From Taklimakanibacter lacteus (GTDB taxonomy: Bacteria > Pseudomonadota > Alphaproteobacteria > Rhizobiales > Aestuariivirgaceae), in the NCBI GenBank assembly GCA_003576695.1, contig QOZQ01000008.1, positions 186,001-250,000 of the forward strand: DNA of 64,000 bases, in the 5' to 3' direction. The notes under the pieces were generated by a model that made no database searches, had not been told where the DNA came from, and worked only from the letters and a program-made list of their open reading frames with translations. Shown piece by piece: positions 1 through 64,000 of this stretch (the stretch's first letter is position 1; the number at the start of each line of letters is the position of its first letter). The position numbers and the translations under genes are program-made.

Positions 1-429
1 ACGGTTTGCGACGGCTTTGGGAGCACGAACGATCTCGTCGAGCAACCGGGCCTGGGCGAGAAGCTCTGCCCGCCCGCCTGACCGGCGCACATAGACATAG
101 TCGTCCGGCGTCCGCGACTGCTGCGCCCAGAAGAACAGGCAGAGATCACGTTCATCCCAGGCGAAGATGAGAAGGCCCGCATGTTCACGCGGTCCGACAT
201 AGGCGGCCGCGTCAGAAGCAAGATCGACGAAGGGCTGGCGCAGGCGGGCTACCGATCGCGTGTGATAAAGGTTGCGTGTCGCGAGCTCGTGGAACTGCGC
301 GAATTGCGCGAGCGCCTGCTTGCTGTCGTCGAGGCAGATCCGCGGCGTTTGCGCCGCTGCGGTGTCCGGCGCGAACAACAGAGCGGCCGCGCACAGGCTC
401 CACAAGACGGCTAGAGTTCGAAGGATCAC
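1..429 (-). CDS. Exported protein of unknown function, N-terminal part (runs off the window)
   Basis: An open frame of 143 codons runs from a GTG at 429 to the window edge without a stop. Residues 1-26 form a classical signal peptide: a hydrophobic stretch ending in Ala-rich residues before the Gln-Thr-Pro start of the mature protein. The mature part is soluble and mixed alpha/beta in character. A segment near residues 87-103 (GLLIFAWDERDLCLFFW) resembles the first beta hairpin of CHAT-type caspase-like proteins, but the catalytic part would lie outside the window, so this is only a guess. The GTG is chosen because the signal peptide starts directly at it; no stronger upstream start is visible. 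It is divergent from the CNNM/CBS gene. Function unknown. Confidence 0.55.
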   Translation of the reverse strand, partial: MILRTLAVLWSLCAAALLFAPDTAAAQTPRICLDDSKQALAQFAQFHELATRNLYHTRSVARLRQPFVDLASDAAAYVGPREHAGLLIFAWDERDLCLFFWAQQSRTPDDYVYVRRSGGRAELLAQARLLDEIVRAPKAVANR

Positions 430-584
430 AACCGGCTCCGAAAATCCGCAGAGCCCTCTTAGCTAGCAGCGGCCCCGCTCCCTCACAAGGCGGGCCCTCG
501 CCAGCATCCCTTGATGGCGTTTCGGGCTTCAATTCGATAAATTCCCGACGGTACCCATCATCCGAACCCATGCGAGGGAAGATT

Positions 585-1952
585 ATGCCAGAGTCCAGTA
601 GTGGTTTCTTCAATGTGCTCGGCGTCCTGGGTGTCCTTGTCCTCGTTGCCGCCAACGGCTTCTTTGTCGCCGCGGAATTTTCCATGGTCGCCGTCCGGCG
701 CAGCCGCGTTGCCGAGCTGGTTGCGGCAGGCCGGATGAATGCCGGCGCGCTCCAGCGTGCCCTCGGCAATCTCGATGCGAATCTCGCCGCGACCCAGCTC
801 GGGATCACCATTTCCTCGCTCGCTCTGGGATGGATCGGCGAACCGGCATTGGCGCATCTGATCGAGCCGCTGCTGAGCTTTGTTCCGGCGTCATTCACGG
901 CGGCAACCTCGCATGTCATCGCGGTCGCCATCGCCTTCATCGTCATCACCGCCCTGCACATCGTCCTTGGCGAGCTCGCGCCCAAGAGCCTCGCTTTGCA
1001 GCGCAGTGAAAGCACCGCACTCTGGGTGGTCCGGCCGCTCGGCTTCTTCCTGTTCCTGCTCAAGCCCGCCATCCTGATCCTCAACGGTCTTGGCAATCTC
1101 ATCCTGCGCCTGGTCGGGCTGCGGGCGGGAACCGGCGAGGAGTCCCTGCATTCACCCGACGAATTGAAGCTGCTGATCACCGCGAGCTACGAGGCGGGGC
1201 TTCTCCAGGAGGCGCAGCAGGAAGTGGCGGAAAGAGTATTCAGCATCGGCGACCGTCACATCAGCGACATCATGACGCCGAGGCCCGAGATAGACTGGGT
1301 GAACGCCAAGGACGACCTGGATGAAATTCTCAAGCGCATCCGCCAATGCCCGCACGAGCAGATGCTGGTCGGGCGGAGAACGATCGATGAGCCGATCGGC
1401 GTGATCTCCAAGCATGAGGTGCTCGATCGGATGCTCGACGGCAAGACTCTCGACCTTGCAGCCATCATGCACGACCCGCTCGTGATCCCGGAAGTCACGC
1501 CGATCTTCAGCGTGCTGAGCCATTTCAAGAAAGGCCCGGTCCGGCTCGCGATGATCGTCGACGAATATGGAAGCCTGCAGGGCATCGTAACCCAGACCGA
1601 TCTTCTGGAAGCCATTGCCGGCGACCTGCCGGAAGCCGAAGGCGAGCAACCCCAGATCGTCGAGCGCGACGATGGCTCGTTCCTCGTCGATGGCCTTACC
1701 CCCATTCGCGAGGTCTTCATCCGGCTGGGCCTCGACATCCTGCCGGCGCAGAATGATTTCCACACGGTCGCGGGCTTCGCACTCTATCAGCTTGGGCGCA
1801 TACCGGCGGCCGGCGAGAAATTCAAATACCGCGACTGGAAGTTCGAAGTGGTGGATATGGACAAGCGGCGCATCGACAAGCTGCTCATCTCGCGAAAGCA
1901 GAAAAGGAAGGCTGCGGAAGGCGCGGCCAGGCCGAAGGGAAACAGGAAATAG
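585..1952 (+). CDS. Hemolysin/CorC-family membrane protein (CNNM + CBS pair + CorC_HlyC domain)
   Basis: 455-residue inner-membrane protein of the TlyC/CorC/YhdP-like family, thought to take part in divalent cation (Mg/Co) homeostasis; the hemolysin name is historical. Residues about 8-180 are a CNNM domain with four hydrophobic segments and the early AAEFSMVAVRRSR motif. Two CBS domains follow (about 220-340, containing ISDIMTPRPEIDWV), then a C-terminal CorC_HlyC domain (about 355-440). The reading frame stays open upstream to 276, but the ATG at 585 is preferred because AGGGAAG sits just upstream and the hydrophobic CNNM domain starts there; an ATG at 570 is the alternative. It converges with the lipoprotein gene, with 18 nt between stops and no clear terminator. 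Confidence 0.88.
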   Translation: MPESSSGFFNVLGVLGVLVLVAANGFFVAAEFSMVAVRRSRVAELVAAGRMNAGALQRALGNLDANLAATQLGITISSLALGWIGEPALAHLIEPLLSFVPASFTAATSHVIAVAIAFIVITALHIVLGELAPKSLALQRSESTALWVVRPLGFFLFLLKPAILILNGLGNLILRLVGLRAGTGEESLHSPDELKLLITASYEAGLLQEAQQEVAERVFSIGDRHISDIMTPRPEIDWVNAKDDLDEILKRIRQCPHEQMLVGRRTIDEPIGVISKHEVLDRMLDGKTLDLAAIMHDPLVIPEVTPIFSVLSHFKKGPVRLAMIVDEYGSLQGIVTQTDLLEAIAGDLPEAEGEQPQIVERDDGSFLVDGLTPIREVFIRLGLDILPAQNDFHTVAGFALYQLGRIPAAGEKFKYRDWKFEVVDMDKRRIDKLLISRKQKRKAAEGAARPKGNRK

Positions 1953-1970
1953 CGGGCGCGAGACGAGACC

Positions 1971-2336
1971 CTAGCCGCAGCGCGCCTGCAGATCCCACAC
2001 GCCGCCATTGAATTTGGGCGAGCCGACGAGGCGGCCGCGCTGCTCGTCCGGACAGGCGAAATAGCCGAGCGAGGACGAGGCGATATTGACCGCGTCCTTC
2101 TGGCTGTCGGATTTCATCGGCGTGGTTGTCCCCGACACCTTCACGTCGAAGGCCTTCATGCCTTCATTATAGCTGTAGGCGAGCGCATAGTGCTTGCCAT
2201 TGTAGAAGATGGGCTCGGAGCGCGACTGCGTCTGCATCTTCCTGGGTCCGCCGGAATTGATATCGACATTGCCGCCCTTGCTGCAGGCCGAGGCGAGGAT
2301 CGCGACAAGGAGAAGCGCAAGCACGTTACGGGTCAT
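1971..2336 (-). CDS. Small lipoprotein, hypothetical
   Basis: 121-residue predicted lipoprotein. The N-terminus MTRNVLALLLVAILASACSK has a positive start, a hydrophobic core and a LASAC lipobox with the lipidated Cys at residue 18. Asp is not at +2, so outer-membrane retention is possible. The mature domain is small and soluble, contains two further Cys residues (about 95 and 120) that could form a disulphide, and matches no family I recognise. The much longer open frame upstream on this strand lies opposite the aminotransferase gene and is a shadow; the lipobox fixes the start. Divergent from the aminotransferase across 174 nt. Confidence 0.72.
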   Translation of the reverse strand: MTRNVLALLLVAILASACSKGGNVDINSGGPRKMQTQSRSEPIFYNGKHYALAYSYNEGMKAFDVKVSGTTTPMKSDSQKDAVNIASSSLGYFACPDEQRGRLVGSPKFNGGVWDLQARCG

Positions 2337-2414
2337 GGAAAATCCGGCGATGGGGTGGGAAGGCCCGCGCATATAGGGCTGTTCGCCCGCCATGTACAGG
2401 AAGGAAGTTAAGCA

Positions 2415-2430
2415 ATTGCACCGATGCAAT
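2415..2430. promoter_or_regulatory. Inverted repeat ATTGCA-N4-TGCAAT between divergent genes
   Basis: A perfect 6-bp inverted repeat with a 4-bp centre (ATTGCACCGATGCAAT) lies in the 174-nt gap between the lipoprotein (start 2336) and aminotransferase (start 2511) genes. Its position fits a dimeric repressor or activator site acting on one or both genes. The binding protein is unknown, and a chance palindrome of this size is possible. Confidence 0.3.
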
Positions 2431-2510
2431 CGGGCCCGCCTAAGGGCAGACTGTGACTTTTTTGCGGGGGCCGCTCGACCTCCTTGCCCGCCCATGGCAT
2501 AGAGCCCGCC

Positions 2511-3722
2511 ATGGCCCCCTTCGATGTCACTTCCCTCCTCGCCCGCCGTGCCGCCCAGTCCGATGAAGGCGCCATCGTGCGCATGTCGCAGCGCGCCCGC
2601 GAGCTGAAGGCGAAGGGCCAGGACATTGCGAGCCTGACCATCGGCGAGCCTGATTTCGACACGCCCGCTTATATCCAGGCCGCGGCAACCGAGGCCATGC
2701 GCAAGGGCCTCACCCATTATTCCCCGGTCGCCGGCATCCCCGAGCTGCGCCAGGCCCTCGCCCGGAAGCTCAAGGAGGAGAACGGCCTCGACTATGCCGC
2801 TTCCGAGATCGTGCTCGCCAATGGCGCCAAGCAGGCCATCGCCAATGCCGTCCTCGCTCTGATCGAGCCCGGCGATGAGGTGATGCTGCTCTCGCCCTAT
2901 TGGGTCTCCTATGAGATCACGGTCAGGCTGGCGGGCGGCGTGCCGGTCATCCTGAAAGCCAGCGTCGAGGAGAATTTCAAGGTCCCGGCGCAGCGCATCA
3001 AGGCAGCGCTGACCGACAAGACCAAGCTCCTGATGCTCAACTCGCCCAACAACCCGACGGGTGCTGTATGGACGAAGCCCGAGCTCGAGGCGCTGGCGGA
3101 GGTGGTCAGGGATCATCCGCGCCTGATGGTGCTGTCGGACGAGATCTATGAATATATCCTGTTCGACGGCAAGATGATGTCCTTTGCCAGCCTGCCCGGC
3201 ATGCGCGAGCGGGCGATCACGGTGAACGGCTTCTCCAAGAGCTTCGCCATGACGGGATGGCGGCTTGGCTATTCGGCAGGCCCTGCTCCGCTGGCCGTCG
3301 CCATGGCGCGCCTGCAGAGCGGCCTGACCGCCGGCGCCAATTCCTTCGTCCAGCAAGCGGCGCTGACCGCACTCGCTTCCCCGCGCGATTGCGTCGAGGA
3401 GATGCGCCGGCGCTATCAGGCGCGCCGCGACATGGTGGTGACGGCGCTGGGCGCCATTCCCGATTTGCGCCTGGCGCCCATCCCGGCGACCTTCTACGCC
3501 TTCCCCAATGTCGGCGCCTATCTTGGCCGCAAGGCCGGCAATCACGTGATGGACAGCGTCGAGACCCTGTGCGACTGGCTGCTCGAGGAACATGGCGTCG
3601 CCACCGTCCCGGGCTCGGCCTTCGGCGATCCCGACTGCATCAGGCTCTCCTTCGCCACCGGCGAGGCCGAACTCGCCAAGGCGCTGGAGCGCTTCGCCAA
3701 GGGATTGAAGCGGCTTACCTGA
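2511..3722 (+). CDS. PLP-dependent class I aminotransferase (aspartate/aromatic type)
   Basis: 403-residue cytosolic fold-type I aminotransferase, transferring amino groups between amino acids and 2-oxoacids; aspartate, aromatic or broad specificity cannot be told apart by eye. Visible hallmarks are TIGEPDFDTP near the N-terminus, the NSPNNPTG loop that binds the cofactor, SDEIYEYILF, and the Schiff-base lysine in NGFSKSFAMTGWRLGY, with the C-terminal substrate Arg in DCIRLSFA. The ATG at 2511 is used because the protein aligns with family N-termini there; earlier starts at 2484 and 2494 only add unconserved residues or are out of frame. Its stop abuts the stop of the convergent RND pump gene (3722/3723) with no gap, so no separate terminator is present. 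Confidence 0.93.
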   Translation: MAPFDVTSLLARRAAQSDEGAIVRMSQRARELKAKGQDIASLTIGEPDFDTPAYIQAAATEAMRKGLTHYSPVAGIPELRQALARKLKEENGLDYAASEIVLANGAKQAIANAVLALIEPGDEVMLLSPYWVSYEITVRLAGGVPVILKASVEENFKVPAQRIKAALTDKTKLLMLNSPNNPTGAVWTKPELEALAEVVRDHPRLMVLSDEIYEYILFDGKMMSFASLPGMRERAITVNGFSKSFAMTGWRLGYSAGPAPLAVAMARLQSGLTAGANSFVQQAALTALASPRDCVEEMRRRYQARRDMVVTALGAIPDLRLAPIPATFYAFPNVGAYLGRKAGNHVMDSVETLCDWLLEEHGVATVPGSAFGDPDCIRLSFATGEAELAKALERFAKGLKRLT

Positions 3723-6700
3723 TTATTCCGCCGCTTCCGCCGCAGGCGGTCGCGGCTCGCGCCGTTTCCTGCCCTTGGCCGCCACTTGCGGCTCCTCGTC
3801 CCGGTCATTGGCGGCTTGCGCCATCACCGGCGCATGGCCGTGGCCCGTGGCGCCCCCTGCCGCGAGCGCTTCCTTCGGACGCCGGTCGGCGGCGATATAG
3901 GTATAGACGACGGGCGTGATGAACAGCGTGAACATCGTGCCGATCGTCATGCCGGCGGCGATGACGAGGCCGATATCGAAGCGGCTCTTGGCGCCGGCGC
4001 CGCTGGCAACGAGGAGCGGCACAACGCCGATCACCATGGCCGCGGTCGTCATCAGGATCGGCCTGAGGCGCACCGCGGCGGCTTCCTTGATGGCAGCGAA
4101 CTTGTCGTAATTCTGCTCTTCCTGAAGCTTGTTGGCGAACTCCACCATGAGAATGCCGTGCTTCGAGATGAGGCCGATCAGGGTCACGAGACCGATCTGG
4201 GTATAGATGTTCATCGTGCCGGAGCCCAGATTGACCGGCGACTGGCCCTGCGTCATGCCGTTCACCTCGCCCAGGATGAACAGGAAGAACAGCGCGCCGA
4301 ACATCGAGGCCGGCAGGCCGATCAGGATGATGAACGGGTCGCGGAAGCTTTCGAACTGCGCCGCCAGCACCAGATAGATGACGACCAGCGCGAACAGGAA
4401 GGTGATGGCGAGCGTGTTGCCCTCGGTCACGAACTGCCGGCTTTCACCCTGGAAGTCGTAGGTCATGCCTTGCGGGAAATACTCGTTCGCCTTCTGCTGC
4501 AGGAAGGCCACCGCCTCGCCCACCGTGCGGCCGGGGAACGGCACGCCCTGGAAGGTGGCCGAGTTCAGCTGCTGGAAGGTGGCGAGGCTGTTGGGCTGCA
4601 CCGTCCTGTCGAGCCGGATGAAGGACGACAAGGGCACCATGTCGCCCGAGGTGGTGCGCAGCTGGTAGTCGAGCAGCCGCTCGGCCGAGCCGCGGAACGC
4701 GCGCGGCACCTGGGCGATCACTTCATAGGAGCGGCCCTGTATGTTGACGCGGTTCACATTGTTGCCGCCGAGCAGCACCGCGAGCGTGGCGCCGACATCG
4801 CTCATGCGCACGCCAAGCTGGTTCGCCTTGTCCTTGTCGATGATGAGCTCGGCCTGCGGCGTCTCGAACCGGAGGTCGGTGTTGGTGAAGATGAACAGGC
4901 CGCTCTTCTTCGCCTCGGCGTCGATCTTGTCGAGCACCTCCGAGACCTTGGTGTAGTCGCCCGGATACTTGATGACGAACTCGACCGGCATTTCGCCGGC
5001 CCCGATCGGGATCGCCGGGGGCGCGGTGGCGAAGGTCTTGACGCCCGGGATGCTGCCGAGCTTGCCCTGCAATTCGCCGATGACCATCGCGTCGGAGCGC
5101 TGCCGCTCCTCCCATGGCTTCAGGATGAGGCCGACAAAGGCGGCATGCGTCGAGCCCATGCCGTTGATGGTGAAGACGTTCTGGCGCTCCGGCACATCCA
5201 TGAAGATCTGCGTGGCGCGGTCGGTATAGGTCGACAGATAGTCGAGATTGGTGTGCTCGGGCGCATTGACGAAGGCGAACAGCACACCCTGGTCCTCCGC
5301 CGGCGCCAGCTCCTTGTTGATCGCGGCATAGAGGATGCCCGACATCGCGACGATGAGGATGACCATCAGCGCGAAGACCGGCCGCTGCTTCATGGCGCCT
5401 TCGAGGCGGCGCGAATAGAAGCCGCGCACCGCGCCGAACACGCGCTCGATGAGACGCTCGAACCAGCCTTCCTGCTCATGCTGCTTGAAGATCTTCGAGC
5501 ACATCATCGGCGACAAAGTGAGCGCGACGATGCCCGACACGATGACGGCGCCCGCCAGCGTGAAGGCGAATTCGCGGAACAAGGCGCCGGTGAGACCGGA
5601 GGTGAAGCCGATCGGCGCATAGACCGCGGCCAGTGTCAGCGTCATGGTGATGACGGGGCCGGCGATCTCGCGCGCGCCCTGCAAGGCGCTCTGGAACGGC
5701 GTCATGCCGTCCTCGATATGGCGGTGGATGTTCTCCACCACCACGATGGCGTCGTCGACCACCAGGCCGATGGCGAGCACGAAGGCGAGCAGCGTCAGGA
5801 GGTTGATCGAATAGCCGAGCGCCAGCAGGAAGATCGCGACGCCGACCAGCGACAGGGGAATGGTGACGACCGGCACCAGCGTCGAGCGCACATTGCCGAG
5901 GAACAGGAAGATGACGACGATGACGATGATCGCCGCTTCCGCCAGCGTCTTGCTCACCTCCCAGATCGAGGAGCTGATGAAGGTGGTGGCGTCGAAGGCG
6001 ATCTGCGCGTCGAGGCCCTGCGGCAGCTGGCGTTGGATATTCGGGAATTCCTTGCGCACATTCGAGATCACCGACAGCGGGTTGGCGTCGGGCGTCGCAT
6101 TGATGCCGAGGAACACCGCCTTGAGGCCGTCGAAGGACGAGGATGAATCGAAGTTCTGCGGCCCGAGATCGACGGTCGCGATCTGGCCGAGGCGGATGAT
6201 CGTGTCGCCCTTGACGGCGACGACCAGCTGCATGAACTGCTCGGGCGTATCGAGCGAGGTCTGCGCGTTGATGTTCTGCGAGGTGAAGTCGCCCTTCACG
6301 CTGCCGGCGGCGGTGGTGAAGTTGTTGGCGGCGAGCGCGTTGTTGACGTCGAGCGGCGTCAGGCCGAAGGCCGCCATCTTGTCGGGATCGAGCCAGACGC
6401 GCATGGCGAAGGTGGCGCCGCCGAGGATCTCGGCTTCCGCCACGCCGTTGATCGCCTGGATCTGCGGCCTGACCACGCGGTCGAGATAGTCGCTGATCTG
6501 GGCCGGCGCCATGTTCTTCGAATTGAAGCCGATATACATGAGCGCATAGGGCGTGCCCGTGGTGCGCTGCACCACCGGATCCTTCGACTCCTCCGGCAGG
6601 ACGCTCTTCACCTCGTTGATCTTGGAGAGAACGTCGGCCAGCGCCCGGTCGCCGTCGGCGTCGAGCTTCAGCTTCAGCGTGATGGTCGAGACGTTCTGCG

Positions 6701-6953
6701 CCGAGGTCGACTTCAGCGTGTCGATGCCCTCGGTCGAGGCCACCGCCTGCTGGATCGGGGTGGTGATGAAACCCTTGATCTGGTCGGCATTGGCGCCCGG
6801 ATAGGACGTCGTGATGGTGATGGTCGTATCGGAGACCTTCGGGAACTGCCGGACCGGCAGATTCCAGACCGAATTCGCCCCCACCAGAAGGATGAGCAGG
6901 CTCACCACCGTCGCCAGCACGGGGCGGCGCACGAAGATGTCGGTGAAACTCAT
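3723..6953 (-). CDS. RND efflux transporter permease (AcrB/MexF-like inner-membrane pump)
   Basis: 1076-residue resistance-nodulation-division transporter, the proton-driven inner-membrane part of a tripartite drug or metabolite efflux pump. It starts with MSFTDIFVRRPVLATVVSLL, has the two large periplasmic porter regions and about 12 membrane segments, and keeps the TM4 proton-relay pair in LVVDDAIVVVENIHRH. The C-terminus carries an extra charged, Ala/Arg-rich tail of about 50 residues. It is the last gene of an operon with the adaptor protein (7334-8476), and its ATG overlaps the TGA of the truncated duplicate copy as ATGA, so translation is probably coupled. No TolC-type outer-membrane gene is adjacent; a housekeeping one is presumably used. 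Confidence 0.94.
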   Translation of the reverse strand: MSFTDIFVRRPVLATVVSLLILLVGANSVWNLPVRQFPKVSDTTITITTSYPGANADQIKGFITTPIQQAVASTEGIDTLKSTSAQNVSTITLKLKLDADGDRALADVLSKINEVKSVLPEESKDPVVQRTTGTPYALMYIGFNSKNMAPAQISDYLDRVVRPQIQAINGVAEAEILGGATFAMRVWLDPDKMAAFGLTPLDVNNALAANNFTTAAGSVKGDFTSQNINAQTSLDTPEQFMQLVVAVKGDTIIRLGQIATVDLGPQNFDSSSSFDGLKAVFLGINATPDANPLSVISNVRKEFPNIQRQLPQGLDAQIAFDATTFISSSIWEVSKTLAEAAIIVIVVIFLFLGNVRSTLVPVVTIPLSLVGVAIFLLALGYSINLLTLLAFVLAIGLVVDDAIVVVENIHRHIEDGMTPFQSALQGAREIAGPVITMTLTLAAVYAPIGFTSGLTGALFREFAFTLAGAVIVSGIVALTLSPMMCSKIFKQHEQEGWFERLIERVFGAVRGFYSRRLEGAMKQRPVFALMVILIVAMSGILYAAINKELAPAEDQGVLFAFVNAPEHTNLDYLSTYTDRATQIFMDVPERQNVFTINGMGSTHAAFVGLILKPWEERQRSDAMVIGELQGKLGSIPGVKTFATAPPAIPIGAGEMPVEFVIKYPGDYTKVSEVLDKIDAEAKKSGLFIFTNTDLRFETPQAELIIDKDKANQLGVRMSDVGATLAVLLGGNNVNRVNIQGRSYEVIAQVPRAFRGSAERLLDYQLRTTSGDMVPLSSFIRLDRTVQPNSLATFQQLNSATFQGVPFPGRTVGEAVAFLQQKANEYFPQGMTYDFQGESRQFVTEGNTLAITFLFALVVIYLVLAAQFESFRDPFIILIGLPASMFGALFFLFILGEVNGMTQGQSPVNLGSGTMNIYTQIGLVTLIGLISKHGILMVEFANKLQEEQNYDKFAAIKEAAAVRLRPILMTTAAMVIGVVPLLVASGAGAKSRFDIGLVIAAGMTIGTMFTLFITPVVYTYIAADRRPKEALAAGGATGHGHAPVMAQAANDRDEEPQVAAKGRKRREPRPPAAEAAE

Positions 6954-7335
6954 GGGTTGCCCCCGCTGACGCTCTTCACTTCGTTGATCTTGGAGAGAAC
7001 GTCGGCCAGCGCCCGGTCGCCGTCGGCGCCGAGCTTCAGCTTCATGGTGATGGTCGAGACGTTCTGCGCCGAGGTCGACTTCAGCGTGTCGATGCCCTCG
7101 GTCGAGGCCACCGCCTGCTGGATCGGCGTCGTGATGAAGCCCTTGATCTGGTCGGCATTGGCGCCCGGATAGGACGTCGTGATGGTGATGGTCGTATCGG
7201 AGACCTTCGGGAACTGCCGGACCGGCAGATTCCAGACCGAATTCGCCCCCACCAGAAGGATGAGCAGGCTCACCACCGTCGCCAGCACCGGGCGGCGCAC
7301 GAAGATGTCGGTGAAACTCATGGGTTGCCCCCGCT
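6600..7335. repeat. Direct tandem repeat, two 368-bp units (6600-6967 and 6968-7335)
   Basis: The two units abut exactly. Each runs from GACGCTCTTCA at one end to the GTTGCCCCCGCT leader of the pump gene at the other. I count 8 base differences in 368 (about 98% identity). The unit carries the pump's ribosome-binding region plus its first 118 codons. There is no IS end at the junction, so slippage or unequal exchange is the simplest origin. Confidence 0.92.
6950..7321 (-). pseudogene. Truncated tandem copy of the RND pump N-terminus
   Basis: A 123-codon frame whose first 118 residues repeat the start of the downstream pump (two substitutions, Leu to Met and Asp to Gly), then five junction residues (SGGNP) and a stop. 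It holds only the first membrane helix and the beginning of the porter domain, so it cannot be a pump. It arose by direct duplication of a 368-bp block that includes the ribosome-binding region. The frame is still intact and its stop overlaps the pump start as ATGA. It may be a remnant, or a translated leader that feeds ribosomes to the true pump gene. Six of the eight differences between the copies are silent, which hints at some constraint on the protein or at recent gene conversion. Confidence 0.8.
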
Positions 7336-8476
7336 ATTGCGTGTTGCGGTCAACCGTCAGGTTGAGCGCGATCGAATTGTCGATTCGGACCTTCGAACCC
7401 TGGTCGATCTTGTTCTGCCCGGCGATCACAACCTGCTCGCCCGGCTTCACGCCATCGAGCACATTCACTCTGCCGTCACGCACCATGCCCAGCTTGATGA
7501 AGCGCCGCTCGATCTCGAGCTCGGGCTCCTTCGCATTGGGGTCCGGATTCTTGGCCTTCACGACCGCGAAGACGCTGTCGCCGTAAAGCGAATAGGTCAC
7601 CGCGGTCTGCGGGATGGTCACCACCTGCTGCGGCTCGCCCACCACCACCCTGACATCGGCATACATGCCGGGCACCAGGCGGCCGTCGGGATTTTCGATC
7701 TTGGCCCTGACGGTGATCATCCGGCTCGACGAGGACACGCGCGCGTCGGTCGTGGTGACCTCGCCGTTGAAGCTGTCATTGGGATAGGCGCTGAATTTCG
7801 CAATTACCTTCTGGCCGGGCTTGATGCGGCCGAAATCGCTCTCGGTCACGGTGAAGTCGGCATAGATGGGATCGACCGTCTGCAGCCAGACCACCGTCTG
7901 GCCGGGGGCGATATATTTGCCGACCGAGACATCGCGCAGGCCAAGCCTGCCGTCCCACGGCGCATAGATCGATTTCTGGGCGATCAGCGCCTCGGTGCGC
8001 TGGACATTGGCCTGGAGCTGGTCGCGCGTTGTGCGCGCGGTGTCGAGATCGGCCTTCGCCACATAGCCCTTGTCGAACACCTTCTGGCGGCGGTCGAGCT
8101 CGATCTGGGCATTGGCGAGCTGCACCTTGTAGTTCTGGAGATCCGCCTCTTCCGTGTCGGTATCGAGCTGGAGGAGCTTCTGGCCCTTCTTCACGAGGTC
8201 GCCCGAATCGAAATTGAGTTCCTTGACGACGCCGCCGACCTGGGGCGCCATCTCGATGCCGTTCACCGCGTTGAGCGTGCCGATCGCCGCGACCAGCGGT
8301 TCCCACCGGTCCTGGCGGGCTTCCTCGGCCGAGACGGTCTCGACCGGCTTGGGCGCCGCCGCGATGAAGCCGGCAATCATCTTCGGCTTGAAATCGAAGG
8401 CATAGAACGCGATCAGTCCGCCGAGTCCCCCCAGCACAATAATCACGAGCAAGAAGTATATGATGCGGCGCAACAT
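7334..8476 (-). CDS. RND efflux periplasmic adaptor (membrane fusion protein)
   Basis: 380-residue adaptor that links an RND pump to an outer-membrane channel. An N-terminal membrane helix (about residues 5-25) anchors it in the inner membrane. Then come a lipoyl/biotin-like half-motif (APQVGGVVKELNFDSGDLVKKGQ), a helical hairpin (LANAQIELDRRQKVFDKGYVAKADLD), the second lipoyl half (IYAPWDGRLGLRDVSVG), a beta-barrel domain and a membrane-proximal domain. It belongs to the HlyD/MexH-like group by this order. First gene of the efflux operon; the truncated pump copy begins 12 nt after its stop. The 268-bp region upstream, shared with the divergent livH, holds a perfect palindrome at 8572-8588 that may control it. 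Confidence 0.93.
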   Translation of the reverse strand: MLRRIIYFLLVIIVLGGLGGLIAFYAFDFKPKMIAGFIAAAPKPVETVSAEEARQDRWEPLVAAIGTLNAVNGIEMAPQVGGVVKELNFDSGDLVKKGQKLLQLDTDTEEADLQNYKVQLANAQIELDRRQKVFDKGYVAKADLDTARTTRDQLQANVQRTEALIAQKSIYAPWDGRLGLRDVSVGKYIAPGQTVVWLQTVDPIYADFTVTESDFGRIKPGQKVIAKFSAYPNDSFNGEVTTTDARVSSSSRMITVRAKIENPDGRLVPGMYADVRVVVGEPQQVVTIPQTAVTYSLYGDSVFAVVKAKNPDPNAKEPELEIERRFIKLGMVRDGRVNVLDGVKPGEQVVIAGQNKIDQGSKVRIDNSIALNLTVDRNTQ

Positions 8477-8571
8477 GGGGCGTCTAGATAGGCTTTTTGG
8501 GGTTGAATGTAAATGATATAAACTTGCTAGATCGCAACACTACTGACAGACGACAAGATGTTTCGGGAAAG

Positions 8572-8588
8572 TATTTCGTTACGAAATA
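8572..8588. promoter_or_regulatory. 17-bp perfect palindrome, candidate repressor operator
   Basis: TATTTCGT-T-ACGAAATA: two 8-bp arms around a single base, in the gap between the divergent efflux operon (adaptor start 8476) and livH (start 8745). Efflux operons are often controlled by TetR-type repressors binding palindromes of this size about 50-100 bp upstream. No regulator gene lies next to it in the window, so the binder would act in trans. An AT-rich stretch closer to the adaptor gene (about 8500-8525) could hold its promoter. Confidence 0.45.
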
Positions 8589-8744
8589 TTTCATCACTTT
8601 GAAGTGTCCTTTCGGTCGGTTTGGCGGTTTTTTGAGCAACGGCTTGTCTTTCCAAAATGATGCGTCTAATGAACGCATAACCGGCCGTTGCAGAAGCTGG
8701 ATAACGACAAAAAAAGTCATGGGTGAGGAGGGACAGGGGGGCTC

Positions 8745-9680
8745 ATGGAATATTTCCTCGAGCAGCTCATCAACGGTATTACGCTTGGGTCGATCTATGG
8801 CCTGATCGCCATCGGCTATACGATGGTCTACGGCATCATCGGCATGATCAATTTCGCCCATGGCGACATCTTCATGGTTGGCGCCTTCATCTCGCTGATC
8901 GCGATCCTCGCCATCGGCCTCACCGCCTCGGCAAGCTTCGCCCTCCTCCTCCTGGCGCTCATCCTGGTGCTGGCCATCGCCATGATCCTGGCCGCCGCCT
9001 ACAACTGGACGGTGGAGCGCGTCGCCTACCGGCCGCTGCGCGGCTCCTTCCGCCTCGCCCCGCTCATTTCCGCCATCGGCATGTCGATCGTGCTGCAGGA
9101 ATTCGTCCGCATCGCGCAGGGTGGCCGTCCCAAGCCGATGCAGCCTTTGATCAGCGGCGGCATCGAGCTGATGCACACGACCACCGAGAGGGGCGACTTC
9201 GTCGTCCGTCTCTCCACCATGCAGATCGTCATCATCGTCTCGACGCTGGCCTTGATGGCTCTGTTCACCGCCCTCATCACCCGCACCTCGCTGGGGCGCG
9301 CGCAGCGCTCCTGCGAGCAGGACATGAAGATGGCCTCCCTCCTCGGCATCGACGTCAACAGGACGATCTCGATAACCTTCATCATGGGCGCCACCCTTGC
9401 CGCGGTCGCCGGCCTCATGTTCTTCCTGCGCTACGGCGTCATCGACTTCTATATCGGCTTCCTCGCCGGCGTTAAGGCCTTCACGGCGGCGGTCCTCGGC
9501 GGCATCGGCTCGATCCCGGGCGCCATGCTCGGCGGCATGGTGATCGGCCTCATCGAAGTGTTCTGGTCGGCCTATTTCTCGGTCGAATACAAGGACGTCG
9601 CGGCTTTCGCGATGCTGGCCGTGGTGCTGATCTTCCTCCCGCAGGGACTCCTCGGCAAACCGGAAGTGGAGAAAGTCTGA
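8745..9680 (+). CDS. livH: Branched-chain-type amino acid ABC transporter permease LivH
   Basis: 311-residue inner-membrane permease of the LivH family, with eight or so hydrophobic segments and the family N-terminus LINGITLGSIYGLIAIGYTM and the conserved GMINFAHGDIFM. It forms the membrane channel with LivM for a periplasmic-binding-protein importer of hydrophobic amino acids or amides. GGGAGGGACAGGGGG-like purines upstream give a strong ribosome site for the ATG at 8745. First of six codirectional genes ending at the terminator at 14576; the true substrate is not shown by sequence. Confidence 0.93.
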   Translation: MEYFLEQLINGITLGSIYGLIAIGYTMVYGIIGMINFAHGDIFMVGAFISLIAILAIGLTASASFALLLLALILVLAIAMILAAAYNWTVERVAYRPLRGSFRLAPLISAIGMSIVLQEFVRIAQGGRPKPMQPLISGGIELMHTTTERGDFVVRLSTMQIVIIVSTLALMALFTALITRTSLGRAQRSCEQDMKMASLLGIDVNRTISITFIMGATLAAVAGLMFFLRYGVIDFYIGFLAGVKAFTAAVLGGIGSIPGAMLGGMVIGLIEVFWSAYFSVEYKDVAAFAMLAVVLIFLPQGLLGKPEVEKV

Positions 9681-9726
9681 CCATGGCGCCTTGCCAGCCC
9701 GACAAATGCGAAAGGAACAAGGCGCA

Positions 9727-11316
9727 GTGACCGCCGCCACGCAACAGTCCCAGGCCGGCACCGACTACCGCCGCATTTTCATCGACACGGCCCTCACCGC
9801 ACTGATCGCTTTGGCGATCATCGGTCCCATCGTCGGCATGAACGCCACCGCGCCGCAAGGCGGGCTCGTCCTCGAATATCGCTGGACCATGGTCTTCTGG
9901 CTTGTCGCCATCATCGCCGCCGGGCGGCTGTTCCTGCAACTCCTGGTGTGGAACCGTCCGGCCTGGGTCGAGCCGATCCACATCAAGCGCACCGGCGCGG
10001 CAGCGATTGCCATTGGCGCCGTGGCGCTGCTGGTCGGTCTCTCCAATATGGATTCGCCCGTGGGCTTCCTGGCCCAAATCCATCCGAGCCTCGCCGCCTG
10101 GATGATCGCCTTCGGGGTCTTCGCGCTCGTCCTCGGCATCTGGCTTATGACGTCCGCCACCAAGGAGATCGCCGAAGCCAGAGGCGCACAGACAGGCGGT
10201 CTCATGCGGGCCGTCGAGCCCTATGGAAAATATGTCGGCGTCGCCCTCTTCCTGATCGCCGTCGTCCTGCCTTTCATTCCGGGCGTCGACCGGCGCATCG
10301 TCGACCTCGCCATCCTGATGCTGACCTATGTCATGCTGGGCTGGGGCCTCAATATCGTCGTCGGCCTCGCCGGCCTCCTCGACCTGGGCTACGTCGCCTT
10401 CTATGCCGTCGGCGCCTATTCCTACGCCCTCCTCTCCACGGTCTATTTCCCCTTGTGGTTCGGCGAGGGCATCACGCCCTGGACCTTCTGGCTGGTGCTG
10501 CCGCTCGCCGGGCTCCTGGCCGCCTGCTGGGGCATCATCCTGGGCTTCCCGGTGCTGCGTCTGCGCGGCGACTACCTGGCCATCGTGACACTCGCTTTCG
10601 GCGAGATCATCCGCGTCATTCTCATCAACTGGTACGACTTCACCGGCGGCCCGAACGGCGTGTCCGATATTCCGCGCCCGAGCTTCTTCGGCATTCCCTT
10701 CAGCAATGACGAGAACGGCTTTGCCGCCACTTTCGGCCTCACCTACTCGCCGCTGCAGCGCATCATCTTCCTCTACTATGTCATCCTGGTCCTGGCGCTG
10801 ATCACCAACTTCGTCACCACGCGCCTGCGCAAGCTGCCGGTCGGGCGCGCCTGGGAAGCGTTGCGCGAGGACGAAATCGCCTGCCGCTCGCTCGGCATCA
10901 ACACCACCAACACCAAGCTCACCGCCTTCGCCATCGGCGCCATGTTTGGCGGCTTCGCCGGGTCCTTCTTCGCGACCCGACAGGGCTTCGTCTCGCCCGA
11001 GAGCTTCGTCTTCATGGAATCGGCCATCATCCTCGCCATCGTCGTGCTCGGCGGCCTCGGCTCCCAGATCGGCGTCGTCATCGCCTCGATCGTCGTCATC
11101 GGCGCCTTCGAGGTCTTCCGCGAGATGGCCTTCCTCAAGGCGATCATGCCCGCAGGCTTCGATCCGGTTCAGTTCCGCATGCTGGCGGTCGGCATCGCCA
11201 TGGTGCTGATCATGCGCTGGCGCCCGCGCGGCCTCATCACCAAGCGCGATCCCTCGATCTACCTGAAAGAAAAGAAGGCCGTCTCGGCCGATCTCGTCGC
11301 GCAGGGGCATGGTTGA
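9727..11316 (+). CDS. livM: Branched-chain-type amino acid ABC transporter permease LivM (long form)
   Basis: About 529-residue permease partner of LivH. The C-terminal 300 residues are the LivM core (MLGWGLNIVVGLAGLLDLGY, FPVLRLRGDYLAIVTLAFGE). The N-terminal 200 residues add extra membrane segments, a long form common in rhizobial LivM. I choose GTG at 9727 because AAGGAACAAGG precedes it; an ATG at 9706 is the alternative and lacks a good ribosome site. The stop overlaps the livG start. Confidence 0.9.
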   Translation: MTAATQQSQAGTDYRRIFIDTALTALIALAIIGPIVGMNATAPQGGLVLEYRWTMVFWLVAIIAAGRLFLQLLVWNRPAWVEPIHIKRTGAAAIAIGAVALLVGLSNMDSPVGFLAQIHPSLAAWMIAFGVFALVLGIWLMTSATKEIAEARGAQTGGLMRAVEPYGKYVGVALFLIAVVLPFIPGVDRRIVDLAILMLTYVMLGWGLNIVVGLAGLLDLGYVAFYAVGAYSYALLSTVYFPLWFGEGITPWTFWLVLPLAGLLAACWGIILGFPVLRLRGDYLAIVTLAFGEIIRVILINWYDFTGGPNGVSDIPRPSFFGIPFSNDENGFAATFGLTYSPLQRIIFLYYVILVLALITNFVTTRLRKLPVGRAWEALREDEIACRSLGINTTNTKLTAFAIGAMFGGFAGSFFATRQGFVSPESFVFMESAIILAIVVLGGLGSQIGVVIASIVVIGAFEVFREMAFLKAIMPAGFDPVQFRMLAVGIAMVLIMRWRPRGLITKRDPSIYLKEKKAVSADLVAQGHG

Positions 11317-12219
11317 CATGGCGAGCTGGCAGACCAACCCCGTGCTGCGCGTGGACCACATCACCATGCGCTTCGGCGGCCTCATCGCCATCGACGATCT
11401 TTCCTTCACCGTCGGGCGCAACGACATCACCGCCCTCATCGGCCCCAACGGTGCCGGCAAGACCACGGTCTTCAACTGCCTCACCGGCTTCTACAAGCCG
11501 ACCGAAGGCATGATCGTGATGCGCCATGAGGACGGCAAGGAGTTCATCCTCGAGCGCATGGACGATTTCCGCATCTCGCAATTCGCCAAGGTGGCGCGCA
11601 CCTTCCAGAACATCCGGCTGTTCGCCGGCATGACGGTGCTCGAAAACCTCGTCGTTGCCCAGCACAATACCTTGATGAAGGCATCTGGCTATACGGTCGC
11701 CGGCATTCTCGGTGCCGCCGGCTATCGCCGCGCCGAAAGGGAAGCGATCGAGAAGTCCAAATACTGGCTCGACAAGATCAACCTGACCGACCGCGCCGAC
11801 GATCCGGCCGGCGATCTGCCTTACGGCGCCCAGCGCCGCCTCGAGATCGCCCGCGCCATGTGCACCGAGCCCAAGCTCCTCTGTCTCGACGAGCCCGCCG
11901 CCGGCCTCAATCCGCGCGAATCGGACGACCTCAACAAGCTGCTTCTGTCCATCCGTAAGGACCAGGGCATCGGCATCCTGCTGATCGAGCATGACATGAA
12001 GGTGGTTATGGAGATTTCCGATCATGTCGTGGTGCTCGACTACGGGCAGAAGATCGCCGACGGCACTCCGGCCCAGGTCAAGACCGATCCGGCGGTGATC
12101 CGCGCCTATCTGGGCGTCGATGAGGAGGAAGCCCCGCCGATCGCCGAGAAGCTCGTGACCGAGGCGATCGTCAGGGCCGAGCATGAATCGCAGCCTCCTG
12201 GCAAGCAGGGGGAACGCTG

Positions 12220-12220
<1 letters not shown>
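11309..12220 (+). CDS. livG: Branched-chain-type amino acid ABC transporter ATP-binding protein LivG
   Basis: 303-residue ABC ATPase on the cytoplasmic face of the importer. Walker A is GPNGAGKTT, the signature region LPYGAQRRLEIARAM carries the LivG-type variant, and Walker B is LLCLDEPAAGLN, with the switch His in LLIEHDMK. The C-terminus is about 40 residues longer than the E. coli protein. The ATG at 11309 overlaps the end of livM by 8 nt; an in-frame ATG at 11318, 10 nt after AGGGG, is equally possible. Its TGA overlaps the livF ATG. Confidence 0.93.
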
Positions 12221-12945
<725 letters not shown>

Positions 12946-12956
12946 GGAACCCTGAA

Positions 12957-13304
12957 ATGTCTCTCTTCGTCGAGGACAACCCCTGGATCTTCCTCATCAT
13001 GACGGTGGTGATCGGCGGCGGCGCCGCCTTCCTCGCCGGGCGGGCTTTGGCCTCCAAATGGCGGCCCTGGCTCATGACGGCCCTTTATATGGTGCCGCTC
13101 GGCCTCGCTTTACGCTTCTTTCACTATGCGCTGTTCAATGGCGATCTTTTGAGCCTGCATTACTTCATAACTGACACACTGGTGCTGATAGCCGGGGCCG
13201 GCCTCGGCTATCGCCTCACCCGTGTCAAACAGATGGTCAGCCAGTATCCCTGGCTGTACGAGCGTTCAGGGCCCTTTTCCTGGCGTGCAAAAGGAGCTCC
13301 ATGA
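12957..13304 (+). CDS. Small membrane protein of liv operons (DUF6867-like)
   Basis: 115-residue protein with three hydrophobic segments (about 8-28, 38-55, 65-85) and a conserved-looking end (PWLYERSGPFSWRAKG). From memory this matches a small uncharacterised family (DUF6867) found beside liv genes in Rhizobiales; I could not check this. AAGGAACC precedes the ATG, 11 nt after livF. Its place between the ATPases and the binding protein suggests an accessory role in the importer, but nothing in the sequence shows what it does. Confidence 0.75.
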   Translation: MSLFVEDNPWIFLIMTVVIGGGAAFLAGRALASKWRPWLMTALYMVPLGLALRFFHYALFNGDLLSLHYFITDTLVLIAGAGLGYRLTRVKQMVSQYPWLYERSGPFSWRAKGAP

Positions 13305-13348
13305 GTTTGGACAAAGGGAGAATGCCCAAAAGCATGGCCCTTTCCAAT

Positions 13349-13385
13349 CGCACCCATTTGAGCAAAGATAGGCTCAAGGGGTGCG
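13349..13385 (+). promoter_or_regulatory. Intercistronic hairpin before the binding-protein gene
   Basis: CGCACCC (13349-13355) pairs with GGGTGCG (13379-13385) and TTGAGC (13358-13363) with GCTCAA (13372-13377), with a small internal bulge and an 8-nt loop. No U-run follows, so it is not a standard terminator. Such hairpins often protect mRNA ends and let the binding protein be made in excess over the membrane subunits. It is in the 128-nt gap before the ATG at 13433. Confidence 0.5.
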
Positions 13386-13432
13386 CAACCCCCGAAAGAC
13401 CGATCAAGGTCATTACCCCAAGGGAGAACCAG

Positions 13433-14554
13433 ATGAAGAAGTTAGTTTTGTCGGGCATGGCGGTAGGCTTCGCGACGGCGCTCGCCGCCTCGACGGCCTG
13501 GGCCGATATCACGATCGCCGTCGTGGGCCCGATCACCGGGCAGTATGCAGCCTTCGGTGAGCAGATGAAGAAAGGCGCCGAAATGGCGGTGGCCGACGTC
13601 AATGCGGCCGGCGGCATCGGTGGCGAGAAAGTGGTGCTGGAAGTGGGCGACGACGCCTGCGACCCGAAGCAGGCTGTTGCGGTTGCCAACCAGATGGCTT
13701 CGAAGGGCGTGAAGTTCATCGCCGGCCATTTCTGCTCCGGCTCCTCGATCCCCGCCTCCAAGGTCTATGAAGAGGAAGGCATCCTGCAGGTCTCGCCGGC
13801 CTCGACGAACCCGAAGTTCACCGACGAGGGCGGCTGGAACGTGGCGCGTGTCTGCGGCCGTGACGACGCCCAGGGCATCGTCGCCGGCAACTTCCTTGCC
13901 ATGAACTACAAGGACAAGAAGATCGCCATCATCGACGACAAGACTGCCTATGGCAAAGGCCTCGCGGATGAAACCCGCAAGGCGCTGAACGCCGCCGGCG
14001 GCAAGGAGGCGATGAACGAATCCTATACCGCCGGTGAGAAGGACTACACCGCTCTCGTTTCCAAGATGAAGGAAGCGGGCATCGATGTCGTCTATGTCGG
14101 CGGCTATCACACGGAAGGCGGCCTCATCCTCCGCCAGCTGCGTGAACAGGGCTCGCAGGCGCTCATGATCTCGGGCGACGCATTCGTGACCGACGAATTC
14201 TGGACCATTACCGGTCCGTCTGGCGAAGGCACGATCATGACCTTCGCGCCCGATCCGCAGAAGTTCGACTCGGCCAAGGCAGTCGTGCAGAAGTTCAAGG
14301 ACTCGGGCTACAATCCGGAAGGCTACACGCTCTACACCTACGCGGCTGTCCAGGCCTATCAGCAGGCTGTGGCGGCGGCCGGCGGCGCGGGCGACAACAA
14401 GAAGCTCGCCGAGTGGCTGCGCGCCGGCAACACGCTGAAGACCGTGCTTGGCGATCTCTCGCTCAACGAGAAGGGCGACATCAAGGACGCCAAGTATGTC
14501 TGGTACAAGTGGCATGACGGCAAATATGCCGAGGATGCCGAGCTGAACAAGTAA
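13433..14554 (+). CDS. Branched-chain-type amino acid ABC transporter substrate-binding protein (LivJ/LivK family)
   Basis: 373-residue periplasmic binding protein. The signal peptide (MKKLVLSGMAVGFATALAAS, cut after AWA) is followed by the family start ITIAVVGPITGQYAAFGEQM and the type I binding fold, with FIAGHFCSGSSIPASKVYEE and GRDDAQGIVAG. Two Cys residues (CDPKQ and HFCSG) could form the usual N-lobe disulphide. The frame is open back to 13301, but AGGGAGAACCAG before 13433 and the signal peptide fix the start. It serves the upstream permease and ATPases; the substrate (Leu/Ile/Val or another amino acid) is unproven. Confidence 0.93.
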   Translation: MKKLVLSGMAVGFATALAASTAWADITIAVVGPITGQYAAFGEQMKKGAEMAVADVNAAGGIGGEKVVLEVGDDACDPKQAVAVANQMASKGVKFIAGHFCSGSSIPASKVYEEEGILQVSPASTNPKFTDEGGWNVARVCGRDDAQGIVAGNFLAMNYKDKKIAIIDDKTAYGKGLADETRKALNAAGGKEAMNESYTAGEKDYTALVSKMKEAGIDVVYVGGYHTEGGLILRQLREQGSQALMISGDAFVTDEFWTITGPSGEGTIMTFAPDPQKFDSAKAVVQKFKDSGYNPEGYTLYTYAAVQAYQQAVAAAGGAGDNKKLAEWLRAGNTLKTVLGDLSLNEKGDIKDAKYVWYKWHDGKYAEDAELNK

Positions 14555-14575
14555 TCGGCGCTTACGCCAAAGAAG

Positions 14576-14606
14576 AACCCGCATGGCATGCCATGCGGGT
14601 TTTTTG
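14576..14606 (+). terminator. Rho-independent terminator of the liv operon
   Basis: An 11-bp perfect stem (AACCCGCATGG, loop CATG, CCATGCGGGTT) is followed directly by a run of T. It sits 22 nt after the binding-protein stop and just before the oppositely oriented secreted-protein gene. Confidence 0.95.
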
Positions 14607-14629
14607 TTGTCCGGGCTGACGCGCGGGCG

Positions 14630-15031
14630 TCAGTGGATGCGGAACTGCAATCCGATGCCAGGGCCATAGAAGCCCGGCCCGTAATAGCCGCCATAATAGG
14701 GATAGTCATAGCCGCCATAATAGGGCTCGTCCCAATAGCGGTAGACGCGCGCATGACGGCGGCGATAGCAGCCATCCCACGGATCGCAATAGCGCGCCCA
14801 GCGGCGGCTGTGGCGCCATCTGCGGCTCTCGCGCCATTTGTTGTGCTTGCGCCATTTGTGGTGCTTGCGCCAGTGCTTCTTGTTCTTGTAGTGGACATCG
14901 ATGACATTCGCATCGCCGCTGGTTTGAATTTTAAGCGGCCCGACCGGCATCGCCTGACCGGTCGCCGGCATGGCAAGGGCGAAGCCCGCGGAAATCGCGG
15001 CGGCTGCGGCGAGGTTTTTGATGTTGATCAT
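14630..15031 (-). CDS. Small secreted His/Arg/Tyr-rich protein (paralogue A)
   Basis: 133-residue exported protein. Residues 1-27 are a signal peptide ending in GQAMP. The mature chain has a short conserved start (KIQTSGDANVIDVHYK), then a strongly basic His/Lys/Arg/Trp-rich block and a Gly/Tyr-rich tail (YYGGYDYPYYGGYYGPG) closing with GIGLQFRIH. No catalytic motif is visible. It is clearly related to the next gene along (15233-15559), sharing MxNIKxLA, QAMP, the N-V-V/I-D/E-V segment, an RYC...W.D..C pattern and the GIGL end. GGAGGGACCTTC precedes the ATG. Cell-envelope, polysaccharide- or metal-binding roles are guesses. Confidence 0.75.
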   Translation of the reverse strand: MINIKNLAAAAAISAGFALAMPATGQAMPVGPLKIQTSGDANVIDVHYKNKKHWRKHHKWRKHNKWRESRRWRHSRRWARYCDPWDGCYRRRHARVYRYWDEPYYGGYDYPYYGGYYGPGFYGPGIGLQFRIH

Positions 15032-15232
15032 GAAGGTCCCTCCTTCTCTCTCGATAAGACCTCAAAGACTTCTGAGATTTCTCTAGATAGGAATTGGATG
15101 TGGCCGATAAAAGGCGCGCGCGCCGCTTGAGCCGCTCAGCAACATTCTGTAACAAATCGTCAGCCGGCTGATTTACTGAACCGCCCGCAAGGCCGCGCCA
15201 TGCGGGTTGATGTTGCGTGAATGAGTCTTCGT

Positions 15233-15559
15233 TCAGTCGATATTGAGATACAGCCCGATGCCCGGACGATACGGCCGATAATATCCGTCGTCATAGGGCT
15301 CGTAGTAGCGGTAGCGATAGCGGTGGTACCGCGCCGAACGGTGGCGGCTATGGCAGCGCGGATCGTCCCAGTTGCGCCGGCAATAGCGGGCGAATCTCTT
15401 CCAGCGCTTCTTGTGCCTGACCTCGACGACATTGCTGTTCCCGATGGTGTCGACCTTCACCGGCGATGAGTGCGGCATGGCCTGGCTCGTTGCCGGCAGG
15501 GCGAGAGCGACGCCGGCAGATATCCCGGTGGCTATGGCCAAAGTCTTGATATTCAACAC
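15233..15559 (-). CDS. Small secreted His/Arg/Tyr-rich protein (paralogue B)
   Basis: 108-residue paralogue of the gene at 14630-15031: signal peptide (LALPATSQAMP), mature start with NSNVVEVRHKK, a basic Arg/His/Tyr-rich middle and the end PGIGLYLNID. The two share two mature Cys residues (RYC and PRC here, RYC and DGC in A). The start is GTG at 15559: it lines up with the ATG of paralogue A, and both are preceded by a near-identical GGAGG(G)ACCTT leader. The two genes stand in tandem 201 nt apart and look like a duplication. Confidence 0.75.
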   Translation of the reverse strand: MLNIKTLAIATGISAGVALALPATSQAMPHSSPVKVDTIGNSNVVEVRHKKRWKRFARYCRRNWDDPRCHSRHRSARYHRYRYRYYEPYDDGYYRPYRPGIGLYLNID

Positions 15560-15694
15560 AATAAGGTCCTCCTTTTTCTCTCTCCCCTAGACCTCGGATG
15601 CGCATGTTCGAAATCGGCCTGCCGATCGAAATGGCATCTTGACCAAACCAACTTTCGGCAGGAAGGATCGTTCCGGAAATCAAGGGAGCCTGAA

Positions 15695-15931
15695 ATGAAG
15701 GCCTATTTCGTCCAGATAAAATGCGAGCTGGGCAAAGCATACCAGGTGGCGACCGCGATCGCCGATGCCGAGATCGCCTCCGAGATCTATTCGACCTCGG
15801 GGAACTACGACCTTCTGGCAAAATTCTATCTCGAGCCCGAGGCCGACATCGGCCACTTCGTGAACGAGAAGCTGCACAAGATAAAGGGCATCAGGGACAC
15901 CTATACGATCATCACCTTCCGCGCTTTCTGA
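15695..15931 (+). CDS. Stand-alone Lrp/AsnC ligand-binding (RAM) domain protein
   Basis: 78-residue protein that is just the C-terminal effector-binding domain of Lrp/AsnC regulators, with no DNA-binding helix-turn-helix. It begins MKAYFVQIKCELGKAYQVA, contains the typical SGNYDLLAKFY core and ends ITFRAF. Such domains form dimers and larger rings and bind amino acids; they may tune full-length Lrp proteins. AGGGAGCC lies 8 nt before the ATG at 15695, and the frame upstream does not look coding. Probably cotranscribed with the DUF2259 gene 9 nt further on. Confidence 0.88.
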   Translation: MKAYFVQIKCELGKAYQVATAIADAEIASEIYSTSGNYDLLAKFYLEPEADIGHFVNEKLHKIKGIRDTYTIITFRAF

Positions 15932-15940
15932 AGGCCAGCC

Positions 15941-16669
15941 ATGCGCTTCTTTTGGCTACTGATCATCGTCCTTCTTGCCGCCACAAATTCCGTTAGGGCA
16001 GCCGAAAATGCCGAGCGCGCCGTCATCGGCTTCTCGCCCGATGGCCGCTATTTCGCCTTCGAGCAATATGGCGTTCAGGACGGATCGGGCTTTCCGTTCT
16101 CCGAGATATTCATCGTCGATCTTCACGCCGATGAATGGGTGAAGGGCTCGCCCTTCCGCGAGACGGTGGAAGATGAGAGCGCGCTCGTCAGCGGCGCCAG
16201 AGCAAAGGCCGCCAATTCCGCCCGGAGCCTGATCGCCTCCCTCAGCATCGCCGAGCCCGGCGAAATCCTCGCGTCGCAGCCGGTCACCGAATCATCACAA
16301 GACCGCCACCGCGTGACTTTCGATCCCTTCTACATCGGGCTTGGGAGCCAGCCCGCCACTCGCTACACCTTGCGCATCGAATTGGTGCCCTTCCCGGCGC
16401 CCGAGAAATGCCTCGACCACAACGACAAGCAGATGGGCTTCAGGCTCACCGTCACGGACAATGACAAGAACCTCACGAAGGAGGCCCATAAGGATGCGGC
16501 CATCCCCTCCTCACGCTATTGCCCGCGTGACTATGACCTCGCCGATGTGATCGCCTATCGCACCTATTCGCCGCCTGGCGAGAAATATGTCGCCTTGGTT
16601 GGAGTCTACACGCCGGGCTTCGAAGGCTCGGACCGACGCCTGATCGCTGTTCCCTTCACCCTGCCCTAA
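15941..16669 (+). CDS. Predicted secreted protein, DUF2259 family
   Basis: 242-residue exported protein: signal peptide to about residue 20 (cut near VRAAEN), then RAVIGFSPDGRYFAFEQYGVQDGSGFP and SEIFIVD, the opening pattern of the DUF2259 family as I remember it. The end, YVALVGVYTPGFEGSDRR, is also typical. No enzyme motif is seen. The early SPDGRYFAFE stretch resembles one blade of a WD40/TolB-like propeller but does not repeat. Function unknown. Confidence 0.8.
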   Translation: MRFFWLLIIVLLAATNSVRAAENAERAVIGFSPDGRYFAFEQYGVQDGSGFPFSEIFIVDLHADEWVKGSPFRETVEDESALVSGARAKAANSARSLIASLSIAEPGEILASQPVTESSQDRHRVTFDPFYIGLGSQPATRYTLRIELVPFPAPEKCLDHNDKQMGFRLTVTDNDKNLTKEAHKDAAIPSSRYCPRDYDLADVIAYRTYSPPGEKYVALVGVYTPGFEGSDRRLIAVPFTLP

Positions 16670-16681
16670 GCCTTGACCAAC

Positions 16682-16793
16682 CCCTCATGCTGAGGTGCGA
16701 GCGTAGCGAGCCTCGAAGCATCCATCAGGATAGAGTGAGCTTGCCGCAGCAAACCCTTCGAGGGCCGCTACGCGGCCACCTCAGGGTGAGGGT
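16682..16793. repeat. Rhizobial-type long intergenic palindrome
   Basis: A 38-nt left arm (16682-16719, starting CCCTCATGCTGAGGTG) matches the reverse complement of the right arm (16756-16793, ending CACCTCAGGGTGAGGG) at about four in five positions, and inner sub-hairpins (GAGCGTAGCGAGCCTC, GCCGCTACGCGGC) are also present. Elements of this type recur hundreds of times between genes in Rhizobiales. It lies between convergent genes and could serve both as a transcription stop. Confidence 0.8.
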
Positions 16794-16816
16794 GATGGGT
16801 AGGAGCTAATCCCACG

Positions 16817-17620
16817 CTAATCCGCAATCGCCGTCAGATAGCGCTCGACCGAGCGTGCCACCGCGCCCTTGCCGTCCGCCAGGATGCGCATGTTCCAGAA
16901 GGCGCTGTAGACCTGCCCATAGTCGAAGGACTCGAGCGCGCCGGCGATGCACTTCACCGCTCGGGCATTGAGCGGCACGGCATTGGGATAGGAATACATG
17001 AAGCTCACATGCTTGCGGTCCATGACGACCTGCAGCGTATCGCCCGCCAGCACGACATTGGACTTGTCCCGTCGCCGCCAGTGGCAGACCGAGCTTCCGT
17101 CGAAATGCCCGCCGCAATGGATCAAGGTGACATCCGGCAGGATGGCTTTCGTCTCGCCGGTCCAGAAGACGATCGCCGGATCCGGCCGCATCACCCATGG
17201 CCGGTTGCCCTCATGGATATAGACCGGGATATTACCGAAGGCCCGGCTCCATTCGACGATCGCCGAAAAGAAATGCGGATGCGAGATGGCGATGGCCTTC
17301 ACCTTGCCGCGTGCGGTAAGCGCCGCGACCGCCTCATCGCTGACCAGAGGCACGCAATCCCACAGCACATTGCCGTCCGCCGTCTCGGCCAGCAGGGCGC
17401 GCTGCCCGATGGCGAAGGCGGGCTCGACGCCGATGCTGAGGATTCCATCCTCGTCCCTGAGCACGACCGCATGGTCGCGGCCAAGCTCTTCCATCGTGGT
17501 CCAGGCCTGCCCGGCCCAGCGCACATATTGGCGAGGGTCCGAGCAGATGGGACATGATGAAGGCGGGCTGTCGCTTGCCGCGAATTGGACAGCACATTGC
17601 ACGCACATGAAGTGAGGCAT
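16817..17620 (-). CDS. Metallo-beta-lactamase-fold protein with N-terminal zinc knuckle
   Basis: 267-residue protein. It begins with a four-Cys zinc knuckle (MCVQC at 6-9 and CPIC at 23-26). A metallo-beta-lactamase-like fold follows, with DGNVLWDCVPL, SHPHFFSA, IHCGGHFDGSSV and LAGDTLQVVMD. The normal HxHxDH metal motif reads SHPHFFSA here, so the Asp-His pair is missing while GGHF and the GDTL aspartate remain; metal binding may be altered. Start at 17620 is chosen because GGAGAA precedes it and the knuckle follows at once; the frame extends to 17671. Substrate unknown. Confidence 0.75.
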   Translation of the reverse strand: MPHFMCVQCAVQFAASDSPPSSCPICSDPRQYVRWAGQAWTTMEELGRDHAVVLRDEDGILSIGVEPAFAIGQRALLAETADGNVLWDCVPLVSDEAVAALTARGKVKAIAISHPHFFSAIVEWSRAFGNIPVYIHEGNRPWVMRPDPAIVFWTGETKAILPDVTLIHCGGHFDGSSVCHWRRRDKSNVVLAGDTLQVVMDRKHVSFMYSYPNAVPLNARAVKCIAGALESFDYGQVYSAFWNMRILADGKGAVARSVERYLTAIAD

Positions 17621-17718
17621 GAAATTCTCCGATTCCCCCCAAGGATAGCGAGGATCGGAGAAATGAAACACCCCTCCTGCGGATTTTCGAGTTTCCGCAG
17701 GAGGAGCTTGAGTAATGA

Positions 17719-19683
17719 CTACTGCTTGAGCGGCTCCAGTCCCTGGGCCGTCTTCGCCAGGCGCATCAGGTTGATGAACTCGGCGCGATAGCCGAAGGCG
17801 TCGGTTCCCTTGGCGGCTTGCGCCAGCGCGATCACGTCATCATAGGAATAGGACCTGGTATATTGCCCGCCGCGCAGAAGCTGCCCGAAGGCGGCGACCG
17901 CCGCCGAGAAGCGCGCTTCCTGCGGCGCCGCATCGACCGTGGCCGATGCTGCGCTCACCTTCACCGGCTCACTGATGAGCTTCGAGTCCTTTTCGCCCGG
18001 CAGCTTGTAGCGGATCTTGACGAAGCCATATTCATCCGCCCCGGCCTTTGCCGGCGTCTCGCTCGCCCCATAGCGCAGATCGTCGTTGAGCTTGGCCTTG
18101 GAATCCCGGGGCGTGATCTCATAGATCGCCGTCACCGTATGGCCGGAGCCGATATCGCCGGCATCGACCTTGTCGTTGTTGAAGTCTTCACGCTTCAGCA
18201 TCCGCGTCTCATAGCCGATGAGCCGGTATTCCGAGACCGTGTCGGGATTGAACTCGACCTGGATCTTGACGTCCTGCGCGATGGTGAACAGCGTCGAGCT
18301 CACCTCATCGACCAGCACCTTGCGCGCCTCGTTGATCGTGTCGATATAGGCGGCATTGCCATTGCCGTTCTGCGCCAGCGTCTGCATCATCTCGTCATTG
18401 TAGTTGCCGCGCCCGAAGCCCAGCACCGACAGGGTGACGCCGGTCTCGCGCTTGCGCTCGACGAAGCTCTTGAGTTCCTCGGGATCGGTGATGCCGACAT
18501 TGAAGTCGCCATCGGTCGCCAGGATCACCCGGTTGATGCCCGTCTTGTCGAAGCTCTGCTCGGCCAGCTGGTAGGCCTGGCGGATGCCCTCGGCGCCCGC
18601 CGTCGAGCCGCCCGCCATCAGCCGGTCGAGCGCGCCGATGATTTTCGCCTTGTCCTTCGCCTTGGTGGGCTCGAGCACCGTCCCGGCGCTGCCGGCATAG
18701 GTCACGATCGACACCGTGTCCTCAGGGCCCAGCGTCTCGACCAGCATTGTCATCGCATTCCGCAGCAAGGGCAGCTTGTCGGGTGAATCCATCGAGCCCG
18801 ACGTATCGATCAGGAAGACAAGGTTCGATTTGGGCTTTTCCTGGCCATTGAGCGCGAAGCCCTTGATGCCGACATGCATGAGCTTCGTGTCGGGATTCCA
18901 TGGGCTGGGGAAGACAGAGACATTCGTCTTGAAGGGCACGGCCTTGTCGACCGGCCCCGCATAGTCATAGGGGAAATAGTTGATCATCTCCTCGACCCGC
19001 ACCGCATCCTTCTGCGGCAGGACATTCTGGTTCAGCTCCGCCCGCACGAAGCTGTAGGACGACGTGTCGACATCGATCGAGAAGGTCGAGACCGGCTCGT
19101 CCCTGGCGATCTTCACCGGGTTGGTCTCGATATCGCTGAACTTGTCGCGGCCCTGATCCTGGTAATGGACCTGCGGCTGGTCGGCAGGCAAAGCGAGGCC
19201 AGGCGCCGGTGTCTTCTCGAGATAACCACTGATCGCGCCGGCATCGAACTCGACTGCTTTCTGCCGGGCCACCACTGTCGATGGCATGCTCGGCAGCGGT
19301 GCTGCTTCCTTCTTCGCGGGCTCTGGCGCCGGCGATGCCAGTTTCGCCTCTTCATCCTGATCGACGCCGGGCGTGAAGGGGATATTCTGCACCTCGTGCA
19401 ACAGCCCGCTATTGATCGCCACCAGCGAGATGACGGCAAGGCTCGCGCCGGCCATCAGGCCATGGCTCAACTTCAATCCATGCATTTTTGAGCTCCCGAA
19501 AAGAACACCCCTCACCCGCTCGATGAGACGGGGCCCAGATGCCTTTCCTTGGGACGCCTTCGAAAAATTCTCGTCATAGTGCGCCATCGCCGCAGCGATC
19601 CCGGCCGCCTTGGCCGCCGCATCCGGCTCGATCGCGGTTTCGGCACGGAAGCGCGCTTTGATATGGTCCAGTTCGTCAGTCAT
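17719..19683 (-). CDS. Membrane-anchored von Willebrand factor A protein (YfbK-like)
   Basis: 654-residue protein. Residues 1-70 are charged and helical and probably cytoplasmic; 75-94 form one membrane helix; then a linker rich in Pro/Ala/Glu. About 180-650 is the YfbK-type module: the N-terminal YfbK domain (FSIDVDTSSYSFVRAELN), a VWA domain with an intact MIDAS motif (LIDTSGSMDS, Asp293-Ser295-Ser297), and the C-terminal DUF3520-type domain. It would bind a divalent ion and a protein partner on the periplasmic side. Its start overlaps the end of the ECF sigma gene by 8 nt. The arrangement (cytoplasmic helical part, one membrane span, external sensor) resembles a membrane anti-sigma factor, which is an inference. 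Confidence 0.88.
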   Translation of the reverse strand: MTDELDHIKARFRAETAIEPDAAAKAAGIAAAMAHYDENFSKASQGKASGPRLIERVRGVLFGSSKMHGLKLSHGLMAGASLAVISLVAINSGLLHEVQNIPFTPGVDQDEEAKLASPAPEPAKKEAAPLPSMPSTVVARQKAVEFDAGAISGYLEKTPAPGLALPADQPQVHYQDQGRDKFSDIETNPVKIARDEPVSTFSIDVDTSSYSFVRAELNQNVLPQKDAVRVEEMINYFPYDYAGPVDKAVPFKTNVSVFPSPWNPDTKLMHVGIKGFALNGQEKPKSNLVFLIDTSGSMDSPDKLPLLRNAMTMLVETLGPEDTVSIVTYAGSAGTVLEPTKAKDKAKIIGALDRLMAGGSTAGAEGIRQAYQLAEQSFDKTGINRVILATDGDFNVGITDPEELKSFVERKRETGVTLSVLGFGRGNYNDEMMQTLAQNGNGNAAYIDTINEARKVLVDEVSSTLFTIAQDVKIQVEFNPDTVSEYRLIGYETRMLKREDFNNDKVDAGDIGSGHTVTAIYEITPRDSKAKLNDDLRYGASETPAKAGADEYGFVKIRYKLPGEKDSKLISEPVKVSAASATVDAAPQEARFSAAVAAFGQLLRGGQYTRSYSYDDVIALAQAAKGTDAFGYRAEFINLMRLAKTAQGLEPLKQ

Positions 19684-20212
19684 GGTCCGTCTTCGCCATC
19701 TCCGTCAGGTGCTTGCGCACCTCATGCATGCGCCAGGACACGGTCGCTTCCTTGATGCCGAGCACTTCGCCTGCCTGCGCGTGGCTCATATCCTCGGCGA
19801 GGACGAGCAGCGCCGTCTCCTTGAGATCGGGCTTGAGCCGGTCGATCGCCTGATAGAGCCAGCGGGTCCGCCGGTCGCTGTCGGCCCAGTCGGCGCTGCG
19901 CCCGGCCTCGACCTCGACAAAGGCGGCCTGCATCCTGGCGACGCTCCTGTGCCGCCGGGCCCGGTCGCGGCAATGGTTGAGCGCCAGCTGATAAAGCCAG
20001 GTCGAGAAGCGGCTGCGGCCGCCGAAGCTCGTGATCTTGCGCGCCAGCGCCATGGCCATCTCCTGGGCGGCGTCCTCGGCCTCAGCCCTGCTGCCCAGGA
20101 GGCGGTAGGCGACCCGGTAAAGCATGCCGTAATGCCGCTCCAGCAGAAGCCGGAACGCGGCACGGTCGCCGTCCTGCGCAAGCCGGACAAGATCGAGGTC
20201 GCTCGCACTCAT
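19676..20212 (-). CDS. ECF-family RNA polymerase sigma factor
   Basis: 178-residue sigma factor with region 2 (FRLLLERHYGMLYRVAYRLL, AEDAAQEMAMALAR, RFSTWLYQLALNHCRDRAR) and region 4 (AEDMSHAQAGEVLGIKEATV, SWRMHEVRKHL). It would direct RNA polymerase to a small regulon. It is cotranscribed and overlaps by 8 nt with the VWA membrane gene, its likely regulator or output. The caspase-like gene upstream on the same strand (57 nt apart) may belong to the same unit. Confidence 0.93.
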   Translation of the reverse strand: MSASDLDLVRLAQDGDRAAFRLLLERHYGMLYRVAYRLLGSRAEAEDAAQEMAMALARKITSFGGRSRFSTWLYQLALNHCRDRARRHRSVARMQAAFVEVEAGRSADWADSDRRTRWLYQAIDRLKPDLKETALLVLAEDMSHAQAGEVLGIKEATVSWRMHEVRKHLTEMAKTDHD

Positions 20213-20268
20213 GTCTGCAGGGTTTGACGGACGCCGATGGCGAAAGCTTGGGGTGGCCGGAAAATATT

Positions 20269-21981
20269 TCAGGGCCCGATGCCGGCGATCAGATCAGGCT
20301 CGATCCTGAAGACGATGTCGCCGCTGTCCGAATCCGGGATGATGATCGTATCGCTTTGGGGGGTCTGGGGGAGATCCGTCCCGTAAGTAGCATCGACGAT
20401 GTCCTGCTTCAGGAAATCGCCCAGTTCCGCGCCGGTGATGAGATCGTCCCGGTCCCCGACCTTGACGTCGCCGCGCAGCACCCGGGTAAATTGCCGGGTG
20501 AAGCGGCTTTCGGCCGGGACCTCCTGGTTCTCGGAACCCGCCGTTATCACCCGGCGCACCGGCGCAAGATGGAGATGGATCTCCCAGGGTTTGATCGCCT
20601 CGTCGCCCTTCTTCTCCATCATCCGCAGCGCCACACCGGAGAAGCAGCTGTCGAACACCCACAGCACATGCTTGGCCTCCATCAGTTCCGACCATTCGGC
20701 GATGCGACTCATATTGAGCGCCGTATTGGCGAAGGGGATGGGGCTGTCGATGTGATGCGGAGCATCCTTCGGAATGAACCACCCCACCTTCTTCCTCGTC
20801 AGCTTGTTCTCGATCGTGATACCGTGGCCCGAGAAAAAGAACAGCAGCCGCGCATTCGTCTTGGAGCCGTGCTCATTGACGAAGTCCTTGATCGCGGTCT
20901 CCAGTGCCCGGCCGGTCGGGTCGAGGAGCGTCTTCACCTTGAATCCGTGCATGATCTCGAGCGTCCGTCCCAGCTCATCGATCTCCTCGCCGACCGCGGG
21001 CAGGTCGCGCCATGCCTTCAGGGTTTCGTCGTAGTGGCTGACGCCGACGAGAAGCGCGTAGCTGCCGTCCTCATAGGTTGCCACCATCTCGCCGGGTTGC
21101 GCCTCGTAGAGCACTTCGGCGGCGCGGGTCTTGGCGTCCTTCTCCGGCACAATGGGAGCGGTCGCGACGGCATTGAAGTAGAAAGGCTCGATCAGGCCTG
21201 TCTGGACCCAGGGATTTTGATAGCCGTTCGTCGAGGCCAGCACGTCGTCACGCACCAGCCTGGCGAATTCCAGGAATTCGAGACCGGGAGTTTTCAGATT
21301 CTTGGCCAGCGCCAGCGCGAAGGGACCGTTGCTGCCTGATCCATCGAGCGCCTGCCGCCCGGGCGCGGTCGCATACATCACCACCATGCGGCGACGACCG
21401 ACATCGACTGGCGCGAGACCGCGTTGTGCATCGAGCCTGACTGCGCCACGGGTCGTCGAGGCGGCCGCGAAAGGATTGTCGTTGCACGCATCGAAGAACA
21501 TGAGGAATGTCGCCGCCGCATTGGCGCTCCCCAGCCTGTCGATCAACTGAGTCAGGCTGACGCCTTCAAGTTCCAGATCCGCCTCAGTCGTGATCGCGGC
21601 GTCACGCGGGATGAGATAGTTCGTGCCGTCCACCTGGATGCCCTGTCCTGCATAGTAGACGACCACGATCGGATCCGGGACTTCGGCGATCTGTGCGGCA
21701 AATTCTACGATCCCTCGGCGCAATTCGGCATTGGAAGGGTTGGTCAGCGACGTGACCTCAAACCCCACATCCAAGAGGCTATCCGTTATCAGGCGGCCAT
21801 CATTGGCGGCGTTCTTCAGCGCCGGAAGTGGATGGTAGTCCGAGATGCCGATGACGAGCGCCAGGCGGGGACGTTCGGCCGCCTCTGCTGGGCCGATCCC
21901 GGTCAGCATGACGAAAGCCACGAACAAAAGTCCGGCCATCCATATGGGAACTTTGGTCAGCTGAGCCGTCACTGCCGTCAT
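20269..21981 (-). CDS. Secreted double caspase-like (peptidase C14) protein, first domain lacks catalytic His
   Basis: 570 residues. A signal peptide or anchor (about 10-35, ending PAEAAE) leads to two caspase-fold domains in tandem. Domain 1 (38-270) starts RLALVIGISDYHPLPAL and has the Cys loop FFDACNDNPF (Cys166), but the His loop reads YYAGQGIQ, with Gln113 (codon CAG at 21643-21645) where the catalytic His should be. Domain 2 (305-535) starts YALLVGVSHYD and has both residues: FFFSGHG (His386) and VFDSCFSG (Cys446). So one half looks inactive and the other active, a pseudoenzyme-enzyme pair in one chain. Likely periplasmic. Neighbours are the sigma/VWA pair. Substrate unknown. Confidence 0.88.
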   Translation of the reverse strand: MTAVTAQLTKVPIWMAGLLFVAFVMLTGIGPAEAAERPRLALVIGISDYHPLPALKNAANDGRLITDSLLDVGFEVTSLTNPSNAELRRGIVEFAAQIAEVPDPIVVVYYAGQGIQVDGTNYLIPRDAAITTEADLELEGVSLTQLIDRLGSANAAATFLMFFDACNDNPFAAASTTRGAVRLDAQRGLAPVDVGRRRMVVMYATAPGRQALDGSGSNGPFALALAKNLKTPGLEFLEFARLVRDDVLASTNGYQNPWVQTGLIEPFYFNAVATAPIVPEKDAKTRAAEVLYEAQPGEMVATYEDGSYALLVGVSHYDETLKAWRDLPAVGEEIDELGRTLEIMHGFKVKTLLDPTGRALETAIKDFVNEHGSKTNARLLFFFSGHGITIENKLTRKKVGWFIPKDAPHHIDSPIPFANTALNMSRIAEWSELMEAKHVLWVFDSCFSGVALRMMEKKGDEAIKPWEIHLHLAPVRRVITAGSENQEVPAESRFTRQFTRVLRGDVKVGDRDDLITGAELGDFLKQDIVDATYGTDLPQTPQSDTIIIPDSDSGDIVFRIEPDLIAGIGP

Positions 21982-22111
21982 CTACCTCGCCATTGGACCA
22001 TCAGATTATGTCCGGCTCGTGGAGTCAATATGGCCCGATGCTGGATTTTCCCTCGCTCTCGCCCTTTCGATTTGATAGACCGCGCAGGTCAGAAATCGCA
22101 CGAGCTCTCTT

Positions 22112-23413
22112 ATGATTCCGCGTTATACCCGCCCCGAAATGGCCGCCGTCTGGGAGCCCCAGACCCGTTTCCGCATCTGGTTCGAGATCGAGGCCCATGC
22201 CGCGGACGCCATGGCCGAGCTGGGCATCATCCCCAGAAAGGCGGCCGAGGCCATCTGGGCCAAGGGCCGCGACGCCCAATTCGACGTCGCTCGCATCGAT
22301 GCGATCGAACGCGAGACCAGGCACGATGTCATCGCCTTCCTGACCCATCTCGCCGAGATCGTCGGTCCCGATGCGCGTTTCGTGCATCAGGGCATGACGT
22401 CCTCCGACGTGCTCGACACCTGCCTCAATGTCCAATTGTGCCGGGCGGCCGACCTCCTCCTTGCCGATCTCGACGACCTGCTCGTGGCGCTCGAGCGCCG
22501 CGCCAGGGAGCACCGCAACACGCTCACCATTGGCCGCAGCCACGGCATCCATGCCGAGCCCACGACCTTCGGCGTCAAGCTGGCTTTCGCCTATGCCGAG
22601 TTCAGCCGCGCCAAGGAGCGCCTCGCTTTCGCCCGCATGGAGGTCGCGACCTGCGCCATTTCGGGGGCGGTCGGCACTTTCGCCAATATCGACCCGCGCG
22701 TTGAGGAGCATGTCGCCAGGAAGATGGGCCTGACGCCCGAACCGGTCTCGACCCAGGTCATCCCGCGCGACCGGCATGCGATGTTCTTCTCGGTGCTGGC
22801 CGTCATCGCCAGCTCGGTCGAGCGCCTGGCCACGGAAATCCGCCATCTGCAGCGCACCGAGGTGCTGGAGGCGGAGGAATTCTTCTCGCCCGGCCAGAAG
22901 GGCTCATCCGCCATGCCGCATAAGCGCAACCCGGTGCTGTCGGAAAATCTGACCGGCCTTGCCCGTCTGGTTCGCTCGGCCGCGGTGCCGGCGCTCGAGA
23001 ATGTGGCGCTCTGGCATGAGCGCGACATCTCGCACTCATCCGTCGAGCGCGGCATCGCGCCCGATGCCACCGTGCATCTCGATTTCGCCTTGCGCCGCCT
23101 CACCGGCCTCATCGACAAGCTTCTCGTCTATCCGCAGAACATGAAGAAGAATCTCGACCGGCTCGGCGGTCTCATCCATTCGCAGCGCGTGATGCTGGCG
23201 CTCACCCAGAAAGGCATGGCGCGCGAGGAAGCCTATGCCGCGGTCCAGCGCAACGCCATGCCGGTGTGGCGCGGCGAAGGCAATTTCCTGACCCTTCTCC
23301 AAGCCGACAAGGACGTGACGGCGAAGCTCTCCAAGGCCGAGCTCGCCGAGCTCTTCGACCTTGGCTACCACACCAAGCATGTCGACACGATCTTCAAGCG
23401 GGTCTTCGGCTAG
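22112..23413 (+). CDS. purB: Adenylosuccinate lyase
   Basis: 433-residue enzyme of the fumarase/aspartase superfamily. It splits SAICAR to AICAR and adenylosuccinate to AMP, both releasing fumarate, in purine synthesis. Visible signatures: MIPRYTRPEMAAVWEPQTRF start, FVHQGMTSSDVLDTC, TIGRSHGIHAEPTTFG with the catalytic His, and the signature loop GSSAMPHKRNPVLSEN. Length is usual for the bacterial form. It stands alone between the divergent caspase gene and the L,D-transpeptidase, about 4 kb from the purC cluster. Confidence 0.97.
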   Translation: MIPRYTRPEMAAVWEPQTRFRIWFEIEAHAADAMAELGIIPRKAAEAIWAKGRDAQFDVARIDAIERETRHDVIAFLTHLAEIVGPDARFVHQGMTSSDVLDTCLNVQLCRAADLLLADLDDLLVALERRAREHRNTLTIGRSHGIHAEPTTFGVKLAFAYAEFSRAKERLAFARMEVATCAISGAVGTFANIDPRVEEHVARKMGLTPEPVSTQVIPRDRHAMFFSVLAVIASSVERLATEIRHLQRTEVLEAEEFFSPGQKGSSAMPHKRNPVLSENLTGLARLVRSAAVPALENVALWHERDISHSSVERGIAPDATVHLDFALRRLTGLIDKLLVYPQNMKKNLDRLGGLIHSQRVMLALTQKGMAREEAYAAVQRNAMPVWRGEGNFLTLLQADKDVTAKLSKAELAELFDLGYHTKHVDTIFKRVFG

Positions 23414-23510
23414 CATGATCCGGAAAAGTGGAAACCGGTTTTCCGGAAAAATCATGCGCAAACAAAAAGCCAGAGCGTAATGGCGACTCGACGAAAAGCC
23501 ATCATGCTCT
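23412..23510. repeat. 99-bp rhizobial palindromic repeat, copy 1
   Basis: Begins inside the purB stop codon with AGCATGATCCGGAAAAG. Two hairpins are visible: TCCGGAAAA with TTTTCCGGA, and AGAGCGTAATGGC with GCCATCATGCTCT. The copy at 47343-47441 differs at only two positions. It probably also ends purB transcription. Confidence 0.88.
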
Positions 23511-23585
23511 TGAGTATCGGACCGATGGAACGTCCGGCGCCCGCCTGTCACGCTCGGCCGGTACGCACGCTCGCTGACATGCTGG

Positions 23586-24035
23586 TCAGTTGGTGATGAC
23601 GATCCGCGTGCTGCCCTTGCCATAGCGCTGCACGAGGCTGAAGAGCCTGGCGGCATTGCCGGGCGCCAGCCGGATACAGCCATGCGAGGCCGGCCGGCCG
23701 AGCGAGCGCACATAGCCGGTGCCATGGATGGCATAGCCGCCCTTGAAGAAGATCGAATGCGGCATCGGCGAATTGTCGTATTTGCTCGAATAATGCATGC
23801 GCTTCAGCATGAAGGGCCGGTAGGACCCGCGCGGCGTCCAGTAGCCGCGCCGCGCCGTCGAGACGCGCCAGGTCGCATAGGGCCAGCCATTGACCGAGAC
23901 CGACATGGTCTGGCTCGATATGTCGATCCTGACCGCGACTTTGGCTTGCGCCGCCGAAGCCATTATGAAGAGGCCCAGGAAACCCGCAGCGGCAACCGAG
24001 GCGATTTTCCGGAAGAATCCAGTACCCATACGCAT
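23586..24035 (-). CDS. L,D-transpeptidase (YkuD/ErfK family)
   Basis: 149-residue exported enzyme that cross-links peptidoglycan peptides or attaches proteins to them through an active-site Cys. A signal peptide covers about residues 1-32 (ASAAQA). The catalytic signature HGTGYVRSLGRPASHGCIRL holds the His and Cys. The protein is just the YkuD domain with no LysM or PG-binding extra. The ATG at 24035 is favoured (GAGGG 9 nt upstream); a GTG at 24041 is possible. Confidence 0.93.
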   Translation of the reverse strand: MRMGTGFFRKIASVAAAGFLGLFIMASAAQAKVAVRIDISSQTMSVSVNGWPYATWRVSTARRGYWTPRGSYRPFMLKRMHYSSKYDNSPMPHSIFFKGGYAIHGTGYVRSLGRPASHGCIRLAPGNAARLFSLVQRYGKGSTRIVITN

Positions 24036-24572
24036 GTTCACTAGCCCTCAGTAATCTCAGCCCGAATAGGCCGATAGGAAAGCATGACTCGCCTTAGGCT
24101 TTCAACAGTCGTTTCCTTCACGTCACCGTGATTATTCCTACCGCATTCCTCCGGGAACAGATTGAATTTCCAGAAATATGTTTAAGGGCTCATTCCTTAC
24201 GGGCGCAGAATGCGAATAAATCCCGGGGGGTGCCCGTTCAGGCGATGATTCCCGGCATGTCCACAATCTTCAAAGCTTGCGCGCCGGTGCAAGGCAGTGA
24301 TCAGCGCCGCTTGCCTTTGCGGACAGTCGTCCGGTACATTTTTTTTCGAGGACGAAGGATGGGATTTCGATGCAAGGCCTGGGAATTTTCACAAGACTGA
24401 AGCCGCCGCGTTCCGAACCGGAAAATTCCCTGCTCCGGCGCGATCTGGCGAACCAACCCATTGATATTGCTGAAGCGGGAGTCTTTTTGCGAAAAGTCCC
24501 TGAAAATCCCTGTAATTCCCTGTATTTCAGGACGGCGAGACGGGTGCCGCGAACGTAAGTTTATTCCCAGGC
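24036..24572. other. 537-bp intergenic region without a supported gene
   Basis: Between two genes on the minus strand. Frames at 24128-24400 and 24370-24558 lack protein-like composition and a good ribosome site, so I do not call them. The right half holds a cluster of AT-rich words: AAAATTCCCTG (about 24421), GAAAATCCCTG (about 24499), TAATTCCCTG (about 24510) and TATTTCAGGA, a dispersed motif type often seen between rhizobial genes. It also contains an 8-T run near 24340. Nothing else recognised. Confidence 0.6.
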
Positions 24573-25811
24573 TTAGTCGAACAAGAACTCGCGGCCGACC
24601 TTGACGCGCCTTACCCCGTCATAGGCGATGATGTCGGCCGTCGCATAGGTCTCGGACAGGGTCGCGGGCAGGAAGCTGCCGGTGCCGACGACATCGAGCG
24701 GCGCCTTGGCGGCGCCCATGACCTGGCATTTCTGCGGATCGAAGCCGGAGGACGCGACGATCTGCGCATCGCGATAGCCGGCCTCATCGAGCGCCAGGCG
24801 CACATGGATGATGGAGGCGACCGACACGCCCTTGCCGAACAGGATGCGCCGCACCTTGTCGACCAGGATATTGCCGGGATCGAGCTGGAAGGCGCGCCCG
24901 CCCAACACTTGTTCGACGATGTTGTATTCGCCCGAGACGCCGAGCCAGTGGCCGACGCGCTCGACCGATTTCTCATAGTCGAGCCCTTCGGCGAAGCGCC
25001 CGCCATGCGTGTCGAGGCGCACGCCGAAGGTCTTGCCCTTCTCGTCGAGCTTCTCTTCCTCGTAGAACCACCTGGCGCAGCGCAAGGCGTCGGTGATCTC
25101 CTCGCCCGTATAGTCGACCAGCGCGATCAGTGTCTTGGCGTCGGGGATCGTGGCGTTGAAGAGCTTCATCGCTTCCAGCACGTCGCCGCCGGTATAGCCG
25201 ACGAGCGCATGCGGCATGGTGCCCATGCCCTGGTCGGCGCCGAACAAGGGCGCGGTCAGATCCTGCGAGGACCCGACGAAGCCCTTGACCTTGGGATCGG
25301 CGCGGCGCGCCGCTTCGCTGCCGATCGCCGCGCCATAGGCGGCGAGGATGTTCATCTCGGCGCCGCTCGCATGGCGCGCATGCATGTCCATGAAGCCGGC
25401 GGTCGGGATGGCGCGGCACATCTCATAGGCGTTGTTCGCCGACACGCAGGGAAAGCCCGTCTTCTGCAGGAGCAGCGTCTCGATCTCCGAGAGCTTCGCC
25501 ATGGAGCCGGTGATCTCCATCATCTTCATTTCCGACGGAACCAGGTCGCCCTCGTTGAAGAAGCGCTGCACCTTGGTGCCGGGTGCCAGGCGGTTGATGA
25601 TGCGGATGGTGGGTTCGAGCGCCGCGACGACGCGCCTTCGCATGAACACCGCGAAGGTCACTTGCGCGTCGCCATGCGCCTTCACGATGCGCGACGTATT
25701 GGTGAAATACTTGTCGGTCTGGGCTTCGATCGGGCCAGCGCTCAGACAGATATCGACGATCCGGTCCAGGACCTCGTCGCGCCTGGCGGTCAGGGGAGTT
25801 CGCTGATCCAT
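24573..25811 (-). CDS. Nicotinate phosphoribosyltransferase family protein
   Basis: 412-residue soluble enzyme resembling nicotinate phosphoribosyltransferase, which makes nicotinate mononucleotide from nicotinate and PRPP in NAD salvage. Supporting segments are DICLSAGPIEAQTDKYF, FFNEGDLVPSEMKMM, GFVGSSQDLTAPLFGADQG, FGVRLDTHGG and the late IVASSGFDP barrel strand. The DKYF and LDTHGG patterns fit the alpha/beta-barrel active site. The annotated frame continues to 26108 opposite nothing, but the ATG at 25811 starts the recognisable protein. Last of three genes with the aldolase (49-nt gap) and zeta-subunit genes. A related phosphoribosyltransferase with another substrate is possible. Confidence 0.78.
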   Translation of the reverse strand: MDQRTPLTARRDEVLDRIVDICLSAGPIEAQTDKYFTNTSRIVKAHGDAQVTFAVFMRRRVVAALEPTIRIINRLAPGTKVQRFFNEGDLVPSEMKMMEITGSMAKLSEIETLLLQKTGFPCVSANNAYEMCRAIPTAGFMDMHARHASGAEMNILAAYGAAIGSEAARRADPKVKGFVGSSQDLTAPLFGADQGMGTMPHALVGYTGGDVLEAMKLFNATIPDAKTLIALVDYTGEEITDALRCARWFYEEEKLDEKGKTFGVRLDTHGGRFAEGLDYEKSVERVGHWLGVSGEYNIVEQVLGGRAFQLDPGNILVDKVRRILFGKGVSVASIIHVRLALDEAGYRDAQIVASSGFDPQKCQVMGAAKAPLDVVGTGSFLPATLSETYATADIIAYDGVRRVKVGREFLFD

Positions 25812-25860
25812 AACAATGCCTCTCTGCCAGCCCGGATTGTGGACGCTAACGGAATAGGCG

Positions 25861-26628
25861 TCAAATCTCGGCCATCTGATCCTGCAACGCCTTGGCGCCC
25901 GCCGCCATGAGCCCGACATCGGTGGCCGCTGCGATGAAACGGAAGCCATGCCCGGCGAAGACAGCGCAAGCCTGGGGCGAGCCGCCGAACGCGCCCGGCA
26001 CCAGCCCGTTCTTTTTCGCCGCCGCGGCGATCGATTTGATCGCGGCCTCGAGCTTGGGGATCTTGAGGTCCTTGCCGAGGCCGAAGCCGAGCGAGATCGA
26101 CAGATCATTGGGGCCGACGAACAGGCCGTCGAGGCCCGGCGTCGCCGCGATGGCGTCGAGATTGCCGAGCGCTTCCTCGGTCTCGATCATCGCGAAGACC
26201 ATGGTGCGGCGGTTGGCTTCCTTGAGATAGTCCGCCGGCACGACGCCCGCCGCCTGGACCGCCGCATAGCCGCCCCAGCTGCGCATGCCCTGGGGCGCGT
26301 ATTTCGCCGCCTTGACCAGCGCCTGGGCCTGGTTCGCCGTGTTGACCATGGGCGCGATGACCACCGATGCGCCGGCATCGAGCGCCTGCCCGACAAGTCC
26401 CGGATCGTTCCACAGGATGCGCAGGATGAGCGGCTTGCCGGTCTGGGTGATCGCCGGCGACATGGAAGCGACATCGGTGAAGCCCGCAAGGCCGTGCTGC
26501 ATGTCGATGCAGACACCCTCATAGGGAAGCCTCGCCACCTGCCCTGCGACAATTGCGCCCGGCAGCGTCATCCAGCTGAAATAGAACGGTTCGGACTTGG
26601 CGAGCCTTGCCCTGAGATCGACGCTCAT
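25861..26628 (-). CDS. HpcH/HpaI-type class II aldolase
   Basis: 255-residue metal-dependent pyruvate aldolase of the HpcH/HpaI family, cleaving or forming 2-oxo-3-deoxy acids. Seen: FYFSWMTLPGAIVAGQVARL, EGVCIDMQHGLAGF (catalytic His of the family), LRILWNDPGLVGQALDAGA, FAMIETEEALGNL (metal Glu) and GLFVGPNDLSISLGFG (metal Asp). Specific substrate, for example 2-oxo-3-deoxy-rhamnonate or 4-hydroxy-2-oxo acids, cannot be told. Nine nt after the zeta-subunit gene on the same strand. Confidence 0.88.
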   Translation of the reverse strand: MSVDLRARLAKSEPFYFSWMTLPGAIVAGQVARLPYEGVCIDMQHGLAGFTDVASMSPAITQTGKPLILRILWNDPGLVGQALDAGASVVIAPMVNTANQAQALVKAAKYAPQGMRSWGGYAAVQAAGVVPADYLKEANRRTMVFAMIETEEALGNLDAIAATPGLDGLFVGPNDLSISLGFGLGKDLKIPKLEAAIKSIAAAAKKNGLVPGAFGGSPQACAVFAGHGFRFIAAATDVGLMAAGAKALQDQMAEI

Positions 26629-26637
26629 CGGGATGCC

Positions 26638-26961
26638 TTACTTCTCGGCCTGCAGCTGCTGGATGGCCTTGCCGAGCAGTTCTTCCATGGTGCGGCGGAT
26701 CTGGTGGTCCGACTGGTTCACGCTCTTGGCGTCGAAATCCTTGCGCACCTTGCGGAAAACATCCTCATCGCCCGCCTCTTCGAAGTCGGCGGCGACGACG
26801 GATTTGACGTAAGCCTCGGCTTCGGCGCCGGAAAGGCCCAGTTTTTCGGCAGCCCACTGGCCCAGGAGCTTGTTGCGCCGCGCATTGGCCCGGAACCGCA
26901 TTTCCTCGTCAAGGGCGAATTTCCGCTCAAAACCTTCCTCGCGCTTGTCGAAAGTCGTCAT
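26638..26961 (-). CDS. F1-ATPase inhibitor zeta subunit (DUF1476)
   Basis: 107-residue all-helical protein. It starts MTTFDKREEGFERKFALDEE, and has RANARRNKLLGQWAAEKLGL and VVAADFEEAGDEDVFRKV, the pattern of the alphaproteobacterial zeta subunit that blocks ATP hydrolysis by the F1F0 ATP synthase. It is a clear alphaproteobacterial marker. The ATG at 26961 starts the conserved region; ten upstream residues are not needed. Regulation of energy metabolism and the two downstream metabolic genes have no obvious link. Confidence 0.9.
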   Translation of the reverse strand: MTTFDKREEGFERKFALDEEMRFRANARRNKLLGQWAAEKLGLSGAEAEAYVKSVVAADFEEAGDEDVFRKVRKDFDAKSVNQSDHQIRRTMEELLGKAIQQLQAEK

Positions 26962-27229
26962 TCCGGTCTCCCCTGTAGTTAATGCAGCCACGCAGCCTGC
27001 GCATGACCCCTGTGGCCGATGAGATAGCGACTGCCCGGCCCCAAATCAACCGCGCTTGATTATCTGAGGCTCCCGGGCTAGGTCCATTGTGCAGCGCAAC
27101 CATAGGCCCTATATTTTGCCCATGGCGGCAAATGCGAGTCGCATAACTTCTCGATATTGGTGGCGTAAGTCTCCCTTGCGGACGTAATTTGCGAGGGTAA
27201 CAAGGGTTTTCTGGATGAGGATTGTGAAT

Positions 27230-28003
27230 ATGAACACCAGGCGCACCCGCATATATGAGGGCAAGGCCAAGATCCTGTATGAAGGGCCCGAGCCCGGAAC
27301 CCTGATCGTTCACTACAAGGACGATGCAACCGCCTTCAATGCCCAGAAGAAGGCCGTCATCGACGGCAAGGGTGTGCTCAACAACCGCATCTCGGAAATG
27401 ATCTTCACGCGGCTCAACGAGCTGGGCCTGCCGACCCATTTCTTGAAGCGCCTCAATATGCGCGAGCAGCTCGTGCGCGAGGTCGAGATCATCCCGCTCG
27501 AGGTCGTGGTGCGCAATGTCGCCGCGGGCTCGCTGTCGAAGCGCCTCGGCATCGAGGAAGGCACCGCCCTGCCCCGCTCGATCATCGAATTCTACTACAA
27601 GAAGGACGAGCTCAACGACCCGATGGTCTCGGAGGAGCATATCACCGCGTTCAACTGGGCGACGCCCCAGGAGATCGACGACATGATGCATCTCGCCATC
27701 CGCATCAATGATTTCATGTCGGGCCTTTTCCTCGGCATCGGCATCAAGCTCGTCGACTTCAAGATCGAGTTCGGCCGGCTCTATGAGAACGATATGATGC
27801 GCATCGTGCTGGCCGATGAGATCAGCCCCGATTCCTGCCGCCTGTGGGACATCAAGACCCAGGACAAGCTCGACAAGGACCGCTTCCGCCGCGACATGGG
27901 CGGCCTCGTCGAAGCCTATCAGGAAGTGGCCAAGCGCCTCGGCATCATGCCGGAGCTCGCCGAGCCCGAACGGTCCCGCCCGCAATTGGTTAAGAGTGAC
28001 TGA
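27230..28003 (+). CDS. purC: Phosphoribosylaminoimidazole-succinocarboxamide (SAICAR) synthase
   Basis: 257-residue enzyme that joins CAIR and aspartate with ATP. Signatures: [18 protein letters not shown] at the start, [42 protein letters not shown] and [14 protein letters not shown]. The ATG at 27230 matches family length and has GAGG upstream; one at 27215 is possible. It heads a purine cluster purC-purS-purQ-GST-Pr6Pr-purL. The 268 nt before it hold its promoter, which I could not place exactly. Confidence 0.96.
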
Positions 28004-28010
28004 TCTCATC

Positions 28011-28250
28011 ATGAAAGCTAAAATCAAAGTCACGCTGAAGAACGGGGTCCTCGATCCGCAGGGCAAGGCGATCGAGGGCGCGCTCGGCTCGCTCGGCTTC
28101 TCCGGCATCGATCACGTGCGCCAGGGCAAGTATTTCGAGATCGACCTCAAGAGCACGGACAAGGCGAAGGCCAAGGCCCAGCTCGACGACATCTGCAAGA
28201 AGCTTCTCGCCAACACCGTCATCGAGAATTACGAGATCGAGCTCGCTTAG
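28011..28250 (+). CDS. purS: Phosphoribosylformylglycinamidine synthase subunit PurS
   Basis: 79-residue small subunit of the three-part FGAM synthase. [23 protein letters not shown]-like [20 protein letters not shown] and the late [11 protein letters not shown] are typical. It bridges PurL and PurQ. It begins 7 nt after purC and ends 5 nt before purQ. Confidence 0.96.
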
Positions 28251-28255
28251 ACAGC

Positions 28256-28918
28256 ATGAAATCCGCCGTCATCCTTTTCCCGGGCATCAATCGCGAGCGC
28301 GATATGGCGCGGGCCCTCGAAGCCGTCACCGGCCACAAGCCGGCCATCGTCTGGCATACCGAGACGACCTTGCCCAAGGTCGACCTCGTCGCCGTGCCGG
28401 GCGGCTTCTCTTATGGCGACTATCTGCGCTGCGGCGCCATCGCGGCACGCTCGCCGATCATGGCCGATATCCGCGCCAAGGCGGCCCGGGGCCTGAAAGT
28501 GCTGGGCGTGTGCAACGGCTTCCAGATCATCACCGAGGCCGGCCTCCTGCCGGGAGCGCTTTTGCGCAATTCGGGCCTCAAATTCGTCTGCCGCGAAGTG
28601 AAGCTCAAAGTGGAGAACACCCGCACCTTCTTCACCAATCGGATGAAGCAGGGCGATGTCGTGCGCTGCCCGGTCGCCCATGGCGAAGGCAACTATATTT
28701 GCGACGCCGAGACCTTGAAAGCGCTCGAGGACAATGGCCGCGTCGTCTTCCGCTATGCCGAGGGCACCAATCCCAATGGCGCGATGAGCGACATCGCCGG
28801 CATCGTGAACGAGGCCGGCAATGTCATCGGCATGATGCCGCATCCTGAGAATATGATCGAGCCATTGCACGGCAATACCGACTGCCGGCCGCTGTTCGAA
28901 AGCCTGCTGGCGGCGTGA
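28256..28918 (+). CDS. purQ: Phosphoribosylformylglycinamidine synthase glutaminase subunit PurQ
   Basis: 220-residue class I glutamine amidotransferase that supplies ammonia to Pur[34 protein letters not shown], the nucleophile Cys86 in GVCNGFQI and the MMPHPENM His are visible. Its TGA overlaps the GTG start of the glutathione S-transferase gene (28915). Confidence 0.96.
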
Positions 28919-29553
28919 GCGCCGCGGTCACGCTCTACGGCGCCTCCTACAGCGTCTATGTGCGCGCCGTCAGGATGGCGCTCGCCGCCAAGCGCGTCGC
29001 TTACGATCTCCAGCCCGTCGATATCTTCTCCGCTGCGGAGGATCACGAGGCCTATCGCAAGCTCCATCCTTTCGGCCGCATACCCGCTTTCCGCCACGAC
29101 GATTTCGTTCTCTATGAGACGGCAGCCATCAACCGCTATGTCGATGAAGCCTTCTCCGGGCCGGCCTTGCAGCCGGCAAAGGTGGCGGACCGGGCGCGCA
29201 TGGTGCAGGTCATGGCGATGACCGATTCCTACGGCTATCGCCCGCTGGTCTGGGACATCTATGTTGAGCGCGTTTCGCAGGCTCGCGACGGCAAGCCGGT
29301 CGATGAAAAGCTGATCGCCGCCGCTTTGCCCAAGGCGCGCACCTATCTTTCAGCGCTCGACGCCCTGAAGGGTGACATGACATATCTCGTCTCAGCCAAA
29401 GCGAGCCTCGCCGATTTCCATGTCGCCCCGGTTTTCGGCTATTTTCTTCAGGCCCCGGAGGGGCGCCAGATGCTTTCGGAATTCCCCCGTCTTGCCCGCT
29501 GGTGGGAGAGCATATCCGCAATGCCTGAATGGAGCCTCGCGGTCGCCGAATGA
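28915..29553 (+). CDS. Glutathione S-transferase family protein inside the pur cluster
   Basis: 212-residue soluble protein. Residues 1-80 are the thioredoxin-like GST domain ([42 protein letters not shown] with the cis-Pro and the Glu-Thr glutathione site). About 90-205 is the helical C-terminal domain. The start is GTG at 28915, overlapping purQ by 4 nt, so it is translated with the purine genes. There is no known purine role; conjugation or peroxidase function is likely but unproven. Confidence 0.9.
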
Positions 29554-30224
29554 ATATGCAGGGCACGACGTCGTTTCAGACATGGAGAAGAGGCCTGGCC
29601 GGCGCCGGTTTCGTCATCGGCACCGCGACGCTCGTCAGCCAGTTCCCGCTCACTTTCTCGCTGTCGATGGCGGCCGGACGTACGTCTCTCGGCTCCATCG
29701 TCTTCTTCTTCAGTTTCTTCACCATCCTCAGCAACATCCTGGCGGTGCTCTGCTTTCTGGCCGCTCTCCTGCCCGGGCAAGGCCGCCTTGCCTTCTTCCG
29801 CAAGCCTGGCGTCCGGAGCGCGGTGGCACTCTATATGCTGGTCGTCGCCATCATCTATATCGCCATCCTCGAGGGCCTGTGGGCGCCGGAGGGCCTCATG
29901 CGCCTGCTCGACACGCTGCTGCACTATGTGATGCCGGCCCTCTACCTTATCTTCTGGTTGGTCTTCGTGCCGAAGGGCACGCTTGCCTATGCCGGCATCC
30001 CGAAGACGCTGGCCTTCCCCTTCCTCTATGCCGTCTATGTCATGATCCGCGGCGGCCTGACCGGAGAATATCCCTATCCGATCATGGATGCGGGCAAGCT
30101 CGGCTATCCCTCGGCCCTGCTCAACATCGCTTTCATATTCATCCTGTTCGTCGTCCTGGGCCTGGCCTTTGTCGCCTATGACCGCTGGGCCGGAAAACGC
30201 AGCCGCGAAGCCCCTTCGGGGTAA
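29550..30224 (+). CDS. Pr6Pr-family membrane protein
   Basis: 224-residue protein with six predicted membrane helices (around 15-35, 45-67, 82-102, 115-133, 145-165 and 185-207). It has [36 protein letters not shown] and [17 protein letters not shown], which match the Pr6Pr (FAR-17a/AIG1-like) family as I remember it. The eukaryotic relatives include fatty-acid-ester hydrolases. Start ATG at 29550 overlaps the GST stop as ATGA. It separates purQ from purL. Confidence 0.82.
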
Positions 30225-30301
30225 GCTTTTTGCCGAGTTGTTATCAGGGCCCAACCCCGCTAAGCAGACCCCTTTCCGCAAGAGCCGTTCCAGCGAAAAC
30301 C

Positions 30302-32506
<2,205 letters not shown>

Positions 32507-32520
32507 AGGAGAGATTGAGC

Positions 32521-32757
32521 ATGGCGATGAACGCCTCCGAGATCGAGCGCCTGATCCGCGAAGCCCTTCCGGATGCGCGTGTCGAGATCCGCGATCTCGC
32601 GGGCGACGGCGATCACTATGCCGCCAATGTGGTATCCTCTTCCTTCAAGGGCAAATCGCGCGTCCAGCAGCACCAGATGATTTATGCCGCGCTCAAGGGT
32701 AGAATGGGCGGTGAGTTGCATGCTTTGGCGCTGCAGACCAGCGCCCCGGAGGACTGA
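32521..32757 (+). CDS. BolA-family protein
   Basis: 78-residue BolA/IbaG-like protein: IERLIREALPDARVEIRDLAGDGDHY, the KSRVQQHQMIYAAL helix and a conserved C-terminal His (ELHALAL). These proteins bind [2Fe-2S] clusters together with monothiol glutaredoxins. It starts 14 nt after purL with AAGGAGA upstream, and the partner glutaredoxin gene follows, so the pair is one functional unit. Confidence 0.93.
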   Translation: MAMNASEIERLIREALPDARVEIRDLAGDGDHYAANVVSSSFKGKSRVQQHQMIYAALKGRMGGELHALALQTSAPED

Positions 32758-32762
32758 TTGGA

Positions 32763-32993
32763 ATGCTCCATCCGATCGCGATTGCAGGCGCTGTGGCAGT
32801 TATCGTGGTGGGTGTGGCGCTTCTGGCGCTTCGGACGGTGGGGAAACGAAAAGGATATGGACCGCAAATGGCGGTCGAGCAGCCGCCTTCAGCCTTGTGG
32901 CTGACCGAGAAAGCGGCCGAAAGCCGGCATGAGGAACACAGAGACTATCTCAGAGAGCGAGTGAAAAATGACCGACATCAAGACCTGGATTGA
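32763..32993 (+). CDS. Small single-span membrane protein, hypothetical
   Basis: 76-codon frame between bolA and grxD. Residues 4-24 are a clear membrane helix ([19 protein letters not shown]); the rest is charged and would be cytoplasmic. GGAGG and GATTGGA precede the ATG. It overlaps the grxD start by 26 nt. Codon third positions are less GC-rich than in neighbours, so it may be a chance frame, but without it the gap between bolA and grxD would be unusually long for this cluster. Confidence 0.45.
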
Positions 32994-33288
32994 CAATGAA
33001 GTGAAGTCGAATGACGTCGTGCTGTTCATGAAGGGCACGCCGGACGCGCCGATGTGCGGCTTCTCCGGCCGCGTCGTGCAGATCCTCGATCATCTCGGCG
33101 CCGACTATAAGGGCATAAATGTCCTTGAATCGGGCGAAGTGCGCCAGGGCATCAAGGACTATTCCAACTGGCCGACCATCCCACAGCTCTATGTGAAGGG
33201 CGAATTCATCGGCGGCTGCGATATCGTCACCGAGATGTTCCAGTCTGGCGAGCTCAAGACGCTCATCGCCGAGAAGACGGCCGCCTGA
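32968..33288 (+). CDS. grxD: Monothiol glutaredoxin GrxD
   Basis: 106-residue CGFS-type glutaredoxin that carries [2Fe-2S] clusters with BolA. It has [20 protein letters not shown], the cis-Pro in [20 protein letters not shown] and the standard length. GAGAGCGAGTG lies upstream of the ATG. Converges on the SDR gene with 2 nt between stops. Confidence 0.96.
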
Positions 33289-33290
33289 CC

Positions 33291-34046
33291 TCACCGCGGC
33301 CCCATCCGCAGTGCGCCATCGAGCCTTATGGTCTCGCCATTGAGCATCGAATTTTCGATGATATGAATGGCGAGGCTTGCATATTCCTTGGGGTCGCCGA
33401 GGCGTGAGGGAAACGGCACCTGGGCACCGAGGCTCTTGCGGTACTCTTCCGCTACGGTCATCAGCATCGGCGTCATGAAGATGCCGGGCGCGATGCTGTT
33501 GACGCGGATAGCGAGGGAGCTGAGATCGCGCGCCGCCGGCAAAGTCATGCCCACGACGCCGCCCTTGGATGAGGCATAGGCAACCTGGCCGATCTGGCCC
33601 TCATAGGCGGCGATGCTCGCCGTGTTGATGATGACGCCGCGCTCCTCACCCAGAAGATCGAGCTTCGCCATGCGGGCGGCGGCAAGCCTCAGCATATTGA
33701 AGGTGCCGATCAGATTGACGCTGATCACCTTGGCATAGTTGGCAAGCGCCAGCGGTCCCTCCTTGCCGACTGTCCGGCCGGATGGAGCGATGCCGGCACA
33801 GTTGACGAGAACACGCGCCGGCCCATGCGCTTTGGCCGCCTCATCGAGCGCCTCGGCTGCCGTCTCCTGCGTCACATCGCAGCCCAGTGCCAGGCCACCG
33901 ATCTCCGCGGCAACGGACTTCGCTCCATCGGGGCTGATATCGAGGACCGTGACCCTTGCCCCTTTCTTCGCGAGGGCCCGCGCCGTGGCCGCTCCAAGTC
34001 CCGACCCGCCCCCCGTGACCACCGCCGCAACCCCTGCAATCTCCAT
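33291..34046 (-). CDS. SDR dehydrogenase, 3-hydroxyacyl-CoA dehydrogenase type
   Basis: 251-residue short-chain dehydrogenase with the NAD motif TGGGSGLGAATARALA, NCAGIAP, catalytic Ser in IINTASIAAYEG and Tyr/Lys in YASSKGG. The overall pattern, including GVIINTASIAAYEGQIGQ and a late SRLGDPKEYASL, is like type 10 hydroxysteroid/3-hydroxy-2-methylbutyryl-CoA dehydrogenases used in branched-chain and fatty acid breakdown. No operon partner. Confidence 0.85.
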   Translation of the reverse strand: MEIAGVAAVVTGGGSGLGAATARALAKKGARVTVLDISPDGAKSVAAEIGGLALGCDVTQETAAEALDEAAKAHGPARVLVNCAGIAPSGRTVGKEGPLALANYAKVISVNLIGTFNMLRLAAARMAKLDLLGEERGVIINTASIAAYEGQIGQVAYASSKGGVVGMTLPAARDLSSLAIRVNSIAPGIFMTPMLMTVAEEYRKSLGAQVPFPSRLGDPKEYASLAIHIIENSMLNGETIRLDGALRMGPR

Positions 34047-34168
34047 GGCACTCCCCTGTGAAAACCCGGCACTCCCTCATACAGAACCGCCTGCGATCAG
34101 GCGACAGGCCCCATGCATCGTGCATGGCTGGCCCGGTTCGGCCGGCGATTGACGCCAAGTGACGGTTC

Positions 34169-34185
34169 GGGCAACTCAGTTGCCC
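34169..34185. promoter_or_regulatory. 17-bp perfect palindrome just before an EamA gene
   Basis: GGGCAACT-C-AGTTGCCC, 8-bp arms around one base, ending 6 nt before the ATG at 34192. It could be a repressor site, or a hairpin over the ribosome site that holds back translation. If the GTG at 34159 is the real start, the palindrome would be coding. Confidence 0.42.
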
Positions 34186-34191
34186 AACCGC

Positions 34192-35103
34192 ATGGCCCTC
34201 ACCTCCTCACCATCGACGTCGCAAGGCTCGACCCTTGCTTTCACAGCGCTTCTGGGCGCCGGCATCGCCGTGGGTTTCTCACCCATTCTCGCCCGCGTCT
34301 CCGATCTCGCCCCGCTGGCTTCAGGCTTCTACCGGTTGGCTTTCGCGGTTGTCGCCATCTGGCTGGCGATCAGACTCAGCGGCGGCGAACTTCAGCCTTT
34401 CGGTGCGATGACACGGGGAGATCGCATCCGGATGGTGCTGGCCGGCATCGCCTTTGCCGCCGACATCGCCTTCTGGCACCTGGCCATCGCCCACACCACC
34501 GTGCTCGAGGCGACGCTCCTCGCCAGCACCGTACCCATCATCGTCACGGTCGCATCAGTGTTCTTCTTCGGCGAGAAGATCAAGCCGCTCTTCGTCATTG
34601 GTCTTGCCGTCGCACTCGCCGGCGTCGTGACCCTGGCGCTGCAGCGGACCGGCGCCTTGGCAATGCCACCCGACCGGCTGCTCGGCGGTGTCTACGCGGT
34701 GATGGCCGCTTCCTTCTATGCCGCCTATCTGCTGCTCATCACCAAGGTGCGCCGCAACAGTTCGACCGGCACCATCATGCTCACCACCACGCTGGTCTCG
34801 GCGCTCGCCATCCTGCCTTTCGCCTGGGCACTCAGCCCGACCATGGAGTCGGGCTCGCTCAATGGCTGGCTGATCCTGATAGCGCTTGCCGTCGTCAGCC
34901 ATGCCGGCGGCCAGGGCATGATGACTTTCGCACTCGCCCATCTGCCCACATCCTTTTCCTCGATGATGGGGCTGATGCAGACGGCGGTCGCCGCCGTCGT
35001 CGCCTGGCTCATACTGTCTGAGCCCCTGACCCTCATGATGCTGGCAAGCGGGGCCGCGATCCTCGCCGGCATCTGGATCTGCCGCAGGGCGACGACGGTC
35101 TGA
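34192..35103 (+). CDS. EamA (DMT superfamily) transporter
   Basis: 303-residue membrane protein with ten predicted helices in two repeated EamA halves, likely an exporter of amino acids or other metabolites. Seen: GAGIAVGFSPILARVSDLAP, FWHLAIAHTTVLEATLLAST and the C-terminal SSMMGLMQTAVAAVVAWLIL. ATG 34192 is used; a GTG at 34159 would add 11 residues. The stop TGA is followed at once by the ATG of a second EamA gene, and the two may work together. Confidence 0.86.
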   Translation: MALTSSPSTSQGSTLAFTALLGAGIAVGFSPILARVSDLAPLASGFYRLAFAVVAIWLAIRLSGGELQPFGAMTRGDRIRMVLAGIAFAADIAFWHLAIAHTTVLEATLLASTVPIIVTVASVFFFGEKIKPLFVIGLAVALAGVVTLALQRTGALAMPPDRLLGGVYAVMAASFYAAYLLLITKVRRNSSTGTIMLTTTLVSALAILPFAWALSPTMESGSLNGWLILIALAVVSHAGGQGMMTFALAHLPTSFSSMMGLMQTAVAAVVAWLILSEPLTLMMLASGAAILAGIWICRRATTV

Positions 35104-35979
35104 ATGGCGCGGCTCAAACCCATCCTCGCTTTGGCCTTCACCATGCTGATATGGGGTGTCACGCCGGTTTTCCTGCGCTCGATCTCGGTCGGGCTGGGGC
35201 CGGCCGATGCGCTGGTGATCCGCTACGTTCTCATTTCGCTGGCCTGCATCATCCTGCTCTTGGTCACTGGCAAATGGCGCATCGCCCGGGCCGACTGGCC
35301 TCGCCTGCTCGTGATTTCGATCATCGGCATCTTTGGCTACAGCGCTGCCTCGGTCTATGCCTTCGCAACCGTGCCGGCTGGCGTCGGCGGCCTCATCTAT
35401 GCCACGCAGCCCCTGTTCATCCTGCTCCTCGCCGCCATCATGCTGGGCGAGAGACTGACCTATGCCAGCATCTTTGGCCTGATCCTGGCAATCGCCGGAA
35501 CCGTCCTCCTCGTCTGGGACGATCTCATGGCGACGGATACGACCCAATCATACCTTACCGGCACATTGCTGCTGCTCCTCGCCTGTTTCGCATGGTCGTT
35601 CTATTCGGTTCCCGGCAAGGTCATCATTCAGCGCTATGGTACGCTGTCGATCACGGCGCTCAGCCTGCTCGTCGGGACCATCCCGATGCTTGCCTTGGCA
35701 TCGTCCCGAACCATCGACACGCTCACCCGCATGACTCAGGGCCAGTGGCTCGAGCTCGTCTTCCTGGCTTTTGTCTCATCCTTCATCGCCATGTTCTGCT
35801 GGACCTACGCCACCGCCAGGCTGCCGGCTTCGACGATCGGCACGTCGCTCTATGTGATCCCGGTGATCGCCGTGCTGGCCGGTGCTTTCTTCCTGGGCGA
35901 GACGATTGCCTTGACGACGATGATGGGCGGCCTCCTGATTCTCGGCGGTGTCGCCGTCGCCCAATTCGGGCCGCGCTAG
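35104..35979 (+). CDS. EamA (DMT superfamily) transporter
   Basis: 291-residue, ten-helix EamA protein. First half: AFTMLIWGVTPVFLRSISVG and YAFATVPAGVGGLIYATQPL; second half: LLACFAWSFYSVPGKVIIQR, CWTYATARLPASTIGTSLYV and PVIAVLAGAFFLGETI. Only distantly like its upstream neighbour, so not a fresh duplicate. It starts at the base after the neighbour's stop. Substrate unknown. Confidence 0.88.
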   Translation: MARLKPILALAFTMLIWGVTPVFLRSISVGLGPADALVIRYVLISLACIILLLVTGKWRIARADWPRLLVISIIGIFGYSAASVYAFATVPAGVGGLIYATQPLFILLLAAIMLGERLTYASIFGLILAIAGTVLLVWDDLMATDTTQSYLTGTLLLLLACFAWSFYSVPGKVIIQRYGTLSITALSLLVGTIPMLALASSRTIDTLTRMTQGQWLELVFLAFVSSFIAMFCWTYATARLPASTIGTSLYVIPVIAVLAGAFFLGETIALTTMMGGLLILGGVAVAQFGPR

Positions 35980-36071
35980 ATTAGGCGCCAGAGGCAGGTC
36001 GGGCATGATGAGAACGCAGTTTGACCAGGCTCCGGTTGTGCCTATGCTGCGCCCCCACTTTTGAGGCGCCC

Positions 36072-37316
36072 ATGACCGATCAGCCGCTCGCCAGACCCAC
36101 GCCCTGGTACTATCTGCCCGCCGTGATCATCGTCTCGGGCTGCCTCGTCGCCATGGTCAATTTCGGCGTGCGCTCTAGCTTCGGCTTCTTCACCACGCCG
36201 ATTTCGGAGGCCCATGCCTGGCCGCGCGAGATCTACAGCTTCGCCATGGCGCTGCAGAACCTTCTGTGGGGCGTTGCGACACCGATCGCCGGGGCTCTCG
36301 CCGACCGATATGGCAGCGCCCGCGTCCTGATCGGCGGTGCGCTCTTCTACGCCGCCGGCACGGTGCTGATGGCCATGGCGACGACGCCCCTCATGCTCCA
36401 TTTCGGCGGTGGCATCCTGGTCGGTATAGGTATTGCCGCTTCGTCCTTCGGCATCGTCATGGCCGCTTTCGGCCGGCTCGTGCCGCCGGAGAAGCGGTCC
36501 TGGGCCTTCGGCATCGCCACCGCGGCGGGTTCCATGGGCCAGTTCATCTTCGCGCCCTTGGGTGGCGTGCTCATCCCGGCCTTCGGCTGGTTTGAGGCGC
36601 TGCTCATCCTTGCCGCCTGCTCGCTTCTGATCATCATCTTCGCTTTGCCCCTGATGGCGCATAACACCTCGAGGAGCGCCGTGCCACCGGGCGAAGCGGA
36701 AATGAGCATGCGCCAGGCCATCAAGGCGGCCTTCGGCAATCGCTCCTACAATCTCCTGACCGCCGGCTTTTTCGTCTGCGGCTTCCAGCTCGCCTTCATC
36801 ACCATCCATCTGCCGCCCTATTTGCGCGAGCACGGCATCAGCAACGAATTCGCCGGCATTGCGATGAGCGCCATCGGCCTGTTCAATGTGCTGGGGTCCT
36901 ATTATTCGGGCATCATCGGCGGCCGGGGCGCCAAGCGCATTCCGCTCAGCATCATCTATGTGCTGCGCTCCCTGGCCATCGTCGCCTTCATCCTTCTGCC
37001 CATCACCAATGTGACGACCATGGCCTTCACCATATCGATGGGTCTCCTGTGGCTCTCGACGGTGCCTCTGACCATGAGCCTCGTCACCGTGATGTTCGGC
37101 ACCCGCTATATGGCCACACTCTATGGCTTCGTGTTCCTGAGCCACCAGGTCGGATCCTTCTTCGGCGTCTGGCTCGGCGGCAGGCTCTACGATCAGTTCG
37201 GCTCCTATGATCCGGTCTGGTGGATGGGCGCCGCGCTCGGGATCTTCGCCGCATTGGTCCATCTGCCTATCCGCGAGCAGCGCTCCAACCACTTCGCGCA
37301 GCCTCAGCCGGCCTGA
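36072..37316 (+). CDS. Major facilitator superfamily transporter
   Basis: 414-residue protein with 12 predicted helices and the MFS loop 2-3 motif in GALADRYGSARVLIGG. FGVRSSFGFFTTPISEAHAW at the start and FASFGIV-like middle segments are close to the monocarboxylate/oxalate-formate type. The ATG at 36072 follows GAGGCGCCC. Its TGA overlaps the start of the small gene at 37316. Substrate not evident. Confidence 0.9.
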   Translation: MTDQPLARPTPWYYLPAVIIVSGCLVAMVNFGVRSSFGFFTTPISEAHAWPREIYSFAMALQNLLWGVATPIAGALADRYGSARVLIGGALFYAAGTVLMAMATTPLMLHFGGGILVGIGIAASSFGIVMAAFGRLVPPEKRSWAFGIATAAGSMGQFIFAPLGGVLIPAFGWFEALLILAACSLLIIIFALPLMAHNTSRSAVPPGEAEMSMRQAIKAAFGNRSYNLLTAGFFVCGFQLAFITIHLPPYLREHGISNEFAGIAMSAIGLFNVLGSYYSGIIGGRGAKRIPLSIIYVLRSLAIVAFILLPITNVTTMAFTISMGLLWLSTVPLTMSLVTVMFGTRYMATLYGFVFLSHQVGSFFGVWLGGRLYDQFGSYDPVWWMGAALGIFAALVHLPIREQRSNHFAQPQPA

Positions 37317-37696
37317 TGGGCAGCTGGCCGGGCCATAGATTTGCGCTGGCCTTTGGCGGCATCGTCCTCCTCGTCTGGCTCGTGGTGATGGCGGTGACCA
37401 TGCGCCAGGCGGCCTTGCCGCCGGAAGCGTCGGGGCCGCTGCTTGCGGTCTTCGATCCCGGCATGAGCGAGGATGAGATGTTCGCCCGTATTGTCGCCGC
37501 CAATGGCATGCCGGTGCGCGGCACCTGGCTTGGCTTCGTCTGGATCGTCCAGGGCGAGGAAGCAGGGCTTGCCGGCCGCCTCGAAGCCAATGGCGCCATT
37601 GGCACCTATTCGGAACTGCCCTTCAATGCCTCGCTCGCCGGCTGCTTCGCCTTCGCCGATGCCAAGATGGCGGAAGCCTTCTCGCTGCGTCCCTGA
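37316..37696 (+). CDS. Small membrane-anchored hypothetical protein
   Basis: 126-residue protein with one N-terminal membrane helix (about 9-28, FALAFGGIVLLVWLVVMAV) and a soluble C-terminal domain outside, with VFDPGMSEDEMFARIVAANG and GFVWIVQGEEAGLAGRLEAN. No family recognised. The start overlaps the MFS stop (TGATG), so it is coexpressed and may help that transporter. Confidence 0.72.
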   Translation: MGSWPGHRFALAFGGIVLLVWLVVMAVTMRQAALPPEASGPLLAVFDPGMSEDEMFARIVAANGMPVRGTWLGFVWIVQGEEAGLAGRLEANGAIGTYSELPFNASLAGCFAFADAKMAEAFSLRP

Positions 37697-37823
37697 ATTG
37701 GCAGCACTCTTTCGGGCGGGCTGCTAACAGATTGAAAAATAACCGTTAAATCAATCTTCACTGTCTTGACCGAGAATCCCGGCTGCAACAAGCTGTTATC
37801 GCCAGAGAATCTGGAGGACGGCG

Positions 37824-38093
37824 ATGATCGACAGAAGCTTCGAAGGTCAGTTGCGAGGGTGGTCCTTGACGACGGCGGAGATCATGTACCGCCTGCCCGA
37901 TCACCGCGATATTCTTCAGCTCTTCCTCTGGCAGGACTACGATCTGGCGCCGCAATTCCCGCGCCTCGTCAAGTTTCTCGATTTCTGGGCGCACAATCTC
38001 GACGGCCCGCTCTGCGAGGTGCGCGTCGCTCATTCATCGATCGTCGGCCCGGCCGAGCTGCGCTTTGTCGGCAGCGAGTGGCGACTGCACTGA
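37824..38093 (+). CDS. usg: Usg family protein
   Basis: 89-residue protein matching alphaproteobacterial Usg: GQLRGWSLTTAEIMYRLPDH, LQLFLWQDYDLAPQFPRL, FLDFWAHNLDGPL and VRVAHSSIVGPAELR. The name comes from its usual place upstream of trpF; that gene is not next to it here. GGAGGACGGCG before the ATG is a strong ribosome site. Function unknown. Converges with the amidohydrolase gene, 2 nt between stops. Confidence 0.9.
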   Translation: MIDRSFEGQLRGWSLTTAEIMYRLPDHRDILQLFLWQDYDLAPQFPRLVKFLDFWAHNLDGPLCEVRVAHSSIVGPAELRFVGSEWRLH

Positions 38094-38095
38094 TC

Positions 38096-38842
38096 CTACG
38101 GCGTGAGGATACCGGACCGCTTGACCGCTTCGGCAAAGATATGTGCATAGCGCTCCTGGCCCTTCGCCTCGGCCACCAGATCCTGGCGGAACTCGACCTG
38201 CAGGTAGTCGAGCCCGCGCGACAGCGCATGTTCGGGCGTCGAATAGTCCTGCGTCGGGTCCATGTCGTAGGGCTGGTTGTCGCCCACCACGAGGCCAGGC
38301 ACCTCGCTGAGTGCCGCCAGCACCGGCGCCGTCGCGCGACGATCCTCGTTCGACGAGAGCGATATTTCCCACGGCCGATGCGTTCCGTCCATATGGTCCG
38401 TCATCGAATGTACCGACAGGAAGAGCGGTCTTTCTCCCTTTCGGCAACGCGACGTGATCACCTGCCGGCAGGCCGCATGATAGGGATTGAAATAGGCATC
38501 GATGCGCTTCTGCCGCTGCCCGGGACTCAAGCCTTCATTGGCGGGAATGATGATGCCGTCACTCATCGACGGAATGAGTGACGGATCATGGAGCTTGCGG
38601 TTGCAGTCGATAACCAGCCGCGAGGTTCCACTCAACACCGCCGGTGCATCGAATATCCGGGCCAGATGGCGCGCGATCGGCGCCGCTCCGATATCCCAGG
38701 CAATATGGCGCTGCATGTCGCCTTCGGCGACGCCGAGACAACCGACCTCGCCTGGCAGCGCGTTGCTCGCATGGTCACAGACAATGACGATCGCCGTCTT
38801 GCCCTCCGGGTTGAAGACGTCGAAAGGCGCAGTCCAGTTCAT
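38096..38842 (-). CDS. N-formylglutamate amidohydrolase family protein
   Basis: 248-residue zinc hydrolase of the HutG/N-formylglutamate amidohydrolase family. Visible motifs: IVCDHASNALPGE (metal His), WDIGAAPIARHLARIFDAP, SRLVIDCNRKLHDP (substrate Arg) and LFLSVHSMTDHMDG (metal His). It would release formate or another acyl group from an N-acylated glutamate-like amide. Its ATG overlaps the livH stop (ATGA), so it belongs to the amino-compound importer operon rather than to a histidine pathway. Confidence 0.88.
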   Translation of the reverse strand: MNWTAPFDVFNPEGKTAIVIVCDHASNALPGEVGCLGVAEGDMQRHIAWDIGAAPIARHLARIFDAPAVLSGTSRLVIDCNRKLHDPSLIPSMSDGIIIPANEGLSPGQRQKRIDAYFNPYHAACRQVITSRCRKGERPLFLSVHSMTDHMDGTHRPWEISLSSNEDRRATAPVLAALSEVPGLVVGDNQPYDMDPTQDYSTPEHALSRGLDYLQVEFRQDLVAEAKGQERYAHIFAEAVKRSGILTP

Positions 38843-39723
38843 CTGATATTCTCGCGGCGCGGTATGATTCCGTCGGGATAGAAATAGAGTATCGCGATGA
38901 CGATCGAGAGCGAGATGGCGTCGCGATAGGAGATCAGCGCGTCGGGCAGGAACGCGCGCAGCAGCACCTCGACCACGCCGAGGATGAAGCCGCCGGCGAC
39001 CGCGCCGACCAGGCTTCCCATGCCGCCCAGCACCACGGCGATGAAGGCCTTGAGCACGGGCACGAAGCCCATCAGCGGATCGACCGAGCCGCGCTGGAAC
39101 AGCCACAGGATGCCGGCAATGCCAGCCAGCACGCCCGATATGGCGAAGGCGACCGCGATGACCCGGTTGGCATTGAGGCCCATGAGGCGCGCGACATCGA
39201 AATCCTCCGCCGCCGCCCGCATGCCGATGCCGAGCAAGGTGGCACGGAAGAACAGCGTCAGGCCGATGAGCGACACTGCCGCGATGACGATGGAAAGAAC
39301 CTGGATGGTGCCGATCTGGTGCGCCCCGATCGTCACCGCCCCCGCCAGCATGTCGGGGATCGGGATCGGCTTCGGCCGGGCCGAGATGAGATTCTGCATC
39401 AGCGTGTGCAGGATGGTGCTGACGGCGAAGCTGGTGAGCAGCATGATGGTGGGCGATGCTCGCCGGATCGGACGGAAGGCGACGCGCTCCATCGACAGCG
39501 CCAGCACGACCGCGAGACCCACGCCCATGCCGAGCGACAGGATGAAGGGGAAACCCGCGGCGATGCCGAAGAAGATGCCATAGCCGGTGGCGGTCATGAG
39601 CTCGCCATGGGCGAAGTTGATGAGCCCCATCACCGAGAAGACGATGGCAAGGCCCAGGGCCAGCAGCGCATAGGTGCCGCCGAGCGCCACCGCGTTCAGG
39701 AGTTGCTGCAGTACGATGTCCAT
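38839..39723 (-). CDS. LivH-type ABC transporter permease
   Basis: 294-residue permease (LLNAVALGGTYALLALGLAI, GLINFAHGELMTATGYG), about eight helices. It pairs with the permease half of the fused LivM-LivG protein of the same operon. Only distant in sequence from livH at 8745. 5 nt after the LivF gene. Confidence 0.92.
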   Translation of the reverse strand: MDIVLQQLLNAVALGGTYALLALGLAIVFSVMGLINFAHGELMTATGYGIFFGIAAGFPFILSLGMGVGLAVVLALSMERVAFRPIRRASPTIMLLTSFAVSTILHTLMQNLISARPKPIPIPDMLAGAVTIGAHQIGTIQVLSIVIAAVSLIGLTLFFRATLLGIGMRAAAEDFDVARLMGLNANRVIAVAFAISGVLAGIAGILWLFQRGSVDPLMGFVPVLKAFIAVVLGGMGSLVGAVAGGFILGVVEVLLRAFLPDALISYRDAISLSIVIAILYFYPDGIIPRRENIR

Positions 39724-39728
39724 GCGCC

Positions 39729-40439
39729 TCAGCCGGCCCCCAGGTAAAGACGCTGCAGCTCTTCATCCGCCCGCAGCGCCGCCGAGGCGCCCTCCTTGCC
39801 GATGCGGCCCTGCGCCAGCACGAGACCGCGCGCCGCGATATCGAGCGCCGTCTCGGCATTCTGCTCGACGATGAGCAGCGCGATGTCTTGCTTCTGCAGG
39901 GCTTTCAGGAAATCGAAGATCTGGTCCACCACATTGGGCGCGAGGCCGAGCGAGGGCTCGTCCAGCAGCAGCATGCGCGGCTCCGACATCAGGGCACGGG
40001 CAATGGCGAGCATCTGCTGCTCGCCGCCCGAGAGCGATCCGGCAAGCTGGTCGCGCCGCTCCGCCAGCTTGGGGAAGAGCGCATACATGCGCTCGCAATT
40101 CTCAAGCGTACGGCCGCGCAACTGGCGATTGGCGGCCGCCCCGATCTTGAGATTCTCCAGCACGCTGAGCTGGCTGAACACCCGGCGCCCTTCCGGCACC
40201 AGGGTCAGCCCGCGCCGCACGATGCTCGCCGTATCGGCCCGCTCGACCGCCTCACCGGCAAAGCTGATCCGCCCGGCGCTGCGCGGCGCTATGCCCATGA
40301 AGGCCTTGAGGATCGAGCTCTTGCCTGCCCCGTTGGCGCCCAGAAGCGCCACGATCTCGCCTTTCGCCACGGAGAAGCTGACGCCTCTGACCGCCTGGAT
40401 CGGCCCGTAGGAAACTCTGAGATCGTGGACTTCGAGCAT
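39729..40439 (-). CDS. LivF-type ABC transporter ATP-binding protein
   Basis: 236-residue ATPase with Walker A GANGAGKSS, GLTLVPEGRRVFSQLSVLENL, signature SLSGGEQQMLAIARAL and Walker B MLLLDEPSLGLAPNV. It is the partner of the ATPase half of the LivM-LivG fusion. 8 nt after the binding-protein gene. Confidence 0.93.
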   Translation of the reverse strand: MLEVHDLRVSYGPIQAVRGVSFSVAKGEIVALLGANGAGKSSILKAFMGIAPRSAGRISFAGEAVERADTASIVRRGLTLVPEGRRVFSQLSVLENLKIGAAANRQLRGRTLENCERMYALFPKLAERRDQLAGSLSGGEQQMLAIARALMSEPRMLLLDEPSLGLAPNVVDQIFDFLKALQKQDIALLIVEQNAETALDIAARGLVLAQGRIGKEGASAALRADEELQRLYLGAG

Positions 40440-40447
40440 GGCAGGAT

Positions 40448-41617
40448 TTACTGCGCCGCGGGAACGTCGGCGGCGGCCGGCGTCACCAGTTCGACCAGCG
40501 CCCTGGCGCCGCCCGTGACCTTGTTGAGCGCAACGGTGCGCAGCGGCACACGGTTCATGCCCTTGTATGTCATCGTGCCTGTTGCGACGGCAACATTCTC
40601 GAGCCCGTCGACCGCATCGCGCAGCGACTTGCCGTCGAGCTTGCCCTGGCTGGCCCCCACAGCAGCGTCCAACACCTTCACGATGTCATAGCCTGTCGCG
40701 ACATAGAGCGTCTCAGGCTCCTTGCCCTTGGCCGCCTTGTAGTCGGCAAAGAACTTGGCCAGCGCCGAGCCTTCGGTGGCGAAGCCGGCATTGGTGAAGA
40801 CGACCCCTTCGGCCACATCGCCAAGGGCGAGCGTCGTCGGTGAATCGATGCCGTCCGATCCCAGCACTGGCGTCGTGATGCCGGCGGCACGGAGCGCCTT
40901 GATGAAAGCCGGGAAATCCGGCTCATAGGCCGAGGTCATGATGACGTCGGGCGCCGGCGACAGGCCCTTGATCTTCGTCACCTCGGCGGCGAAATCCTGC
41001 TGACCCATCTTGTATTCGATGATGCCGGCGATGCTGCCGCCCTTTTTCTTGAACACTTCCACGAAATATTCCGGCAGTTTCTGGGTATAGGGCGTGTCCT
41101 TCGACAGCATGACGAAGGCGTTCTTGTAGCCCTGCTTCATTGCATAATCGCCAAGGGCGGCGGCCTGCAGATTGTCGGCGGTGTAGTTGGAGAACATGTA
41201 TTCCCCGACAATGCCGGGCAGCGTTGGCGTCGAGGCGCAGGATGACATGGTCGGGATGCCCGCAGCCGCCGAGATCTGCCCCGCCGCCACAGCCGGATCG
41301 ACATCGCAGGGCACGACCAGGAAATTGACGCCGGCGCCTGCCAGCTCTTGCGCGATGACGGCTGATTCCGCCGTCTCCGAGCGCATGTCGCGCGACACCA
41401 GCTCGATCTTGTATTTGCCTTGCAGGCCGCCCGCCTTGTTGATCTCGTCGACGCCGAAGGTGAGGCCGTCGAGCGAGGGCTGGTCATAGGGGGCGAGATA
41501 GCCGGTCAGCCCGCCGAGAAAACCGAGCTTGAACGTCTCCTCGGCATGGGCCGGCCCGCCGAGCATCATGGCGAGGCCCAGCGTGGCGACACCGAGGTTG
41601 AGTGATTTCCTGAACAT
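40448..41617 (-). CDS. ABC transporter substrate-binding protein (Leu/Ile/Val-binding family)
   Basis: 389-residue periplasmic binding protein. Signal peptide to about residue 25 (GGPAHA), then FKLGFLGGLTGYLAPYDQPS and the type I fold with NFLVVPCDVDPAVAAGQISA and SSCASTPTLPGIVGEYMFSN. The Cys pair near residues 106 and 129 may be a disulphide. AAGGAGGAAGCAG just before the ATG at 41617 is a near-ideal ribosome site, fitting high expression. It probably sets the substrate for this operon, an amine, amide or amino acid. Confidence 0.92.
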   Translation of the reverse strand: MFRKSLNLGVATLGLAMMLGGPAHAEETFKLGFLGGLTGYLAPYDQPSLDGLTFGVDEINKAGGLQGKYKIELVSRDMRSETAESAVIAQELAGAGVNFLVVPCDVDPAVAAGQISAAAGIPTMSSCASTPTLPGIVGEYMFSNYTADNLQAAALGDYAMKQGYKNAFVMLSKDTPYTQKLPEYFVEVFKKKGGSIAGIIEYKMGQQDFAAEVTKIKGLSPAPDVIMTSAYEPDFPAFIKALRAAGITTPVLGSDGIDSPTTLALGDVAEGVVFTNAGFATEGSALAKFFADYKAAKGKEPETLYVATGYDIVKVLDAAVGASQGKLDGKSLRDAVDGLENVAVATGTMTYKGMNRVPLRTVALNKVTGGARALVELVTPAAADVPAAQ

Positions 41618-41634
41618 CTGCTTCCTCCTTGTGT

Positions 41635-43479
41635 TTATGCTTGATTGCCGGCCAGCCTGGCATGGCGCCGGCCGAGATAGGCTTCCTGCACGTTCTTGTT
41701 GCCCTGGATCTCGTCGGGCGATCCTTCGGCGATCAGCGCCCCCTTGTTGAGCACCACGATGCGGTCGCACAGCGACATGATGAGCTTCATGTCGTGATCG
41801 ACGATCAGGAGTCCGATATTGCGCTCGGCCACCAGCCGCTTGAGCGTCGCGAGGATGACGCCGGTCTCGACATCGTTCATGCCCGCCGTGGGCTCATCGA
41901 GCAGCAGGAAGGCCGGGGAAACGGCGACCGCGCGGGCGATCTCGACGCGCCGCTGCTGGCCGTAAGCCAGCGTGCCGGCGATATGGCCTGAGAGCTCGGC
42001 AATACCCATTTCGGCAAGGAGGTCCATCGCCCTGCCCGCCAGCGCATCGAGGCCTGATCCGCGCTCGGCATCGGCGAGCGCCGCCGTCACATTCTCGAGC
42101 ACCGTCATATTGGCGAAGAGCCGCACCGTCTGGAAGGTGCGCCCGATGCCGAGGCGGGCGATCGCATGCGGCGCCAGGCCATTGAGGCTGAGCGTGCCGA
42201 TCCTGATATCGCCGGAGGTCGCCGCGTGGGTGCCGGCAATACAGCCGAGCAGCGTCGTCTTGCCGGATCCGTTCGGCCCGATGAGGCCGACGATCTCGCC
42301 GCGGCGCACGCTGAGGCTTACATCGCTCACCGCGACAAGCCCGCCATAGCTCTTGGTGAGCTTCTGCACCGAAAGCACATCGCCGCCATCGTCGGCGCGC
42401 GCTTGCGCGGATGCCGCTGCCGGCAGCGCACGCTGGCGCCGCCAGGATTTCGGCAGGAAGGAATCGATCTCGCGGAAACCGAGAAGACCTGTCTGCCCGC
42501 CATAAAGGATGACCAGGATGGCGACGCTGAGGCCCACCTGGGTGAGGCCGAATATCTGCGGCACTTGCAGCCCGCCGAGGCTGAAGCCATTTTCGAGCCG
42601 GCGCAGGATTTCGATCAGCACCGTGATCACCACCGCGCCCGAGACGGCGCCGGTAACGCTCGCCATGCCGCCCACCACCATCATGGCGATGATCGAGAAG
42701 GTGAGGTCGAAATAGAAGCTCTTGGCCGAGAAGACGGTCAGCATATGGGCGAACATCGCGCCCGCGAGCCCGGAGAGAATGGCGCCGGCCACCCAGGCGC
42801 GCAGCCGCTCGGCCGGCACATCGATGCCGCAGGCGCGCGCCGCCGCATCATTGTCGCGCCCGGCCCTGAGCCTGATCCCGGTCACGGAATCGCGATAGAG
42901 CCGCGTTGCGATGATGGCGACGACTGCAAGCCCTACGGCCATCGGCAGGCCGACAAGCTTGGGCACGCCATACATGGCCTGGCTGCCGCGGGTAAAACCT
43001 TGCGCGCCGACGATGATCGAATTGACGATGATGAGAAGGCCCAAAGTCGCGATCGAGGCCGAAGTCGGGCTCATCCGCACCAGAGCGAGGCCGCTCGCCA
43101 AAGCGACGATGATGACGACGATGAGCGCCGCGGCGGTGGCGCTCCAGAAATCGAGCTGGATCGACTGGAGGAAAACCGGCAGCAGCGGCAGGTTGGCGGT
43201 CTTGATCGCCGGCGGCAGTGTCAGCGTGGCCGACACCTGGGCGCCGATCGCCATGAAGGCGACATTGCCGAAGCTGATGATGCCGGAATTGCCGCTGAAC
43301 AGCGAAATGCCGAGCACCGCGATCAGCATGACGAGGAAATTGGTGGCCGTGAGGACCAGCGCGCCGCTGCCGGTCAGCGCGATGACGAGGCAGGGCAACG
43401 CCACAAGACCCGCCAGGAGTGCGGCGCCCGGCACGGCATCGACAGCAATAGCGCGCGACAATGTTGAGCCGAAGCTCAT
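41635..43479 (-). CDS. Fused LivM permease - LivG ATPase
   Basis: 614 residues: about 1-330 are a LivM-type permease (NSGIISFGNVAFMAIGAQVS, GRDNDAAARACGID), about 331-365 a linker, and 366-614 a LivG-type ATPase with Walker A GPNGSGKTT, GIGRTFQTVRLFANMTVLENV, signature LAYGQQRRVEIARAV and Walker B LLLDEPTAGMN. The two halves are read in one frame with no stop, so the permease and ATPase are made in strict 1:1 ratio. Such fusions are known but less common than separate genes. First gene of the leftward operon. Confidence 0.93.
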   Translation of the reverse strand: MSFGSTLSRAIAVDAVPGAALLAGLVALPCLVIALTGSGALVLTATNFLVMLIAVLGISLFSGNSGIISFGNVAFMAIGAQVSATLTLPPAIKTANLPLLPVFLQSIQLDFWSATAAALIVVIIVALASGLALVRMSPTSASIATLGLLIIVNSIIVGAQGFTRGSQAMYGVPKLVGLPMAVGLAVVAIIATRLYRDSVTGIRLRAGRDNDAAARACGIDVPAERLRAWVAGAILSGLAGAMFAHMLTVFSAKSFYFDLTFSIIAMMVVGGMASVTGAVSGAVVITVLIEILRRLENGFSLGGLQVPQIFGLTQVGLSVAILVILYGGQTGLLGFREIDSFLPKSWRRQRALPAAASAQARADDGGDVLSVQKLTKSYGGLVAVSDVSLSVRRGEIVGLIGPNGSGKTTLLGCIAGTHAATSGDIRIGTLSLNGLAPHAIARLGIGRTFQTVRLFANMTVLENVTAALADAERGSGLDALAGRAMDLLAEMGIAELSGHIAGTLAYGQQRRVEIARAVAVSPAFLLLDEPTAGMNDVETGVILATLKRLVAERNIGLLIVDHDMKLIMSLCDRIVVLNKGALIAEGSPDEIQGNKNVQEAYLGRRHARLAGNQA

Positions 43480-43509
43480 CCCTCACCCGTTCTTTTCTCC
43501 CCGTTTGCA

Positions 43510-43581
43510 AATCTAGGGTGAGCAAAAAGGCGATGTCAATATTTATTACGGAATTGACACAAATACTCCAAACTGTAAAAA
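43510..43581. promoter_or_regulatory. Back-to-back promoters sharing an inverted repeat
   Basis: Rightward: TTGACA at 43554-43559, 16-nt spacer, TAAAAA at 43576-43581. Leftward: TTGACA at 43539-43534, 18-nt spacer, TAGATT at 43515-43510. The two -35 hexamers lie in an inverted repeat, TGTCAAT (43534-43540), 12 nt, ATTGACA (43553-43559). This region is AT-rich against its GC-rich surroundings. A dimeric regulator bound here would control both operons. Confidence 0.55.
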
Positions 43582-43693
43582 ATAATTCAATCCGTTTCGG
43601 ACCCTGCCGGGCATCCTGACCGCCGGATCAGCATGCGCGCCGGGAAGAAGAGACGTAAGAATCCGGGACCTCGATGTCCCAGGGAGGAAATGA

Positions 43694-45052
43694 ATGGCAC
43701 GCAGAGCCCGCGCCGCGACAGCGGCGAAGAAAGGCCGGCCGGGCGCCGGTGATCCAGGCGAGATCGTTCTTCTGGTCTGGACCGACTATGTCGGCATTAC
43801 CCGCTGCCGGGGCGTTCCCGTGGCCCAGTTCAAGGACCGTCACGCCACCGGCCTTGGCTGGGCGGTTGCCGGCCAGGCGCTGACTCCCTTCGAGGATATT
43901 GCCGACAATCCCTGGGGACCGATGACCGAGGTGCGCCAGACGCCGGTGCTCGCGACCGAGACCCGCATCGCGATCTGGGACGATGCGCCGGCCTTCCATT
44001 TCGCGCTGTGCGATTCGATGCTTGCCGGCAGGAACTGGGATTGCTGCGTACGCGGTCTCCTCAAGGACGCGCTTGCCGACCTCGAGAGCGAGACCGGCCT
44101 CTCTCTCGCTGCCGCCTTCGAGCATGAATTCCTCCTCTCCGGCAACAACCTGCCCTGGATCGTGCCCTTCTCGGTCGAGCAGATGCGCATGGTGGCGCCC
44201 TTCACGAGCGATCTCACCCGGGCGCTGCTCATAGCCGATGTCGGCCTCGAAACGGTCGAGCCTGAATATGGCGTGCGCCAATATGAGATCTCGTGCGGCC
44301 CGGCGATTGGCGTCGCCGCCGCCGACCGTTGCGTGATCACCCGCGAGGTCATTCGCGAAACGGCGCGCCGCCTGGGCTTCCGGGCGAGCTTCACCCCCAA
44401 GCCCACCCCGACCAGCGTCGGCAACGGCGCCCATGTCCATTTCAGCCTGGTCGACGCCAAGGGCGTGAACCGCACCTTCGATGCGGGGCAGCCTGCGCAG
44501 ATTTCCATAGCGGCGCAGCGTTTCGCTGCCGGCGTCGTGCGCTACATGCCGGAATTCTGCGCGCTGGTGGCCCCCTCGCCCGTCTCCTATTTGCGGCTCG
44601 GCCCGCATCACTGGTCCTGCGGCTATGCCGCCTTCGGCGTGCAGAACCGCGAGGCGACGATCCGCGCCTGCCCCTCGCCCGATCCGGCCAAGTCGGCCAA
44701 GGCCTTCAATCTCGAGCTGCGCCCGCCCGATGCGACAGCGAGCCCCTATATGGTGTTGGCCGCCCTCGTGCGCGCCGGCCTCGAAGGCATTCGCCAGAAG
44801 CTGCCGCTGCCTGCGATGCTCGATCGCGATCCCGCTGATTATTCGCAGAGCGAGAGAGCAGCCCTTGGCGTGCGCCCCCTGCCTTCATCGCTCGGCGAAG
44901 CGCTCGACCTCATGCTGGCGAGCAAGACCGTTTCCTCCTGGCTGCCCGATGTCATGCGCGACTCCTATGTGGCGGTGAAGCGCAAGGAGATCGAGATGTT
45001 CGCCGAAGCGACGCCCGAAGCCATGTGCCAGAGATATCACGATGCCTATTGA
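43694..45052 (+). CDS. Glutamine synthetase-family ligase (gamma-glutamyl type)
   Basis: 452-residue enzyme of the class I glutamine synthetase fold, type GlnA-like/PuuA. It has the N-terminal beta-grasp region (IVLLVWTDYVGITRCRGVPV) and the catalytic barrel: FEHEFLL, EYGVRQYEISCGP, the substrate loop NGAHVHFSL, LRLGPHHWSCGYAAFGVQNR and NLELRPPDATASPYMVL. Key metal Glu and His residues seem kept. Such proteins mostly join glutamate to amines rather than ammonia. No tail with the adenylation site of true GlnA is evident. It overlaps the FluG-like amidohydrolase by 11 nt. GGGAGGAAA precedes the ATG. Confidence 0.9.
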   Translation: MARRARAATAAKKGRPGAGDPGEIVLLVWTDYVGITRCRGVPVAQFKDRHATGLGWAVAGQALTPFEDIADNPWGPMTEVRQTPVLATETRIAIWDDAPAFHFALCDSMLAGRNWDCCVRGLLKDALADLESETGLSLAAAFEHEFLLSGNNLPWIVPFSVEQMRMVAPFTSDLTRALLIADVGLETVEPEYGVRQYEISCGPAIGVAAADRCVITREVIRETARRLGFRASFTPKPTPTSVGNGAHVHFSLVDAKGVNRTFDAGQPAQISIAAQRFAAGVVRYMPEFCALVAPSPVSYLRLGPHHWSCGYAAFGVQNREATIRACPSPDPAKSAKAFNLELRPPDATASPYMVLAALVRAGLEGIRQKLPLPAMLDRDPADYSQSERAALGVRPLPSSLGEALDLMLASKTVSSWLPDVMRDSYVAVKRKEIEMFAEATPEAMCQRYHDAY

Positions 45053-46172
45053 GACGCTGCCGCTGATCGACCATCACTGCCACGGCATCTCGCCGGCGCA
45101 GCTCGACTGGAAGCAGTTCCAGGCGCTGTTCTCGGAAAGCTACCGCCCGCCGCCGCCCGGCACGAATGAATTCCAGAAGCCGCTCGGCCTCGCCATCCGC
45201 AGCTTCTGCGCACCGCTGCTCGATCTGGAACCGCATGTCTCGGGCGAGGCCTATGTGGAGAAACGCTTGGCCCTTGGTGCTGCCGAGGTGAACCGCCGCC
45301 TGATGCGCACTTCCCATCTAGACTGCCTCATCGTCGATACCGGCCATCGTTCCAGCGCCATTCACAGCTTCGAGGAAACCGGCGCCCTTGCCGGAAGGCC
45401 GGCACATGAGGTGGTGCGCATCGAGGCGATCATCGAGGAAGTCGCCGCCACCGGCGTCAGCGCGGAGAATTTCGCCAGGGCCTTTGCCGACCGGCTGGCC
45501 GAGCGCAGCGCCGGGGCCGTCGGCCTCAAATCGATCGTTGCCTATCGCTGCACTTTCGCCATTCCGCAGTCGGCGCCCGCCCCTGCGGAAATCGTCAAGG
45601 CCGTAGGCGCCTGGATGAAGGCTTCGCAGGCGGCGGGCAAGTTCCGCATCGGCGATCCAACCGTCATTCGCCATGGCCTGTGGGTCGGCGCCGAAATCTG
45701 CCGGGCGAAGAAGCTGCCATTGCAGCTCCATGTCGGCTTCGGCGACCCCGACATCTATATGCATGCCTGCGATCCGACCCACTTCACCGACTTCATCGCC
45801 GCCATGGAGAAATGGCAGGTACCGATTACGCTCCTCCACAACTGGCCGTTCCTCAAGGAAGCCCAATGGCTCTCCGAGGTGTTCGAGAATGTCTATTACG
45901 ATGCCGGCGTCATTCTCAATTATGGCGCCGCTGAATCCGAGAACATCCTTCGCGAGGCGCTGCAGATCGGGAAGTTCCAGAAATTCCTGTTCTCGACCGA
46001 CGCCTTCGGCCTGTCCGAGCTTTATTATCTGGGCGCCTTCCTGTTCCGCCGGGCGTTCCAGCGCATTCTCGACAGCTGGATCAGGGATGGCTTCTGCTCG
46101 GCGAAGGATGCGGACGAGATCGCAGCTCTCGTCGCCCGGACGAATGCGCGGCGTATCTATCAAGGCGTATGA
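45042..46172 (+). CDS. FluG-type amidohydrolase
   Basis: 376-residue TIM-barrel metal hydrolase of the amidohydrolase superfamily. It starts with the metal-binding LIDHHCHGISP, and later has GLKSIVAYR (carbamylated-Lys-like position), LPLQLHVGFGDPD, ITLLHNWPFLKEAQWLSEVF and FLFSTDAFGLSELYYLGA (metal Asp). This is the N-terminal half of fungal FluG, whose C-terminal half is a glutamine synthetase; here the two are separate but overlapping genes. It may hydrolyse a gamma-glutamyl amide or a related product. Confidence 0.87.
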   Translation: MPIETLPLIDHHCHGISPAQLDWKQFQALFSESYRPPPPGTNEFQKPLGLAIRSFCAPLLDLEPHVSGEAYVEKRLALGAAEVNRRLMRTSHLDCLIVDTGHRSSAIHSFEETGALAGRPAHEVVRIEAIIEEVAATGVSAENFARAFADRLAERSAGAVGLKSIVAYRCTFAIPQSAPAPAEIVKAVGAWMKASQAAGKFRIGDPTVIRHGLWVGAEICRAKKLPLQLHVGFGDPDIYMHACDPTHFTDFIAAMEKWQVPITLLHNWPFLKEAQWLSEVFENVYYDAGVILNYGAAESENILREALQIGKFQKFLFSTDAFGLSELYYLGAFLFRRAFQRILDSWIRDGFCSAKDADEIAALVARTNARRIYQGV

Positions 46173-46181
46173 GGACGCACT

Positions 46182-47342
46182 ATGAGCACACATGACGTGA
46201 TCGTCGTCGGCGCCGGCATTGCAGGTGCGGCGACCGCCTTCTTCCTGGCCGAGCGCGGCGCCAATGTCGCGCTGATCGAGATGAGCCACCCGGCCTCTGG
46301 CCCAACGGGGCGGTCATCGGCGGTGACCCACGCCTTCTATCTGCAAAGCGAGCTGTCGCGCCTCGCCATTGCCGGCGTAGGCACCTTGCGGCGCATCCCC
46401 GAGCTTACCAGCGAGGCGCCAGCGCACACAGAATGCGGCATGATGTGGGCCTGCGGCGCGGATTCGGCTCCGGCCTGGCGCGCCGCGGCGGAACGCATCA
46501 CCACGGAGGGGTCGAGGATCGAGCCCATGTCGGCCGATGAGCTGGCGCGCCAGGCGCCCGGCATCGATCTCGACGGCATCGCGCTCGCTTTGTGGGAAGA
46601 GGCCTATGGCTATGGCGATCCCTATGGCGCCACCCATGCTTTGGTGAAGGGCGCCCGTCAGCGCGGCGCCACGGTCTATCTCAACCGCAAGGTCACGCGC
46701 CTCGTCCAGTCTTCCGGCAGGATCACCGGAGTCGAGACCGCAAATGGCGACAAGCTTTCAGCTCCCATCGTCATATCGGCGGCCGGCGTGTGGACGAAAC
46801 CTCTGATCGCAGCTCAGGGCTATGAGCTGCCGATCCATGTCGAGCGCCATATCATGGCGGTGCTCGACGGCGGCGGCAAAGCGCGCGACTTCATGCCCTT
46901 CTCCTGGTGCGACGATCTCCTGTGCAATTATGCGCGTCCCGATGGCGACCGCGTCATCCTGGCGGGCGTCTGGGCGGGCGGCGGCACCGGTATCCGCAAC
47001 CAGACTCTGGCGCGCCCCGAGATCGTCACCGACCCGGATGACTACCGCGCCGAGACGGATGAGGATGAATGCCTCGACTCCTTGAGCTTCCTCCTGCCGC
47101 GCTTCCCGCGCCTCGCCGAGCTTGGCGTCCGGCCGGGCTATGCCGGCCTCTATGACATGAGCCCGGACGACAATCCGATCATCGGACCGGTGCCCGGCAT
47201 TGACGGGCTCTTCGTCATTTGCGGATCGAGCGGCCACGGCTTCAAGCTGGGCGCCGGCGTCGGTGAGGAAGTTGCCCGTCTCGTCACCGAGGGACGGTCC
47301 GAATTGCTGGCACCTTTCCGGGTCGATCGCTTCGCGGCTTAG
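46182..47342 (+). CDS. FAD-dependent amine/amino acid oxidoreductase (DadA/SoxB-like)
   Basis: 386-residue flavoprotein of the DAO family. N-terminal FAD site VIVVGAGIAGAATAFFLAERG, GPTGRSSAVTH, and the C-terminal YAGLYDMSPDDNPIIGPVPG and CGSSGHGFKLGAGVG. It would oxidise a secondary amine or D-amino acid such as sarcosine-like compounds. GAGGACGCACT precedes the ATG. Last of three rightward genes; the repeat after it probably ends transcription. Confidence 0.9.
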   Translation: MSTHDVIVVGAGIAGAATAFFLAERGANVALIEMSHPASGPTGRSSAVTHAFYLQSELSRLAIAGVGTLRRIPELTSEAPAHTECGMMWACGADSAPAWRAAAERITTEGSRIEPMSADELARQAPGIDLDGIALALWEEAYGYGDPYGATHALVKGARQRGATVYLNRKVTRLVQSSGRITGVETANGDKLSAPIVISAAGVWTKPLIAAQGYELPIHVERHIMAVLDGGGKARDFMPFSWCDDLLCNYARPDGDRVILAGVWAGGGTGIRNQTLARPEIVTDPDDYRAETDEDECLDSLSFLLPRFPRLAELGVRPGYAGLYDMSPDDNPIIGPVPGIDGLFVICGSSGHGFKLGAGVGEEVARLVTEGRSELLAPFRVDRFAA

Positions 47343-47441
47343 AGCATGATCCGGAAAAGTGGAAACCGGTTTTCCGGAAAAATCATGCGCAAACAAAAAG
47401 CTAGAGCGTGATGGCGACTCGACGAAAAGCCATCATGCTCT
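47343..47441. repeat. 99-bp rhizobial palindromic repeat, copy 2
   Basis: Same element as 23412-23510, in the same orientation, differing at two bases (47402 and 47410). It again follows a stop codon directly and sits between convergent genes. Two hairpins as in copy 1. Confidence 0.9.
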
Positions 47442-47446
47442 AGGGA

Positions 47447-48205
47447 TTACGAGAAGACGATACCGCCATCGACATTGAGCGTCTGGCCGGTGACGAAGGC
47501 GCTGTCATCCGAGCAGAAGAAGGCGACGGGGCCTACGACATCCTCCGGATCGCCGATGCGCGCCATCGCGGTCTTGGCCGCCCAGGCATTGCGGATCGCC
47601 GGATCGTCGAGATTGACGCGGCCCATATCGGTGAGGATGATGCCGGGGCACACGCAGTTCGCGGTGATGCCGATGGGCCCGAGCTCCTGCGCCAGCACGC
47701 GGGTGAAGCCCATCACGGCGGCCTTCGAGGCCGAGTAATGGGCCTGCTGCGGCGCGCCATGCTTGCCGCCGATCGAGGCGATGTTGCAGATGCGCCCATA
47801 GGCCTGGCGCTTCATGACCGGCAGCACGGCCTGGATGACGAGGAACGTGCCCTTGGCATTGACATCCATGACGCTGTCCCAATGCGTTTCGGCCAGGGTC
47901 TCGACCGATGCGGCGATGAGGATGCCGGCATTGTTGACGACGGCATGGATGCCGCCGAGCTCGGCCACCGCCTTTTCGACCATCGCCTCGACCTCGATCT
48001 TCTGCGACACATCGGCATGGAGCGCCACGGCACGGCGGCCGAGGGCGTGCACGGCCGCGGCGGCCTCGTCGAGCGCCTTGGCCTGGCGTGGAATATCGTT
48101 CAAGGCGAGATCGAAGCCGCGCTCGGCGAGGCCCAGCGCAATGGCGCGCCCTATTCCCCGGCTGGCTCCCGTCACCAGCGCCACGCGTCCCTTTCCAACG
48201 GTCAT
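47447..48205 (-). CDS. SDR oxidoreductase (FabG-like)
   Basis: 252-residue short-chain dehydrogenase: TGASRGIGRAIALGLAERG, NNAGIL, Ser in ICNIASIGG, Tyr/Lys in HYSASKAAV and a C-terminal TGQTLNVDGGIVF. In this operon it most likely oxidises a polyol or ketose rather than working in fatty acid synthesis. The ATG at 48205 has GGAGACGAGG upstream; a GTG at 48220 is less likely. Last gene of the nine-gene operon. Confidence 0.9.
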   Translation of the reverse strand: MTVGKGRVALVTGASRGIGRAIALGLAERGFDLALNDIPRQAKALDEAAAAVHALGRRAVALHADVSQKIEVEAMVEKAVAELGGIHAVVNNAGILIAASVETLAETHWDSVMDVNAKGTFLVIQAVLPVMKRQAYGRICNIASIGGKHGAPQQAHYSASKAAVMGFTRVLAQELGPIGITANCVCPGIILTDMGRVNLDDPAIRNAWAAKTAMARIGDPEDVVGPVAFFCSDDSAFVTGQTLNVDGGIVFS

Positions 48206-48220
48206 CCTCGTCTCCTTCAC

Positions 48221-49711
48221 TTAGCCAAGCACGGTCTTCAGCGCCGGATAGAGCGCCTTGTAGCGGTGATAGATCTCGTCATAGAGGGCGGCTTCGCGCG
48301 GCCGCGGCTCGACCATCGATCCCGGCCGCACCATGGCGGCAATGCCGTCATCGATGGAGGCGAAGCGGCCGGCGCCATGCGCGGCCAGCACTGCCGAACC
48401 GGTCGAGGGCGCATCGGGCGAGGCCGGGATGCGCACCGGCAGGCCGGCCGTGTCGGCATGGATCTGCATCCACAGGCGCGACGCGGTGGCGCCGCCGCCG
48501 GCGGTGATCTCGGTGCTGCTGTAGCCGCCGGCCTTGAAGGCATCGAGAATGGCGCGCGTTCCGAAGCCGATGCCTTCCATGATGGCGCGGAAGATGTGAT
48601 GCGGCTCATGCGCCAGCGTCAGCCCGACAATGGCGCCGCGCGACAGGGGATCGGTATAGGGCGTGCGGTTGCCCTGGAAATGATCCTGGACGATGAGGCC
48701 GTCGGAGCCCGGCTCCAGCGCTTCGGCCTTGCTGTTCATCTCCGCGAGGTCGAGCGTACCGCCGGTGATGCGCCTCAGCCAGTTGATGATCGATCCGGTC
48801 GAGGTCTGCCCGCCTTCGACGATGAAGCGGCCCGGATAGACGATGTCGGGATAGGCGCCCCACACGCCCGGCGCATGGATGGGCGCCTCGGTGACGCCGA
48901 ACTGCAGATGCGATGAGCCGGTGATCAGCGCCAGCTGGCCGGGCTTCGCCACGCCGAGCCCGATCATGCCGATGAGCGCATCGGCCCCGCCCTGCACCAC
49001 CTTGACCTTTGGGCTGAGGCCCAGAGCGGCAGCCGCCGCCGAGGTCAGCGTGCCCACGACCGCGCCTGGTGCCACGACGCGCTGCGGCCATTTCCCTTCG
49101 AGATCGCTGATATCGAGGCGCTTGAGGATGCCCCGCGCCCAGCCGCCCTCGCGGCTCGAATAATGCCAGCGCAAGCCCACATTATCGAGCGAGGCGCAAC
49201 GCTCGCCGGTGAGCCTGAAAGTGAGGTAATCCTGATATTCGCAGATCGTTTCGGCGGCGGCGAAGACCTCGGGCTCGTGGCGCTTGAGCCACAGCGCCTT
49301 GGGGATCATCCATTCCGCCGAAACCGGCCCTCGCCCTGCCCCATTGATGGCGAGGCGCGCATCGCCCGTGGCAAGGACGGCATCGGCCTCTTCATGGGCG
49401 CGCACATCCATCCACAGAAGGGCCGGCCGCAGCGCCTGGCCGTTCTTGTCGAGCGCAACGACGGTGCAGCAGGTCGTCGCATAGGCCATCGCCTCGATCT
49501 GGGCGGCATCGATACGCGCCTCGGCAATGGCGCCGCGTGTCGCTGCGATCAGCGCCTGCCACCAGTCTTCGGGATTCTGCTCGGCCCGTGCGCCTGGAAA
49601 GAACCGCGTTTCATAGGGCACCGCCTTCGAGCCGAGGCACACGCCGTCAAGATCATAGATCCGCGCCCTGAGGCTTTCCGTTCCGCCATCCGCGGTCAGG
49701 TAATAGGCCAT
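48221..49711 (-). CDS. FGGY-family carbohydrate kinase
   Basis: 496-residue sugar kinase with the two actin-like halves. ADGGTESLRARIYDLDG is phosphate loop 1; PALLWMDVRAHEEAD, ICEYQDYLTFRLTGERCASL and the ATP-site AGGGATASRLWMQIHADTAG are also seen. GNRTPYTDPLSRGAIVGLTL points to the ribulokinase-like side of the family. Substrate not known: a ketose or polyol such as xylulose, ribulose or erythritol. Fifteen nt before the SDR. Confidence 0.9.
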   Translation of the reverse strand: MAYYLTADGGTESLRARIYDLDGVCLGSKAVPYETRFFPGARAEQNPEDWWQALIAATRGAIAEARIDAAQIEAMAYATTCCTVVALDKNGQALRPALLWMDVRAHEEADAVLATGDARLAINGAGRGPVSAEWMIPKALWLKRHEPEVFAAAETICEYQDYLTFRLTGERCASLDNVGLRWHYSSREGGWARGILKRLDISDLEGKWPQRVVAPGAVVGTLTSAAAAALGLSPKVKVVQGGADALIGMIGLGVAKPGQLALITGSSHLQFGVTEAPIHAPGVWGAYPDIVYPGRFIVEGGQTSTGSIINWLRRITGGTLDLAEMNSKAEALEPGSDGLIVQDHFQGNRTPYTDPLSRGAIVGLTLAHEPHHIFRAIMEGIGFGTRAILDAFKAGGYSSTEITAGGGATASRLWMQIHADTAGLPVRIPASPDAPSTGSAVLAAHGAGRFASIDDGIAAMVRPGSMVEPRPREAALYDEIYHRYKALYPALKTVLG

Positions 49712-49734
49712 TCGCTCCTCCCTCGTTCAAGAGC

Positions 49735-50070
49735 TCAAGCCGGAGACCGATAGGCCTCCAGCGCCTTGCCGGCATACATCACGGCGGGTCCCCCGCCCAT
49801 CTCGACCGCGACCTCCAGCGCCTCGACAAGTGCCGCCTCGCTCGCCCCATGCCGGATCGCGGCATCGACATGATAGAGAATGCAGTCCTCGCAGCCGGTC
49901 GCGACCGCGATGGCAACCGCCAGCAGTTCCTTGTCCGCCGCCTTGAAATGTCCCTCCTTCGTGGCGGCGCGGCTCACCTCGCTGAGCCCCTTCATGAGGC
50001 CAGGTGCTGCCTTGGCGAATGCGCCGAGGCGTGTCCTGGCGGCGGCGAGAGCTTGTTTCGTATCAGCCAT
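49735..50070 (-). CDS. Carboxymuconolactone decarboxylase/AhpD-like protein
   Basis: 111-residue all-helical protein with the AhpD redox motif CEDCILYH (Cys60, Cys63, His67). Such proteins act as disulphide reductases using lipoyl partners or as peroxidase helpers. In this operon the lipoyl protein is the next gene upstream, and the two overlap by 8 nt, so a redox link is plausible. Confidence 0.88.
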   Translation of the reverse strand: MADTKQALAAARTRLGAFAKAAPGLMKGLSEVSRAATKEGHFKAADKELLAVAIAVATGCEDCILYHVDAAIRHGASEAALVEALEVAVEMGGGPAVMYAGKALEAYRSPA

Positions 50071-51298
50071 GAACGACTCCTGTCAGAAGGCCAAGTGTTT
50101 CGCGTGGCGCATCCCAATGCGGCATATGCCCTGCCGACAGGAAATGCACCGCGACGCCGGATGGCAAGTTGAAGGCATGCGACGGTGGGATGATGCGATC
50201 ATCCTTGCCGATGAGCGCCCGCACCGGCAGCTGCTCGATAAGCTTTGCCAGCGGGCGCAGGATGTCGATGCGTTGTCCCTGCGGACCGGCCAGCGCGTTG
50301 GCCAGGGTCTTGAGGCGGCCCTGCGCCAGCTGCGCGGCCATCGCGGCGAGTGCCGCGTCCGAAAGCCCCTCGCCCTTCGGTCCGAGCATACGCAGCAGAT
50401 GCGCAACTTCCGCCGCTGTCGTTGCTTCGGCCATGCCGAAGATGAAGTCCTGCGCGATTTCGCGGCCCGTTCCGGCCGGCGCGACCAGCGTCAGGCTTGC
50501 CGCCTTGGCACCCAGTTGCTCGGCTATTCCCACGGCGACCGCAGCCCCGAGTGAATGGCCGACAAGATGAAGGGGACCGGCCAGTCCGGCGCTGAATTCC
50601 GCCAGAGCGGCAACGAGATCATCGAGATTTTGCGCCTCGGCCATGGTCGCGCCATGGGCGGGAAGATCGGGCACGATGGCGCAATGGCCGGCGCGCGCGA
50701 GACCGCTGGCCGTCGCCGCCCAGGTGCTGCGGTCCCCGGCAAATCCATGGATCAGCAGGAAGGTGGTGCTGCCTTCGCCGAGCTTGTCATAGGCGATCCG
50801 GCCGCTGGTGCGTCCGGTCCCGGACTGTGATGCTCGCTCGACATCCTCCCGTTCGATGCGGCCGCGCCGGCCAGTCCCCTGCAGCGCTTCCAGGGCAAGA
50901 CCGGCCTTCCGCGCCAGGCGGCGGGCCACCGGCGTCGCGCGCGGCCGCCCGCTGGTCAAAGGCGCAGGCGGCGGTGGCGCGCTTGCCGTGACGCCAGCCG
51001 AAGCCGGAGCATCGACGCTCGGCACATCAGCTGCCGCACTCTCCCAGTCATGCATATTCGTCACCACGGCCCGCGCGATCGGATTGCCGACCGTGACCCG
51101 GTCTCCGTCGCCGGCGAGTGTCTCCTCGAGCACGCCGTCGCCCAATGCCGGAAACTCGACCACCGTCTTGTCGGTCTCGATCTCGACGATCGCCTGGCCG
51201 CGCTTGAAGCTTTGCCCGGGAGAAACCAGCCAGCCGACGATGGTGCCTTCCTCCATCGTCTCGCCGAGCCGCGGCATGGTGAGTATGCGTGTGCTCAT
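50063..51298 (-). CDS. Lipoyl - E3-binding - alpha/beta-hydrolase protein (AcoC-like E2)
   Basis: 411 residues. About 3-78 form a lipoyl domain with the lipoyl Lys44 in IETDKTVVEF; 121-153 form a peripheral subunit-binding domain (TPVARRLARKAGLALEAL); 167-411 an alpha/beta-hydrolase with IHGFAGDRSTW, nucleophile Ser249 in LVGHSLGAAV and a late His near GHMPHWDAP. The normal acyltransferase domain of a 2-oxoacid dehydrogenase E2 is replaced by the hydrolase, as in AcoC of acetoin dehydrogenase. It overlaps E1 beta by 4 nt. Confidence 0.9.
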   Translation of the reverse strand: MSTRILTMPRLGETMEEGTIVGWLVSPGQSFKRGQAIVEIETDKTVVEFPALGDGVLEETLAGDGDRVTVGNPIARAVVTNMHDWESAAADVPSVDAPASAGVTASAPPPPAPLTSGRPRATPVARRLARKAGLALEALQGTGRRGRIEREDVERASQSGTGRTSGRIAYDKLGEGSTTFLLIHGFAGDRSTWAATASGLARAGHCAIVPDLPAHGATMAEAQNLDDLVAALAEFSAGLAGPLHLVGHSLGAAVAVGIAEQLGAKAASLTLVAPAGTGREIAQDFIFGMAEATTAAEVAHLLRMLGPKGEGLSDAALAAMAAQLAQGRLKTLANALAGPQGQRIDILRPLAKLIEQLPVRALIGKDDRIIPPSHAFNLPSGVAVHFLSAGHMPHWDAPRETLGLLTGVVHG

Positions 51299-52269
51299 GC
51301 GAGCAACCGCCCCGCCATTTCGGCGATGAGCTGCGGGCCGGGCACCGAACCGCTTTCGAGAGCCGGCGACACGGATATCGGAATATCCTCGCCCGCCACC
51401 CTGATCACCGGCTCTTCGAGGAAATCGAAGCACTCTTCCGAGATGCGCGCCGCGAGCTCGGCCGCGACACCGGCCGTCATCGCGCCCTCCGAGACCACCA
51501 TGGCGCGGCCGATGCGCTCGACATGCTCGCGGATCGTGTCGAAATCGAGCGGATTGAGCGTGCGCAGGTCGATGACGGTCGCCTCGATGCCTTTGGCCGA
51601 CAGCGCCTTGGCGGCGTCCATGACATAATGGAGCTGGCGCGAATAGGTGACGATCACCAGATCCTTGCCCTGGCGTCGCACCGCAGCCTTCCCCCAGGCC
51701 GGCGGCCTGGCGCCGAGATCCACATCTTCCTTCATCGTATAGAGCGCCTTATGCTCGATGAAGACGACCGGATCGGGCCTCTCCAGCGCCTGGCGCAGCA
51801 GGTGATAGGCGTCCGCAACCGTCGCCGGCATGGCAAGCCTGAGGCCCGGCGTGTGCATCACATAGGCTTCGAGACTCTGCGAATGCTGCGCGCCCGCCGA
51901 GCGCCCGGTGCCGCCCTGGGTCCTCAGCACCATCGGCACGCCGATCTGGCCGCCGAACATGTAGCGGATCTTCGCCGCCTGGTTCGCCAGCTGGTCCATC
52001 GTCATGCCAAGAAAATCGACATACATGAGCTCGGCCACCGGACGCAGGCCGGTCATGGCGGCGCCGACCGCCGCCCCGACAATGGAGGGTTCCGAGATCG
52101 GCGTATCGATCACCCGCTCAGGTCCGAATTCCTTGATCAGGTCCTTGGTCACGCCATAGGCGCCGCCATAGCGGCCGACCTCTTCGCCGAGGATGACGAT
52201 ATCGGGATTCTCGGTCATGGCATCCGCCAGCGCCTTGCGCAACGCGTCGCGGTAAGTCAGTTCAGCCAT
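51295..52269 (-). CDS. 2-oxoacid/acetoin dehydrogenase E1 beta subunit (AcoB-like)
   Basis: 324-residue TPP enzyme beta chain: TYRDALRKALADAMTENPDI, ILGEEVGRYGGAYGVTKDL, DTPISEPSIVGAAVGAAMTG and VVSEGAMTAGVAAELAARI. With E1 alpha it forms an alpha2beta2 TPP enzyme that gives the acyl or hydroxyalkyl group to the lipoyl protein. It overlaps E1 alpha by 8 nt and the lipoyl protein by 4 nt. Confidence 0.93.
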   Translation of the reverse strand: MAELTYRDALRKALADAMTENPDIVILGEEVGRYGGAYGVTKDLIKEFGPERVIDTPISEPSIVGAAVGAAMTGLRPVAELMYVDFLGMTMDQLANQAAKIRYMFGGQIGVPMVLRTQGGTGRSAGAQHSQSLEAYVMHTPGLRLAMPATVADAYHLLRQALERPDPVVFIEHKALYTMKEDVDLGARPPAWGKAAVRRQGKDLVIVTYSRQLHYVMDAAKALSAKGIEATVIDLRTLNPLDFDTIREHVERIGRAMVVSEGAMTAGVAAELAARISEECFDFLEEPVIRVAGEDIPISVSPALESGSVPGPQLIAEMAGRLLA

Positions 52270-53323
52270 TCTCTTGCTCCGTTGCGAGCACGCGGTTGAG
52301 GCGGGTGCGGACCGGCTCGGGCTCGGGCTCCGAGGGATCGAACACGTCGCGGAACATCGAGGCGAGCGGCGGCTCGTTCTGGGCGATGGTGAAATCGATG
52401 GTGGCATCCATTTCCCTGGCGATCTCGCTGTCGAGCGCATCGAGCTCAGCGGCCTTCACCAGCCCGCGCTCGATCAGCCTTGCGCGGGCGAATGCCACCG
52501 GGTCGCGCTGGCGGCCTGCTTCTTCCTCCGCCGCATCGCGATAGGGCGACTTGTCCTTGCGCGCATGGCCATAGAAGCGATAGCAGGACACGGCGAGAAA
52601 GCCGGGCTTGCCGGCACGTGCCGCATCCACCAGCCGGCGCGCAGCTTCCGCCACCTCCTCCACATCGAGCCCGTCCACGCTTTCGCCATTAAGGCCGAAA
52701 GCGATGGCGCGCTCATGCAGCGCGGTATTGGCGGTCGCCTGGTCGATCCGCGTGCCCATGCCATACTGGTTGTTGATGCAGGCGAAGAGCACCGGCAGGC
52801 CCCACAGCGCCGCCATGTTCATGCTCTCATAGAGTACGCCCTGCCCGGTGGCGCCATCGCCGAAGAACGCGACCGAAACAGCGTTGTTGCGCTTGCGCCG
52901 CGCCGAGAGACCGGCGCCGACAACGGCCGGAATGCCGCCGCCGACAATGGCATTGGCGCCGAGATGGCCGAGGCCCATATCGGCAATATGCATCGAGCCG
53001 CCCTTGCCATGGCAGTAGCCCGCTTCCTTGCCGCCGATCTCGGCCATCATGCGCTTTGGGTCGGCGCCGCGCGCCAGGAAGATGCCATGGCCTCTATGAT
53101 GGGTGGTGAAGGTGTCCTGCGGCTTCATTGCTGCGGTGATGCCAGCCGCCGCACTTTCCTCGCCGATCGAGAGATGCAGCATCGAGCCCGCCGTCTGCCC
53201 GCGCACGAAGAGTTCACCCACCCGCTCCTCGAAGCTGCGCACCCGGCGCATGGTGCGATAGAGCTCCGGCAGGTCGGAATTGGTTTTTGTGCCGGGAGCG
53301 GATGCCCCCTTTGGCTTGCTCAT
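52262..53323 (-). CDS. 2-oxoacid/acetoin dehydrogenase E1 alpha subunit (AcoA-like)
   Basis: 353-residue TPP-binding alpha chain: LYRTMRRVRSFEERVGELFV, FTTHHRGHGIFLARGADP, YCHGKGGSMHIAD and the TPP/Mg motif GDGATGQGVLYES...NNQYG. It starts 15 nt after the permease gene of the importer, which shows that the importer and the enzyme set are one operon. No E3 gene is present; the common lipoamide dehydrogenase is probably used. Confidence 0.93.
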   Translation of the reverse strand: MSKPKGASAPGTKTNSDLPELYRTMRRVRSFEERVGELFVRGQTAGSMLHLSIGEESAAAGITAAMKPQDTFTTHHRGHGIFLARGADPKRMMAEIGGKEAGYCHGKGGSMHIADMGLGHLGANAIVGGGIPAVVGAGLSARRKRNNAVSVAFFGDGATGQGVLYESMNMAALWGLPVLFACINNQYGMGTRIDQATANTALHERAIAFGLNGESVDGLDVEEVAEAARRLVDAARAGKPGFLAVSCYRFYGHARKDKSPYRDAAEEEAGRQRDPVAFARARLIERGLVKAAELDALDSEIAREMDATIDFTIAQNEPPLASMFRDVFDPSEPEPEPVRTRLNRVLATEQENG

Positions 53324-53338
53324 GCGTAACTCCGGAGT

Positions 53339-54331
53339 CTAGAGAAGATTGAGCTTCGTGGTGCGCGATACGACCGCGACCGCGGTCAGGATGATGATGC
53401 CTTTGACGATGGACTGGATATAGGTGTCCATCCCCAGAAGATTGAGCCCGTTGTTGATGATGCCGATGAACAGCGCGCCGAAGAAGGTGCCGACCACGGT
53501 CGCCGTTCCCGGGCGCAGCATGGTCATGCCGATGAAGACGGTGGCAAGCCCGTCGAGAAGATAGCGCTCGCCGGCATTGGGCTGGCCCGAGCCCAGCCGC
53601 GAGGCGAGCAGCATGCCGGCGACCGTCGCGAAGACGGCGCACACGACGAGCGCCGCGATACGGTATCCCCGCACATTGATGCCGGAGAGCTCGGCCGCCT
53701 TGCGGTTGCCGCCGACCGCATAGATGTAGCGCCCGAAGACGGTGCGCTCCATCACGAACCACGCGACGATGACCGCAATCAGCATCAGGATGGCAAGCAC
53801 CGGGACGCCACCGACCCGCCCCTGGCCCAGCCACAGATAGGCCTCGGGCAATCCGCCGTAGATCGCGCGCCCGCCGGTGAGGATGAAGCTGATTCCGAAC
53901 AGGATGGAGGCGGTTGCAAGTGTCGCGATCAGCGAAGGAATGCCGACGATCGTGACCAGCGCGGCGTTGACGCCGCCGATCACAAGGCCCGCCCCTATTC
54001 CGGCAAGCAGGGCCAGAGGCAGCGCCACGTCCTTGGTGAGAAGCAAGGGCACCAGGATGCCGGCGAGGCCGACCGCGAATCCGACCGACAGGTCCATCTC
54101 GCGCGCCGCGAAGCCGAAAGTGAGTCCGACGCCGACGATCGTCAGGATCGAGATCTGCTGCGCGATATTGAGAAGATTCTGCGGCTGCAGGAAGCGGTCG
54201 ACCGTGGCGGCGAAGATGAGGAAGATCAGCACCAGCACGACGACGGTGCTGTAGCGCTGGACATGGTCCTTGCGCACGATGCCGAGCACAAGGTCACGCG
54301 ACGGAGCGGTTCCGGCGCTCGTGGAGGTCAT
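53339..54331 (-). CDS. Sugar ABC transporter permease (RbsC-like)
   Basis: 330-residue permease with about nine helices of the RbsC/XylH type: NIAQQISILTIVGVGLTFGF, GGVNAALVTIVGIPSLIATL, GRYIYAVGGNRKAAELSGIN and GTFFGALFIGIINNGLNLLG. The start overlaps the ATPase gene by 4 nt. Confidence 0.92.
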   Translation of the reverse strand: MTSTSAGTAPSRDLVLGIVRKDHVQRYSTVVVLVLIFLIFAATVDRFLQPQNLLNIAQQISILTIVGVGLTFGFAAREMDLSVGFAVGLAGILVPLLLTKDVALPLALLAGIGAGLVIGGVNAALVTIVGIPSLIATLATASILFGISFILTGGRAIYGGLPEAYLWLGQGRVGGVPVLAILMLIAVIVAWFVMERTVFGRYIYAVGGNRKAAELSGINVRGYRIAALVVCAVFATVAGMLLASRLGSGQPNAGERYLLDGLATVFIGMTMLRPGTATVVGTFFGALFIGIINNGLNLLGMDTYIQSIVKGIIILTAVAVVSRTTKLNLL

Positions 54332-55848
54332 GCGGATTCTCCTGACATGGCGGTAATGAAGGCGCTCTCCGAGAATTGCGCCCTGGTGAGCTCCGGACCG
54401 GCCGCCTGGTTGACGAACGGGATGACGCGGTCGGCCATCGTTTCGATTTCGATCAGGTCGGAGGATGCGATGAGGATGGCGACGCCCAGGCCCGCAAGGC
54501 GGCGCATCTCGGCATAGATCTCGGCCTTGGCCCCCACATCGACACCTTCGGTCGGCTCGATGAAGATCATCACCTTGTAGCGGTTGCCGGCGCCATAGAG
54601 CCACTTGCCGATCGAGATCTTCTGCTTGTTGCCGCCGGAGAGCGTGTTGAGCTGCTGGGCCGAGGAATGGGCCTTCACATTGAGGAGCCGCATGATGCGC
54701 TGGGCTTCGCTTTCCTCGCGCCGGCGCGACAGCACGCCCGTCGTCAGCACCGCGTGCTGGGGATGCACCATGGCCAGGTTCTCGCGCAGCTCCCATTCCC
54801 CGATCAGGGCATTCTCCATCCGGTGATCGGGAACCAGCGCCACGCCCATGTCGCGCATGGTCCGCGCTCTGTGCAGTGCTACGGCACGCCCGCCCACCTC
54901 GCAACTCTCGTAGTGCACGCCCGCCGGATTGTAGAGCGAGCGGGCGAAGCCGAAATGTCCGGAGCCCGTGAGGCCGATGAGGCCGACAATCTCGCCGGCG
55001 CGGATATGGAATTGCGGCACCTGCAGCCGCCCGGCCCGCCAGCCTTTGACGCTGAGCGCGACAGCGCCCTCGGCGCGGGCGGCGGCAGCTGCCTGTTCCT
55101 TGGACTTGCCGCTTTCGCCCGACCGCCGCAGCATGAGATCGACGAGCTGGCTTTCGCTCAATCGGCCGGCCGCTTCGGTCACCACATGGCGGCCATCGCG
55201 CAGCACCGTGATACGGTCGCTCAGCGCCTTGATCTCGGACAGGAAGTGACTGATCAGGATCACCCCCACGCTCTGCCTGGGCAGGCTGCGGATGATGCTC
55301 CACAATTGCTCCTTCTCGCGCGCCGGCAATGTGGCGGTGGGTTCATCGAGGATGAGCAGACGGATATCGCCACGCAAGGCGCGCACGATCTCGATCACCT
55401 TGCGGTCGGCGACGGGCAGGCTTGCCACCGGTTCGGCAAGATTGATGACGACTTGCGGAAACCAGCGCTTCACCAGCGCGGCCGCGTCGTTCCTGAGCTT
55501 CCCCGCGGCGATCACCCCCGCACGGCGTGGTTCGGCGCCGAGCAGGATATTCTCGGCGCCGCTCAACCCCGCCACCAGGCTACCTTCCTGGCTGACATGG
55601 GCGATGCCGCGCAGGAGCGCATCGCGCGGGCTCTTCAGGCGCACGCTTTCTCCGCCGATGGCGATCGAGCCCGAGGTCGGTGGCAGGCTGCCACCGAGGA
55701 TATTGACGAGTGTCGACTTGCCGGCCCCGTTCTCGCCGATGAGGCCATGCACTTCATCGACACGGAAGGTGACGCTCACGCGGTCGAGCGCGCGCGTTCC
55801 CGGGAATTGCATGGTGATGTCGGTGAGGCACGTTTCCATTTCGGCCAT
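54328..55848 (-). CDS. Sugar ABC transporter ATP-binding protein (RbsA-like, double ATPase)
   Basis: 506 residues, two ATPase halves. Half 1 has Walker A GENGAGKST and Walker B LLILDEPTATL but a weak signature (LPVADRKVIEIVRAL). Half 2 has a degenerate Walker A (GLTGSGHFG) but a full signature LSGGNKQKISIGKWL and IFIEPTEGVD, where the Walker B Asp is Ile-Glu. This asymmetry is typical of RbsA. ATG 55848 is used; the frame runs to a TTG at 55860. Confidence 0.9.
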   Translation of the reverse strand: MAEMETCLTDITMQFPGTRALDRVSVTFRVDEVHGLIGENGAGKSTLVNILGGSLPPTSGSIAIGGESVRLKSPRDALLRGIAHVSQEGSLVAGLSGAENILLGAEPRRAGVIAAGKLRNDAAALVKRWFPQVVINLAEPVASLPVADRKVIEIVRALRGDIRLLILDEPTATLPAREKEQLWSIIRSLPRQSVGVILISHFLSEIKALSDRITVLRDGRHVVTEAAGRLSESQLVDLMLRRSGESGKSKEQAAAAARAEGAVALSVKGWRAGRLQVPQFHIRAGEIVGLIGLTGSGHFGFARSLYNPAGVHYESCEVGGRAVALHRARTMRDMGVALVPDHRMENALIGEWELRENLAMVHPQHAVLTTGVLSRRREESEAQRIMRLLNVKAHSSAQQLNTLSGGNKQKISIGKWLYGAGNRYKVMIFIEPTEGVDVGAKAEIYAEMRRLAGLGVAILIASSDLIEIETMADRVIPFVNQAAGPELTRAQFSESAFITAMSGESA

Positions 55849-55909
55849 CGCAAGGCTCAAAATAAGAGGAGCGGCGCCGCCAGGGCAACGCCGCTCCCTT
55901 ATAAGTGGC

Positions 55910-56854
55910 TTACTTGAGGAAGTCCTTGCAGTTGCGCTTGGTCACCAGCGGCGCGTCCATATAGACGGTCTTGGCCGGGACGACCTCCTCCGTCGGCTTG
56001 CCGTTGACGACGATCGCCTCGATCCATTCGCCAAGCATCTTGCCCATGCCCTCGAAGGGCTGCGAGACGGTGGCGATCATCATGCTGTCGGGCTTGCAGA
56101 CTTCGGCGACGGCTTGCGGATGTCCATCGATGCCGATGACCTTCACATCCGTGATCCCCGCCGCCTTGAGCGCGTTGATCGCGGCCTGCGCCGGCTCATC
56201 CCAGGGCGCCCAGACGGCGTTGATTTCCTTGCCGAAACGGGCGGCATAGTCTTCCATCGTCTTCGAGGTGTCCTCGAAGAAGGCGGTGTAGTCGATATTA
56301 TGCTCGGCCAGCACCTTCACATCCGGATATTCCTTCAGCACCTGCGCCATCACGTCGCCGCGCTTGCGCGTGCCGTGATGCTCGGCCATGCGCAGGAAGA
56401 CGATGTTGCCCTTGCCGCCCAACTGGTCGAGCAGATAGGGCGAGACGTCGGCCGACATGGCCCAGTTGTTGGTGGTGATGTCGGCGACCACGCCATCGAC
56501 ATAGCCCGAATCGACCGCGAAGACCGGGATCTTGGCGGCACGGGCCGCATCGAGCGCCGCGCGCGAGGCGCGCAGATCCGCCATGGTGATGATGATGGCA
56601 CCAACGCCGCGGCTCGCCGCGTCCTGGATGTTGGACGCGGTCTGCTCGCCCGAGCCGCCGCTGTCGAGCAGATTGACCTTCCAGTCGCCCTTGTTGGTTT
56701 CCTTGAGCCAGGCATCGAAGCCGGCCTTCACGCGCTGTTCCGACTGCGCTGCGGCATTCGAGTGAACCCAGGCGATATCGAGCGCATTCGCGGGCATCGC
56801 CATGACACCTGTCATCAGGACAGCCGCTATCATTCCGGCAAACCGGGTTTTCAT
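55910..56854 (-). CDS. Sugar ABC transporter substrate-binding protein (RbsB-like)
   Basis: 314-residue periplasmic protein: signal peptide (MAAVLMTGVMAMPANA-like, cut about residue 24), then DIAWVHSNAAAQSEQRVKAG and the ribose-binding fold (GVGAIIITMADLRASRAALD, IPVFAVDSGYVDG, VWAPWDEPAQAAINALKAAG, GIDGHPQAVAEV). GGGAGGAAATTAGAC before the ATG at 56854. First gene of the operon; it defines the unknown sugar or polyol. Confidence 0.92.
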   Translation of the reverse strand: MKTRFAGMIAAVLMTGVMAMPANALDIAWVHSNAAAQSEQRVKAGFDAWLKETNKGDWKVNLLDSGGSGEQTASNIQDAASRGVGAIIITMADLRASRAALDAARAAKIPVFAVDSGYVDGVVADITTNNWAMSADVSPYLLDQLGGKGNIVFLRMAEHHGTRKRGDVMAQVLKEYPDVKVLAEHNIDYTAFFEDTSKTMEDYAARFGKEINAVWAPWDEPAQAAINALKAAGITDVKVIGIDGHPQAVAEVCKPDSMMIATVSQPFEGMGKMLGEWIEAIVVNGKPTEEVVPAKTVYMDAPLVTKRNCKDFLK

Positions 56855-56946
56855 GTCTAATTTCCTCCCATCGGGCAAAATCGTTAGTGCTTGCGGCGGG
56901 GTGGATTTACCCGTCCGCGATCATGAAATTAAGGGTCGTATTACAA

Positions 56947-56976
56947 TTGTCAACATGAAATACATTTGTCATGACA
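56947..56976. promoter_or_regulatory. Candidate regulator site and -35 region between SorC gene and sugar operon
   Basis: TTGTCA occurs twice (56947-56952 and 56966-56971, 19 nt apart), and TGTCATGACA (56967-56976) is a perfect palindrome. On the minus strand TTGACA (56953-56948) could be the operon's -35 box. The spacing puts the repeats on one face of the helix, fitting a regulator dimer or tetramer. Evidence is limited to pattern and position in the 218-nt divergent gap. Confidence 0.4.
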
Positions 56977-57072
56977 TGCTGACGAGCCCGGCTGCGCGTC
57001 GGGTATTTCGAAGCTCAATCTTTTGAGGCAGTTACCTGTCGCGCTCGAATCGGCTCAATTCGGTTCCGGGCG

Positions 57073-58089
57073 ATGGGATTTGGAGAGAAGGTCGTGCCGC
57101 AGGACAGAGAACCCGCCCTCGAGGATGAGATGCTGATGGCGCGTGCCGCCTGGCTCTATTATGTCGGCGGCCTCAACCAGGAAGCGACCGCCAGGCGCCT
57201 CGGCATCACCCGCGCGCGGGTCAACAAGCTGCTTCAGGACGCGCGCGAGACCGGCCTCGTCAGCATCACGATCAACCCGACCAATGTCGGCCTCTTGCCG
57301 GTGGAGGAAGAGATCCGCATCAGGTTCGGGCTCGATTTCTGCATCTGCACGCCGGCTCTCGGATCAGACCGCAAGGGGGACGAAGCCAGCGAAGTCCTGC
57401 AGGGTTTTGCTTTCCGCGCCGTGGGCGCCGCGGCCGCATCGCATCTGCGTAGCCATCTCGCCGAGAAGGAAGATGCGGTGATCGGCACGGGCTGGGGCCG
57501 CACGTTGCAGCAAATGACCTTGCAGCTCGCCGGTGTGAAGGCGCCGCGCGCGCGGTTCATCAGCATGATGGGATCGCTGACCGCCAACTCCGCCTATAAT
57601 CCCTTCGAGGTGGTGCATGCTTTCGCCCGCGCGACTGGCGGCGAAGGCTTCGTGCTGCCGGTGCCCTTCATCGCCGACAGTGTCGAGGACCGCAAGGTCC
57701 TGCTGTCGCAGCGCAGCGTGCAGCGGGCGCTCGAGATCGGCCGCTCGGCGACCGTCGCCTATATCTCGATCGGCGAGCTCACCGAGGACTCCCTGCTCCG
57801 CCGGCAGAAGATGCTGACCTCGGCCGAGCTTGTCGAATTGCGGGCTGCGGGCGCGGTCGGCGACACCAATGGCATCTTCTTCGACGATGATGGCCGCCCG
57901 GTCGATCACCCGCTCAATCATCGCACTCTGGCGCTCGGCCTGGATGAGTTGCGGAAGGCCAATGCGGTGGGCCTCATTGCCGGGCGCAGCAAGCTGCGCG
58001 CCGCGCATGCTTTCCTCAAGAGCGGCACGGCCAGGGGCCTCATCATCGATGGCGATACGGCGCTACTCCTGATGAAGGAGATAAGATAG
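57073..58089 (+). CDS. SorC/DeoR-type sugar-responsive transcriptional regulator
   Basis: 338-residue regulator. Residues 20-60 hold a helix-turn-helix (NQEATARRLGITRARVNKLL); 65-338 form the SorC effector-binding domain (EEIRIRFGLDFCICTPA, GTGWGRTLQQMTLQL, GAVGDTNGIFFDDDGRPVDH, LIIDGDTALLLM). Related proteins answer to phosphorylated sugars, so the operon's FGGY kinase product is the likely signal. Divergent from the nine-gene operon, which it probably represses. ATG 57073 is used; a GTG at 57094 has AAGG nearby and is possible. Confidence 0.9.
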   Translation: MGFGEKVVPQDREPALEDEMLMARAAWLYYVGGLNQEATARRLGITRARVNKLLQDARETGLVSITINPTNVGLLPVEEEIRIRFGLDFCICTPALGSDRKGDEASEVLQGFAFRAVGAAAASHLRSHLAEKEDAVIGTGWGRTLQQMTLQLAGVKAPRARFISMMGSLTANSAYNPFEVVHAFARATGGEGFVLPVPFIADSVEDRKVLLSQRSVQRALEIGRSATVAYISIGELTEDSLLRRQKMLTSAELVELRAAGAVGDTNGIFFDDDGRPVDHPLNHRTLALGLDELRKANAVGLIAGRSKLRAAHAFLKSGTARGLIIDGDTALLLMKEIR

Positions 58090-58101
58090 AGCCCAAACGA
58101 A

Positions 58102-58125
58102 AACGGCGGGGATAACCCCGCCGTT
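58102..58125 (-). terminator. Terminator of rpsD
   Basis: A perfect 10-bp stem (AACGGCGGGG, 4-nt loop, CCCCGCCGTT). On the minus strand it is followed by TTTTCGTTT, giving a standard terminator 24 nt after the rpsD stop. On the plus strand there is no T run, so it is weaker for the SorC gene. Confidence 0.85.
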
Positions 58126-58148
58126 CTGAAGCTCGATAGAAGAGCCGA

Positions 58149-58766
58149 TCAGCGCGAATAATATTCGACGACCAGATTGGGCTCCATCTGCACCGGATAG
58201 GGAACATCCGACAGGCTCGGAACGCGGGTCAGCTTCGCGGTCATCGCCTTGTGGTCGGTCTCGACATAATCCGGCACGTCGCGCTCGGCGAGCTGCGTCG
58301 CTTCGAGGAGCACCGGCAGCTCCTTCGACTTCTGGCGCACTTCGATGACATCGCCCATCTTGATGCGCATGCTGGGGATGGTCACCCGGCGGCCATTCAC
58401 CTTGACATGGCCGTGGCTCACGAACTGGCGGGCAGCGAACATGGTGGAGACGAACTTGGCGCGATAGACGATCGCATCGAGGCGGCGCTCGAGCAGGCCG
58501 ATCAGGTTCTGCGAGGTGTCGCCGGTCATGCGCGCGGCCTCCGAATAGACGCCGAAGAACTGGCGCTCGGAGATATTGGCGTAGTAGCCCTTCAGCTTCT
58601 GCTTGGCCCTGAGCTGCATGCCGAAGTCGGAAAGCTTGCCCTTGCGGCGCTGGCCGTGCTGGCCCGGGCCATATTCACGCTTGTTGATGGGGCTCTTGGG
58701 GCGGCCCCAGATATTCTGCCCCATGCGGCGGTCGATCTTGTGCTTGGCTTGCACGCGTTTCGTCAT
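58149..58766 (-). CDS. rpsD: 30S ribosomal protein S4 (uS4)
   Basis: 205 residues, usual length: [60 protein letters not shown] and the S4 RNA-binding domain [20 protein letters not shown]. It binds 16S rRNA early in assembly of the small subunit. It stands alone here, not in the S10/spc/alpha cluster, as is common in alphaproteobacteria. Confidence 0.98.
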
Positions 58767-58907
58767 CTCTGGCTCCAAAGTCTCGAAATAATGAGGTGGC
58801 GGCCGAAATGACCGCCGGGTTATTGAGCGAGCCCTCCTCTGCCGGTTACCCGGCCGACAGGACCTTCGTTCCGCGTGGAAACAAGAGATCCGCAGGCAAG
58901 CAAAATA

Positions 58908-58927
58908 CGGGGCCAAATGCGGCCCCG
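58908..58927 (-). terminator. Terminator of phaC
   Basis: CGGGGCC and GGCCCCG form a 7-bp stem with a 6-nt loop; on the minus strand TATTTTG follows. It lies 60 nt downstream of the phaC stop and upstream of rpsD. The remaining sequence between 58767 and 58986 holds the rpsD leader and nothing else recognised. Confidence 0.72.
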
Positions 58928-58986
58928 CATGGGCGAGCGTGTAATGCAAGGCGGAAGGCTTGTCAAATGGCCGACGAAGACCGGAA

Positions 58987-60795
58987 TTACTCCGCTTTCA
59001 CAAGCACATAGCTGCCGGGCGCATCCTCGATCGCCTTGCGCTTGCCCTCGCCCGGAACCCGCGCTTTGACCTTTTTGCCGGATTTGGGCGTGATCCATTC
59101 GAGCCAGTCTGGCCACCACGAGCCCGGATGCTCGGTGGCGCCCTTGAGCCACTCCTCGATCGTCGCCGCGGGCTGGTCATTCGTCCAGTACTGGTATTTC
59201 TGCGCCTCGGGTGGATTGACCACGCCCGCTATGTGGCCCGAGCCCGATACCACGAGACGGGTCTCGCCGCCGAAATTCTGACCCAACCGGAACACCGAGG
59301 GCAAGGGCGCGATATGATCCTCGCGCGCCGCGAGATTATAGATCGGATACTTCGCCTTCTTCAGATCGATGCGCACGCCATCGAGCGTCATCTGCGCCTT
59401 GGCCAGCCGGTTGTTGAGATAGCATTCGCGCAAATACTGGCTGTGCACGCCCGCCGGCATGCGGGTCGAATCGCTGTTCCAGTACAGGAGGTCGAAGGGC
59501 ATCGGATCCTTGCCCAGCATGTAGTTGTTGACGACATAGGACCAGATCAGGTCATTCGACCGAAGCAGGTTGAACGCATCGGCGAGATGGCGGCCGGCAA
59601 GATAGCCCTTGTCCTTCATCCGCCCTTCCGCCCATTCGATCTGCTCCTTGTCGACAAAGACGCGCAGATCGCCGGCCTTCTCGAAATCGACCTGCGTGGT
59701 GAAGAAGGTGACGGCGTTGATCCGCTCATCGCCCTTGGCCGCGAGATAGCCGAGTGCCGAGGCGACCAGCGAGCCGCCGACGCAATAGCCAATGACATTC
59801 GTCTTGGTGACGCCGGTCGCTTCCTGCACCGCGGTGAGCGCGGCCAGGAAGCCATCGCGCATGTAGTCGGCGAAGGTCTTGTGGCCGTGGCTCGCGTCCG
59901 GATTGACCCAGGACACGACGAACACTGTGAGCCCCTGCTCCGTCGCCCAGCGCACGAAGGACTTCTTCGGGTTGAGGTCGAGTATATAGAACTTGTTGAT
60001 CCAGGGCGGCACGATGAGGAGCGGTATCTCATGTACCTTCTCCGTGGTCGGCGAATACTGGATGAGCTGGAACGTGTCGTTCTGGAAGACGACCTTGCCG
60101 GGCGTCGTCGCGATATTCTTGCCGAGCTCGAAGGCCGAGAGATCGGTCTGCTTGATGCGCAGGCGCCCCTGCCCGGCCTTGATGTCGGCTTCGAGATTCT
60201 TCAGGCCCTCGATGAGATTGGCGCCGTTGCTGGCGAGCGTTGCCCGCAGCACTTCCGGATTGGTGAAGGCGAAATTGGAGGGCGAGACCGCATTGGCGAT
60301 CTGGTCGACATAGAAGCGCGCTTTGTGCCTTGTATGGTCGTCAAGCCCCTCGGCATCCTTGACGAGATCGCCCGCCCAGCGCGCCGAGAGCAGATAGAAC
60401 TGCTTGAGGAAATCGAAGATCGTGTTCTGCTGCCAGTCCTTGTCGGTGAAGCGCTTGTCGCCGCGCTCGGGCGCGGCGACCGGACCGACATCTTCGCCCA
60501 GGAACTTCCGCCAGGCCGATTGCCACAGGTCCCCATAGGAGGCCCACAGGCGCATCTGGGCATCCATCAGCTTCTGGGGGTCCGAGGCATAGGACTGCGC
60601 GACGGCCGAGAGCGTCTTCACCACCTGCTCGATGGGCGTGACCTGGGCCTCCATCTCGCGCTGCGGATCGGGCGGGTTCTCGGCCATGCTGCGGGCGATC
60701 TGGGCCGCCTGCTCGAAGACCTTCGCCATGTTCCGGGCGAATTGCGCCGGGTCGGCGAGGCGGAAATCGGTCTGCTGGGTCTTGCCGTCGTTCAT
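58987..60795 (-). CDS. phaC: Class I poly(3-hydroxyalkanoate) synthase
   Basis: 602 residues. It polymerises 3-hydroxyacyl-CoA on PHA granules. N-terminal helical domain to about 190; the catalytic alpha/beta-hydrolase domain has the lipase-like box GYCVGGS with nucleophile Cys338, [20 protein letters not shown], and later [15 protein letters not shown] and [13 protein letters not shown] with the catalytic Asp and His. ATG 60795 has GAGG 5 nt upstream; the frame extends to a GTG at 60801. No phaA, phaB or phaR is next to it. Confidence 0.96.
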
Positions 60796-60895
60796 GCACA
60801 CCTCGGTTGGTCCAATATTGACGTAATTTCCAAATCACGCAATCACAGATCGGTTCTGCATTTTCCTTTGCCTTCGAATAGGTTAAGCGAGCGCC

Positions 60896-61714
60896 ATGGC
60901 AGGCACCGACAAGACCCGGAATTCCCCCCATGGCCCCGCCCCGGCGGTCGTCCTGGTCAATCCCCAGCTCGGCGAAAATATAGGTACCGCGGCCCGGGCC
61001 ATGGCCAATTTCGGCCTGCATGAGCTCCATATTGTCGACCCGCGCGACGGCTGGCCCAATGAGCGGGCCCTCAAGGCGGCCTCGGGGGCCGACTGGATCA
61101 TCGAAGCGGCGGTGATCCATGCCACGCTGGAAGAGGCTCTCAAGGGCTTCACCCGCGTTTATGCGACGACGGCACGGCCTCGCGGCATGGTCAAGGAGGT
61201 GATCACCCCGGAACAGGCGGGCAGCGACATGCGGGCAAGGATCGGCCGCGGCGAAAAACTGGCCTTGCTGTTCGGCCGTGAGCGCTGGGGCCTCAATAAT
61301 GACGAAGTTTCCCTGGCCGATATCGTCATCACCGCCCCGGTCAACCCGGCCTTCGCGTCGCTCAACATCGCCCAGGCCGTGCTGCTCGTCGGCTATGAAT
61401 GGTATAAGCATGAGGCGACGACTTTGGGCCAATCCACGCCGGAGCTTCCGGCCCTCGCCGGACCCGGTCTGCAGACCCCCGACACGCGGCCCGCGACCAA
61501 GGACGAGCTTTATGGATTCTTTCATCATATTGAGAGTGAATTGGACGCGGCAGGCTTCTTCAAGACCGCCGACAAGAAACCGGGAATGATCCGCAACATG
61601 CGCAATCTCTTTGCCCGCGCCGAGCTCACCGAGCAGGAAGTGCGCTCGCTGCGCGGTATCGTCGCCTCCCTCAGTCGCGCCCATCTGAAACGGAAAGGCA
61701 CGACGGGCGAATGA
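60896..61714 (+). CDS. trmJ: tRNA/rRNA methyltransferase of the TrmJ/SpoU family
   Basis: 272-residue SPOUT methyltransferase: VVLVNPQLGENIGTAARAMA, TARPRGMVKEVI, LLFGRERWGLNNDEVSLADI and PVNPAFASLNIAQAVLLVGY, the three SpoU motifs with the knot. The C-terminal helical tail fits TrmJ, which 2'-O-methylates tRNA position 32. The exact target is unproven. The stop overlaps the murI ATG by 4 nt. Confidence 0.9.
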   Translation: MAGTDKTRNSPHGPAPAVVLVNPQLGENIGTAARAMANFGLHELHIVDPRDGWPNERALKAASGADWIIEAAVIHATLEEALKGFTRVYATTARPRGMVKEVITPEQAGSDMRARIGRGEKLALLFGRERWGLNNDEVSLADIVITAPVNPAFASLNIAQAVLLVGYEWYKHEATTLGQSTPELPALAGPGLQTPDTRPATKDELYGFFHHIESELDAAGFFKTADKKPGMIRNMRNLFARAELTEQEVRSLRGIVASLSRAHLKRKGTTGE

Positions 61715-62529
61715 CAAAGCCCCGCATACTTCTCTTCGACAGCGGCATGGGCGGCCTCACCGTGGCGCGCGCCGTGCGCGCCGCCGAGCCCGAGGCCACG
61801 CTGATCTATGCCGCCGACAATGCCGCCTTTCCCTATGGCGCCTGGGACGAACCGCTGCTGGTCAAGCGCATCGTCGCTGTGGTGGGCAAGCTCGTTGCCG
61901 AAACCACCCCCGACCTCGTCGTCATCGCCTGCAACACCGCGAGCACGCTGGCGCTTGCGGCCCTGCGCGAACGCTATGCCGTCCCCTTTGTCGGCACCGT
62001 GCCCGCCATCAAGCCCGCGGCCGAGCAGACGAAATCAGGTCTCATCGGTGTCCTCGCGACGCCCGGAACGGTCAATCGCGAATATACCAGGACGCTGATC
62101 CACACCTATGCCTATCACTGCAAGGTGTTCCTGCATGGCGCCAAGCGGCTGGCCGAGATCGCCGAAGGCAAGCTGAAAGGCCAGGCTGTCGACATGGACG
62201 AGCTCAAGAGCGAGATCATGCCGGTCTTCCGCAAGCGCGACGACAAGACGACGGACGTCGTCGTCCTCGGCTGCACGCATTATCCGCTGCTGCTCGACGA
62301 AATCCGCCAAGCTGCTCCGTGGCCCGTCACTTATATCGATCCCGCCCCCGCCATCGCGCGCCGCGTCAGCGATCTCCTGCGTAGCGCCAAGGGCACGGGC
62401 GCCCGCATGAATGGCGCCCAACACGGCACGGTGTTCCTCACCTCGGCGCGCGGCCGCGGCAATGAAAGCCTCGCCGCCTATGCCGCGATGGGCTTCGGCT
62501 CGAACGAAGTGCTCGATCTGCCCGTTTGA
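61711..62529 (+). CDS. murI: Glutamate racemase
   Basis: 272-residue cofactor-independent racemase making D-glutamate for peptidoglycan. LLFDSGMGGLTVARAV, the first catalytic Cys in VIACNTASTLAL and the second in VVLGCTHYPLLLDE are intact. The ATG overlaps the end of trmJ. Confidence 0.96.
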   Translation: MTKPRILLFDSGMGGLTVARAVRAAEPEATLIYAADNAAFPYGAWDEPLLVKRIVAVVGKLVAETTPDLVVIACNTASTLALAALRERYAVPFVGTVPAIKPAAEQTKSGLIGVLATPGTVNREYTRTLIHTYAYHCKVFLHGAKRLAEIAEGKLKGQAVDMDELKSEIMPVFRKRDDKTTDVVVLGCTHYPLLLDEIRQAAPWPVTYIDPAPAIARRVSDLLRSAKGTGARMNGAQHGTVFLTSARGRGNESLAAYAAMGFGSNEVLDLPV

Positions 62530-62546
62530 TCGCTCTTCCCTATTTT

Positions 62547-62643
62547 CGTCATCCCGGCGAAAGCCGGGACCCACTGAATAAGCGCAAGCGAGCAGCGCTG
62601 CGGAGTTTGCACGAATTTAATGGCCCCGACTTTCGGGGTGACG
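62547..62643. repeat. Intergenic palindromic repeat (GTCATCCCGGC type)
   Basis: Starts CGTCATCCCGGCGAAAGCCG and ends CCCCGACTTTCGGGGTGACG; each end is a hairpin, and the ends also pair with each other. This is a widely spread proteobacterial intergenic element. It lies between the convergent murI and glpX genes and probably stops transcription from both sides. Confidence 0.82.
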
Positions 62644-62670
62644 GAATATGGAGAACCGATATTGGAGAGC

Positions 62671-63630
62671 CTATTCCGCCGCATCCGCGCGGCGGCGATT
62701 CTTGATCCAGCGCACTGTGCCGGTGGCCGAGCGCATTACGACCGTGTCGGTGGTGACATGTTCGCGGTCGAAGCGCACGCCGCGCAGCAGCGAGCCGTCG
62801 GTGACGCCGGTCGCCGCGAACATCACATCGCCCGAGGCCATGTCGTTGAGCGAGAACTTCCTGTTGAAGTCGGTGATGCCCATCTTGCGGGCGCGCTCCT
62901 TCTGCTCGGCGCTCGAGGTCACCAGCCGGCCCTGCATCTGCCCGCCGATGCAGCGCAGTGCCGCCGCCGCCAGCACGCCCTCCGGCGCCCCGCCGATGCC
63001 CATATAGATGTCGATGCCTGTCTCTTCCGGATCCGCCGTGTGGATCACGCCCGCCACGTCGCCATCGGTAATGAGCCTCACCGAGGCGCCGGTTTCGCGC
63101 ACCGCGGCGATGACCTTGTCATGGCGCGGCCGGTCGAGGATGCAGGCGGTGACCTGCGCCGCAGGAACGCCCTTCGCCTTGGCGAGGCGCGCAATGTTCT
63201 CCTGCGGCGACAGATCGAGATCGACCGTGCCTTCGGGATAGCCGCCGCCGATCGCGATCTTGTCCATGTAGGTGTCCGGCGCATGCAGGAGGCTGCCGCC
63301 TTCCGCCATCGCCACGCAGGCGATCGAATTGGGCATCGCCTTGGCGCACAAGGTCGTGCCTTCCAGCGGATCGAGCGCGATATCGATGCGCCAGCTTTTG
63401 CCGCCGCCCACTTTTTCCCCGATATAGAGCATGGGCGCCTCGTCGCGCTCGCCCTCGCCGATCACCACCAGCCCGTCCATCTCGACGATGGCATTGAGCG
63501 CCTTGCGCATCGCATCGACCGCCGCCTGGTCCGCCAGCTTCTCATCGCCACGGCCCCGCCAATGCGCCGCGGCGATGGCCGCCGCTTCGGTGACGCGGGC
63601 AATCTCGATGGTAAGCATGCGGTTGAGCAT
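62671..63630 (-). CDS. glpX: Class II fructose-1,6-bisphosphatase
   Basis: 319-residue lithium-sensitive phosphatase of the GlpX type, producing fructose 6-phosphate in gluconeogenesis or the Calvin cycle. Visible: LVVIGEGERDEAPMLYIGE, DIALDPLEGTTLCAKAMPNS, DITDGDVAG-like ITDGDVAGVIHT and GGAPEGVLAAAALRCIGGQM. It lies 18 nt after the homoserine dehydrogenase gene, a common order in alphaproteobacteria. Confidence 0.96.
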   Translation of the reverse strand: MLNRMLTIEIARVTEAAAIAAAHWRGRGDEKLADQAAVDAMRKALNAIVEMDGLVVIGEGERDEAPMLYIGEKVGGGKSWRIDIALDPLEGTTLCAKAMPNSIACVAMAEGGSLLHAPDTYMDKIAIGGGYPEGTVDLDLSPQENIARLAKAKGVPAAQVTACILDRPRHDKVIAAVRETGASVRLITDGDVAGVIHTADPEETGIDIYMGIGGAPEGVLAAAALRCIGGQMQGRLVTSSAEQKERARKMGITDFNRKFSLNDMASGDVMFAATGVTDGSLLRGVRFDREHVTTDTVVMRSATGTVRWIKNRRRADAAE

Positions 63631-63648
63631 TAGTATCCTCCAGGGTGA

Positions 63649-64000
63649 TCAGAGCCGTTCGATACGGATGGTGCGGGGTTTCGAGGCGACATGGCCGTCT
63701 CTTTCGATCCGGGCCAGGGCCTGACGCATGGATGAATCAAGTGTCTTATGTGTGACGAGCATGAAGGACGCGATCGCCCCTTCCTTTGCGGGAGCCCTCT
63801 GCACGATGCTTTCGATCGAGATCTTCTCGTCCGCCAGGACCCTGGCAATCGCCGCTACGGCACCTGGCCGGTCATAGAGCTCGAGCGCCACGTAATAGCC
63901 ACCCTCATGCGCGCGCTTGGGCGCATTCCTGTATTTGCGCAATTCACCCGACGGCACGCCGAAAGCGGGGCGCAGATTGCCGCGCGCGATATCGACGATG
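63649..64000 (-). CDS. hom: Homoserine dehydrogenase, C-terminal part (runs off the window)
   Basis: The last 117 codons of a gene whose start lies beyond the window. IVDIARGNLRPAFGVPSGEL is typical of the end of the homoserine dehydrogenase catalytic part, and residues from GGYYVALELYDRPGAVAAIA onward form the ACT domain that senses threonine. The enzyme reduces aspartate semialdehyde to homoserine. The ATG-like codon at 63957 is internal. Together with glpX downstream this matches the usual alphaproteobacterial hom-glpX order. Confidence 0.9.
   Translation of the reverse strand, partial: IVDIARGNLRPAFGVPSGELRKYRNAPKRAHEGGYYVALELYDRPGAVAAIARVLADEKISIESIVQRAPAKEGAIASFMLVTHKTLDSSMRQALARIERDGHVASKPRTIRIERL

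Follow-up and report, generated by a model that had tools for sequence, protein, structure and literature searches.

What does a bacterium break down with an operon that joins a sugar importer and a carbohydrate kinase to a TPP-lipoyl enzyme complex? Such an operon lies in the window, the whole 64,000-nucleotide stretch of Taklimakanibacter lacteus DNA that was analysed (Table 1). Nine minus-strand genes follow one another in the order RbsB-RbsA-RbsC-E1alpha-E1beta-lipoyl/hydrolase (E2)-AhpD-FGGY-SDR, and a SorC/DeoR-type regulator gene is divergent from them. The reading frames of all ten genes are open and without internal stops, and the translations give probable ATG start codons at 56854 (RbsB), 55848 (RbsA), 52269 (E1beta) and 48205 (SDR). 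Seven of the eight junctions overlap or are shorter than 25 nt. Computed from the coordinates, RbsB and RbsA are separated by 61 nt, RbsC and E1alpha by 15, AhpD and FGGY by 23, and FGGY and SDR by 15, and there are overlaps of 4 nt between RbsA and RbsC, 8 between E1alpha and E1beta, 4 between E1beta and E2, and 8 between E2 and AhpD. The family labels and the tight, mostly below 25-nt spacing that had been given by a sequence-only reading agree with these values and with Pfam and NCBIfam. The same gene set, which that reading had proposed to seek in other genomes, is common among Alphaproteobacteria and recurs in many genera, so the arrangement is not due to chance. The nine-gene operon with its divergent regulator is thus confirmed as real, and its substrate is probably a polyol or ketose, perhaps a methyl-ended one.

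Table 1. Genes and predicted signals of the operon, with positions in the window.
Feature	Positions	Strand	Basis or detail
SorC/DeoR/LsrR-type sugar-binding regulator, divergent	57073..58089	+	Pfam Sugar-bind PF04198, 176 bits
Predicted paired operator ACAAATGT + ACAATTGT, 19 bp apart, before RbsB	56939..56972	-	ACAWWTGT twice
RbsB-type solute-binding protein	55910..56854	-	Pfam Peripla_BP_4
Terminator-like hairpin, RbsB-RbsA gap	55867..55898	-	14 pairs, 10 G-C
RbsA-type ABC ATPase	54328..55848	-	Pfam, NCBIfam
RbsC-type permease	53339..54331	-	Pfam, NCBIfam
TPP-dependent E1alpha	52262..53323	-	PF00676
E1beta	51295..52269	-	PF02779, PF02780
AcoC-type E2: lipoyl domain, E3-binding domain, alpha/beta hydrolase	50063..51298	-	NF011457; PF00364, PF02817, PF12697
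AhpD-like carboxymuconolactone-decarboxylase-family protein	49735..50070	-	PF02627, ahpD_dom
FGGY carbohydrate kinase	48221..49711	-	PF00370, PF02782
SDR oxidoreductase, final operon gene	47447..48205	-	PF13561

The comparison covered 92 loci, the best 80 of 222 by E1alpha similarity plus 12 relatives, and its counts apply to close relatives only, because loci were picked by E1alpha similarity. Dropping 23 loci without 6.5 kb on both E1alpha flanks left 69, and dropping two with duplicate E1alpha DNA (pairs L025/L097 and L093/L095) left 67. The counts from the first ORF picking were lower bounds, since antisense ORFs had displaced real ones, and tblastn counts were used instead. E1beta and the AcoC-type E2 are present in all 67 distinct full-flank loci, the FGGY kinase in 64 (with at least 50% identity in 63) and the SorC regulator in 62. 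In 63/63 loci with a kinase of at least 45% identity, the kinase and E1alpha genes share a strand. The SDR was found in 45/67 loci and a psicose-3-epimerase-like protein in 12/67, and the two never occur together (hypergeometric P ~1e-7, phylogeny ignored), a pattern that fits putative alternative entries into one ketose. Locus L091 carries both importer types beside one core. Since the importer and the first enzyme vary, the kinase and the E1/E2 complex form the fixed core. This refines the sequence-only reading: the kinase and E1/E2 are constant, and the importer and SDR are exchangeable. No other gene cluster was constant in the 92 loci; the largest unlabelled cluster (19/92) is an antisense ORF. 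The titles of database records place the locus in Rhizobiaceae, Rhodobacterales and Azospirillum, and also on plasmids. In an even sample of the class, comprising 385 genomes including its own, the kinase was found in five (E <=1e-130) and E1alpha in two (E <=1e-120).

The individual proteins give clues to specificity. Both FGGY domains of the kinase exceed the Pfam gathering score (132 and 133 bits). Its best PDB match is 3gg4/3l0q (glycerol or xylulose kinase according to the deposition), and the ribulokinase 3qdk ranks third in the sequence comparison and second in the fold comparison; the predicted kinase model has a mean pLDDT of 84.4. Among the 25 models listed for the SDR, only the broad subfamily models NF009466 and NF005559 are over cut-off. 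The structures nearest to RbsB (predicted model with mean pLDDT of 89.7) are 3l49 and 4wt7, at 24-25% identity. Four of the polar contacts reported from a model of 4WT7 with sorbitol (the solved structure contains allitol) can be aligned with RbsB, and three of them are conserved (R165, D243 and Q265); the contact numbering rests on an inferred offset of 17. In E1alpha, H75 is invariant (92/92 rows), as are R123 and H156 in E1beta (90/90 rows; 125 and 158 when the two residues before the ATG are counted), and none of these positions is basic in the five paralogues. E1alpha R255 and K258 are each present in 92/92 rows, with one paralogue basic at each. The invariant basic residues are compatible with an anionic substrate and may bind phosphate.

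Based on the gene content and the conserved core, a catabolic scheme can be proposed, the step order of which we infer. The Rbs-type ABC importer would take up a polyol or ketose, the SDR would oxidise the polyol to a ketose, and the FGGY kinase would phosphorylate the ketose at its far end. Given the constancy of the kinase and E1/E2, the probable substrate of the TPP-lipoyl enzyme is the ketose after its phosphorylation. TPP of the E1alpha/E1beta/E2 complex would attack the carbonyl, so that the C2-C3 bond is cleaved and an aldose phosphate is released, and the acyl group would pass to lipoate and then to CoA on the complex. E3 probably comes in trans: E2 keeps the E3-binding domain, and the genome's dihydrolipoamide-dehydrogenase-like protein, identified by eye, had no match in any of the 69 loci. 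For the ketose itself, a 1-deoxyketose such as a 1-deoxypentulose is the most likely candidate, and its cleavage would yield acetyl-CoA together with a triose phosphate or a tetrose phosphate. We put at slightly less than even the chance that the locus by itself encodes the catabolism of a single polyol or ketose in this way, with import, SDR, FGGY kinase and E1/E2 cleavage, likely of a 1-deoxyketose. The interpretation given by the sequence-only reading is supported in part, including its proposal that a polyol or ketose is catabolised with a TPP-lipoyl step.

A 1-deoxyketose giving acetyl-CoA is the substrate class that fits best. Pointers to it are the AcoC-type E2 and, in variant loci, RhaS/LsrB-type solute-binding, FucU-like and FucA-like proteins; these variant-locus proteins all score below their model cut-offs. 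The RhaS/LsrB, FucU and FucA families include handlers of methyl-ended sugars; the FucA, FucU and RhaS families serve non-deoxy sugars too, which counts against the 1-deoxy reading. The predicted products, acetyl-CoA and a sugar phosphate of three or four carbons, could be used without an extra dedicated enzyme, in agreement with the lack of another constant cluster. The narrower claim, that E1/E2 is an acetyl-transferring 1-deoxyketose-phosphate dehydrogenase and the operon a dedicated 1-deoxypentitol/1-deoxyketose route, is possible but rather unlikely. An example would be the conversion of 1-deoxyxylulose 5-phosphate, CoA and NAD+ to acetyl-CoA and glyceraldehyde 3-phosphate. If this is true, E1/E2 would chemically be a catabolic counterpart of DXP synthase, and possible sources of 1-deoxy substrates are plant isoprenoid precursors and radical-SAM waste (5-deoxyribitol).

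The AcoC-type E2 raises the question of acetoin. The operon shares E1alpha, E1beta and an E2 with lipoyl and hydrolase domains with AcoABC operons; it differs from them in its separate E1 clade, sugar importer, FGGY kinase, SDR and SorC regulator, and no AcoX-like gene was found among the ten window genes by Pfam and NCBIfam. Operons of the aco type carry AcoR, and this one does not. A second acetoin/2,3-butanediol operon could be read from the E2, which is barely over the cut-off of the AcoC model NF011457 (321 vs 307 bits), and from SDR matches to acetoin reductase models, which are below cut-off (210/304 bits). However, an AcoX-AcoABC-like locus (C4), in which an NAD-kinase-domain gene precedes the AcoA-like gene and AcoC scores 477 bits, already exists elsewhere in the genome, and the importer, kinase and SorC regulator would be left without a role. 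We therefore rejected an acetoin operon, in line with the remark of the sequence-only reading that a sugar importer and kinase are not normal parts of such operons, and give a second one almost no credence. The five E1alpha paralogues in the genome are 37-43% identical to the operon's E1alpha, the AcoA-like protein 42%. In a tree that included these five and no characterised AcoA, the 26 E1alpha family rows formed a 100/99 clade excluding the AcoA-like protein (own_C4_Aco), subject to a long-branch warning. The Lsr system has in common with the operon a SorC-type regulator, an FGGY kinase and an Rbs-type importer, and its substrate is 1-deoxy. If autoinducer-2 or a different 1-deoxy-diulose were taken up and degraded here, kinase and regulator would be LsrK and LsrR, the SDR would reduce the diketone, and E1/E2 would replace LsrF. 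LsrR, LsrK and LsrA/C/D are lower-ranking matches of the regulator, kinase and importer, and for the second variant the solute-binding protein has matches to RhaS and LsrB. This explanation is very unlikely: the Lsr models score far under cut-off (LsrK 164/528, LsrR 100/486, variant solute-binding protein 111/384 bits) and are outscored by other families. No window gene was named LsrF or LsrG by Pfam or NCBIfam, and we know of no counterpart of E1/E2 or the SDR in the Lsr system.

Two further explanations, each improbable, concern the carbon skeleton. Importer and kinase may form one branch, with E1/E2 converting acetaldehyde, lactaldehyde or acetol from a later aldol cleavage to acyl-CoA. Next to the core, L028, L029 and L151 have an FGGY_C_2 kinase together with a FucA-like aldolase; L028 and L029 also have a FucU-like protein. 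However, the aldolase occurs in 8/69 full-flank loci and in none with the window-type RbsB, and is thus not obligatory in loci of the latter type. An ordinary ketose phosphate could alternatively be cleaved in the same scheme to an aldose phosphate and glycolyl-CoA, or glycolate via the hydrolase domain. TPP chemistry would permit glycolyl-CoA formation, and the kinase is nearest to entries deposited as xylulose kinase and ribulokinase; against this, xylulose and ribulose 5-phosphate enter central metabolism already, and the loci have no additional constant cluster, hence none that could serve glycolate. Erythritol (ery) and related polyol operons of Alphaproteobacteria share an FGGY kinase, an Rbs-type importer and a SorC/DeoR-type regulator with this operon. 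To our knowledge, they have no E1/E2, and dehydrogenases and isomerases handle the carbon skeleton. EryA is an alphaproteobacterial FGGY function according to PMC3245297. The 5-deoxyribose salvage pathway (DHAP shunt) and the L-fucose/L-rhamnose routes resemble the proposed route in methyl-ended sugars and in the FucA-like aldolase of some variant loci. According to PMC6079011, aldolase cleavage there yields DHAP and an aldehyde, and a FucA-like aldolase forms acetaldehyde from 5-deoxyribulose 1-phosphate, which favours the aldol-cleavage explanation, whereas the constant cleavage enzyme here is the TPP-lipoyl complex.

Some observations run against the proposed scheme of kinase followed by E1/E2 cleavage. 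Three more distant kinases, of 53-56% identity, stand without E1/E2 (L148, L149 and L150), and L027, L030 and L031 carry E1/E2 but lack an FGGY gene within reach. The DhaK/DhaL, FucA-like aldolase, FGGY_C_2 kinase and AKR next to the core in variant loci are superfluous to it. A second SDR is present in 41/69 full-flank loci, with none in the window operon. The kinase is under every NCBIfam cut-off (XylB 301/380, ribulokinase 273/428, pentulose kinase 260/409 bits). The hairpin after RbsB and the lack of the operator at most epimerase-type loci also belong here.

Among the open-access literature matches listed, we found no published substrate assignment for this operon or its homologues; the sequence-only reading had named such an assignment as evidence against itself. 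The available parts of PMC3245297, PMC9870897 and PMC3870299 do not describe the operon, and three annotated records bear general labels only, such as pyruvate dehydrogenase E1, hydrolase and carbohydrate kinase. If the scheme is right, it adds a type of cleavage to sugar catabolism, in which a kinase and then an acetoin-dehydrogenase-type complex replace aldolase or transketolase. It would also indicate what class of substrate belongs to a locus that these records label in general terms, and would allow direct tests of what becomes of 1-deoxy sugars and polyols.

The SorC-type protein would act at one divergent operator, with the phosphorylated ketose as its likely effector; its DeoR score (169/420 bits) is, like that for LsrR, below cut-off. 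The second operator half, ACAATTGT, overlaps a TTGACA-like -35 element. The promoter scan gave two matches (shuffle mean 1.4), neither before RbsB. The hairpin 3' of RbsB could lower the expression of the genes beyond it; nine terminator-like sites were detected by the scan, where shuffled sequence gave a mean of 4.8 (sd 2.8). The motif ACAWWTGT is present in at least one copy in 41 of 59 regulator-RbsB intergenic regions (window counted in, near-duplicates kept) and as a pair in 17, with a spacing of 19 bp in 17/17, and the earlier view of a single regulated unit is supported. In its own genome the paired operator is the sole site at <=3 mismatches (reversed control 0), and a wider regulon via this operator was rejected. 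A matrix built from 17 sites, the window's among them, was scanned against 25 sequences. No site was found in 11 of the 14 loci with an epimerase-like gene; L036 and L087 have clear sites and L112 a weak one (15.6 bits). The other ten loci gave a clear site in L107 and a weak one in L151 (17.7 bits). In L107, L087 and L036 the operator precedes E1alpha.

All ten genes named by the sequence-only reading are present and intact, and their family labels agree with family-model searches. Nine lie on the minus strand, opposite the SorC-type regulator, and the tight spacing claimed for them holds at seven of eight junctions, which overlap or are shorter than 25 nt. The only wider junction is the RbsB-RbsA gap of 61 nt. 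The expression of RbsB may be uncoupled from that of the remaining operon genes at the hairpin in this gap. Adjacent Amidohydrolase-2 and FAD-dependent oxidoreductase genes are convergent with the operon end and are its neighbours by position.

Features in and beside the operon (window positions)
Feature	Position	Location	Remark
Strong 14-pair hairpin	55867-55898	Between RbsB and RbsA	Within the 61-nt gap
Paired ACAWWTGT boxes, 19 bp apart	56939-56972	Between regulator and RbsB	Predicted operator
Amidohydrolase-2 and FAD-dependent oxidoreductase genes	45042-47342	Beyond the operon end	Plus strand

A search of the contig database with E1alpha gave 222 relatives, and the best 80 loci of these were retained; nearly all are alphaproteobacterial by record title, and one (L111) is titled Granulosicoccus. 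A whole-genome search of 150 genomes gave an E1alpha match in 14, own genome counted, and loci were taken from 12. The 92 loci include 69 with at least 6.5 kb on either side of E1alpha, of which 67 are distinct. The search for the same gene set elsewhere, proposed by the sequence-only reading, bore out its recurrence: E1beta and the lipoyl/hydrolase E2 are present in 67/67 distinct loci, the FGGY kinase in 64 (at least 50% identity in 63), the SorC regulator in 62, window-type RbsB in 46, and AhpD in 41. The kinase (at least 45% identity) is co-oriented with E1alpha in 63/63 loci. E1alpha is also plasmid-borne, in nine of 72,556 plasmid records, and all three carriers examined have the operon layout. 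In one of the three, Rhizobium hidalgonense pPR19E03 (L116), typed as conjugative, the operon is present through the kinase, where the record ends. No paper on the operon appeared among those listed by open-access literature searches.

The main locus type comprises RbsBAC, E1alpha/beta, E2, often AhpD, FGGY, and one or two SDRs. A second SDR occurs in 41 of the 69 full-flank loci and is missing from the window operon. The second type combines SorC, a psicose-3-epimerase-like protein, E1alpha/beta, E2, and FGGY with a divergent RhaS/LsrB-like importer with two permeases, often also with DhaK/DhaL, an aldo-keto reductase, and a FucA-like aldolase. Its epimerase, SBP, mutarotase, and aldolase reach no NCBIfam equivalog cut-off. 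Loci of the third type (L028, L029, and L151 from genome G164) have a FucA-like aldolase and an FGGY_C_2-type kinase beside the core, and L028 and L029 additionally a FucU-like protein. In the fourth type (L027, L030, L031), E1/E2 are present and the locus search found no FGGY. Among the 67 distinct loci, 45 contain the SDR, 12 the epimerase, and none both, and one locus (L091, with DhaK nearby) has both RbsBAC and RhaS/LsrB-like importers at a single core and regulator. We take this pattern to mean that a single ketose serves both the kinase and E1/E2 and is formed by the SDR from a polyol or by the epimerase from another ketose.

The E1-bound TPP would attack the ketose carbonyl and break the C2-C3 bond, the acyl group would pass to lipoate and then to CoA, and an aldose phosphate would leave. 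E3 would have to be supplied from outside the operon, since none of the 69 full-flank loci contains a match to the E3-like protein of this genome and E2 has an E3-binding domain in a Pfam search. E1alpha H75 and E1beta R123 and H156 are family-invariant basic residues that are non-basic in all five paralogues; E1alpha R255 and K258 do not vary either, each having a basic counterpart in one paralogue. These conserved residues may hold a phosphate. It counts against the proposed pathway that the kinase lineage, by sequence comparison, is wider than its E1/E2 pairing, because the kinases of loci L148, L149, and L150 (53-56% identity) stand without E1/E2. The neighbours in L148 (genome G394) are a FucU-like protein, a UgpC-type ABC ATPase, an AKR, and an FGGY_C_2 kinase, with no E1/E2 seen. 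An even sample of the class agrees with this wider spread: among its 385 genomes, own included, five have the kinase and two E1alpha.

The substrate identity is the weakest link of the proposed pathway. We favour a 1-deoxyketose for three reasons: its cleavage would yield an acetyl group, which acetoin cleavage also does; its phosphate cannot act as a normal transketolase donor; and the variant loci encode protein families some of whose members handle methyl-ended sugars. 5-Deoxyribitol is a 1-deoxypentitol, and its excretion by rats is reported in PMC6079011. The closest matches to the predicted RbsB structure (mean pLDDT 89.7) are 3l49 and 4wt7, which share about 25% identity with it, and ribose-binding proteins come close behind. 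According to PMC10318746, 4WT7 was solved with allitol, and sorbitol modelled in its pocket makes five listed polar contacts. Four of these fall within the RbsB alignment and three are conserved (R187, D268, and Q290, corresponding to RbsB R165, D243, and Q265); R89 aligns with a glycine. By sequence and fold, the closest match of the kinase is a Yersinia protein whose deposited name is glycerol or xylulose kinase, and ribulokinase follows closely; the operon kinase reaches no cut-off of the NCBIfam models.

An ordinary acetoin operon, which the sequence-only reading had argued against, is rejected as a reading of these genes. In the 5.78-Mb genome (24 contigs), four E2 proteins exceed the cut-off of the AcoC model, and the highest-scoring (477 bits) sits 3' of AcoX-like, E1alpha, and E1beta genes in a separate AcoX-AcoABC-like locus; the AcoX-like label comes from position and an NAD-kinase domain. 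The E1alpha of the window shares 37-43% identity with its five paralogues, and in a tree including them the 26 family rows form a single clade (support 100/99), with a program warning that long branches meet. Another sugar-linked acetoin-dehydrogenase-like E1/E2 set of AcoC type (L134, G000:C20:222000-241000 of the own genome) adjoins a HexR/RpiR-type regulator, a class II ketose-bisphosphate-type aldolase, and an XylB-like FGGY kinase. A further AcoC-type E2 with E1 genes (L133, G000:C19:358000-375000) has a different gene context.

At least one ACAWWTGT box occurs in 41 of 59 regulator-RbsB intergenic regions and a pair in 17, always spaced by 19 bp (17/17). At up to three mismatches, the own genome contains no further paired site, and a reversed-pattern control gave zero. 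The second locus type probably uses a different operator, because no site turned up in 11 of the 14 loci that carry the epimerase-like gene. In loci L107, L087, and L036, an operator-type site lies directly 5' of E1alpha. The RbsB-type operator of L036 (position 9905) is just before E1alpha, yet the regulator beside it belongs to the other type (SorC 40%).
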